Assembly: GCA_002254845.1 (NCBI GenBank)
Contig: NKPT01000031.1
Span: 1 to 40,744, forward strand
Length of the DNA stretch: 40,744 nucleotides
Reading direction: 5' to 3'
Source of the DNA: Chloracidobacterium sp. CP2_5A
Lineage (GTDB): Bacteria; Acidobacteriota; Blastocatellia; Chloracidobacteriales; Chloracidobacteriaceae
Shown here: piece after piece, positions 1-40,744 of the stretch
How positions within the stretch are numbered: position 1 is the stretch's first letter
Layout of the letters: the number at the start of each line of letters is the position of its first letter
Made by a program: the position numbers and the translations under genes
Notes under the pieces: generated by a model
The model's database searches: none
Seen by the model: only the letters and a program-made list of their open reading frames with translations
Told to the model about the DNA's origin: nothing

Positions 1-12
1 GGAAAGCTGCGC

Positions 13-42
13 GGAAGCGACCGTCGCGGCGGACGCGCTTCC
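13..42. other. Inverted repeat upstream of gatC
   Basis: GGAAGCG (13-19) and CGCTTCC (36-42) are perfect 7-base arms around a 16-base loop. There is no T-run behind either arm. It could be a hairpin ending an upstream transcript or a chance GC-rich palindrome. Nothing else recognisable lies between base 1 and the gatC start. Confidence 0.25.
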
Positions 43-107
43 GTTGCCGATCCGGTTCTAGAATGATCGCCGCCCTGCCGCATTCAGTTCATTTAGGTTA
101 AACGCTT

Positions 108-395
108 ATGGCCATCACGACCCGGGACGTTGAAAAGATCGCGCAGCTTGCCAATCTGCGCCCGTCAGCCGCCGACCTCGACCGTCTGGCAGCGCAAATG
201 GGGGCCATTGTCGAGTACTTTGACCGCTTGAACGAGCTGGATACAGCCGATGTGCCGCCTATGGCGCACTGTACGGCCGTTGGCGACACAGCCTTGCGTC
301 CCGATGCGCCCCATACGCCGCCCGGAACGGAGGTCGCCTTGGCCAACGCCCCAGAGTCCGGGCAGGGGCATTTCAAGGTTCCCCGCGTAATCTAA
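108..395 (+). CDS. gatC: Asp-tRNA(Asn)/Glu-tRNA(Gln) amidotransferase subunit C
   Basis: This is a 95-aa protein of the usual GatC length. It starts with the family pattern TRDVEKIAQLANL (residues 5-17), followed by helical residues with the VEYFDRLNELDT segment and the proline-rich tail of GatC. GatC is the small belt subunit that wraps around and stabilises GatA in the GatCAB complex, which amidates Asp-tRNA(Asn) and Glu-tRNA(Gln) in the cytoplasm. The start is the ATG at 108; its Shine-Dalgarno is weak. No gatA or gatB lies downstream: the next gene begins about 40 bases later and is unrelated. Either gatC stands apart from its partners or they lie upstream of the window. The family call is secure. 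Confidence 0.9.
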   Translation: MAITTRDVEKIAQLANLRPSAADLDRLAAQMGAIVEYFDRLNELDTADVPPMAHCTAVGDTALRPDAPHTPPGTEVALANAPESGQGHFKVPRVI

Positions 396-431
396 ACGAC
401 CAGCTCCGTGGCAGGCGAGCGGCGCGCATCC

Positions 432-3400
432 ATGAACATCGGCGGGCTTCACAAGTCGCGTTGGCGAGTTCCGGTTGGGTGTCTACTCTGGCTTGGGGTC
501 TGCTCGCTTTTTGCAGCGCAGGGGCAGTCGCCGTCGTTCCAGAAGCCGCCGTCGCCGTCCAAGGCGATGCCCGGCAACCAGCGCCTGGAGGCGGCGACCG
601 TCCAGTCGCGCATCGCGTTTCTGCCTGGCTCGCGCATCTTCACCGACGACGACGGTCTGCCGCAGAACTCCGTGATGACCATGACGACCGACGCGGACGG
701 CTACCTCTGGGTCGGCACGCAGGACGGCGCGGCGCGCTATGACGGCTATCAGTGGCAACGATTTAACATGCCCAGCGAAAGCAGCTCGAATTGGGTGCGA
801 GCGTTGCTCCTGGCTCGCGATGGTCGGCTCTGGTTTGGCACGGACGCGGGTGGGGTTTTCCTTCGGCAAGGGAGCCGCTTTTCCCAGCACTATCACGCTG
901 GCCAGGCTGGCTTCCCCCACAACACGGTGACCGCCCTAGCTGAAGCGCTGGACGCTCAAGGTCGTCCGACGATTTGGGCGGGCACGCTTGGCGGGCTGGC
1001 GCGCCTTGATGGCGAGCGGTGGCGAACCTTCAATCAAGTCAACGCCGGCTTGCCCAGCGATCGCTTGCGCGCCCTCCTGGCCTCGGAGCGCGATGGACGA
1101 CCGTTGCTGTGGGTAGCGACGGAAGCGGGGCTGGTCGAATGGCAAGACGATCGGGTGCAGCGCGTTCACTCGGTCGCCACTGGGCTTCCGTTCAATGATA
1201 TTCGGGCGCTGGCCGAGACGCGCTCCCCCGATGGCGCTTCCGCTTTGTGGGTTGGCTTCACTAAAGGCGGCGTCGCCGCCTACCGTGCTGGCAAGTGGGA
1301 GCTAGTCCGCGAAGACTTCAACGGCACAAGTCAAATCCGCAGCCTGACGGCGACTTATGCATCCGATGGGAAGTGGACGCTCTGGGTCGGCACAAATGGC
1401 GGCGGCTTGGCCGCCTATCACGAGGGCGAATGGACCCTCTACAACGTTGACTCAAAGCTCATTCCCAATAGCGAAGTCTTATCGCTGCTTGAAACGCGCC
1501 AGGGCAATGGGCCGCCGCTGCTGTGGGTCGGCACGAACGGCGGCGGCCTGGCGCGGCTGCGTCTTGGCGCGTGGCATCGCGCCCAGCTCATTCCCGACGT
1601 GATTTCCACGGCGGGGGTCAAGGCGCTGCTTGAGTACGCCGAGCCGGACGGCTCGCGCGCGTTTTGGATCGGGACGCGCAACCACGGCGCAGTTTGTCTG
1701 CGACGCGGTCGGTGGGAAGTTTTTCAGCCTGAAAACAGCCGCCTGCCGAGCCGGTTCGTGTCCTGTCTGGCCAAAACTGATCGCGCGTCAAACGGCCCGG
1801 CCATCTGGCTCGGGACGGCGACCGGCGGCCTCGTCCGCATACAAAACGGGCAGTGGACGATTTTCAACTGCGACAACAGCGCGCTGCCCGATAACGGCAT
1901 CTGGAGCATGCTTGAAACCGAGGACGCCGCCGGCCGTCCTCAGCTGTTGATTGGCACGGAACGAGGCGTCGCCGTCTGGCGGGATGGCAAGCTGAGTCAG
2001 CTTGAGGACAGCGCGCGCTTGCCCAACCCCTATGTGACGGCGCTTCTGGCGACAGATGAGCCGGCCGGCGGCAAGCGGCTTTGGTTCGGCACGTTCGGCG
2101 GCGGACTCGCCAGTCTGTATCGCGGTCAGTGGACGATCTTTGACCGCGCCAACGGCGCGTTGCCCAGCGATGTCGTGCGCTCGCTGCAAATCCTGGAGCG
2201 CGACGGCGAGCGAACGCTCTGGGTCGGCACGTACGGCGGCGTCGCCATCGGTAACCTGCAGGGCGACAGCCTGACTTGGCAGGCGCTGCACGACGACACC
2301 GATCCGGCGCTGCCAAACAATACCGTTTATGAAGTTCGTCATGACCGCCAAGGGCGGGCGTATCTGTTTACCAACCGGGGCGTCGCGCGCTTAACGCGAA
2401 GCCCGCTCCATGGCTGGCGGCATCCAACGGTCGAGACCTTTACCACTGAAGACGGTCTCTCCAGCAACGAGTGCAACGGCGGGGCGGCGCTGCGCGACGC
2501 CGAGGGGCGTCTCTGGATTGGCACCGTTAGCGGGCTTGCCATGTTTGACGAGCGTCGCGAGGTCGTCGCGCAGGCGATCGCGCCCCCGCGCCTGATACGC
2601 GCCTTGATCAAGGGGCGGGAAGGCGCGATCGACAAGCCGCTGACCCTGACCTACGACCAGAACGAAATTGCCTTCGAGTATGAGCTGCCAGGCTTCTTTC
2701 GGTGCGCCGAAACGCAATACTCCTCGCAGCTCATCGGCTATGAGGCCGAGCCGACGCCCTGGGTGAGCGACCGCCGGCGCGCTTTTGCCAGCCTTCCGCC
2801 TGGCGCCTACGCCTTTCGCCTGCGGGCGCGCGATTATCTTGGGCGGGTTCAGGAAATAACGACGGCCAGCTTCGTCATTCGCTCTCCCTGGTGGGCAAGC
2901 TGGTGGGCATTCACGCTGTACGCCCTGCTGTTCATTGGGATTGGCTTTGGGTCCATGCAGTGGCGGCTCTACCTGCTGCGCAGGCGAACGCTGGAGCTGG
3001 AAGCCAAGGTCGCCGAGCGCACGGCCGCGCTGGCAAGCCTCAACCGCGATCTGGCTGAGAAAAATGAGAAACTGTCAGCTTTCAACAGCGACTTGGCGCG
3101 CAAGAATGCAGAGCTGGCTGAGGCGCAGCGTCGGACCGACCTGGTGTTTAGCGCCCTGGCGAAAGCGCTCCCCGGCACCGTTCTCGATGGAAGGTATCAG
3201 TTGGATGTCAAAATTGGCGCCGGCGGCTTCGGCGTGGTGTATGAAGCCACGCAGTTGGCGCTCAACCGCCGGGTCGCCGTCAAGGTTTTCCGTCCGGCGG
3301 CTGGGAATGACTCGCCGCGCGCGCTGGAACGCTTTCGGCAGGAGGGGCTCTCCGCCTGCCGAGTGAGCCATCCAAACGCCGTGGCGATTCTGGATTCCGG

Positions 3401-4112
3401 CGTTTCCTCCGACGGCATCGCGTACATCGTCATGGAGCTTCTCCAAGGCTACACTTTGGCGGATGAGCTACGGCGGTATGGCGCGCTCGCGCCGGCGCGC
3501 TGCGCGGAAATTATCATTCCCGTGCTGGGCGCGCTCGACGCAGCCCACAGCGAAGGCGTGATTCACCGCGACATCAAGCCCGACAATATCTTCCTGCACC
3601 AGACAAAGGATGGAGAGATTGTCAAGGTCGTGGATTTTGGGGTGGCCAAGCTGATGGGCGAAAACACGCTCAGCGACCAAACCAACAGCGCGTTGGGCGT
3701 GGTGGTTGGAACAGCCGCCTATCTCGCGCCAGAGCGCATCAACCACTTGGACTACGATGGGAAATCGGATGTGTATGCCGTGGGCGTGACGCTATACCAG
3801 ATGCTCACGGGCACGCTTCCCTTCGCTAGCTCGAGCGGCTTCGTGGGCGTCGCCCTTCAGCACCTGACGCTACGCCCCAAGCCGGTTCGCGAAGTGGCGC
3901 CCGACGTGCCGCCGGCGCTCAGTGACTTGGTTGCGCGGACGCTTGAAAAGAACCCGGCGCTGCGCCCGACAGCGCGCGAGCTGGCTGTGGCGCTGAGCGC
4001 CTATCTCGCGCAGCCGGCGTCAATCGACAGCCGCGGCTTCCCGAAGGTTGCGCCAACCATAATCGGATCGGATGATGATCCCTTCAGCGCCCCGACGCTC
4101 ATTGGGCCATAG
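432..4112 (+). CDS. Transmembrane two-component-propeller/Y_Y_Y sensor fused to a Ser/Thr protein kinase
   Basis: The protein has 1226 aa from ATG 432; a GTG at 408 in the same frame would add eight residues. ATG 432 gives a clean signal peptide (basic KSRWR, then a hydrophobic core ending near AAQ). Residues ~55-720 carry 14 copies of a W(V/I/F)GTxxGG-type repeat, the number expected for two seven-bladed propellers. A Y_Y_Y-like beta domain follows, then one membrane helix (about 824-845, tryptophan-rich entry) and a coiled coil. The C-terminal Hanks-type kinase has a GAGGFG loop near 930, Lys951 in VAVK, HRDIKPDN with catalytic Asp1047, DFG at 1068 and APE. Topology implies an external sensor and a cytoplasmic kinase. 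This sensor half normally drives histidine kinases in hybrid regulators. The gene is followed by an overlapping histidine kinase gene. All catalytic residues are present; the ligand is unknown. Confidence 0.9.
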   Translation: MNIGGLHKSRWRVPVGCLLWLGVCSLFAAQGQSPSFQKPPSPSKAMPGNQRLEAATVQSRIAFLPGSRIFTDDDGLPQNSVMTMTTDADGYLWVGTQDGAARYDGYQWQRFNMPSESSSNWVRALLLARDGRLWFGTDAGGVFLRQGSRFSQHYHAGQAGFPHNTVTALAEALDAQGRPTIWAGTLGGLARLDGERWRTFNQVNAGLPSDRLRALLASERDGRPLLWVATEAGLVEWQDDRVQRVHSVATGLPFNDIRALAETRSPDGASALWVGFTKGGVAAYRAGKWELVREDFNGTSQIRSLTATYASDGKWTLWVGTNGGGLAAYHEGEWTLYNVDSKLIPNSEVLSLLETRQGNGPPLLWVGTNGGGLARLRLGAWHRAQLIPDVISTAGVKALLEYAEPDGSRAFWIGTRNHGAVCLRRGRWEVFQPENSRLPSRFVSCLAKTDRASNGPAIWLGTATGGLVRIQNGQWTIFNCDNSALPDNGIWSMLETEDAAGRPQLLIGTERGVAVWRDGKLSQLEDSARLPNPYVTALLATDEPAGGKRLWFGTFGGGLASLYRGQWTIFDRANGALPSDVVRSLQILERDGERTLWVGTYGGVAIGNLQGDSLTWQALHDDTDPALPNNTVYEVRHDRQGRAYLFTNRGVARLTRSPLHGWRHPTVETFTTEDGLSSNECNGGAALRDAEGRLWIGTVSGLAMFDERREVVAQAIAPPRLIRALIKGREGAIDKPLTLTYDQNEIAFEYELPGFFRCAETQYSSQLIGYEAEPTPWVSDRRRAFASLPPGAYAFRLRARDYLGRVQEITTASFVIRSPWWASWWAFTLYALLFIGIGFGSMQWRLYLLRRRTLELEAKVAERTAALASLNRDLAEKNEKLSAFNSDLARKNAELAEAQRRTDLVFSALAKALPGTVLDGRYQLDVKIGAGGFGVVYEATQLALNRRVAVKVFRPAAGNDSPRALERFRQEGLSACRVSHPNAVAILDSGVSSDGIAYIVMELLQGYTLADELRRYGALAPARCAEIIIPVLGALDAAHSEGVIHRDIKPDNIFLHQTKDGEIVKVVDFGVAKLMGENTLSDQTNSALGVVVGTAAYLAPERINHLDYDGKSDVYAVGVTLYQMLTGTLPFASSSGFVGVALQHLTLRPKPVREVAPDVPPALSDLVARTLEKNPALRPTARELAVALSAYLAQPASIDSRGFPKVAPTIIGSDDDPFSAPTLIGP

Positions 4113-5880
4113 CCTTGCCGCGCGCCATCGCGCCATCTTTCCGCCGCTCGGCTGGCGGCGGCCAGTGGCTGGGCGGGCGTTGACCGTGGCGCTTGTCGTC
4201 CTCCTGACTGGCGTGAGCCTCATCGGCTTGTGGGTGACTTACGCCCTCCGCGCCGCCTACGAGCGCGAGGCGCAATCCCGCGCCCAGGCCGAAGCGCGGT
4301 TGGCGGCGCGCGCGCTCGCTGATGCCATTATGGCGCAGGGAGAGCTGCCTTCGGCGATGTCGCCGGAGCGCCTCCCCGCGACGCTTCCAGCGGCGGCCGG
4401 CCTGTATGACCGCGCCGGACAGCGGCGAGCGATGATCTCGCGCCAGGACCCGGCGGGCGAGCTGTCGCTGCCGGAGCGGCTCGATCTGTCCGGGCTCGAC
4501 CAAGCAACCGACCTTTTCGCAAATGACCGCTGCGTGATTACCGCGCCGCTGCGGGACGCCGGCGGGGAGCGATTGGGGGCGCTTTACCTTGTCACTCATC
4601 ATCGCGGCGCGCGACTTTCGACGGTCGTGACGCGCCTCGTCTATGAGCTGCCGCTGTGGCTAGCCGTCGCGACAGCCGGGTTGTGGCTTGTGCACGCGCT
4701 CTTAGGGCCGGGACGAGCGTCCGCGCCGCCGCGCGGCGCGCGGGCCGCGCCAGTCGACTTTGTCATGGCGGGCTATCAGGAAGTGATCGACCGCTTGCAG
4801 TCCGCCGGGCGCGAGCTGGAGCGTCTGCGCAGCGACGCCGAAACGCGAGCCGTCGCTCAGGCGCAATTTAGCGACCGACTCATCGCTGGCATTCCCGACG
4901 CGCTGATCGTGGTGGCGTCCGACGGGAGCGTCGGCCTGGCCAACCTGGCGGCGCAGGATTTGTTTGGCCAGTCGCCGGGCGTTGCGTACCGGGTCTTTTT
5001 CGCGGATGCGCCGGCTTTGGCGGACTTGGTCGCCGCCAGCTTGGCGGATGGCGTCCCGCGGCGGAAAGCCGACATGGAGGCGGTTCTTGCCGGCCACCGC
5101 CGGACGCTCGATGCCAGCGTATCGCCCATTCCTGGCGCGGCGAGCGTGCTGTGCCTCGTGGCGAACATCACCGAGCTGGCGGCGCTGCGGGCGACAACGC
5201 GCGCCAAGGAAACGCTGGAAGGCGTGGGCGAGCTGGCGGCCGGCATTGCTCATGAGTTCAAGAATTCGTTGGCAACGATAGATGGCTACGCTCGCCTGTT
5301 GGCGCAGGACGCGCCCCAGTCGGACGCCGCGCTGGCGCTCCGCGAGGAAGCGCGCCGATTGACGCAGGTCGTGACCGATTTTCTGACGTTTGCGCGTCCG
5401 ACGCGCATCGCCTTCGCGCCGGTCAGCCTGGCTGAAATAGCGGCTGAGGCCGCGATTGCGCTGCGCGATCTGGCCGCGCAGCGGGGCGTGACGCTGCGCA
5501 TCGCGCAGGATTTGCCGACCGTCGCCGGCGACGCGGCGCTGTTGCGGCGGGCGTTGGAAAACTTGCTCCGCAACGCGATTGAGGCCATCCCGGAAAGCGC
5601 GCCGACGAAGCTGGTCTCGCTGCGGGCTGAGACGGACGCGGGGGAGGCGACGCTGATGGTCGAGGATTCGGGCGGCGGGCTGCCGCCGGAGGTGGCCGCG
5701 AACTTGTTCGCGCCTTTCTTCACCACGAAAAAAGAGGGCCACGGCCTGGGTCTGGCTATTGTTCGGAAAATCGTCGTCAGTCACAATGGGCGCATTGAAG
5801 CTTGTAACTTGCCCGAAGGCGGCGCGCGGTTTCGCGTGTCGCTGCCTTTGCAAACGCCTTCTGAAACGCGAGGTCTATGA
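4072..5880 (+). CDS. Membrane sensor histidine kinase (NtrB/AtoS-like)
   Basis: The protein has 602 aa from ATG 4072, which overlaps the preceding kinase gene by 41 bases. A GTG at 4165 would remove the overlap and begin just before the first membrane helix, so the start is uncertain. Layout: membrane helix (~38-61), an extracytoplasmic segment of about 130 residues, a second helix (~189-212), a linker coiled coil, a PAS-like region (~264-370), a HisKA box with phospho-acceptor His394 (AHEFKNSLATI), and a complete HATPase domain with N-box Asn501, DSGGGLPP and the GHGLGLAIV box. The box types match the NtrB/AtoS class that partners sigma54-type regulators. A regulator of that class lies two genes downstream, so a cognate pair is likely. 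The position directly behind the Ser/Thr kinase suggests joint transcription. Confidence 0.9.
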   Translation: MMIPSAPRRSLGHSLAARHRAIFPPLGWRRPVAGRALTVALVVLLTGVSLIGLWVTYALRAAYEREAQSRAQAEARLAARALADAIMAQGELPSAMSPERLPATLPAAAGLYDRAGQRRAMISRQDPAGELSLPERLDLSGLDQATDLFANDRCVITAPLRDAGGERLGALYLVTHHRGARLSTVVTRLVYELPLWLAVATAGLWLVHALLGPGRASAPPRGARAAPVDFVMAGYQEVIDRLQSAGRELERLRSDAETRAVAQAQFSDRLIAGIPDALIVVASDGSVGLANLAAQDLFGQSPGVAYRVFFADAPALADLVAASLADGVPRRKADMEAVLAGHRRTLDASVSPIPGAASVLCLVANITELAALRATTRAKETLEGVGELAAGIAHEFKNSLATIDGYARLLAQDAPQSDAALALREEARRLTQVVTDFLTFARPTRIAFAPVSLAEIAAEAAIALRDLAAQRGVTLRIAQDLPTVAGDAALLRRALENLLRNAIEAIPESAPTKLVSLRAETDAGEATLMVEDSGGGLPPEVAANLFAPFFTTKKEGHGLGLAIVRKIVVSHNGRIEACNLPEGGARFRVSLPLQTPSETRGL

Positions 5881-5883
5881 GCG

Positions 5884-6405
5884 ATGAGCTTGGTCTTGAG
5901 CCTGTATCTGGTTGGGGGGCTTGGCAGTTTCGTCGGCAAGCCCGCGGCGGCCGGCGCGCCGCTCGCCGTGTCCTGGTCTTCACAAGCCGGCAAGAAAAAG
6001 CCAAGGCGGTCGCCGCGCCGCGCCGCGCCCGCCCCATCTTCCGCGCCGGATATGCCGTCGCTTGAGGATTTGCCGCTTGGCGCGCAGGACCTGCTGAAGG
6101 CAGGCCCGTCCAACTTGGACGCGCCGGGCAAGGCGTCGCCTGCCGCCGCTCCGCGTCGCGGCGCGGAGGAGGGAGGCTTGGAGGCCGAGGCCGCCCCTTC
6201 GCCGGAGGAAGAAGCTTGGCGACAGGCGCTTGAAGAAGCTCGCCGAGATCTGCGCGAGGCGGAGGCTGAAAAGCAGCGTCAGGAAAACGGCGAAACCCCA
6301 ACCCCAGTTGAACGGGACGTGATCCTGCGCATCGCGAAGGCGCGGGAAGCCATTCGGCGCTTGCTTGAGGAAGGTAAGGGCAAACAGTACCGCGAGCAGC
6401 CGTAA
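5884..6405 (+). CDS. Unrecognised Ala/Pro/Glu-rich protein between histidine kinase and regulator
   Basis: I do not recognise this 173-aa protein. It starts 3 bases after the histidine kinase stop and ends 17 bases before the regulator ATG, so it is very probably co-transcribed with them. The N-terminus is weakly hydrophobic (MSLVLSLYLVGGLGSF) and could be a short signal or anchor. A Lys/Arg-Pro-Ala-rich low-complexity stretch follows (about 35-105). The last ~65 residues are charged and predicted helical, with an EEARRDLREAEAEKQ coiled-coil-like run and an IAKAREAIRRLLEEG helix. There is no catalytic motif. By position it may be an accessory or adaptor protein of the two-component pair, but that is inference. 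Composition bias lowers certainty that the exact start is right. Confidence 0.65.
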   Translation: MSLVLSLYLVGGLGSFVGKPAAAGAPLAVSWSSQAGKKKPRRSPRRAAPAPSSAPDMPSLEDLPLGAQDLLKAGPSNLDAPGKASPAAAPRRGAEEGGLEAEAAPSPEEEAWRQALEEARRDLREAEAEKQRQENGETPTPVERDVILRIAKAREAIRRLLEEGKGKQYREQP

Positions 6406-6422
6406 GAGTCCTCAGCTTGGTC

Positions 6423-7631
6423 ATGACCGCCGGCGTTGCTGACATCCTGATTGTCGAGGACAAAGACGCGCTGCGCCAGATGTGGCGGCTCACGCTGGAG
6501 CGCGCGGGCTACGGCGTGAGCGAAGCCGCCGATCTCAAGCAGGCGCGGCAGGCTCTCCGGCGGCAGCCGCCAACGGTTGTCTTGACCGATCTGCGCCTGC
6601 CGGACGGCACAGGCCTCGACGTGTTGCGGGCCGCCAAAACGCTTAACCCGGATGTGCCGGTCGTCGTGCTGACCGCTTACGGCTCGATTGAGGAAGCTGT
6701 CGCCGCCATGAAAGACGGCGCGGAGGACTTTCTCCAGAAGCCGGTTGATCCGGATCACTTGTTGCTTGTTCTGGGGCGGCTTGCGGAGACGCATCGGCTG
6801 CGCCGCGAGCGCGTTCTGATGCGCGAGGAATACGCCCGGCGGTATGGCTTTCCGCGCATCATTGGCGATTCGCCCGCCATGCAGGACGTGGGGCGACAGC
6901 TTCAGCGCGTCGCGCCGACGGATACGACCGTTCTGCTGTTGGGCGAATCGGGCGTCGGCAAGGAGCTGTTCGCGCGCGCCATCCATCACCTGAGCGAGCG
7001 GCGGCAGGAAGCTTTCGTCGCCGTCAACTGCGCGGCGATTCCCGAAACGCTCATTGAAAACGAGCTGTTCGGTCACGAAAAAGGCGCGTTCACCGGCGCT
7101 GATGCCCGCCAAGTCGGCAAGTTTGAGCTGGCGCGCGGCGGGACGCTCTTTCTCGACGAAATCGGCGAGTTGCCGCTGGCGGCGCAATCGAAGCTTTTGC
7201 GCGCCTTGGAGGAGCGCGCTATCACGCGCATCGGCGGCGCGCAGGAAATCGGGGTCAACGTCCGCATCGTGGCCGCGACCAACCGCGATCTAGCGGCGGC
7301 GGTCGCCGCCAAGACGTTTCGGGAGGATTTGTTCTATCGGCTGGCGGTGTTTGCCATCGAGATTCCCCCGTTGCGCGAGCGGCGCGCGGACATTCCGGCG
7401 CTCGCGGCGCACTTTACCGAAAAGTACGGCCGCGAAATTCGTCGCCGGAAAATCGCCTTGTCGCCGGCAGCGCTTCAGGCGCTCCAGGCCTACGATTTTC
7501 CGGGCAACATCCGCGAGCTCGAAAACTGCATCGAGCGCGCCTGCATTCTCTGCGAAGGCGCAACGCTCGAACCCGAAGACCTGCGGCTGCCGACGCCTAC
7601 GCCGTCGTCGGGCCGTCGCCGTCGAAGTTGA
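6423..7631 (+). CDS. Response regulator of the sigma54-activator (NtrC/AtoC) class lacking a C-terminal HTH
   Basis: The protein has 402 aa from ATG 6423; a TTG at 6417 is possible. The receiver domain occupies residues ~6-120 with acidic pocket residues EDK and phospho-acceptor Asp56 in TDLRLPDG. A sigma54-interaction AAA+ domain follows (~140-370): Walker A GESGVGKE at 174, the GAFTGA loop at 221 that contacts sigma54, Walker B LFLDEIGELP, and the PGNIRELEN sensor region near 360. The protein then stops after a short Pro/Ser/Arg tail. The Fis-type helix-turn-helix of about 45 residues that normally closes this family is absent. Its 3' end overlaps the convergent folK gene by 35 bases. It should activate sigma54 promoters after phosphorylation, probably by the kinase at 4072, but cannot bind enhancer DNA in the usual way. 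Confidence 0.9.
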   Translation: MTAGVADILIVEDKDALRQMWRLTLERAGYGVSEAADLKQARQALRRQPPTVVLTDLRLPDGTGLDVLRAAKTLNPDVPVVVLTAYGSIEEAVAAMKDGAEDFLQKPVDPDHLLLVLGRLAETHRLRRERVLMREEYARRYGFPRIIGDSPAMQDVGRQLQRVAPTDTTVLLLGESGVGKELFARAIHHLSERRQEAFVAVNCAAIPETLIENELFGHEKGAFTGADARQVGKFELARGGTLFLDEIGELPLAAQSKLLRALEERAITRIGGAQEIGVNVRIVAATNRDLAAAVAAKTFREDLFYRLAVFAIEIPPLRERRADIPALAAHFTEKYGREIRRRKIALSPAALQALQAYDFPGNIRELENCIERACILCEGATLEPEDLRLPTPTPSSGRRRRS

Positions 7632-8145
7632 AACCGTTGTCTCCAACCCTGTAAACCAGGCTGTCGTCAGGGCATTCGGCCAGCAGCGCCGCGAACGTCC
7701 GCGCCAGGCGCGGATGTCGCGCGTCGGGAATCAGGTCGCACAGCGGCGTCAGAACAAATCGTCGCCGATGCAGGCGCGGATGAGGCAGCGTCAGCGCCGG
7801 ATCGTCGGACACGAGAAACGCTCCGGCCGCCGTCCGACACAGCAGCAGGTCCACATCAAGCGGACGCGCGCCCTTCGGCGTTATCCGTACGCGCCCGAAT
7901 TCGGCCTCGAGCGCCAGCCCGCGCGCCAGCATCGCCGCCGGCGTCAGGCGGATGGTCGCTTCAAGGACGGTGTTGAGAAACCACGGCTGCGCGAGGTAAT
8001 CCACCGGCGCGGTGGCATACCAAGCGGCGCAGCGCCACTCGGTCGCCTCGGCCGTCAGCCGCTCGATGGCGCGCGCCAGCAGGGCCGCGCGGTCGCCAAG
8101 GTTACTGCCCAAGCCGAGGTAAAAGGTGTGGAGCGCAGTCTTCAT
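7597..8145 (-). CDS. folK: 2-amino-4-hydroxy-6-hydroxymethyldihydropteridine pyrophosphokinase (HPPK)
   Basis: The 182-aa protein matches HPPK over its length. It has the N-terminal LGLGSNLGDR signature (residues ~10-19), the substrate-binding stretch YxTxPVDYLAQPWFLNTV, the conserved FGRVR and RPLDVDLLL block that carries the two magnesium-binding aspartates, and the LPHPRLHRRRFVLTPL motif. It transfers pyrophosphate from ATP to 6-hydroxymethyl-7,8-dihydropterin in cytoplasmic folate synthesis. The start is ATG at 8145. The C-terminal ~20 residues extend past the family core and are read from DNA that also encodes the end of the convergent response regulator. No other folate gene is nearby. 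Confidence 0.93.
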   Translation of the reverse strand: MKTALHTFYLGLGSNLGDRAALLARAIERLTAEATEWRCAAWYATAPVDYLAQPWFLNTVLEATIRLTPAAMLARGLALEAEFGRVRITPKGARPLDVDLLLCRTAAGAFLVSDDPALTLPHPRLHRRRFVLTPLCDLIPDARHPRLARTFAALLAECPDDSLVYRVGDNGFNFDGDGPTTA

Positions 8146-8238
8146 ACGCCAAACCGACTTGCTTCAAGCCGTCGCCGCATGCGATGGAGAGGCGCGCGCC
8201 TTGAGCGGCGATCGTCTTTGGAGTTCTTGCGCTGAGCC

Positions 8239-8580
8239 ATGTCTGCAACGCCCCCGGCGGAAATCTTCGAGCCTTATGAGCGCCTCATCCCGATCGAGGT
8301 GATGGGGCAAGTTATGCGCGTCCCGGAAAACAACGTCGTCCTGCGCGGCTTTCAGTTCCTCGACATGGAAAGCATCTCGTACGGGGATTTTTGCTGGAAT
8401 GGCGACTGCACAAACTGCCAGATTCGCTACCATCGCCCCGGCGAAGACCGCGAGCGGCCGGCGCTGTCCTGCCGCATCCAGGCCCGCGAAGGCATGCGCA
8501 TCGTGGGCTTGAGCAAGCATATTCGCCTACGTTGCCTGAGCGCCGCCGCGCCGCCAGCCAATCTCACCTCCGCGCCGTGA
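8239..8580 (+). CDS. Small [2Fe-2S] ferredoxin-like protein
   Basis: This is a 113-aa protein with cysteines at 52, 57, 60 and 78. The C-x4-C-x2-C-x17-C spacing fits the plant-type [2Fe-2S] fold, and the surrounding pattern FCWNGDCTNCQI followed by ALSCRI is typical. The first 45 residues form the beta-strand portion expected before the cluster loop. It probably carries single electrons in the cytoplasm, since no signal peptide is present. No reductase or partner enzyme lies next to it: folK is divergent upstream, and the convergent M28 peptidase gene overlaps its last 17 bases. The cluster assignment is good; the pathway is unknown. Confidence 0.8.
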   Translation: MSATPPAEIFEPYERLIPIEVMGQVMRVPENNVVLRGFQFLDMESISYGDFCWNGDCTNCQIRYHRPGEDRERPALSCRIQAREGMRIVGLSKHIRLRCLSAAAPPANLTSAP

Positions 8581-10387
8581 CCAGCTTGAACGTCAGCCGT
8601 TGTCCGCCGCGCAGGACGACCACTTCCACTTCCTGCTCCGGCTCAAGCGCCTGCAACGCGTAGGTGTAGTCGTACACGCTCTTGATGTCGCGCCCGGCCA
8701 GCCCCACAATGACGTCCTCGGCTTGCAGTCCCGCCTTGGCCGCCGGGCTGCCTTCGCGGACGCCAGACAGCTTGACGCCGGCGATTTCCGCCGCGTAGTC
8801 GGGAATTGTTCCCAGCGAGACGCGGAAGCCGCCGCGCGCCCGCTCGGCGGGGTCGCTCCCCTTAGGCGCGACGAAATCAGGCGGCGTTGGCAAGTTCGCC
8901 GCTGCGCGGAGCGCGTCGCCGACCAGCCCCAAAATCCGCCGCTCGCCCGCGTAGTTGATTTTATCCGCCGTATCAGACGGGCGGTGGTAATCCGGGTGGC
9001 TGCCGGTGAGGAAAAACAGCACCGGAATGTTCCGCTTGTAAAACGACGCATGATCGCTCGGCCCAAAGCCGCTGTCGCTGAGCGAAAGGTCAAAGCCATG
9101 CCGCTGGTTGGCTTCCGTCAGGAGCGGCCGCCAGATCGATGACGTGCCGACGCCCTGGACGGCGAGCCGGTTGTCGCGCAGGCGACCAATCATGTCCAGG
9201 TTGACCATGGCGACGATGCGCTTGCCGCGCGTCGTCGGATGGTCAACAAAGTAGGCCGAGCCGATCAGGCCTTTTTCCTCGGCGGAAAAGGCGATGAAGA
9301 GCAGGCTGCGCTTGGGTCGGACCGCCTGGCGCCCGAAGAGCTGGGCGAGCTCGATGAGGCCGGCCACGCCGGAAGCGTTGTCGTCCGCGCCGGGGTGCAC
9401 GTCGCCTTCGCGCGGCGCGAGCGAGTTCGGGCCGCCGCGGCCCAAGTGGTCGTAGTGCGCGCCGACGACGATGATTTCCTCGCGCAGCTTCGGATCGCTC
9501 CCTTCGAGCCAGCCAATGATGTTGTGGGCGGTCCGCCGTTCTTTGACGACCTCCGTCCGCAGCCGAAGCCGCGCGCTGGGAAGGGGACGGGAAGCGGGTT
9601 GGCCGCTCGCGGCGATGGCTTTCTCAACGTCGGCGACCGGCGTTCCCAAAAGCTTGGCGGCGAAGGCGCGGCTGACAACGGCGCAGGGAAAGCCGGCGTC
9701 CCCGAAAGCGTCGTCGTAGCGCAGGCGCGCTATCTGCGAGCGACTGAAGTCGTCGTCTTCGGCAATGACGACGAGCGCCGCCGCGCCCTGGTTGCGCGCC
9801 GTCGTCGCCTTGTAGCGCAGCGACAGGAAGGGACCGAACTTCGTGTGCGGGTTCGAGCCGGCCGGGCTGTAGGGCAGCGTCACGACGATGCGCCCTTTGA
9901 CGTCCAGCCCGGCGTAGTCGTCGTACGCAGCGTCCTTGGCGGCAGTGATGCCGTAGCCCGCGAAGACCGCTTCGCCTTCGGCCGCGCCGTCGGCGGTAAA
10001 CGCCAGCGGGCGAAAGTCGGCGTCGGGCGTCGCCGTTAGGCGGGTCGCGCCAATCGCCGCCGCCAGTTCATTGCGGCGTCCCAGGCGGACGTTGGCGATG
10101 AAGGGAAACGGCTGGCGGTAGCCTTGTTCGCCCAGCGGGCGCAGACCGGCGCGCTGGAAGCGGGCGGCGATGTACTGGGCCGCCTTTTCCGCGCCGGGCG
10201 CGCCGGGCAGGCGGCCGGCGAGTTCAGGCGACGCCAGATAGCCGATGTGTTGGCGCAGGGCGGCTTCAAGGGCGGCGTCGGCCGGGGCGACTTCAGCGAA
10301 GCGCGCCAGCGGGGGCGACGCGAGCCACAGCGTGAGCAGGGCGACAAGGACGAGGCGGCACAGGCGAGCGGCGTTTGGCATAGGCAA
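8564..10387 (-). CDS. Exported M28-family zinc aminopeptidase with PA-like insert and C-terminal PDZ domain
   Basis: The 607-aa protein begins with a signal peptide (RLCRLVLVALLTLWLASPPLA). An insert resembling a protease-associated domain lies at ~130-250. The M28 catalytic core follows with the expected ligands in order: His311 (GAHYDH), Asp336 (PGADDNASG), Glu370/Glu371 (SAEEKG), Asp398 (NLDMIG) and His468 (DYHRPSD). Residues ~505-605 form a PDZ-like domain with the peptide-binding region around GSPAAKAGLQAEDVIVGLAG. The protein should be exported and trim N-terminal residues from peptides, like other PDZ-bearing M28 enzymes. The start could be ATG 10387 or ATG 10381. It overlaps the ferredoxin-like gene by 17 bases, tail to tail. 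Every zinc ligand is intact. Confidence 0.9.
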   Translation of the reverse strand: MPMPNAARLCRLVLVALLTLWLASPPLARFAEVAPADAALEAALRQHIGYLASPELAGRLPGAPGAEKAAQYIAARFQRAGLRPLGEQGYRQPFPFIANVRLGRRNELAAAIGATRLTATPDADFRPLAFTADGAAEGEAVFAGYGITAAKDAAYDDYAGLDVKGRIVVTLPYSPAGSNPHTKFGPFLSLRYKATTARNQGAAALVVIAEDDDFSRSQIARLRYDDAFGDAGFPCAVVSRAFAAKLLGTPVADVEKAIAASGQPASRPLPSARLRLRTEVVKERRTAHNIIGWLEGSDPKLREEIIVVGAHYDHLGRGGPNSLAPREGDVHPGADDNASGVAGLIELAQLFGRQAVRPKRSLLFIAFSAEEKGLIGSAYFVDHPTTRGKRIVAMVNLDMIGRLRDNRLAVQGVGTSSIWRPLLTEANQRHGFDLSLSDSGFGPSDHASFYKRNIPVLFFLTGSHPDYHRPSDTADKINYAGERRILGLVGDALRAAANLPTPPDFVAPKGSDPAERARGGFRVSLGTIPDYAAEIAGVKLSGVREGSPAAKAGLQAEDVIVGLAGRDIKSVYDYTYALQALEPEQEVEVVVLRGGQRLTFKLVTARR

Positions 10388-10619
10388 GGTTTGGGCTGGC
10401 TAAGATTCTGGCTAAGATTTACGCGCTGGGGGCTTGGTCAATCGCTGGCGACTCTGAGGATTGGGTCAGTTTTCAAAATAGCCTGTCCCTGCCTGCCAAG
10501 AGGCGAGACGCCTTAAAATGGCGCAAGAAAATGGCGCAAGTTGGCCTTGTGGCATTGCGCCCCAGGGCCATAACGTATCGCCAAGCGGACTGTGCCCAAA
10601 AATAAGCGGAGTGGCAGGC

Positions 10620-11618
10620 ATGACGCTCGACCTCATCGTTATTGGCGCTGGGCCGGCGGGACTGACCGCCGCCCACGCTGCCCAGCAGGCCGGACTCAAC
10701 TATCTTGTCCTGGAACGGGCTGCGATTGCCCAGACTATCGCCGAGTATCCTATCGGTCGCCTGTTGTTTTCAACGCCTAACGAAATTGAGCTTATTCCTG
10801 GCACGCTGCAGCCGAAGTTCGGCCCGAAGCCGACTCGCGAAGAGGCGCTAGCCTACTATGCCCGACTTGCCACGCGCGAGCTGCGCCTCAACATCCGCGC
10901 GCATGAGGGCGCGCAGTCCGTCCTGCGGGTTGGCGATAGCTTCCAGGTGATTTCCGAAAAAGCGGCTTACCAGGCGCGCCGGGTCATCGTCGCCACGGGC
11001 GGCTTTGGGCGCCCGCATCGGCTCAAGGCTCGAGGCGAGACGCCGGCGCGCGTCTCGTATCGATTTGTGGAGGCCTTTCCTTACGCCGGACAGCCGATTT
11101 TGGTGGTGGGCGGCGGTAACTCGGCCGCGGAAGCCGCGCTTGATTTGTGCCGCGTCGGGGCGCAGGTCGCCTGGTCTTTGCGCCGTCCGTCGCTTGATCC
11201 GCGCCCTGACGAGGCGGACCGCGTGGGCATCAAGCCCTGGGTGCGCGAGCCGCTGCTCGAATGCGCGGCGCGCGGCGAAGTGACCATTCACTATGCGACC
11301 GAGTGCGTGGAGGTCACGCCCCAGGCGGCCCTTCTGCAGGGCGCGGACGGCAAGACGCGGGATGTGCCGTGCGCGCACATTTTCGCGCTGCTCGGCGCTA
11401 GCCCGGATGTCTCGCTGCTCGCCGCCGCCGGCGTCGCCATCGCTCCCGACGGGCGCCCGGTTTACAACCCGGCGACGAATGAAACCAGCGTGCCAGGCCT
11501 GTATGTCGCCGGACACCTCACGCGCGAGCTGCACATGAAAAACGCCACGGTCGTGCCGCGCCGCATCGTGGAAGCCATCGCGCGCGAGCTTACTCGCTCA
11601 GGCTTGGAAGCTGGCTAA
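10620..11618 (+). CDS. ypdA: YpdA-like FAD/NAD(P)-dependent reductase (putative bacilliredoxin/bacillithiol disulfide reductase)
   Basis: The protein has 332 aa. ATG 10620 is chosen because GGAG sits 8 bases upstream and it places the FAD motif VIGAGPAG at residues 7-14; a reading start at 10518 would add a tail without family likeness. Further features are an ATG-type motif (VIVATGGFG), a second dinucleotide fold with GGGNSAAEAAL near 164, and the C-terminal VPGLYVAG plus KNATVVPRRIVEAI helix. There is no CxxC active site, which separates it from classical thioredoxin reductase and matches YpdA. YpdA enzymes recycle the bacillithiol system with NADPH in the cytoplasm. No bshA, bshB or bshC gene is nearby, so the substrate is inferred from similarity only. 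Confidence 0.8.
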   Translation: MTLDLIVIGAGPAGLTAAHAAQQAGLNYLVLERAAIAQTIAEYPIGRLLFSTPNEIELIPGTLQPKFGPKPTREEALAYYARLATRELRLNIRAHEGAQSVLRVGDSFQVISEKAAYQARRVIVATGGFGRPHRLKARGETPARVSYRFVEAFPYAGQPILVVGGGNSAAEAALDLCRVGAQVAWSLRRPSLDPRPDEADRVGIKPWVREPLLECAARGEVTIHYATECVEVTPQAALLQGADGKTRDVPCAHIFALLGASPDVSLLAAAGVAIAPDGRPVYNPATNETSVPGLYVAGHLTRELHMKNATVVPRRIVEAIARELTRSGLEAG

Positions 11619-11798
11619 AGTCAAGGCGAGCGGCGCCGCCGGCATCGGCGGGGCCTGTCCGCGCGCCGTCGTCGTTGCCGTCGTCAGCCCGCCGCAAATC
11701 CCCGGGGAGATAAAGCGACGTAGCCGCCGGCGCGCGGCTGGATGCGGCGTCCGCGAGCTTCTCGCAGGCTCGGCCCGGCGTCGGGGCGATTCCCTGGA

Positions 11799-11838
11799 AA
11801 GCTCATTCAGCTTGCATTAGCTTGACTTGCTTAGCTTG
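11799..11838. repeat. Short AGCTTG-type repeats at the truB 3' end
   Basis: TTAGCTTG occurs at 11817-11824 and again at 11831-11838, a 14-base period. A third AGCTTG lies at 11809-11814. AAGCT/AGCTT (11799-11803 and 11809-11813) can form a 5-base hairpin. The second copy contains the truB stop codon. The remainder of the 212-base gap between the convergent reductase and truB genes shows only GC-rich sequence. Confidence 0.4.
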
Positions 11839-12796
11839 AAAGGACAGTTTGCGGGCGGAGCCACCCTTCGTGAGAGGTGTAGCGCCCCACGCCAAGCAAC
11901 TGCCCGGTCTCGTCCACAACCGCCAGCCCGATTTCCGGCGCGACTGGCAATGGGCGCCCGCTGTCGCTGATGATGTCCTGCGCGGCGATGGCCTGCGGCT
12001 GTCCGCAGATGAACCGCTGCGCCGCCTGACGATCAAGCGCGATGCGCGGCCAGCCGCGCAAGAGGCTGAGCGGCGAGAGCAGGCGCTCCGTCCACGTGTC
12101 GGTCATCACGCATCGTTGCAGGTCTTCGAGCGTGATGGCTTCCTCAATCGTAAAGCCGTCCACGGCCGTGCGGCGCAGGGCGACGAGGTGCGCCCCGCAG
12201 CCGATTCGCTCGCCAATGTCGTGGGCGAGCGTGCGGATGTAGGTGCCCGATGAACACATCACCTCGCACTCCACAATCGTCGCGCCCTGTTTATCCTGCT
12301 GAATGATGCAACCTTCGGCGTTGGGCAGAAAGTCGAAGCGAAAGACTTCAATCGCCGCCGCCGCCCGCACGACGACCTTGCCGGCTCGCGCTAACTGGTA
12401 AAGCGCCACGCCGTCAATTTTCTTAGCCGAATACATGGGCGGCGTCTGCATTTGCTTGCCCAGAAAGCTGCGCGCCACTTCTTGTAGCCGGCTCTCCGTA
12501 AGCCCTTTGGTTGAGCGCGGCGGCGTCAGGGGCTGCCCAGTGAGGTCCTGCGTGTCCGTCGCGAAGCCAAAGCGCAGGACCGCCCGGTAACTTTTCGAGG
12601 CGTCCGCCAGAAAGCGCGAGAGGCGCGTGGCCGGCCCAATGCAAAGCGTCAGCAGCCCGGTGGCGAAGGGGTCGAGCGTGCCGGTGTGTCCAACGCGCTT
12701 GATGCCGATAAACCGTCGGACAAGGGCGACAACGTCGTGCGATGTGGCGTTGGGCGGCTTGTCAACCAGCAAGCCGCCGGAAAGGGTTTGGGACAT
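11831..12796 (-). CDS. truB: tRNA pseudouridine(55) synthase
   Basis: The 321-aa protein matches TruB. It opens with GGLLVDKPPNATSHDVV, has the catalytic motif GHTGTLDPFATGLL with nucleophile Asp42, the SKSYRAVLRFGFATDTQDLTG thumb region, and the later MYSAKKIDGVALYQLARAGK and SCGTYIRTLAHDIG-like blocks (here SSGTYIRTLAHDIGE). A PUA-like C-terminal domain follows. The enzyme isomerises U55 to pseudouridine in the T-loop of most elongator tRNAs. The start is ATG 12796. It is transcribed alone; the 118 bases upstream are noticeably AT-rich. No rbfA, infB or rpsO neighbour is present, unlike the common arrangement. Confidence 0.95.
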   Translation of the reverse strand: MSQTLSGGLLVDKPPNATSHDVVALVRRFIGIKRVGHTGTLDPFATGLLTLCIGPATRLSRFLADASKSYRAVLRFGFATDTQDLTGQPLTPPRSTKGLTESRLQEVARSFLGKQMQTPPMYSAKKIDGVALYQLARAGKVVVRAAAAIEVFRFDFLPNAEGCIIQQDKQGATIVECEVMCSSGTYIRTLAHDIGERIGCGAHLVALRRTAVDGFTIEEAITLEDLQRCVMTDTWTERLLSPLSLLRGWPRIALDRQAAQRFICGQPQAIAAQDIISDSGRPLPVAPEIGLAVVDETGQLLGVGRYTSHEGWLRPQTVLSS

Positions 12797-12914
12797 GCCT
12801 CAATGTCCGCCGACCGCGAATGTAAAACGCAAAAAATGATGTGAAACCTAACTGAAGGATAATGCAACGCCAAATGTTTTTCGGCGTGGCAAAGAGATTT
12901 TTCGCCCTGCTCGC
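12797..12914 (-). promoter_or_regulatory. truB promoter region: AT-rich gap upstream of truB, probable promoter region
   Basis: This 118-base gap is markedly richer in A and T than its surroundings, with a run of six T on the minus strand followed by TTTTACATT. A loose -10-like TACATT lies about 30 bases before the truB ATG, but no good -35 is visible, so no specific promoter is claimed. Confidence 0.25.
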
Positions 12915-13550
12915 CTAGATGAACATCTCTTCGTCGTGGTAGGCGCGGTCAACGGTTTTCCGTTCCGGCGCGATCAGCACGCTGAGAAATGTCCGCGCGG
13001 CGGAGAGCATGGCTGAAATCTCGTGCACCGGGCGAAGCACATCCTGCTGGATGGTGGCGACGGTGTCGTCTATGCGCAACGCCGTCCGCGAGGCGACGTG
13101 AGCGTAGGTGTCAACTTGCGTCCGAAGTTGCTCGGATGTGTTCTTGACCAGGGCCGAAACCTCCTGGGCGCTTTCGCTTGTCAAGCGGGACAACTCCTGC
13201 GTCGTCGCCGTGACGGCGGCAAGGCAGGCCTGCGCTTCGGTCTTGAGCGTGGCCGTTGTATCGCGCACCAGCGCAGTCGTTTCCCGCGCCACGCCGAGCA
13301 GCTCCTGCGTTCGCGTCAGAATGGGCGCGATGGCTTCCGCGGCGGTCTGCGCCTTCTCGATGATGGGCTTAGCGGAGGTTAGCAGTTGGCGCGTCTGTTC
13401 AACGACGGGATCCGCTTTGACGCGCGTTTGCTCGACCAGGCTCATGACCTTGGCGACCAGGCGGTACAGCGCCATCAACAGCGCCAACTGAACGATAAAA
13501 ACGACGACCAGCGCAACGCTGATTACGATTTGGAAGATTTCGTTCGTCAT
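12915..13550 (-). CDS. DUF948-like membrane-anchored coiled-coil protein
   Basis: The protein has 211 aa from ATG 13550; a GTG at 13553 would add one residue. One N-terminal membrane helix (about residues 5-32, rich in Val, Leu, Ile and Ala) is followed by ~150 residues of Thr/Ala/Gln/Glu-rich helix with a heptad-like pattern and no cysteine-rich or catalytic motif. This layout resembles DUF948 and the anchor of methyl-accepting-type proteins without the signalling hairpin. It lies 97 bases downstream of the YtxH-like gene on the same strand, so the two may be co-transcribed. In other bacteria DUF948 and YtxH proteins are often neighbours and are linked to envelope stress. The function here is not known. 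Confidence 0.75.
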   Translation of the reverse strand: MTNEIFQIVISVALVVVFIVQLALLMALYRLVAKVMSLVEQTRVKADPVVEQTRQLLTSAKPIIEKAQTAAEAIAPILTRTQELLGVARETTALVRDTTATLKTEAQACLAAVTATTQELSRLTSESAQEVSALVKNTSEQLRTQVDTYAHVASRTALRIDDTVATIQQDVLRPVHEISAMLSAARTFLSVLIAPERKTVDRAYHDEEMFI

Positions 13551-13647
13551 CACGGCTCGTGACTCATCAAGCGGTTATCGGCGAAGCCGTCGCTTACGCG
13601 CCCAGCGTCAGCCGGCCACCACGGTTGGGCGCGACTTGCCAAGCTCG

Positions 13648-14046
13648 CTACAGGGCGGGCTCGCCGTCCGTCGCTTCCTTGCTGTCTAGCGCCAGGGCTT
13701 CAGCTTTTTTCTCCCGGTACGCCTGCTTGCCGGCCTCAATCGCCGCCGCGACCCGGTCGCGCTGCTCGTCGAGCAAGCCCCGCCCGGACTCCAGCAAGTG
13801 CGCCGCCTTGTCCTTGCCCAGGGCGTATAGCTCGGATGTTTTTTCGTAGCCGGTGGCATACAAGTGCGAGGCCTTCTCGCCAAGCGCCTTGGCGTTTTCC
13901 GTGGTGTAGTCGATGCCGCGGCGCGTCGCGTCGCTGATGTCGCCGCGCAGCTCGCGTCCCGACTTCGGCGCGAACAGCAGCGCCACCAGCGCGCCGATGC
14001 TGGCGCCGGCAAGGAAGTACGTAATTTTGTTCGAGCTTTCGGACAT
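13648..14046 (-). CDS. YtxH-domain small membrane protein
   Basis: The 132-aa protein opens with the YtxH pattern: a short Ser/Asn start, a membrane helix (YFLAGASIGALVALLFAP, residues ~10-27), then KSGRELRGDI. The rest is charged amphipathic helix. YtxH proteins are small envelope-associated proteins of unclear activity, induced by stress in Bacillus. The start is ATG 14046, with GGAGG about 10 bases before it. The gene is followed on the same strand by the DUF948-like gene, an association seen in many genomes. Confidence 0.85.
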   Translation of the reverse strand: MSESSNKITYFLAGASIGALVALLFAPKSGRELRGDISDATRRGIDYTTENAKALGEKASHLYATGYEKTSELYALGKDKAAHLLESGRGLLDEQRDRVAAAIEAGKQAYREKKAEALALDSKEATDGEPAL

Positions 14047-14179
14047 GACGAGAAGGCCTCCGGTGTGGGGATGTAGCGATGGCTGGCACGTCGAGCGTGA
14101 GAAAAGCCATGAGTCCTGCCAAAGCTATCACGCGGCCGCCAGAAGCGGCAACTGGCGCGCTGCGACTGGCGCGTCGCGA

Positions 14180-15598
14180 CTACCTGCTGAGCCGCGCCAA
14201 CTCCGACAGCCACGCCTCCGGCCCGATGGGTCCGACGCCGACCAGCGCCGCCAGCCGGCCCGCCGGGTAGCGAAACCCGGTGTTCCACAGATCAATGAGG
14301 TCATCCCCGGCGCGCCGACTGACGTGCCAGTGGCCGTAGCGCGTCCGCAGCCAGTCATCGAGCGCCGCCGCCAGCCAGTCGCCGCGCAGCCGCGCCAGCG
14401 CTAGCGGCGCGGCTTCGAGCTCGTCGAGCAACTCCCAGTCGGAAAGGGACGCGCCCAGGCGTTGTTCAAATTCGGCGCGCAGGCGCTCCAGCGTCCAGCC
14501 GGCTGTTTCGCGGCCATGCCAGGCGACGCAGCGCAGAGCGGCCCGCCGCGCAAGCCGCTGTCGGGCGGCGGCCATCGCCCGGCGCAGCGCGGGCGGCGGC
14601 TGGATGTCGAGCAGGCTCGTTGTCCAATGGGGGTCGAACAGCAGTCCGGCGAAAAGCCGCTGCCAGGTTTCGGCCAGCGCCGGATCGCCGTGGGAGCGCA
14701 GCTCGATAGGAAGCTTGGTTGAAGTCCAGGCCGCTTGCTGAACGCGCGCCAGCTCGCCCAGCAGGCGTTGCCAGGCCTGCCAGCCGGGTTGCATCGTCAC
14801 CGCCCAGCGAATGTCTTCCGGCACGCGCGCCCGAAACACGCCCGCCGCTCCTGTCGCCTGCCAAATCGTCGTCACGTTGGCTTGCTGCCACGGGCGCGCG
14901 CCAAGATTGCGGAGGGTCGCTTCCACGGCGCGCCGCATCAGGCGCGCTTCAAAGGGATCGTCCGCCGGCGGGTCGCTGCGAAGCGCGGCGGCGCGGGGCG
15001 CGTCTGCGTCGGTGTCCGCGAGGAATCGCTCGCAAGCGGTCATCCACGGGGCGAGGTCTTCGTCCATGAGCGCCTGCGCGTGAGCCGCCGCCTGCGCGGC
15101 TGGGCTGGCATAGCCCAGCCGCCGCGTCGCGGCCGCCGAAACTTCGCGGCGCTGTTCCCGGAGGTCAACCAGTCCGGCATAGTGCGCCGCCAGCTTGCTT
15201 TCGAGCGCGCGGCGCTGCGCCGGGTCGGTCTCCCGCGCCGCTTGGGCGGCAAGCGCGACTGCCGCGTGACGCCCGCCTTGCCAGGCGATGAAGGGCGCGG
15301 TCAGCGCGCGGTGCAACTCCGTCTCGATCTCGCGGCATTGCGCCCGAATGAGCCAGGTTTCCGCGACGGCGCGCAAAACGTCGCCGCCGCGCCGCTCGAC
15401 TTCCGGGCGCGACTGGTCAGCCTCGCGCTCGCCGCGCAGCGTCTCGACGGCGGTCAATGACCACAAATCGCTGAAGCGGTCATGGATGCGCGCCGGAAGC
15501 GGCTCAAACGGCGAAGACTGCCGCCATCCGTCCTGCCGCGCTTGCGCCCGCGCGAACTGAAAGCCAGCGAACTCGCGCCGGTAGTCATCCCGTTTCAT
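14180..15598 (-). CDS. Degenerate M3-like (thimet/oligoendopeptidase fold) protein, probable pseudopeptidase
   Basis: The 472-aa protein is almost all helix, with no signal peptide. I assign it by local patterns remembered from M3-like peptidases. At 278-320 the run RLLGELARVQQAAW, LPIELR, GDPALAETWQRLF follows the family layout LLHEAGHALHFAH, LPFEFR, GDNSVTEGYAFLF. The zinc motif HEAGH therefore reads GELAR (281-285; bases 14744-14758): both histidines are lost and the glutamate is kept. The third ligand position still has a Glu (310). The C-terminal LIDLWNTGFRYPAGRLAALVG also fits the family tail. It is therefore probably not a metallopeptidase. The start at ATG 15598 has GGAG 8 bases upstream. 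It could act in binding or regulation; no partner is evident. Confidence 0.65.
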   Translation of the reverse strand: MKRDDYRREFAGFQFARAQARQDGWRQSSPFEPLPARIHDRFSDLWSLTAVETLRGEREADQSRPEVERRGGDVLRAVAETWLIRAQCREIETELHRALTAPFIAWQGGRHAAVALAAQAARETDPAQRRALESKLAAHYAGLVDLREQRREVSAAATRRLGYASPAAQAAAHAQALMDEDLAPWMTACERFLADTDADAPRAAALRSDPPADDPFEARLMRRAVEATLRNLGARPWQQANVTTIWQATGAAGVFRARVPEDIRWAVTMQPGWQAWQRLLGELARVQQAAWTSTKLPIELRSHGDPALAETWQRLFAGLLFDPHWTTSLLDIQPPPALRRAMAAARQRLARRAALRCVAWHGRETAGWTLERLRAEFEQRLGASLSDWELLDELEAAPLALARLRGDWLAAALDDWLRTRYGHWHVSRRAGDDLIDLWNTGFRYPAGRLAALVGVGPIGPEAWLSELARLSR

Positions 15599-15780
15599 GA
15601 TTTCGCTCCGCGGCGATGGTCATCGCCGCCGCGCCATCCAGCCGGATTGAAGCCGCTGGCGAGAAGGTGTAGCATCGGCGCAACACTATAGCCAAGCGTT
15701 TCTCGCCGCCTAGGCGCGGTCGTCGAGCGTAAAGCTGTCGAGCAAAGGCTTAGATGAAGCTCGCGAGAGGAGCAATCGGT

Positions 15781-15987
15781 ATGCCAGCTTCCACGACAAC
15801 AGAGTACCTTGAGGCTTTGCTGGAGGCTATTCGGCTTTCAAGCCCGGAAGAAGCCATTCTTGAGCTGCGGGCTAAGTTTCCGTTGCTTGACCTTCGCCTT
15901 ATCGCTGCCGACGTGCGCTGGGGGCGCGATTTGCGCCAGCGCGGCTACGGGCGGCGCGAAATTCTCGAGGATCTGCATCTGGCCTGA
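15781..15987 (+). CDS. 68-aa orphan protein
   Basis: I do not recognise this protein. ATG 15781 is preferred over ATG 15754 because AGAGGAG lies 8 bases ahead of it. The 68 residues are mostly helical and charged: EYLEALLEAIRLSSPEEAILELR, then a hydrophobic LLDLRLIAADVRWG patch and a basic RQRGYGRREILEDL end. It is probably cytoplasmic. It is divergent from the M3-like gene and convergent with ubiX, 4 bases from the ubiX stop. The clean ribosome-binding site supports a real gene. Confidence 0.6.
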   Translation: MPASTTTEYLEALLEAIRLSSPEEAILELRAKFPLLDLRLIAADVRWGRDLRQRGYGRREILEDLHLA

Positions 15988-15991
15988 CGCT

Positions 15992-16612
15992 TCACGCGTC
16001 AGGCGACAGCGCGCGGCGTCCCTGCCAGACTGTCTCGGTTGGGTACGGCACGCCGAGGTGCGCCATGATGCGAAAAACCAGGTGGTCAACCACTTCCAGA
16101 ACCGACTGCGGCCGATGATAAAACCCCGGACAGGCTGGCAAAATCAGCGCGCCTGCTCGTTCGACGCGCAGCATATTTTCAAGATGAATAGCGTTGAAGG
16201 GGGTCTCGCGGGGCACCAGCACCAGCGTTCGCCGCTCCTTGAGCATCACATCCGCCGCTCGGTGAATCAAGTCCCGCGCAATGCCAGCCGCAATGTAGCC
16301 CAAGCTGCCCATGCTGCACGGCACGACGGCCATGCCATCACAGGGATAGGAGCCGCTGGCAATCGCCGCGCCGACGTCCTTGACCGGCAGCAGCGCGATT
16401 TTGGCGGTCGGTCGCCCAAGCAACAGCTCGGCGTCGCTTTGCCGCGCGCCGGTGACAGGCAGTTCCAGCTCTTCCCGAATGACCGTCGCGCCCAGCGCGC
16501 TGATGACCAGATTGATCCGCGCGACATCCGCGCTCGCGTCAAGGTAGTGCAGCAGCCGTTGCGCGTAAATCGCCCCGCTGGCGCCGGTAATGGCAACCGT
16601 CAAGTGTTTCAC
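15992..16612 (-). CDS. ubiX: UbiX-family flavin prenyltransferase
   Basis: The 206-aa protein has the UbiX flavoprotein pattern: TVAITGASGAIYAQRLL at the N-terminus, the FMN-binding SGSYPCDGMAVVPCSMGSLG region (~86-105), DVMLKERRTLVLVPRETP (~120-137) and a later PACPGFYHRPQSVLEVVDHLVFRI. UbiX joins a dimethylallyl group to FMN to make the prenylated flavin used by UbiD-type decarboxylases. The start is a GTG at 16612; GGA precedes it by about 7 bases. No ubiD homologue is in the window, so the enzyme it serves is not known from context. Confidence 0.93.
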   Translation of the reverse strand: MKHLTVAITGASGAIYAQRLLHYLDASADVARINLVISALGATVIREELELPVTGARQSDAELLLGRPTAKIALLPVKDVGAAIASGSYPCDGMAVVPCSMGSLGYIAAGIARDLIHRAADVMLKERRTLVLVPRETPFNAIHLENMLRVERAGALILPACPGFYHRPQSVLEVVDHLVFRIMAHLGVPYPTETVWQGRRALSPDA

Positions 16613-16730
16613 AGGGATTCCAGCTCATAGGCGGTAGAATCAGCGGCCGGGCAATCCGGCATTCGCCGTCGCCGCCGGAATGATAACCTAGTTGGCAACT
16701 CGCGATGTACCGCAGGTGACGTAACGCGCG

Positions 16731-20215
<3,485 letters not shown>

Positions 20216-20368
20216 CCCCGCCGGCGCTAGAGCGTCGAGCGCCTTTGGGGATGGCTTCGCGGATGCCTTGACCGCGGCGCGCTGGTCGCGCGGTGTGGGA
20301 CGGCTGCCCTTTCGCTCAAGCCGCTCCCGGCGTCTTGCATCTGCCAACCACGGCGAGGCCCCATTGTG

Positions 20369-20397
20369 ACAAGCGGGTTTACAAGCGGGTTTACAAG
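20369..20397. repeat. 12-bp direct tandem repeat
   Basis: ACAAGCGGGTTT occurs at 20369-20380 and again at 20381-20392, followed by a partial ACAAG. It lies in the 213-base gap behind gyrB, which otherwise contains no gene. Confidence 0.7.
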
Positions 20398-20420
20398 ACC
20401 CGGCCGCTGCGCCCGCGCGG

Positions 20421-20460
20421 AAAGCGCGTTAGCCGGCAGACTTGCCGCGCTTTTTGTTTT
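20421..20460. terminator. Bidirectional intrinsic terminator between gyrB and the convergent small gene
   Basis: AAAGCGCG (20421-20428) pairs perfectly with CGCGCTTT (20446-20453) around a 17-base loop. It is followed on the plus strand by TTGTTTT, giving a T-rich end for gyrB transcripts. The leading AAA gives only a short T-run on the minus strand. The loop holds the stop codon of the minus-strand gene, so both transcripts could end here. Confidence 0.55.
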
Positions 20461-20797
20461 CCCGGAAGCCGCTGTTCGGGATGGCGCTGACGACGACCTT
20501 GCCGAAGCGCGCCGATTGACCAATGCCTGGCACCGTGCCGACAAAATACGCTCGCTGTCCCGGCACGAGAAATTCGCCGCCGGCCATCACGCGACCGCTG
20601 CCGATGGGCACGTTGTATTTGTCCACGACGGTGAATAACAGAGATGGATTGTAGCGACGAACGCCGTTGTCTCCGGTGTGGATGACTTCGCCGCTCACGC
20701 GGATGTCGCCGTTTTCGGCGACTTCCGCCGTGCAGCTCTCGATCCGAAGCGGATCGTTGATCGGATTTTCGACTTGGACGTTGATGGGGAAGGACAT
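20429..20797 (-). CDS. Small beta-rich protein, possibly FxLYD-like
   Basis: The protein has 122 aa from ATG 20797, chosen because GAGG lies about 6 bases upstream; an earlier ATG at 20872 has no such site. It reads INVQVENPINDPLRIES at the N-terminus, then a beta-strand pattern with GEVIHTGDNGVRRYNPSL and VDKYNVPIGSGRVMAGGEFLVPGQRAYF, similar to FxLYD-type immunoglobulin-like domains, where a transport or signal segment is usually present. Here there is none, so it should stay in the cytoplasm unless the start is wrong. The tail is lysine-rich. It lies 105 bases downstream of the CHAT gene on the same strand. Confidence 0.65.
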   Translation of the reverse strand: MSFPINVQVENPINDPLRIESCTAEVAENGDIRVSGEVIHTGDNGVRRYNPSLLFTVVDKYNVPIGSGRVMAGGEFLVPGQRAYFVGTVPGIGQSARFGKVVVSAIPNSGFRENKKRGKSAG

Positions 20798-20902
20798 ACG
20801 CGCCTCGCCGGGAAGCGAATGATAAAGTGGCGGGGACGCCGTTCGGATGTGGAACGCACTTGTAACGTACATCGCCGGCGCGCCCTCTGGTAAGCCTGAA
20901 AA

Positions 20903-23900
20903 TTACGGGGCGCCCAGGACAATGACTAGCCCCCACCGCGCCGGATGCTGGGTCAGGCATTCGCGCTGGGCGGCTTGCAGCGCCTTCGCCGGGCTTGCTC
21001 CCGCCTGATGCGCGGCATGAAACGCGCACATTAAGTCGCGCATGGCGCGATCTTCCACCCGCGCTAGCGTGGCGACCACGGTTGCGGCGCCCGCCGCCAG
21101 AAAGGCCTGCGCCAGCCCGGTCATGCCCTCGCCCCGCAGCGGGCGCCCGAGGGCGGATTCGCAGGCCGAAAGCGCGACCAGTCGCAGGCGCGGGAAGGTT
21201 TGCTCATACACTTCCGCCGCCGTGAGGCGGCCGTCGTCTTCATCGGCGGCGGTCAGGTACAGCGCCGACCGCAGCGGCTCGTCCGGCTCGGCCACGCCGT
21301 GAACGGCCAGGTGCGCGATGCCGGCCGTCCGAAGGGCGGCGAGCGTCTGGCGCTTGGCGGCTCCGTCTCCGGCGAGCGCGCGAGCCGGCCCCAGAATGGA
21401 CTGCAGGCAGGCGATTTCGTCCCGCGCGCCGGTTAGCGGCGGCAGGGCGTCCGCGGCGGCGGGCGAAAGTCGGGCATCGGCCACAATCAGCGTTTCAGCG
21501 TCAGCGTCCGGCGGGCGGGCTTCAAGCGCTCGGATCAGCGCCGTGACGCTCGGACAAATCGAGAAGGGAACTCGTTCCGCGAGCCAGCGACCCTGCGGGT
21601 CGCGCAGCGTCGCCCATGGGAGCCCATGCAGGCTGTCGTCGGGGATGATGACCAGGCGTCCGACATCTTCGAGGGAAAGCGCCAGCGGCGACAGGAGCGA
21701 GGCGTAGAGTTCCTGTCCCGCCTGCCGCGCTTGCGCGACATCGCCGGATGAATTGGTCAGCGCCTGCGTCAGAGCTTGGACCTGAGCGGCAAGTCGCTCG
21801 CGCCCGATAGGCAGCGTTTGATGGCGGAGACGTTGCCGATCAAGCGTGAAGACTTCAGTCTGATGGTCGCCGACGGCATAGGCGACCGCCGCGATGTCAT
21901 CCGGCAGTCGCCGCTGCAAAGCGCGCGGCGACAGGTTGCCGCTCCCCGACTTGCCTGAAGCTTGGCGTCGGTCGAGGAGGGTTCGGGCGCGGGCGCGCTC
22001 AAGCCAAGCCAAGGCGATGTCCGGCTGCCCGCGCTGCGCGTGAATGCGAGCCAGTCGCTCGTAGAGATCGGCGTGCCGGTGGAAAAAACGCTGACGATCC
22101 GGCGTCTTGGTTATCCGTCCGCGGGCGGTCTCCATCCAGTCAATGCCTGCGCGGAGCGCGGCTTCGGCGGCGCGGTCATCGCCCAGCGCCAAATAAGCCG
22201 CGCCTCGAACCGATTGCGTCAGCGGCCAGTAGGCGTCATGTCGCCCGCGGCGCAGGCTTTCAGCGGCGCGGGCGCAGAGCCGGAGCGCGGCGGCCGGATC
22301 GCCCAGCGCCATTCGGCACCAGGCCGCCGTCGGCAGGAAGTCCAGCGCTAGAACGTCCCGCGCGCGGGCGTCCGCGACGCCGGCCAGGACGGCGGCGGCC
22401 CGATCAAGCGCCGCGTCGGCTTCCGCGAAGCGACCTGTCTTGACAAACAGCGTGGCCAACAAGGTTTCGGCGTCAAGCTGGAAGGCTGGGAACGCTTGCC
22501 CGACGGCAGCGGCGCGGGCTTCCTCGGCAAAGGCGAGGCCTAGCTCGCAGGCCCCAGCGGCGGCGCAGGTTCGGGCGGCGAAGGCGCAGGCCTGCGCTCG
22601 CCGGCGCGGATTCGTCCCCTGCTGCGCGCCGATATCCAGCAACTCGCGCAGCGAGCGGAGCGCCGCCGCGCTGTCGCCCTGACGCTCGTAAGCGTCGCTG
22701 AGAATGAGAAGCGACCGCTGGGTTTCTTCCCAGTCTGAAAGCGATGCAAACCGCGTCAGCGAGGCTTGCGCCAGCGCGACCGCCGCCGGCGCGTCGGACT
22801 GCCGGAGGGCCAGTTGCGCCCGGACGCGCAGCGCCTGCCCCTCCAGGCGGACGTAGCCCCGTTGACGGGCCTCTGCCAAGAGGGCCGAGCTGAGGCGGTC
22901 AAGCTGCAATGTTTCAGTCCGCTGAACCGCGCAATAGACCAAGCCCAGCTCCGCTTCTAGCGCGCTTGCTGAGTCGCCCAAGGCGAGAAACGCCCGGCGG
23001 GCCTGGGCGTAGAGCGGCTCTGCCGCCGTCGGCTTGCCCTCGATCGGATAAAGTTGACGCGCCGCGCGGAAGGCGCGGCGGGCCGCCAGCCAATCGCTCG
23101 CTCCGCCGCTGGCTTGGATGCCGGCGAGCGCCTGCGCCAGATCGCTCCCCCAGCGCTCATTCGCTCGCTTCCGCGCCGCGTCGGCAACGCGCTGAACCTG
23201 TGCCAAGCGCTGCTCGTCGCCCGAAGTCAGAAAAGCTTCGGCAGCCGCGCCCAGACCTTCGACGAGCCGCCCCAAGTGGCTTGCCAGGAAGGCTTCCGTT
23301 TCGGGCCCGTCAGGATGGTCGGCGCAATGAGCGAAGGCTTCCCAAAGACGGGCGGCATCGGGCGGCGACGGCGTCAGGGCGGACAAGTGTCGCTGCGCCG
23401 CTGTTGCCCAAGCCGCGCTCCGCTCGTCGGCGAGGTAGCGCGCCCACTCAGACTGGGCCTGCTCGGAAAGCCCAAGGCGCTGAAACAGCAGGGCGCGGTT
23501 AAAGCGGGCCGCCCCGGCGAAGTCGGCCTGGTTGAGCGCGCCAGCGAGGGCCTTCAGCGCCGCCTCGAAATCCTCCGGTTGCCCGTGGCGGAGCGCCCAT
23601 TCGGCATAGGCGATGCCCGCGTCGTTGAGCCAGTCCGTGGCGGCGCTCGGCGCGGCCGCGGCGAGGCGACGGCGAGCGGCGGTAATGTCTCCCGCAGCCA
23701 AGTCGCGCCAAAGCAGAATGTGGCGGCGTTGCGCCGCGTCGAGCGTCGGATCGTCAGCCGCCGCAGCTGTCAGCCCTGCGACGTGAGCGGCGTCAAGCGT
23801 GGCGGTCGCTCCGTCCGCTGGCGCTGGAGCCCCGGAGAGCCGAAAGCCCTGCGGCGAGGCGACCGGCAGTCGGCGAAGGCTGCCCCACGCCTCCGCTGAA

Positions 23901-24067
23901 CGGGCGGGCGCGGCGGTCGGCAGCCGCCCCTGGCAGGCCATCGTCAGCAGCGCCGCGCCAACCGCGAGCCACCGGCGCGCGCCTGCCGGGCGCTTCCGGT
24001 CGGCGCGGTGTTGCATCGGCGCGGCGGAACGTGCCAATACATGGCGGCGAGAGTCAATAAACGTCAT
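20903..24067 (-). CDS. CHAT-domain peptidase with tetratricopeptide region, probable lipoprotein
   Basis: The protein has 1054 aa from ATG 24067; ATG 24016 would shorten it by 17 residues and is equally plausible. A signal segment ([13 protein letters not shown]) ends in a cysteine that may be lipidated, although the lipobox is not classic. Residues ~110-650 are Ala/Leu-rich helical hairpins with TPR-like spacing. The last ~300 residues are a CHAT (caspase-like) domain with His923 in HLAVHGV and Cys969 in LSACESALG, the expected dyad, followed by [20 protein letters not shown] proteases are related to caspases and separases and occur in bacterial signalling and defence. No partner toxin or gasdermin-like gene is visible. 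Export makes a role in the envelope more likely; the target is unknown. Confidence 0.8.
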
Positions 24068-24106
24068 ATTCCGCGAGACTTTGCGAGGATGCTTCCAAAC
24101 TGGCTT

Positions 24107-24784
24107 ATGAAAGACGACTCGACGGTTACGAAAACGCCCGTTCTTGAATCGCTTGCAGCGCTCAGGCGCTGGGCGCGCATGATACTCCCGCTCGCGGCGG
24201 CTGGCACGGCGTTCGGCTGCGCGTCGCCGCCCGCCGCCCCGCCACCGGCCGCTCCGCCGCCGGCCGCCGCGACGCCAACGTCGGCGCCCGCGCCGGCGCA
24301 ACGACTTGTCGCCACGCTCGAAACGACCAAGGGGCGCATTCGCTTTGAGCTGCTGACTCAGGACGCGCCGAAGACATGTGAGAACTTTCGCCTGCTGGCG
24401 GAGCGGAAGTTCTACAATGGGCTAACGTTTCACCGGGTAATCAAGGGCTTTATGATTCAGGGCGGCGACCCGCGCGGCGACGGCACAGGCGGCGAGTCGG
24501 CCTTCGGCGGCGAGTTCGCCGATGAGATTGACCCCAAATCGCCGCTTTACCTGGCCGGGTATAAGGCTGGCATCGTCGCCATGGCCAACCGCGGCCCAAA
24601 CACGAACAGCAGTCAGTTTTTCATCATGCACCGCGATTACCAGCTCCCGCCGTCCTACACCATTTTTGGGCGCGTTTTCGAGGGGCAGGAAGTCGTGGAC
24701 GCGATTGCCGAAACGCCAACCGCTCCCGGCGACCGCCCGTTGACGCCGGTGCGCATTATTTCCGCCAAGGTTGGCGAGCCGTGA
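24107..24784 (+). CDS. Exported cyclophilin-type peptidyl-prolyl isomerase, probable lipoprotein
   Basis: The protein has 225 aa from ATG 24107; ATG 24089 and 24179 are also possible. A signal segment ([14 protein letters not shown]) ends at a cysteine suitable for lipidation, followed by a Pro/Ala-rich linker. The cyclophilin core is complete, with [14 protein letters not shown] (catalytic Arg and the Phe/Gln positions), [15 protein letters not shown] and [14 protein letters not shown]. It should catalyse cis-trans isomerisation of proline bonds in the periplasm. The gene is divergent from the CHAT gene, overlapping only in leader sequence, and is followed at 58 bases by a second cyclophilin. 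Confidence 0.88.
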
Positions 24785-24842
24785 CGGGGACCGTCAATCT
24801 GGCCTATGGTTGAACGACTTCACATTGGAAAGGATACTCGAC

Positions 24843-25343
24843 ATGGCCACCAAGCTGATTGCCACGCTGGTCACAAATCACGGCGACATCCAGTTCGAGC
24901 TGCTGCCTGATGACGCCCCCAAAACAGTTGAAAACTTCACGACGCTGGCCAACCGCGGCTATTACACAAACGTGACGTTTCACCGCGTGATTCGCGGCTT
25001 TATGATCCAGGGCGGCGATCCGACCGGCACGGGCGCAGGCGGCGAGTCGGCTTTCGGGCGGGAGTTCGCTGACGAAATCGATCCCGGCTCGCCGCTTTAC
25101 CGAGCCGGCTACGCGCCCGGCATCGTCGCCATGGCCAATCGGGGGCCGAATACCAACGGCAGCCAGTTTTTCATTATGCACAAGAAGAGCGCGCTGCCTC
25201 CGAACTACACCATCTTCGGGCGCGTCGTAGCCGGGCAGGAAGTTGTAGACGCCATTGCCGAGACGCCGACGAACGCGCAGGATCGCCCGCTCAAGCCAGT
25301 CGTCATTCAGTCAGCGCGCGTCGAGCAGGTCGCGACGAGCTAA
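24843..25343 (+). CDS. Cyclophilin-type peptidyl-prolyl isomerase, no signal peptide
   Basis: The protein has 166 aa from ATG 24843, with AAAGGA 8 bases upstream. It matches the previous gene closely through [29 protein letters not shown] and [14 protein letters not shown], and lacks the signal and Pro/Ala linker. It should act on cytoplasmic proteins. The two genes are 58 bases apart and look like a duplication with one copy retargeted. They are probably co-transcribed. Confidence 0.92.
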   Translation: MATKLIATLVTNHGDIQFELLPDDAPKTVENFTTLANRGYYTNVTFHRVIRGFMIQGGDPTGTGAGGESAFGREFADEIDPGSPLYRAGYAPGIVAMANRGPNTNGSQFFIMHKKSALPPNYTIFGRVVAGQEVVDAIAETPTNAQDRPLKPVVIQSARVEQVATS

Positions 25344-25407
25344 GGTTTGGCGAAAGCTTGCTTTTTTTGAACGGGCGCGCTACCTTGCCGGGCCACTTTC
25401 CAAGGTT

Positions 25408-25484
<77 letters not shown>

Positions 25485-25534
25485 GTCCGCCCTCCGCGCG
25501 CCGTCAGCGTCGTTCCCGCGCCTTTGCCTGCCAC

Positions 25535-27076
25535 ATGGAGAATTGCTCTACAGCCATTGAAATGCGCGGGGTCACCAAGCGCTTTGGCGCGCTTGTCGCC
25601 AACGACGCTGTGACGCTCAAGATTGCCGCGCAGAGCATCCATGCTGTCATTGGCGAAAACGGCGCCGGCAAGTCCACGGCGATGAATATTCTCTATGGCC
25701 TCTACGCGCCAGATGCGGGGGAAATCCTTCTCCGCGGCCAGCCGGCGCGCTTCGCCTCGCCGCGGGACGCCATCGCGGCTGGGCTGGGGATGGTTCATCA
25801 GCACTTTATGCTGGTGCCGACGCTCACGGTGTTGGAAAACATCGTCCTTGGCGCAGAGCCGCGGGCCGGTCTCCTGGTGGACTATGCCGGCGCCCGGCGA
25901 AAGCTGCTTGAGTTGCGCGAGCGATATAAGCTGCGCGCCGACCCTGATGCGCTCATCAGCGAGCTTTCGGTCGGCGAGCAGCAGCGGGTCGAGATTCTCA
26001 AGGCGCTTTATCGCGGAGCCGAGATCTTGATCCTTGACGAGCCGACAGCGGTGCTGACGCCGCCGGAAGTCGAGGAGTTGTTCGCCGTGCTGCGAGCGCT
26101 GCGCCAGCAAGGAAAGACCATCATCATCATCACCCATAAGCTGGGCGAGGTGCTGGCGATTTCAGATCGCGTCACCGTCATGCGGGATGGGCGAGTCGTC
26201 GGCGAGGTCGAGACGCGCCAAACTTCCGCCGAGGCGCTCGCGAAGCTGATGGTTGGGCGCGAGGTCCTCTTGCGAGTTGAAAAAGCGCCGGCGCGCCCGC
26301 AGGGCGTGTTGCTTGAAGTTTCGCAGCTCGCCCTGACCAAAGCGAATGGCGCGTCCGCGCTCCAGGGCGTTTCATTTCAGGCGCGAGCCGGAGAAGTTCT
26401 TGGCATTGCAGGCGTTGAGGGTAACGGGCAGGCGGAGCTGATGGAATGTCTAGCCGGTCTCGCGAAGCCGACCGCCGGGGACATTCGGCTGCTTGGCAAG
26501 TCAATCGTCGGGCTCTCGCCGCGCGCCATCCGGGCCCTGGGCGTCGCCCATATTCCCGAGGATCGGCATAAGCGGGCGCTGCTGCTCGATTTCGACCTCT
26601 CGGACAACTGCATCTTCGGCGACCACTATCGACCGCCGGCGGCGCGGCTTGGCTTCCTTGATCGCCCGCAAATCTACCGACGAACCGAAACCCTGCTGCG
26701 TGATTTCGATGTCCGACCGCCGAATCGGCTGGCGCTATCACGGTCGCTGTCGGGCGGGAATCAGCAAAAGCTGGTGGTTGGGCGCGAGTTTGGGCTACCG
26801 CCCAGGCTTTTGCTGGTTTCACAGCCGACGCGTGGCGTGGATATTGGGGCCATTGAGTTTATTCACCGCAAGCTGTTGGCGCTGCGCGACGCGGGGGTGG
26901 GGATTGTCCTTGTCTCGGCCGAGCTAGAGGAAGTCTTGTCGCTTAGCGACCGGCTGCTCGTGATGTATGATGGGCGCATCGTTGGCGAAGTTGACCCAGC
27001 CCAAGCTTCCCAGTCCGAGCTTGGGTTGCTGATGACCGGCGCCGCCCGCGTTCCCGGCGTCACCGCTGGAGCTTAG
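25535..27076 (+). CDS. Double-domain ABC ATPase of the NupO/YufO (simple sugar/nucleoside) type
   Basis: The 513-aa protein has two ATPase modules. The first has Walker [10 protein letters not shown] (40-48), [21 protein letters not shown], signature [11 protein letters not shown] and Walker [10 protein letters not shown]. The second has a degenerate Walker A ([10 protein letters not shown]), signature [14 protein letters not shown] and [17 protein letters not shown]. The QPTRG form and the MVHQHFMLV pattern match nucleoside transport ATPases linked to BmpA/NupP/NupQ. It should energise import from the cytoplasmic face. No permease or binding protein is in the window: the next gene is a zinc-ribbon protein 5 bases on. 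The start ATG 25535 has a weak ribosome-binding site; ATG 25562 is an alternative. Confidence 0.88.
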
Positions 27077-27081
27077 CCGCC

Positions 27082-27597
27082 ATGCCGTACTATTGCCCCA
27101 ACTGTGGCGTTTCCAACGCGGATGCCGTGGCGGCTTGCTACAACTGCGGCGCGCCAAATCCAATCGCGCCGCCGACCGACCCGGCGCAGGCGTCCGCCAC
27201 CAATCCTTTTGAAGCGCCGACGCAGCCGCAGTCGCCCTATCAGTCGCCGTCGTATCCGCCGCCGTCGCCGCCGGCTCCCTCCGCATATCCAATGCCGCCG
27301 ATGACGCCCTATGCGCCGCCGGCCTATGGACAAGCCGGGTTTCAGTATCCGGAGTTGTCGCCAGCGTCCTGGCGCTTACAGGCGCAGGCGCGCAATGCAT
27401 TGATTATAGGCGCGGTAGCGTTGCTCTGCTGCGGCTTGCTGGGCCCGATTGCGTTGGCCATCGGCATTCAGGCGAAAAACGGCTTGCAGCGCCTGGGAGT
27501 GAGCGAAGGGCAGGGCATGGCGCTTGTCGGGATCATTCTCGGCGGCTTGGCGACCGTGGCCTGGCTGCTGGGGATAGTTGCAAGCTTGATTTCCTAA
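27082..27597 (+). CDS. Zinc-ribbon, proline-rich, DUF4190-like membrane protein
   Basis: The 171-aa protein has a zinc ribbon CPNCG (5-9) and CYNCG (19-23), a low-complexity Pro/Ser/Tyr/Gln region (~30-90), then two membrane helices (about 104-125 and 145-170) with GIQAKNGLQRLGVSEGQGMALVGIILGG between them, as in DUF4190. The ribbon and proline tail should lie in the cytoplasm. It begins 5 bases after the ABC ATPase stop, so co-transcription is likely. The activity is not known. Confidence 0.8.
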   Translation: MPYYCPNCGVSNADAVAACYNCGAPNPIAPPTDPAQASATNPFEAPTQPQSPYQSPSYPPPSPPAPSAYPMPPMTPYAPPAYGQAGFQYPELSPASWRLQAQARNALIIGAVALLCCGLLGPIALAIGIQAKNGLQRLGVSEGQGMALVGIILGGLATVAWLLGIVASLIS

Positions 27598-27642
27598 CGA
27601 AATGTGGTTGCGCCGGGTGATGTTCGGTTGTGGAGAGACGCC

Positions 27643-28077
27643 ATGTGCGCCATCGCTTCAGTAGTCGGGCTGAGCGTCATCTTGACGACGCCCTACGGCT
27701 CATACGGGCAGCCGTCCCCATCGCCCTATCAACAGCCGTCGTATCCGCCCCCGGCGCCGCCGACGCCGGGCGGGCCGCTGCCCGGCGCGGAGAAGAAAGC
27801 GCCCGCCGCCCTGATGGCCATCCTGCTTGGCGGCTTCGGGGTGCACAAATTCGTCCTAGGCTACCAAAAGGAAGGCGTCGCGATGGTCGCCGTCACACTT
27901 GGCGGCTTTATTCTGTCAGTTGTGGTTGGCATTCTAACCTACGGAATCGGGTTTGTTTTGCTTGTTATTCCGATGGCGGTTTCGATCATTGGATGGATTG
28001 AGGGCGCCCTGTATTTGTCAAAAAGCGACGAAGAGTTTGTCGCCACTTATGTTCAAGGTCGCCGTCCTTGGTTTTGA
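27643..28077 (+). CDS. TM2-domain membrane protein, copy 1
   Basis: The protein has 144 aa from ATG 27643, preceded by GGAGAG; a GTG at 27604 in frame has no ribosome-binding site. A Pro/Ser/Tyr/Gln-rich segment (SYGQPSPSPYQQPSYPPP) is followed by the TM2 signature: a helix beginning AALMAILLGGFGVHKFVLGY, a hydrophobic hairpin, then EGALYLSKSDEEF. The C-terminus is VATYVQGRRPWF. TM2 proteins are small two-helix membrane proteins of unknown activity. It is one of two tandem paralogues. Confidence 0.85.
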   Translation: MCAIASVVGLSVILTTPYGSYGQPSPSPYQQPSYPPPAPPTPGGPLPGAEKKAPAALMAILLGGFGVHKFVLGYQKEGVAMVAVTLGGFILSVVVGILTYGIGFVLLVIPMAVSIIGWIEGALYLSKSDEEFVATYVQGRRPWF

Positions 28078-28213
28078 GCTACACTCAGCGCGCGCCACAT
28101 TTTTTGCCCTTGCCCAAGTCCGACGGGGCCTGCCGAATGACGCGCGGGCTTTTTTCGGGCAAGGCGTTGGGATTAGGCTTGGTCACTTCCCGCTCTCTTT
28201 GAAAGGACTTTTT

Positions 28214-28597
28214 ATGCGACGAATGCGCTTGACGACCGTTGCCGGTCCCCCGGCGGCGATGGACTTGAATGTGCTTTCAAGCCCCTACGGCGGGCAAACC
28301 CCGCCTTCCTACCAACCCGCGCCCTATCCGCCTCCCGTTGGTGGCCCCGTGCCTGGCGCGGACAAGAAAATCCCGGCAGCCATCTGCGCCATCCTGCTGG
28401 GCGGGTTTGGCGTTCATAAGTTTATTCTTGGCTACACGACCGAAGGCTTGATCATGCTTGGCATCACGGTTTTGACCTGCGGCTTTGGCAGCCTGATTTC
28501 AGGCATCATTGGCTTGGTGGAAGGGATTATGTATCTGACGAAGTCGGACCAGGAATTTGTGGCAACGTATGTTCAGGGCCGACGCGGATGGTTTTGA
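28214..28597 (+). CDS. TM2-domain membrane protein, copy 2
   Basis: The protein has 127 aa. ATG 28214 is chosen because GAAAGGA precedes it by 7 bases; the frame is open for 261 bases before it, over the end of copy 1. It has SSPYGGQTPPSYQPAPYPPP, then the TM2 pattern ICAILLGGFGVHKFILGY, a glycine-rich hairpin and EGIMYLTKSDQEF, and ends VATYVQGRRGWF. The tail is the same as in copy 1 except for one residue, so the pair arose by duplication. Confidence 0.85.
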   Translation: MRRMRLTTVAGPPAAMDLNVLSSPYGGQTPPSYQPAPYPPPVGGPVPGADKKIPAAICAILLGGFGVHKFILGYTTEGLIMLGITVLTCGFGSLISGIIGLVEGIMYLTKSDQEFVATYVQGRRGWF

Positions 28598-28603
28598 GGG
28601 CGC

Positions 28604-28951
28604 GTGCCGCATCCCGTGGAAGGCTCGTCGCCAGCGATCCGCCCGCCGGGCAGCGAGCTTGCGCAGCTTGAGGCGCGCGCTTGGCTTGGGCTAACGCTTG
28701 GCGTCTTGTCGGCGCTCATCGGCTGGCTTTGCACGCTTCCCATCGGCGTTTTCGCGCTCTTTCTGGCGATTCAGACCGAAGCCGGGGTCTTGCGGCTGGA
28801 GGAGAGCATCGAGTTGCCGGCTGATCTCTTCCAGCGGCTCGCTAGCTTGCGGCGGCGGGCGCGCTGGGCGCTAGCGCTGGGAGGCGTTGGCACAGCGTTA
28901 TTCCTAGCGAGCTTAGCCCGGTTTTTGTGGCTTTACCTGGTCGCTTCGTGA
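28604..28951 (+). CDS. Small protein with two membrane helices, function unknown
   Basis: I do not recognise this 115-aa protein. It starts at a GTG (28604), 6 bases after the second TM2 gene. Two hydrophobic segments are clear: LGLTLGVLSALIGWLCTLPIGVF (~30-52) and LALGGVGTALFLASLARFLWL (~90-111), with a charged cytoplasmic-type loop between. It is probably the last gene of the ABC/TM2 run. Confidence 0.65.
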   Translation: MPHPVEGSSPAIRPPGSELAQLEARAWLGLTLGVLSALIGWLCTLPIGVFALFLAIQTEAGVLRLEESIELPADLFQRLASLRRRARWALALGGVGTALFLASLARFLWLYLVAS

Positions 28952-29111
28952 TCCGTGGCGACGAAGGCGGCCGGCGATCCGGATAAACGCGGATAGGGCG
29001 GCAATGACCATCTGGCTTGGCCGCGCAGGCTTGCTGACGCTACTTCCCGCCCGGCGGCCGGCAGGCGCTCCGCTGGGTCGGCGAGGCTGTCCAGCGCCCG
29101 TCCGGCCCATC

Positions 29112-29127
29112 CTAGCGGCCTAGCGGC
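29112..29127. repeat. 8-bp tandem repeat in a gene-free gap
   Basis: CTAGCGGC occurs twice in tandem (29112-29119, 29120-29127). Just after it, GCGCGCG (29126-29132) and CGCGCGC (29146-29152) can form a 7-base hairpin with a loop that ends in five T. These lie in the 257-base gap 28952-29208, between convergent genes, where I see no gene. Confidence 0.4.
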
Positions 29128-29208
29128 GCGCGGCGGCAGCTTTTTCGCGCGCGGATCGGTGGCGAACGCCAGCCCTCCCCGTCTCGCCCAGCGTTGCGCG
29201 GCAAACGC

Positions 29209-29862
29209 CTACGGAAGCCGGTAGCCGCAACCTGAACAAAAGCGAGCGCCCATCTGATTGACGAGCCCGCACTGCGGGCAAGTTGGCGTCGCGCCAAACG
29301 CTGGTTCAGACCCGCCGGCGCGCGGCATGACGGAAGCGCGCGCCCCGCACCGCGAACAGAAAATGGCATTGGCTGGCAGGGGCGCTTGGCAGTCCAGGCA
29401 AATCTGCTTGTTCGACGTTTGGGGCGGCGGCGCATAGCTGCGGTAGGAGGGTTCGGGCGGGGATCGCCAGCGTCCGCCGGGTTGTGGCGCCAGGCGTTCG
29501 TCAATGTAAGCCCACAAGTCTTCGACGAGTTTGAGTTGGTTGAACGCGCCGACAATGGGCAGCACAATAAGCGGCCCCAAAAAGACATAGCCCACGACGC
29601 CCAGCGCGGCTTTCTCCAGCCACTTGCTTGTGCCAACCTCAATCAGCAGGCGATCGCCCATCGGCTGGAGCCGTACTGTGAGCGCGGAGGACTGCCCCAG
29701 CAGCGTCGTGAGCGTAGAATCGCGCGTCGCCTGGATGATGGCGGTCTCGCCGACCGGCACAACCTGCACGCGGTGGTCGCGCATCAGGAAAAAGTGGCGA
29801 ATAGCATCCGTCAACGCGGCAAGGTTGAACCCCGGCGAGAGAGGATACGCTCGGTCTTGCAT
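29209..29862 (-). CDS. Double zinc-ribbon membrane protein, function unknown
   Basis: The protein has 217 aa from ATG 29862, with GGAG 8 bases upstream; an earlier ATG at 29976 would extend into the divergent promoter. The N-terminal ~90 residues are beta-rich and could be a lipid-binding or signal domain. A membrane segment follows (ALGVVGYVFLGPLIVLPIVGAF). The C-terminal third has two zinc ribbons: CLDCQ...CSRCG and CPQCG...CSGCG. The second ends three residues before the stop (YRLP). The fold of the first part is not recognised. Confidence 0.75.
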   Translation of the reverse strand: MQDRAYPLSPGFNLAALTDAIRHFFLMRDHRVQVVPVGETAIIQATRDSTLTTLLGQSSALTVRLQPMGDRLLIEVGTSKWLEKAALGVVGYVFLGPLIVLPIVGAFNQLKLVEDLWAYIDERLAPQPGGRWRSPPEPSYRSYAPPPQTSNKQICLDCQAPLPANAIFCSRCGARASVMPRAGGSEPAFGATPTCPQCGLVNQMGARFCSGCGYRLP

Positions 29863-29980
29863 GATGACGCTCCGGGCTTGGATGATGGTCGCGCTCGGCT
29901 TACCTTTATAGGCCAGCGCCAGCCTCGCTTGTAGAGCGTGACGCTGTGTAAAAGCAACTCTAACTGAGGTAAGCATCGTG

Positions 29981-30853
29981 ATGAAGTATGCCGTTCGATT
30001 CTGGGCCGCCCTAGCCGCGGTTGCCGCCCTGTGCGATCTTGGCAGCGTTCCGCTGGTCTGGTCCGAGCCGCGTCGCCCCAGCCCGGAGTGTCCAGGAAGT
30101 CCCAGCTATGACTGTAACGTCATCCCGCCGGTCGTCTGCCGGGCCATTTGCAATCAGTTTCAATCGGCCGTCGTGCGAGATCGCTGCGCCTACCGGCAAC
30201 GGCTGGTCATTGAGCGTTACGAAAAGCCGCGCCGCCCCGGCGACGCGCCGGGGCGGCAGCGCCAGAACCGCGAGACGGAGGTGATGGTCGAGCCGTCAAC
30301 GCGACCTGACGAAACCGGACAGTATCCAGTGTTGACGCGCATCGTGAGCGATACCGACGACAACGGGCGGCCCAAGAGCCGCGTTGATCCCAAGGCGCTG
30401 ACCATCCTTTCGGCGCAAGGTTTTTTTGACCTGATCTTTTTCCCGCTGACGCCGGAGCGGATTGCTTACTATGAGTTCGAGCCGACCAGCTCTCCGCGCG
30501 AAGGCGAGCTGGCCTTTCGGTTCCGACCGCGCACGCAGTCGCGCGCGGTTCCACTGGCTTCCGGCGTCGTCTATCTGAGCGAGCAGGGCGAGATGCTCAC
30601 GCTGGCCATAGACGGGATGTATAACCTGGAGATTTTGGACAAGAGCCTCAAGAACATCCGATCTATCTCGGCGACGGTGGACTATTCGCAATTCAACGAC
30701 CGTTTTCGCATGCCGACGCTGGCGCGCGGCGAGGGGCTTTCGGATGTCTCGCGTTTTGATGGTTATTTCAAGTTTAGCTTCGAGGAAGGCAATTACCGTC
30801 CGGTGCTGAGGATGCCCTCTTGGGCGACGAGCGGACGCGCGCCCCGCGATTGA
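29981..30853 (+). CDS. Exported protein of unknown function
   Basis: I do not recognise this 290-aa protein. The start is ATG 29981 (a GTG at 29978 would add one residue), with GAGGT 10 bases before it. A signal peptide (FWAALAAVAALCDLGSVPLVWS) is followed by a cysteine cluster (four cysteines at about 36-60), which may form disulfides in the periplasm, then basic residues and a beta-rich C-terminal half with FFDLIFFPLTPERIAYYEFEP and DYSQFNDRFRMP. It is divergent from the zinc-ribbon gene and convergent with pilC. Confidence 0.75.
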   Translation: MKYAVRFWAALAAVAALCDLGSVPLVWSEPRRPSPECPGSPSYDCNVIPPVVCRAICNQFQSAVVRDRCAYRQRLVIERYEKPRRPGDAPGRQRQNRETEVMVEPSTRPDETGQYPVLTRIVSDTDDNGRPKSRVDPKALTILSAQGFFDLIFFPLTPERIAYYEFEPTSSPREGELAFRFRPRTQSRAVPLASGVVYLSEQGEMLTLAIDGMYNLEILDKSLKNIRSISATVDYSQFNDRFRMPTLARGEGLSDVSRFDGYFKFSFEEGNYRPVLRMPSWATSGRAPRD

Positions 30854-30900
30854 GAAAACGCGAGTCGCTGACGGCAGCCCGCCGCGGCGACCCGCGCTTC
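30854..30900 (-). terminator. Stem-loop terminator at the end of the pil genes
   Basis: On the minus strand a hairpin with arms CGCG-mismatch-GTCGC (30859-30868) and GCGAC-mismatch-CGCG (30887-30896) is followed by TTTTCTC. It lies 20 to 57 bases beyond the pilC stop and directly beside the stop of the convergent exported-protein gene. Confidence 0.45.
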
Positions 30901-30915
30901 TCCCGGCGGCTTGGC

Positions 30916-32142
30916 TTATCGTCCCGCCAGCTTGCCGACCAGGGCGAAAAGCGGGAGGTACATGGCGATGACGATGCTCCCGATGGTGATGCCTAGGAAG
31001 CCAATCATGATTGGCTCGATGAGGGTCAGCAGGTTGGCGATCGCCGCGTCAACTTCGAGTTCGTAGAAGTCCGCGATCTTAGAAAGCATCGCGTCAAGCG
31101 CGCCGGTTTGCTCGCCAACGCCGATCATCTGACAAACCATCGAGGGGAAAACGCCGCTGGCTTTGAGCGGCTCGACAATGGTTTGTCCTTGCTCGATGGA
31201 GCTGCGCACGCGGATGATGGCGTTGCCGACGATGACATTCCCGGCCGTGCGGGCCGTGATGTCGAGCGATTCGAGAATCGGAACGCCGCTAGACAATAGC
31301 GTGGCCAGCGTCCGCGAGAAGCGCGCCACGGCGATTTTCAGCAGAATGTCCCCAATGACGGGAATCTTGAGCATCAGCCGGTCAATCTGGAAGCGCCCGC
31401 CGGGCGTTTTGTAGTAGGAGCGAATGATCAGCGCGATGGCGACGATGATGCCGAGCAGCAGCCACCAATAGCTTGCCATGAAGGAGCTGATGGCGATGAC
31501 GATTTCCGTCGGCAGCGGGAGGCGCTCGCCCGGTCCGAGCAAGCCTTCAAAGATGTTTCGGAAGGCCGGGATGACCACTACCATGATGACGGCGATCACG
31601 GCCACGGCAAGCACGATCACCGCCGACGGGTAGATGAGGGCTGAAATGACATCGGAGCGGAGCTTGACGATTTTTTCGATGAAGGTTGCCAGGCGCTGCA
31701 AAATGGTGTCGAGGATACCGCCGGTCTCCCCCGCCGCCACCATATTCGTGTAGAGGTTGTCAAACACCTTGGGATGTTTGGCCATAGATTCCGAGAGGGT
31801 CGAGCCGGTTTCGACATCCGTCCGCACCTGCGTCAACACCTGCTTGAAATATTTGTTTTTATCCTGCTGGGTGGCCAAAATCTCAAGGCACTGCACCAGC
31901 GGCAAGCCAGCGTCAATCATGACCGAGAACTGGCGCGTAAAAATGGCCAATTCCTTTGAGCTGACTTTCCCGCCGACCAGTTTGGGAAGAGCAATGTCGC
32001 GTCCTTTTTCCCGCACGCTGACGACCGTAACCTGTTCGCGGCGGAGCATGGCTTCGAGCTCTTCGCGATTGGCGGCCTCGCGCTGGGTGTTGACTGGCTG
32101 GTTGGTGCGCTGGTTGCGTCCTACAACAACATACGTCGGCAT
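30916..32142 (-). CDS. pilC: Type IV pilus inner membrane platform protein PilC
   Basis: The 408-aa protein has two T2SSF (GspF) domains. The first has FTRQFSVMIDAGLPLVQCLEIL at ~70, and the second FSRTLATLLSSGVPILESLDI at ~275; three or four membrane helices lie between and after them. The length and N-terminus (MPTYVVVGR) fit PilC. It forms the platform on which the PilB and PilT motors act to extend and retract the pilus. The start ATG 32142 has AAGGAG about 10 bases ahead. It is the last gene of pilB-pilT-pilC, with a 274-base gap before it. Confidence 0.95.
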   Translation of the reverse strand: MPTYVVVGRNQRTNQPVNTQREAANREELEAMLRREQVTVVSVREKGRDIALPKLVGGKVSSKELAIFTRQFSVMIDAGLPLVQCLEILATQQDKNKYFKQVLTQVRTDVETGSTLSESMAKHPKVFDNLYTNMVAAGETGGILDTILQRLATFIEKIVKLRSDVISALIYPSAVIVLAVAVIAVIMVVVIPAFRNIFEGLLGPGERLPLPTEIVIAISSFMASYWWLLLGIIVAIALIIRSYYKTPGGRFQIDRLMLKIPVIGDILLKIAVARFSRTLATLLSSGVPILESLDITARTAGNVIVGNAIIRVRSSIEQGQTIVEPLKASGVFPSMVCQMIGVGEQTGALDAMLSKIADFYELEVDAAIANLLTLIEPIMIGFLGITIGSIVIAMYLPLFALVGKLAGR

Positions 32143-32416
32143 GACCGAATCACTCCTTGCACCGATGCATCTGCGACTGCTTGATTAGGAGGCTGTCCAG
32201 AACCCGCTTGGCTAGGACTGGCGAAGACCGTTTTTGACCAGCTTATGCCTGGGTCGAGCCAGCAAGTCGGCGGCAACATCCAAGCTCGCGCGCGGGTGGC
32301 AGCCATTGCCCCTGATTCAAAGTATGCGCCTATTGTTGGCGATACCAGCGAGATGCGCAAGTCGCGAAGTGAAAACTCCGGGACTTTGCATCATGAGTCC
32401 AAGAGATTATGCCTGG
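32143..32416 (-). other. Gene-free gap between pilT and pilC
   Basis: The gap has 274 bases and contains no convincing gene on either strand. The pilC ribosome-binding site AAGGAG lies at its downstream end. The length is large for an operon gap and leaves room for a promoter or leader, but I see no defined motif. Confidence 0.4.
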
Positions 32417-33592
32417 CTAGCGTCGAATCGGCGGCGCGCCGGGGCGCGCCGGCCCGCCGGGCGGCATCGGGCGGCCAGTCGGCGGCATGGGGCCTCCGGG
32501 CCCGCCGCCCAGCCCGCCGGTGGCGCGGTTGATTAGGTCCTGCAACTCATCTGGATTATGCGAGCGCGCCATGGCGACATCGAGCGAAATCTGACGATTG
32601 AGATACAGACCAAGCAGGGACTGATTGAACGTCTGCATGCCGAACTTATCTTGGCCCGTTTGCATCATCCCATAAATCTGGTGGATTTTATCCTCGCGGA
32701 TCAGGTTGCGAATAGCCGAGTTCGGCACGAGAATCTCGAGCGCCATGCAGCGCCCCTGCCCGTTGGCCTTCGGCAGCAGCGACTGACACAGCACGCCTTC
32801 CAGCACCAAGCTGAGCTGCGTTCGAATCTGCGACTGCTGGTGCGCCGGGAAGATGTCAATAATACGGTTGATCGTCGAGTAAGCGGAGTTGGTGTGTAGC
32901 GTCCCAAAGGTCAAGTGGCCAGTTTCGGCAATGCGCAGCGCCGTTTCGACGGTTTCGAGGTCGCGCATTTCGCCGATGAGCACCACATCTGGGTCCTGAC
33001 GCAGGGCGGCGCGCAGCGAGTTGCTAAAGCTGTGGGTGTCGGCATGAACCTCGCGCTGGTTGACGAGGCAGTTTTTATGCGGGTGCAGAAACTCGATTGG
33101 GTCTTCAATCGTGATGATGTGCTCGTGTCGGTCCTCATTGATCTTGTTGATCATCGAGGCGAGCGTCGTGGACTTCCCCGAGCCGGTTGGCCCGGTGACG
33201 AGGATCAGTCCGCGCGGCTTCTCGCATAGCTTTTTGACGATGGGCGGCAAGCCAAGCTCCTCAAAGGTGCGGATTTCGTAGGGAATCGCCCGAAAGACCG
33301 CCCCGACCGCGCCGCGCTGATTGAACAAGTTGGCTCGAAAGCGCGACATCCCCTTGATGCCAAACGAGAAATCGAGTTCAAGCGTTTCCTCGAAGCGGTG
33401 TTTCTGCGCGTCGGTCAGGACGGAGTAGGCTAGCTGCTTTGTGTCCGCCGGCGTCATTTCCGGGTAGTCGAGCGGCCGGAGGTGCCCGTGAACTCGAACC
33501 TGCGGCGGGGAGTTGGTCGTGATGTGGAGATCTGAGCCGCCCAACTCGATCATTTTCCGAAGCAGGTCGCTTAGAACAAAGTTTGATGACAT
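32417..33592 (-). CDS. pilT: Type IV pilus retraction ATPase PilT
   Basis: The 391-aa protein has the PilT N-terminal domain (LRKMIELGGSDLHIT) and the ATPase with Walker A GPTGSGKST, Asp box ITIEDPIEFLH, Walker B VVLIGEMRD and the His box HLTFGTLHTNSA. AIRNLIRE, close to the PilT-specific AIRNLIRE motif, is present near 300. The ATPase powers pilus retraction for twitching and DNA uptake. The last ~35 residues are a Gly/Pro/Arg-rich tail (GGLGGGPGGPMPP...) that exceeds the usual PilT length. The start is ATG 33592. Confidence 0.96.
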   Translation of the reverse strand: MSSNFVLSDLLRKMIELGGSDLHITTNSPPQVRVHGHLRPLDYPEMTPADTKQLAYSVLTDAQKHRFEETLELDFSFGIKGMSRFRANLFNQRGAVGAVFRAIPYEIRTFEELGLPPIVKKLCEKPRGLILVTGPTGSGKSTTLASMINKINEDRHEHIITIEDPIEFLHPHKNCLVNQREVHADTHSFSNSLRAALRQDPDVVLIGEMRDLETVETALRIAETGHLTFGTLHTNSAYSTINRIIDIFPAHQQSQIRTQLSLVLEGVLCQSLLPKANGQGRCMALEILVPNSAIRNLIREDKIHQIYGMMQTGQDKFGMQTFNQSLLGLYLNRQISLDVAMARSHNPDELQDLINRATGGLGGGPGGPMPPTGRPMPPGGPARPGAPPIRR

Positions 33593-33728
33593 GTCTCGTG
33601 TACCTCCGTAGGTGGCGCCGACGGCGGGCCTCGGTCCTAAAGTTTTCTAGCGAGTCGCAAATGCCGCTTAGCAGCGCTCCGCTGGACGCCGCGCCGTCCC
33701 CGGTGTCACTCGCGACAACCGGCAAGCG

Positions 33729-35576
33729 TCACAGGACGGTTTCGCGCACCACTTCCTCAATCGTGGTGATGCCTTCCATAATCTTTCGCAGTCCGCTGCG
33801 CCGGAGTGTCAGCATGCCGTGTTCGATGGCTTTCTTGCGTAACTCCAGCGCCGAAGCCCCGATGAGGATGAGTTCGCGCAGCTCGTCATTCATTTCCATG
33901 ACCTCATAGAGGCCAACGCGGCCTTTGTAGCCCGATCCCTTGCACTTCGGACACTCGCGCCCGTCTTTGGTTTTGCCCGTTCCCTCGTAAATCGTGACCC
34001 TGGAGGCTTCTTCCGGCGTGAAGCCAAGCTCGATCAGGGTTTGCGCCGGGGGCTGAATTTTGGCGGGGGCCTTGCACTCGGTGCAAATGCGACGGATGAG
34101 GCGCTGCGCCTGAATGAGGTTGACCGAAGTGGCCACCAAAAACGGCTCGATGCCCATGTTCATCAGGCGGCTGACCGTGGATGGGGCGTCGTTGGTGTGG
34201 AGCGTTGAAAGCACCAAGTGGCCGGTCAGCGAAGCCTTGACCGCGATTTCGGCCGTTTCGAAGTCACGGATTTCGCCGACCAGAACGATGTTTGGGTCTT
34301 GGCGCAGGAATGACCGGAGCGCGGCGGCGAAGTTCAGCCCAATTTGCTCCTTCATCTGCACCTGGTTGATACCGGTCAGGTTGAACTCGACCGGATCCTC
34401 GGCCGTCATGATGTTCGTGTCCGGCGTGTTCAAGCTGGAAAGCGCCGAATACAGGGTATTGGTTTTGCCTGACCCGGTCGGCCCCGTGACTAGCACCATG
34501 CCGTAGGGCTTGGCAATCTGGCGCTTGAACTTCTCAAGGCTTTCCGGCTCGAAGCCCAGCTTGGTCATGTCGAGCATCAGCTTCTCTTTGTCGAGCAGCC
34601 GAAGCACGATTTTTTCGCCCCAGAGCGTTGGAAGCGTTGAAACGCGAAAGTCCAGGTCGCGCACGCCGGTGTCGCGCTTGAGCTTGATTTTGATGCGCCC
34701 GTCCTGGGGCAGGCGCGTCTCGGCAATGTCCAGCTTGGCCATAATTTTGATGCGCGAGGTCAGGCCGGCCCGCATTTTCATTGGCGGGCGCATGACTTCC
34801 CGCAAAAGCCCGTCAACTCGGAAGCGGACGCGAAATTCCTTTTCGTACGGCTCGATGTGGATGTCGCTCGCGCCATACTCCAGCGAGCTTACCAAGATCA
34901 TGTTGACCAGCTTGACAACGGGCGCCTCGTCAGCAGCCGAGGCGCTCAGGTCAAGCACCTCTTCCGTCGGCGACTCGCTCACTTCGAGGTCGCTCTCGCC
35001 TAGCGCCTCGTTGATTTCGTTCATCGCCTCGTCGAGATTGACCATTGCCGAGGGAGGCGCGGCGGCGAGGTTGCTCAGGTTGCCAAGGCTGAATTGGTCG
35101 TTGAGCCCGGCCGAAAATTCGCTCATCTTTTCGGCTAGGACCAGCCCTTTCTCAGGGGCGTAATACCGCGCAAGGGCGCGCTCCAGCGACAACTCCGAAA
35201 CGACGACTTGGTCAATGCTAAGGCCCGTCATGAACTTGATGTCGTCCACGGCGAAGACATTGGCCGGGTCCACCATGGCCAGCGTCATGGTCGAGCCGTT
35301 TCGCGCCAGCGGCATGGCCATGTATTTTCGGGCGGTTTCCTCCGGAAGCAGGCGAACCGCGTTGGGGTCAACGTCAAAAAGATCGAGGTTGACAGCCGGA
35401 ACGCCGTACTGGCGGCTGAGAACCGAGGTGATCACCTCATCCTGCACCATGCCCAGCATGACAAGTATAGAGCCAAGGCGACCGCCATTCGCCCGTTGGT
35501 AGTCCAGCGCTTCCTTCAACTGCTGCGGCGTGATCAGCCCTTCCTTCAGAAGAACTTCACCAAGCTTTGCTGACAT
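33729..35576 (-). CDS. pilB: Type IV pilus extension ATPase PilB
   Basis: The 615-aa protein has a GspE/PilB N-terminal domain (KLGEVLLKEGLITPQQL), a second N-terminal-type region, and the ATPase with Walker A GPTGSGKTN, Asp box MTAEDPVEFNL, Walker B IVLVGEIRD and His box HLVLSTLHTNDA. A four-cysteine zinc site (CTEC...CPKC) lies before GYKGRVGLYEVMEM. PilB drives pilus assembly from the cytoplasmic face. The start ATG 35576 faces comEC across 145 bases. It leads the pilB-pilT-pilC run. Confidence 0.96.
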   Translation of the reverse strand: MSAKLGEVLLKEGLITPQQLKEALDYQRANGGRLGSILVMLGMVQDEVITSVLSRQYGVPAVNLDLFDVDPNAVRLLPEETARKYMAMPLARNGSTMTLAMVDPANVFAVDDIKFMTGLSIDQVVVSELSLERALARYYAPEKGLVLAEKMSEFSAGLNDQFSLGNLSNLAAAPPSAMVNLDEAMNEINEALGESDLEVSESPTEEVLDLSASAADEAPVVKLVNMILVSSLEYGASDIHIEPYEKEFRVRFRVDGLLREVMRPPMKMRAGLTSRIKIMAKLDIAETRLPQDGRIKIKLKRDTGVRDLDFRVSTLPTLWGEKIVLRLLDKEKLMLDMTKLGFEPESLEKFKRQIAKPYGMVLVTGPTGSGKTNTLYSALSSLNTPDTNIMTAEDPVEFNLTGINQVQMKEQIGLNFAAALRSFLRQDPNIVLVGEIRDFETAEIAVKASLTGHLVLSTLHTNDAPSTVSRLMNMGIEPFLVATSVNLIQAQRLIRRICTECKAPAKIQPPAQTLIELGFTPEEASRVTIYEGTGKTKDGRECPKCKGSGYKGRVGLYEVMEMNDELRELILIGASALELRKKAIEHGMLTLRRSGLRKIMEGITTIEEVVRETVL

Positions 35577-35721
35577 TTGCTAAATACCCTTGGGTAACTC
35601 TGGTCAAGGCGACTAAAACTCGTAAGCATTGGGAGCAACCGAATGGATGTCGCCTGGGAGTCGCTTTTCCAAAGTTTGGCACTGAAGCTTTGGCAATGAA
35701 ACTAAGGGAACGGTTGTAACT
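35577..35721. promoter_or_regulatory. Divergent intergenic region between pilB and comEC
   Basis: This 145-base region must carry the start signals for both pilB and comEC. On the plus strand AAGGGA lies about 12 bases before the comEC ATG. TTTGGCA occurs twice, 14 bases apart (35675-35681 and 35689-35695). No strong -35/-10 pair is evident in either direction. Confidence 0.4.
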
Positions 35722-38451
35722 ATGTCAAGCGACAGCTTGCCGTCGCCCGCGCGGCTAAGCCTGACAGCGCGCGCGCCGCTTTTCCTGGCGTCTATCTGGC
35801 TCATCGCGGGGATTCTAGCAGAGGCTTGCCTGCCGGCCGCGTCGCCTTGGGCGTGGTGGCTGGGCTTGGCCGCGCTGTGGATGCTCTGGGCGAGCTGGCG
35901 TCGCCGCGTCGCCTTTTACCCGATGACCGGGCTACGCTTGGCCGCCGCCTGTATCGCGCTGGGCGGGGCTTGGGCGGCTTCCATTGAGCGGCGCGCGCTT
36001 GAGGCGGGTGATCGCGTTCGGGTTCGGCTGCGAGCGGTCGCGCCGGAAACGCCGCTGATCTTGACCGGCCGCCTCGCGGATTGGCCCGAGCCGGCCGTCG
36101 GGCGCGTCGCGCTCGATGTGGACGCGGCGACCCTACGCCTGGATGAAAGGATGGCGGATGAGCCGGCGCGCGGGCGGATTCGACTGATGCTGCCTTTGCA
36201 GCGCCCTGAGCAGGTCGCTGACTGGGAGCGCCTGGCGCTTGCGCCGGGCGACCGCGTCGCGGTGAAGGCGACGCTGGATCGGCGGGGGCGCTATGAAAAT
36301 CCGGGGGGGCCGGATGCTGGGGCTTACCTTGACTGGCGCGGCGCTGATGCGCGCGGGCAAGTCCTGCTTTTGACGCGCCTGCAAGCGGCTGAGGCAGGTT
36401 GCGGAGCTTGGCTGGGGAAGCTCCGCCTATGGGCTATTCGCCAACTCCAGCAGGACTTCGACGCCCGGACGGGCGGACTGCTGGCCGGTATCGCGCTTGG
36501 AAGCGACCGCTTCCTGGACGCCGCTTGGGCCGAGCGGTTCCGGCGGAGCGGACTCTTTCACTTGCTGGTGATTTCCGGGTCTCATTTCGCGCTCGTCGCT
36601 GGCATTGTCGCTTGGCTGCTGTCCCTTATGACGCGCCGCCGATGGATCGCCGCTATCGCGATTTTGACCGTGGTCTGGTGTTACGCTTGGCTTGTCGGGC
36701 TAGACCCTCCGGTCTGGCGGGCCGCAGTGGCCGTCACGGTTTGGCAGGCGGCCCGCCTGTTCTACCGCGAGCCGGACTGGCTCAACGCGCTGGGCGCTTG
36801 CGCCTGCGTTTTGCTTGTCATGCAGCCATCCAATCTCTTCGCGCCCAGCTTCCAGTTGACCTTCGGCGCCGTCTTGGCGCTCGCGGGGGCGGCCGCGCCG
36901 CTCCAGGCGCGCCTGCGCGCCATTGGCGAGTGGCGTCCTACGCGCGCAACGCCCTATCCGCCCGCCGCGCCGCCGGTCGTCCGGCGCTTCGCCGAAGCGC
37001 TGTTCTGGCGCGAGTCGCGGTTTCAGAAGCGGATGCGGCGCGAGCCGGTGACATATCGCTTGGACAAATCGCCCTGGGCCGCGCGGCTTGAACGGCTTGG
37101 CTATGGCGACTGGAATGCGCAAACCGCGTTGCGATGGGCGTTCGGCATCCTGCTGGCTGGCGCCTGCGTGCAGGTCGCGCTGCTGCCGATGAGCTTAGCC
37201 TACTTCAACCGCATCGCGCCGGCCGGCGGCGTGGCGACCCTCGTGGCCGAAGTCGTCCTGACCGCGACGCTCCTATGCGCGCTGGGCTACTTCGTCGCGC
37301 TGGGCCTGTTTCCGCCGGCTGCGGCGCCATTCAAGTGGCTTGCGACGCGCAGCGTCGAGTGCTTGACGGCGGTCGCCGATCTGGGCAGTCGCTGGGGAGA
37401 CTGGCGCGCGCCCCACTGGGAGGGCTGGGGCCTCGCCGTCTATGGCGGCTTTGCGCTTGGCTGCTGGCTGCTTGGCGCGGCGCTGCGCGGCTGGCGTCCG
37501 CTGGATTGTCCATCGCGCAGCCCGCGGCAGCGCTGGCTATTCGCCCTCGGCGCGGCGCTGTGCCTTGTCTTTGGCTGGCTGACGGTCATCCCTCCGCGCG
37601 ACTGGCGCAGACCTCCGCTTGGCTGTTTGCGAGTGACCTTTCTCGATGTCGGGCAGGGCGATTGCATTCTGCTGGAATTCCCGACCGGCGAAACGCTGCT
37701 CGTGGATAGCGGCGGGCAAAGCCATGAGGCTGGCCTTTCCCTAGACGGCTTTCGTGAAGACGCGATAGACATCGGCGAGCGCGTCGTCGCTCGGTGCCTG
37801 TGGGCGCGGGGCATCGCTCGGCTGAACGGGATTATCGCCACCCACCCGGATAGCGATCACGTCGGCGGCTTTAGGGCGCTGGCTCAATGCATTCGCATTG
37901 GTCAGGCTTGGCACGGTCAGGCGCAAGCCGCTGATCCGATCTTCCGGCGGCTTGCGCAGGAGCTGGACCGCCACGGCATTCCGCGCCGCGTCGTCCAAGC
38001 CGGATTGCAGACTCGCATCGGCGCTGTCAGACTGACCTGCCTGTGGCCGCCGCCTGATGTTGCGCCAACTGGAACAAATCAGGATTCGCTTGTTTGGCGC
38101 CTGGACTACGGGCGGCGGTCGTTTTTGCTGACCAGCGACATTGAAGCCAGGGACGAGCAGGCCCTCGTTGCCGCCAGCGCGCCGCTGGCCTGCGATGTTG
38201 TCAAAGCGCCGCACCATGGCAGTCGGAGTTCAAGCTCGGCCGATTTTGTCAGCGCGACGGGCGCCACCCACGTCGTGTTCAGCGCGCCGCGACAGTCGCC
38301 GTTTGGGCATCCCCACGCGGAAGTCGTGAATCGCTATGCGCGCTTGCTTCCGCGAGCCGGGCAGTGGCATACCGGACGCGACGGCGCGATCACCTTTGAG
38401 ACTGACGGCGAGACCCTGCGCGTTTACAGCCAGGCGCGACAGAGAGCGTAA
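35722..38451 (+). CDS. comEC: ComEC/Rec2 DNA-uptake channel
   Basis: The 909-aa protein has an N-terminal DUF4131-like region, the Competence domain with many membrane helices and the motif FHLLVISGSHFALVAGI (~275-291), and a C-terminal metallo-beta-lactamase-like domain from about residue 636. That domain has TFLDVGQGDCILLEF, the metal-binding THPDSDHVGG (His ~708) and APHHGSRSSSS. ComEC transports a single DNA strand across the inner membrane. The metal motif THxDxDH is complete. A basic loop of about 70 residues lies between membrane segments at ~400-465. It is divergent from pilB, which joins the pilus and the channel in one competence locus. The next gene overlaps its stop by one base. 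Confidence 0.94.
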   Translation: MSSDSLPSPARLSLTARAPLFLASIWLIAGILAEACLPAASPWAWWLGLAALWMLWASWRRRVAFYPMTGLRLAAACIALGGAWAASIERRALEAGDRVRVRLRAVAPETPLILTGRLADWPEPAVGRVALDVDAATLRLDERMADEPARGRIRLMLPLQRPEQVADWERLALAPGDRVAVKATLDRRGRYENPGGPDAGAYLDWRGADARGQVLLLTRLQAAEAGCGAWLGKLRLWAIRQLQQDFDARTGGLLAGIALGSDRFLDAAWAERFRRSGLFHLLVISGSHFALVAGIVAWLLSLMTRRRWIAAIAILTVVWCYAWLVGLDPPVWRAAVAVTVWQAARLFYREPDWLNALGACACVLLVMQPSNLFAPSFQLTFGAVLALAGAAAPLQARLRAIGEWRPTRATPYPPAAPPVVRRFAEALFWRESRFQKRMRREPVTYRLDKSPWAARLERLGYGDWNAQTALRWAFGILLAGACVQVALLPMSLAYFNRIAPAGGVATLVAEVVLTATLLCALGYFVALGLFPPAAAPFKWLATRSVECLTAVADLGSRWGDWRAPHWEGWGLAVYGGFALGCWLLGAALRGWRPLDCPSRSPRQRWLFALGAALCLVFGWLTVIPPRDWRRPPLGCLRVTFLDVGQGDCILLEFPTGETLLVDSGGQSHEAGLSLDGFREDAIDIGERVVARCLWARGIARLNGIIATHPDSDHVGGFRALAQCIRIGQAWHGQAQAADPIFRRLAQELDRHGIPRRVVQAGLQTRIGAVRLTCLWPPPDVAPTGTNQDSLVWRLDYGRRSFLLTSDIEARDEQALVAASAPLACDVVKAPHHGSRSSSSADFVSATGATHVVFSAPRQSPFGHPHAEVVNRYARLLPRAGQWHTGRDGAITFETDGETLRVYSQARQRA

Positions 38452-39068
38452 TGGCGAGCGACCTGCGAGCATCCGCTTTTTCACCAGGGCCGGACTTGGC
38501 GAAAGCCTTTCGCTGGGGGGCGCTCGCTTGGCTGGGACTCTGGCTGCTGATGGCGCCCGCGCCGGCGCAGAGCGGACGGCAGCGGGAGCGTCCCGACGAG
38601 AAGCCGCGCGGCGGCTTCGAGCTGGTTTCCGCGGAGGGCGGCTTTCGCGTCCGGCTGCCGCGCGGCTTCGAGCAGCCCAAGCGCGAGGAGAGCTCGAATG
38701 GAGCCGTTGTTGTCTTCACGAGCGCGGCGGCGAATGAAACGGCGTGCCAAGTCGCGGTTCGAACGTTCGCGCGCCCGGAACTCGGCAACGCTACTGCCGA
38801 CCAAGTGATGGATGCGGCGCGGGATGCGCTGCTGCGTCCCTACCGGGGCGCGATCGAGCAGGAAGACAGCTACGTTGTGCAGGGGCATCCGGCGCGGGCG
38901 GTCTTTTTCAGCGGCGCGCGCGGCGACAAAGCCGTTTTCGGAAGGGTGGACTTCATCTTCGCGTCGCCGCGGCTTTACCAGCTGGCGATTGTCGCCACTT
39001 TCCCGGTTGAGCTTGACCGAGATGACGTTCAGCGATTTTTCGAGTCGTTCACGCTCCTCAATCCGTAA
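38451..39068 (+). CDS. Exported protein of unknown function coupled to comEC
   Basis: The protein has 205 aa. Its ATG overlaps the comEC stop (TAATG). A signal peptide (WGALAWLGLWLLMAPAPAQS) ends at about residue 41. The mature part is beta/alpha with SAEGGFRVRLPRGFEQP, VVVFTSAA and a closing LDRDDVQRFFESFTLLNP, a layout I associate with PsbP/Mog1-like folds. Stop-start overlap implies translational coupling with comEC, but a role in uptake is only positional inference. Confidence 0.75.
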   Translation: MASDLRASAFSPGPDLAKAFRWGALAWLGLWLLMAPAPAQSGRQRERPDEKPRGGFELVSAEGGFRVRLPRGFEQPKREESSNGAVVVFTSAAANETACQVAVRTFARPELGNATADQVMDAARDALLRPYRGAIEQEDSYVVQGHPARAVFFSGARGDKAVFGRVDFIFASPRLYQLAIVATFPVELDRDDVQRFFESFTLLNP

Positions 39069-39127
39069 TCCGCAGTGGCGCGTCGCTCCGGCCGCGCTAC
39101 TTGCTTTTCAGCTTTTTCCAGCCTGAT

Positions 39128-39967
39128 ATGCCTGCGACAAAGCGACGCTTGGATTGCTACCTGGTGGAGGCCGGACTGGCCGAGTCGCGGCAGAAGGCGC
39201 AGGCGTTGATTCTGGCCGGACAGGTGCTCATCAATGACCGTCCAGCGGAAAAGCCGGGGCTGGTGGTGCCGGCTGAGGCGGCGGTTCGGCTGCGGGGCGA
39301 AGCGCCGCGCTATGTAGGGCGCGGCGGCTTCAAGCTTGAAGCGGCGCTGCGCGAGTTCGCGCTCGACGCGCGGAACGCCCTATGCCTTGACGTTGGCGCG
39401 TCGACCGGCGGCTTTACGGATTGCCTGCTTCAGCACGGGGCGCGGCAGGTTTACGCCGTGGATGTCGGTCGCAATCAGTTGGACTGGAAGCTGCGTCGCG
39501 ATCCGCGCGTCATCGCCCGCGAGGGCGTCAATGCGCGCTATCTGACGCCAACCGACTTTGCCGAGCGATTTGCCATCATCGTGGCCGACGTGTCGTTCAT
39601 CTCGCTAGCGCTCATCCTGCCGGCGCTTAGCCCGCTGGCGCTCCCGGAGGCGGCGCTCGTTTTGCTCGTCAAGCCGCAGTTTGAGGTTGGACGCGCGGAA
39701 GTCGGCAAAGGCGGCGTCGTGCGCGACGCTCGCCTTCACGCCAAGGCGGTGGCCGGCGTTTTGGAAGCCGCCGCGCGGGCGCGCTTTACGCCCTGGCGGC
39801 TGATGGCTTCGCCCATCCTTGGCGCGGAGGGAAACCGGGAGTTTTTGCTCCTGGCGCGATATGCCGCGTCGCCAAGCCCCCTGCGTCCGTTACAGGCTGA
39901 TTGGCTTCGCCTGTTCCCGGGCGCGTCGTTCAGCGCCCAATTTGAAAGCCTTGCGCAGTCTTGCTAG
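39128..39967 (+). CDS. TlyA-family RNA 2'-O-methyltransferase
   Basis: The protein has 279 aa from ATG 39128, the start that begins the family N-terminus (KRRLDCYLVEAGLAESRQKAQ). An S4-type RNA-binding domain (~1-60) is followed by an FtsJ-like methyltransferase domain with CLDVGASTGGFTDCLLQHGA as the S-adenosylmethionine loop, YAVDVGRNQL, and VADVSFISL and LVKPQFEVG motifs. TlyA proteins methylate 16S and 23S rRNA (named hemolysin in older annotations). An upstream ATG at 39101 lacks family likeness. The start has a weak ribosome-binding site. Confidence 0.92.
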   Translation: MPATKRRLDCYLVEAGLAESRQKAQALILAGQVLINDRPAEKPGLVVPAEAAVRLRGEAPRYVGRGGFKLEAALREFALDARNALCLDVGASTGGFTDCLLQHGARQVYAVDVGRNQLDWKLRRDPRVIAREGVNARYLTPTDFAERFAIIVADVSFISLALILPALSPLALPEAALVLLVKPQFEVGRAEVGKGGVVRDARLHAKAVAGVLEAAARARFTPWRLMASPILGAEGNREFLLLARYAASPSPLRPLQADWLRLFPGASFSAQFESLAQSC

Positions 39968-40043
39968 AGCTTATTAGAGTTGGGCGCGACGACATTTTCG
40001 ACTTGTCCCTGAGTCCGGCGATTTTGAGCCGCCACCGAATGCC

Positions 40044-40442
40044 ATGACGATTACCGAGCGCGCAAAAGACGGGATTGTAATTCTGGAGCTACAGGGCAGC
40101 GTTTTGCTAGGCAACGGCGACCTGGCGCTGCGCGAGCATATTTCGCGCTTGCTCGCCCGAGGCCTCCAGCGAATCATTCTGAACCTCGCTGGCGTGCCCT
40201 ATGTAGATAGCAGCGGTCTCGGCGAAATCGTGCGCGCCATGACCACGATCAAGCGCGCCGGCGGCAGCTTCAAGCTGGCCAGCCCAACCCGTCGCCTGGT
40301 CGATATTCTCAACATTACCAAGCTGTCGTCCATTCTCGAAACCTACGACACGGAAGACGCCGCTCTCGCGAGCTTCCAGTCGCCTTCCGCGGCCTCCTCA
40401 GCCGAGGAGCGCCAGCTAAGGAGCGCCGCCGAGCGCTCCTGA
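40044..40442 (+). CDS. STAS-domain anti-sigma factor antagonist
   Basis: The 132-aa protein has the SpoIIAA/RsbV-type STAS fold: ERAKDGIVILELQGSVLLG, an amphipathic helix, RIILNLAGVPYVDSSGLGEIV and the C-terminal LVDILNITKLSSIL helix. The second Ser of VDSSG (Ser57) is in the position phosphorylated by anti-sigma kinases. It probably frees a sigma factor by binding its anti-sigma kinase. No kinase or sigma gene is adjacent. The C-terminal ~20 residues are Ala/Ser-rich. Confidence 0.92.
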   Translation: MTITERAKDGIVILELQGSVLLGNGDLALREHISRLLARGLQRIILNLAGVPYVDSSGLGEIVRAMTTIKRAGGSFKLASPTRRLVDILNITKLSSILETYDTEDAALASFQSPSAASSAEERQLRSAAERS

Positions 40443-40453
40443 CAAGCTTGGAA

Positions 40454-40480
40454 GGGCGGCGCCCTTGCCGCCCGCTTTAT
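40454..40480 (+). terminator. Hairpin terminator downstream of the STAS gene
   Basis: GGGCGGC (40454-40460) pairs perfectly with GCCGCCC (40467-40473) over a 6-base loop, 12 bases after the stop. GCTTTAT follows, a weak T-rich end. Confidence 0.5.
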
Positions 40481-40680
40481 CAATCCAGGGCCGGCGGAGC
40501 GACAGCCCTCCCAAGAGGTCGCCAAAGCCGGGACGGGCGGCTTCGTGACCGTCCCGATGCCGCCCCGTTATCGGCAGGCGAATGAGAACTACGCCCGCGG
40601 GATTTGGCGGCTCTTCTCGATTGGCCTCTGCGAGCTGAGCCAGGACGGCGCGCTGCATCCTTGACGCGCAGGGGCAGCCG

Positions 40681-40710
40681 ATACCGACTGCGCGCATACC
40701 GACTGCGCGC
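40681..40710. repeat. 15-bp direct tandem repeat
   Basis: ATACCGACTGCGCGC occurs twice without a gap (40681-40695 and 40696-40710), in gene-free sequence at the window end. Confidence 0.75.
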
Positions 40711-40744
40711 AGGAGCAGCGCAAGGCTTTGCCCGCGCCTTCGCC

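Follow-up and report, generated by a model that had tools for sequence, protein, structure and literature searches.

A double-propeller sensor joined to a Ser/Thr kinase in Chloracidobacterium: a putative receptor kinase built from an exchangeable sensor

Can a sensor of the kind carried by hybrid two-component systems work in front of a Ser/Thr kinase, and is the protein that joins them a genuine receptor? The question is raised by a gene in the window, i.e. the 40,744 nucleotides of contig NKPT01000031.1 from Chloracidobacterium sp. CP2_5A. A first-pass annotation made from the sequence had described it as a fourteen-repeat, two-propeller sensor with a Y_Y_Y-like domain, one membrane helix, a coiled coil and a complete Hanks-type kinase, and had proposed a glycan/nutrient-type signal. 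The features of the gene are the following:

432..4112, + strand: complete ORF of the receptor kinase, 1226 aa (open frame and translation; orthologues in 6/6 other genomes of the genus)
432..530, + strand: signal peptide, residues 1-33 (hydrophobic segment 11-33; putative cleavage site)
672..1616, + strand: propeller 1, blades 1-7, residues 81-395 (strand pattern of the model, unit division, BT4663 match)
1617..2603, + strand: propeller 2, blades 8-14, residues 396-724 (same evidence)
2604..2888, + strand: Y_Y_Y-type beta-sandwich, residues 725-819 (model strands; BT4663 alignment up to model residue 793)
2901..2969, + strand: membrane helix, residues ~824-846 (part of model helix 798-836, i.e. 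residues 824-862; Trp-rich)
2970..3158, + strand: signalling helix or coiled coil, residues ~847-909, starting with LELEAKVAERT (model helix 841-883)
3195..3983, + strand: protein kinase domain, residues 922-1184 (Pfam E 9.4e-51; PknB fold; K951, D1047, DFG, APE)

Layout of the receptor and its solved relatives

The frame, whose mechanical start is a GTG at 408 with an ATG at 432, runs uninterrupted to 4112. Pfam calls Pkinase over residues 922-1184 and Reg_prop (E 1.9e-23), and the kinase is complete as announced, with Lys951, Asp1047 within HRD, DFG from 1068 and APE from 1099; from these motifs of Hanks-type receptor kinases, it is predicted to be active. An AlphaFold2 model (26-row alignment, mean pLDDT 81.4, pTM 0.63) does contain propellers, with 14 repeat units, 13 of them four-stranded and the last one three-stranded; therefore, 'fourteen' is correct as a blade count. 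The WxGT-type pattern occurs in 12 copies between residues 61 and 730 (mean 0.2 and maximum 3 in 2000 shuffles), the motif being absent from blade units 5 and 13. Likeness to BT4663 and PorZ suggests a 7+7 division, and an N-terminal strand at residues ~62-70 probably closes propeller 2 as the fourth strand of its last unit, by analogy with the available part of the PorZ description (PMC5121618). Domain-to-domain placement is weak in this model (pTM 0.63) and pLDDT falls below 50 at model residues 829-844, between the membrane helix and the coil.

The modelled sensor superposes on the BT4663 structure with a Z of 36.3 over 692 residues (model 38-793, VIA-align) and the modelled kinase on PknB with a Z of 33.0 (rmsd 1.7, 259 aligned). 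In sequence, the receptor matches 4a2l (E 1.4e-37), 3v9f (4.3e-36) and 3ott (2.8e-17). As 3ott and 3va6 superpose on the model only at an rmsd near 19, the mutual arrangement of the propellers is variable. The Y_Y_Y-like domain is borne out by the BT4663 alignment and by Pfam matches over cut-off in three sister fusions of the same genome, but Pfam does not call Y_Y_Y in the 1226-aa receptor itself. The membrane helix and the coiled coil are both seen in the model. The former is assigned from the model and its position, since the hydropathy scan (cut-off 1.5) flags residues 11-33 and a stretch within the kinase (1017-1038) but misses the Trp-rich 820-846.

The Bacteroides proteins BT4663 (4a2l/4a2m), BT3049 (3v9f) and BT4673 (3ott/3va6) likewise carry two propellers and a Y_Y_Y-type sandwich before a membrane helix, but end in a histidine kinase (with receiver and DNA-binding domain), whereas the receptor ends in a Ser/Thr kinase. 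It thus has the sensor of a hybrid two-component system without its HisKA/HATPase_c (Pfam, E up to 1), receiver or DNA-binding domain. Sensing of the BT4663 type concerns a disaccharide at the propeller faces, but the 28 window ORFs scanned (out of 86 mechanical ORFs of at least 120 aa) give no Pfam match to SusC/SusD or to glycan-degrading families; a glycan ligand, and with it the proposed glycan/nutrient signal, is therefore unsupported.

Hanks-type receptor kinases combine an extracytoplasmic sensor with one membrane helix, an arrangement that the model predicts here. The order of PknD is kinase N-terminal and sensor C-terminal. This Mycobacterium protein, too, is a receptor kinase for Ser/Thr whose propeller is extracytoplasmic, according to an excerpt of PMC3601408, but it has one six-bladed propeller, whereas the receptor has two seven-bladed ones plus Y_Y_Y, with the sensor N-terminal and the kinase C-terminal. 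Among the PASTA kinases (PknB, Stk1, PrkC), PknA/PknB are the best solved relatives of the kinase domain; however, the receptor has no PASTA match in Pfam and scores 288.8 against the cut-off of 450 for NCBIfam PknB_PASTA. Xanthomonas GdpX2 and GdpX3 carry a Reg_prop/Y_Y_Y sensor on a GGDEF domain instead of a histidine kinase (PMC6637768, available part), and some plasmid matches are annotated as diguanylate or adenylate cyclases. Output of the GdpX2/GdpX3 type is cyclic-nucleotide synthesis, whereas that of the receptor would be Ser/Thr phosphorylation. No description of a propeller-sensor Ser/Thr kinase was found among the open-licence PMC papers listed, and the available part of the Solibacter genome paper (PMC3174227) treats many Ser/Thr kinases without the word 'propeller'; the fusion may well already be catalogued among InterPro architectures.

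Distribution of the fusion and rival readings

Within the genus, the fusion recurs in 6/6 further genomes (three are in two contigs each), with a junction that is 75–85% identical. In these six orthologues, the kinase is 74–88% identical to that of the receptor and the propellers 68–81%, the kinase being the more conserved in four. The genome of the window, which is Chloracidobacterium-like, carries three further propeller-Ser/Thr kinase fusions. Junction-spanning matches number 59, one of them ending in a truncated kinase, and occur in 13 of the 14 genomes of the order and in none of 64 further genomes that sample the rest of the class; the phylum sample (297 genomes, 8 candidates scored per genome, match list incomplete) does not enter these absence claims. 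The relatives analysed are the best 80 of 551, and 22 fusion ORFs were found among the first 100 loci taken, some being cut by the locus end. On plasmids, none of the 964 records with a match covers 80% of the receptor. A record with the title 'uncultured delta proteobacterium' also contains a confirmed fusion. One candidate outside the order proved to be a HisKA-REC-Pkinase protein with no propeller match. Joining of sensor and kinase is thus conserved across the genus and beyond, and the single-protein view of the first-pass annotation, although right about the joining in one gene, was incomplete given these 59 matches and the PP2C-type fusions described below.

Three genes follow that of the receptor:

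4072..5880, + strand: histidine kinase with HisKA and HATPase_c (Pfam; PAS-like match below cut-off)
5884..6405, + strand: small protein with no family over cut-off (in 7/7 genus copies)
6417..7631, + strand: response regulator with REC and sigma-54 AAA+ but without DNA-binding domain (Pfam); C-terminal end RRRRS

The genome of the window being a draft in 385 contigs, the fusion might be a chimeric assembly or a separate gene pair fused. Its presence in six further members of the genus, three times more in the same genome and in the 22 fusion ORFs of the 100 loci makes this practically negligible, and assembly error is rejected because independent genomes carry the same fusion. That the kinase is a pseudokinase serving as a scaffold is very improbable: K951, HRD, DFG and APE are intact, Lys, HRD, DFG and the PE motif are kept in 45/45 distinct kinase domains of propeller receptors, and the kinase is better kept than the propellers in the four orthologues mentioned above. 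In 6/34 propeller kinases, IAIK or IAVK replaces the VAVK form, with HRD and DFG intact. The kinase of another receptor (L128, one of 47 Ser/Thr kinase rows) is truncated and has no Pfam call.

Two further readings concern the role of the protein. The kinase could tune its neighbours, the histidine kinase and the sigma-54 response regulator, in a three-tier local pathway instead of acting on general Ser/Thr targets. The gene of the histidine kinase overlaps that of the receptor by 41 nt, this kinase and the small protein stand behind the receptor in 7/7 genus copies and the response regulator, which has no DNA-binding domain, adjoins the cluster in 5/7, ending in the basic-Ser tail RRRRS in 5/5 of these. 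However, the regulator lies away from the cluster in the two other copies, and in the surroundings of the three further fusions of this genome, queries with the three proteins (E 1e-4) gave no match; such a pathway is possible but rather unlikely. It is less probable still that the propellers serve for anchoring or adhesion (to cell wall, lipopolysaccharide or a partner protein) with the kinase regulated from inside. The related two-propeller protein PorZ takes part in secretion according to the available part of PMC5121618, and residues 635-712 of the receptor match the PorZ profile with 60.1 bits, short of the 260-bit cut-off, but the Y_Y_Y-type domain, the membrane helix and the signalling helix are sensor-like, and the same sensor type occurs not only on kinases and phosphatases but also on histidine kinases of two types.

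Several outputs behind one sensor type

In the genome of the window, this sensor type is carried by four Ser/Thr kinases, five SpoIIE/PP2C phosphatases and three histidine kinases. A modelled SpoIIE-type receptor of this genome has 15 blade units, one more than the kinase receptor, and superposes on BT4663 (Z 43.5) and on the PP2C domain of SiaA (Z 32.8); according to the models, it is the same chassis. The output domain of these sister receptors is thus of the SiaA/SpoIIE/RsbU PP2C type, whereas SiaA is not known to have a double-propeller sensor.

Requiring a sensor of at least 60 bits and at least three WxGT-type matches gave 95 receptor ORFs, a set biased towards kinase receptors because the query was one; the fifth SpoIIE receptor of the genome lies outside it and comes from Pfam. 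The motif of the helix start occurs in 34/47 Ser/Thr kinase, 16/30 histidine kinase, 11/14 SpoIIE and 0/2 LytS-type receptors, the pattern missing it in 13/47 and 14/30 of the first two classes. The sensor tree (93 rows, the two ORFs without recognised output being omitted; 176 columns, 33/90 inner branches open) forces at least eight output changes. Grouping of the kinase-bearing sensors as one clade is rejected (p-AU 3.84e-9); therefore, outputs were exchanged repeatedly. In a tree of the kinase domains, with 95 rows made up of 45 propeller kinases plus the best 50 of 89 others, the propeller kinases do not form one group, with 14 changes of which 7 are forced, a count that the bootstrap does not settle. 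Judging from the motif, the exchange took place behind a helix start that is common to many receptors.

As phosphatases and kinases share one kind of sensor, the lineage seems to have rewired it, much of the sensor type having seemingly moved from His-Asp to reversible Ser/Thr phosphorylation. In the genome of the window, kinase receptors (C291, C134, C185, C30) and phosphatase receptors (C288, C383, C135) lie on separate contigs; that they have substrates in common is a conjecture. Extended to the whole order around Chloracidobacterium (Acidobacteriota), the proposal that receptors passed from His-Asp to reversible Ser/Thr signalling, with kinases and PP2C phosphatases opposing each other on shared substrates and outputs swapped freely at one fixed position behind an LExxVAERT helix, is tentative and somewhat doubtful.

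A model of the receptor and its meaning

As far as sequence and model can tell, one chain comprises the periplasmic double propeller, the Y_Y_Y sandwich, a helix, the coiled coil and a kinase in which every catalytic motif is present. These data and the analogy with solved relatives make it rather probable that the protein is a single-pass receptor Ser/Thr kinase built from an exchangeable sensor and activated as a dimer by its ligand. BT4663 and its kin are described as dimers in the available part of PMC5121618, BT4663 as undergoing a scissor-like movement in that of PMC8534201, and PknD as activated via N-lobe dimerisation in the PMC3601408 excerpt. By analogy, ligand most likely re-packs the receptor dimer, and pairing activates the kinases, as follows. 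The sensor would be dimeric, as in BT4663. Binding of a ligand at the propellers would cause a scissor-like closure of the sensor dimer, upon which the membrane helices and coiled coil would re-pack. The two kinase domains would then pair and trans-autophosphorylate, comparably to the dimerisation of PknD and PknB, and the paired kinases would phosphorylate cytoplasmic proteins. The receptor phosphatases that carry the same kind of sensor would be the natural opposing arm.

Taken together, these receptors are natural chimeras of a kind that engineers would wish for: a single kind of periplasmic sensor precedes histidine kinases in some of them and Ser/Thr kinases or phosphatases in others. Provided that the signalling helix serves all three outputs, a single mechanical signal can drive unrelated enzymes, and scissor, rotation and dimer-pairing models of transmembrane signalling would therefore become directly comparable. 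For bacterial receptor Ser/Thr kinases, in which the mode of ligand action is largely unsettled, the fusion would provide a sensor with a homologue whose structure and ligand class are known.

A propeller sensor carried by a Ser/Thr kinase

The open reading frame at 432–4112 (+), running from an ATG at 432 to a TAG at 4110, encodes a protein of 1226 residues (P0001). Pfam assigns Reg_prop (E 1.9e-23) and Pkinase (residues 922–1184, E 9.4e-51) to it, finds no HisKA, HATPase_c or receiver domain and makes no Y_Y_Y call. Residues 61–730 hold 12 WxGT-type motifs (shuffled mean 0.2), and the translation bears out the kinase residues and motifs named in the first-pass annotation: Lys951, Asp1047, DFG (here starting at 1068) and APE (starting at 1099).

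An AlphaFold2 model, built from residue 27 with a 26-row alignment of fusions as input, has a mean pLDDT of 81.4 and a pTM of 0.63, the relative placement of its domains being unreliable. Its strands form 14 blade units of 41–51 residues (residues 81–724), 13 of them four-stranded and the last three-stranded. After the blades come a beta-sandwich, two helices (the first one long) and the kinase. The strand preceding unit 1 probably completes the last blade, by analogy with PorZ, where a strand ahead of the first unit does so (section of PMC5121618). For this model, Foldseek alone places eleven chains of BT4663 and BT3049, solved Bacteroides sensors of hybrid two-component systems (HTCS), at the top of its ranking. 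VIA-align, run over Foldseek's list, superposes model residues 38–793 on BT4663 (4a2l_C; Z 36.3, rmsd 4.0, 692 aligned), and gives Z 34.0 for BT3049 (3v9f), Z 35 yet an rmsd of about 19 for BT4673 (3va6, 3ott), and Z 33.0 for PknB (5u94; rmsd 1.7, 259 aligned). At the sequence level, the sensor matches 4a2l (E 1.4e-37), 3v9f (4.3e-36) and 3ott (2.8e-17), and the kinase domain matches PknA and PknB.

By analogy, P0001 is predicted to act as a receptor Ser/Thr kinase (STK) like PknD, from which it differs by its HTCS-type sensor. It is not itself an HTCS, with which it shares the sensor type, because the histidine kinase (HK), receiver and DNA-binding parts are absent, nor is it a PASTA kinase. 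Reg_prop/Y_Y_Y sensors joined to various other outputs are already known, including GGDEF in Xanthomonas (extract of PMC6637768) and hybrid HKs in Lysobacter (extract of PMC8463545), and Y_Y_Y occurs in membrane transcription regulators (extract of PMC10269533). Open-licence articles yielded none on a sensor-STK fusion, a weak negative. In another genome of the phylum, a single ORF (L200:1197-5054) carries HisKA, a receiver and a C-terminal STK, which, judging from its domains, is a further combination of the two kinase types.

The mechanism can be pictured as follows. The sensor would be periplasmic, as homology and the model suggest; that of BT4663 binds a disaccharide, and the receptor would be dimeric like BT4663 and its kin (both from a section of PMC5121618). 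The sensor could then undergo a scissor-like movement, as described for BT4663 (abridged text of PMC8534201), and the kinase domains may be activated through pairing, as are PknD and PknB (abridged text of PMC3601408). Candidate substrates are local (the HK or response regulator) or general.

Gene neighbourhood

Genes around the receptor gene
108–394: gatC, upstream of the receptor gene
4072–5880: HK gene, starting 41 nt within the receptor gene
after the HK gene: small protein of 173 aa without known domain
6417–7631 (+), after the small protein: NtrC-type response regulator, REC and sigma-54 AAA+ (Pfam)

Receptor, HK and small protein adjoin in 7/7 genus copies and the response regulator in five of them. 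Pfam finds no DNA-binding domain in this regulator, which ends in RRRRS, a basic-Ser tail found in all five copies with an adjacent regulator. The other window ORFs among the 28 scanned include folK, an M28 peptidase, a YpdA-like reductase, truB, gyrB, a TPR-CHAT protein, an ABC transporter and type II/IV secretion or pilus genes; several have no family match, and Pfam finds no glycan-use gene among the 28. The TPR-CHAT protein (20903–24301 (-), 1132 aa; CHAT E 4.1e-57) is a candidate caspase-like peptidase. A STAS-domain protein, a type of phosphoprotein targeted by SpoIIE/SiaA-type phosphatases, lies at 40044–40442 (+). The long ORF at 7351–8235 (+), with no family above the cut-off, is a mere shadow of the response regulator and of folK on the opposite strand (HPPK, 7597–8145 (-)).

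Spread of the fusion

The junction region is present in all six other genus genomes (75–85% identity, ORFs of 1186–1242 aa), and the window's own genome (3.41-Mb draft, 95% complete) holds three further fusions. The fusion is thus neither an artefact nor a lone case. Among the best 80 of 551 sequence relatives, the nearest named are records of uncultured Chloracidobacterium (81%) and uncultured Blastocatellia (73%). Junction-spanning matches, 59 as counted from the listing (one of them with a truncated kinase), occur in 13 of the 14 genomes of the order; the two 8-Mb genomes have 16 and 11. In the class sample (78 genomes), none of the 64 genomes outside the order has the fusion (E 1e-35, at most 32 candidates scored). 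Beyond it, one full fusion was found in a record titled delta proteobacterium, this title being the sole indication of lineage.

The Y_Y_Y-membrane region matches 77 times in G007 and 57 times in G009, two genomes of the same family (8.3–8.4 Mb), where receptors of this type have thus expanded massively. On G007 contig C132, a propeller receptor ORF (locus L128) ends within its kinase domain and is followed by a partial propeller ORF, with a full fusion close by.

Exchange of outputs

The fetched loci gave 95 receptor ORFs (47 STK, 30 HK, 14 SpoIIE, 2 LytS, 2 without output), a set biased towards kinase receptors. A maximum-likelihood tree of their sensors, built on 176 columns of the Y_Y_Y and membrane region from 93 of these ORFs, requires 22 switches between STK and other outputs, and branches with good support force at least 8 of these. 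Among the mixed groups with good support, one joins an STK receptor to two of SpoIIE type and another pairs an STK receptor with an HK receptor. A single group for the 47 STK sensors was rejected (cost of 494 log-likelihood units, p-AU 3.84e-9). The kinase domains of propeller receptors likewise fall into more than one group in the kinase-side tree. The sequence after the membrane helix starts with LExxVxxRT in 34/47 STK, 16/30 HK, 11/14 SpoIIE and 0/2 LytS receptors. In receptors with this motif, sequence comparison indicates that outputs were exchanged downstream of a helix common to unrelated outputs.

Receptors with this sensor in the window's genome
STK: 4 (Pfam), on C291 (the contig with P0001), C134, C185 and C30
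SpoIIE/PP2C phosphatase: 5 (Pfam), three on C288, one each on C383 and C135
HisKA HK: 2, on C24 and C260
LytS-type HK: 1, on C135

C135 also encodes a propeller protein (L145:1724-5908 (-)) that has a carboxypeptidase-regulatory-like domain and whose C-terminal part matches AAA weakly; another propeller protein, in locus L201, has no recognised output. The whole genome has 35 Pkinase matches above the cut-off and 19 SpoIIE matches. A SpoIIE-type receptor from C288 (L142:2638-6153 (-)), modelled from a 15-row alignment, has the layout of P0001 and, by strand count, 15 blade units, one more; it matches BT4663 (Z 43.5 over 709 residues) and SiaA-PP2C (Z 32.8 over 243 residues). In the model, its blades are perhaps split 7+8. 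Structural matches listed for its second propeller include Cake8, a designed eight-bladed protein.

With four STK and five SpoIIE/PP2C outputs, 9 of the 12 receptors would, if active, write or erase Ser/Thr phosphate. The receptor kinases and the PP2C receptors lie on separate contigs; as a conjecture from their shared chassis, the latter may oppose the former.
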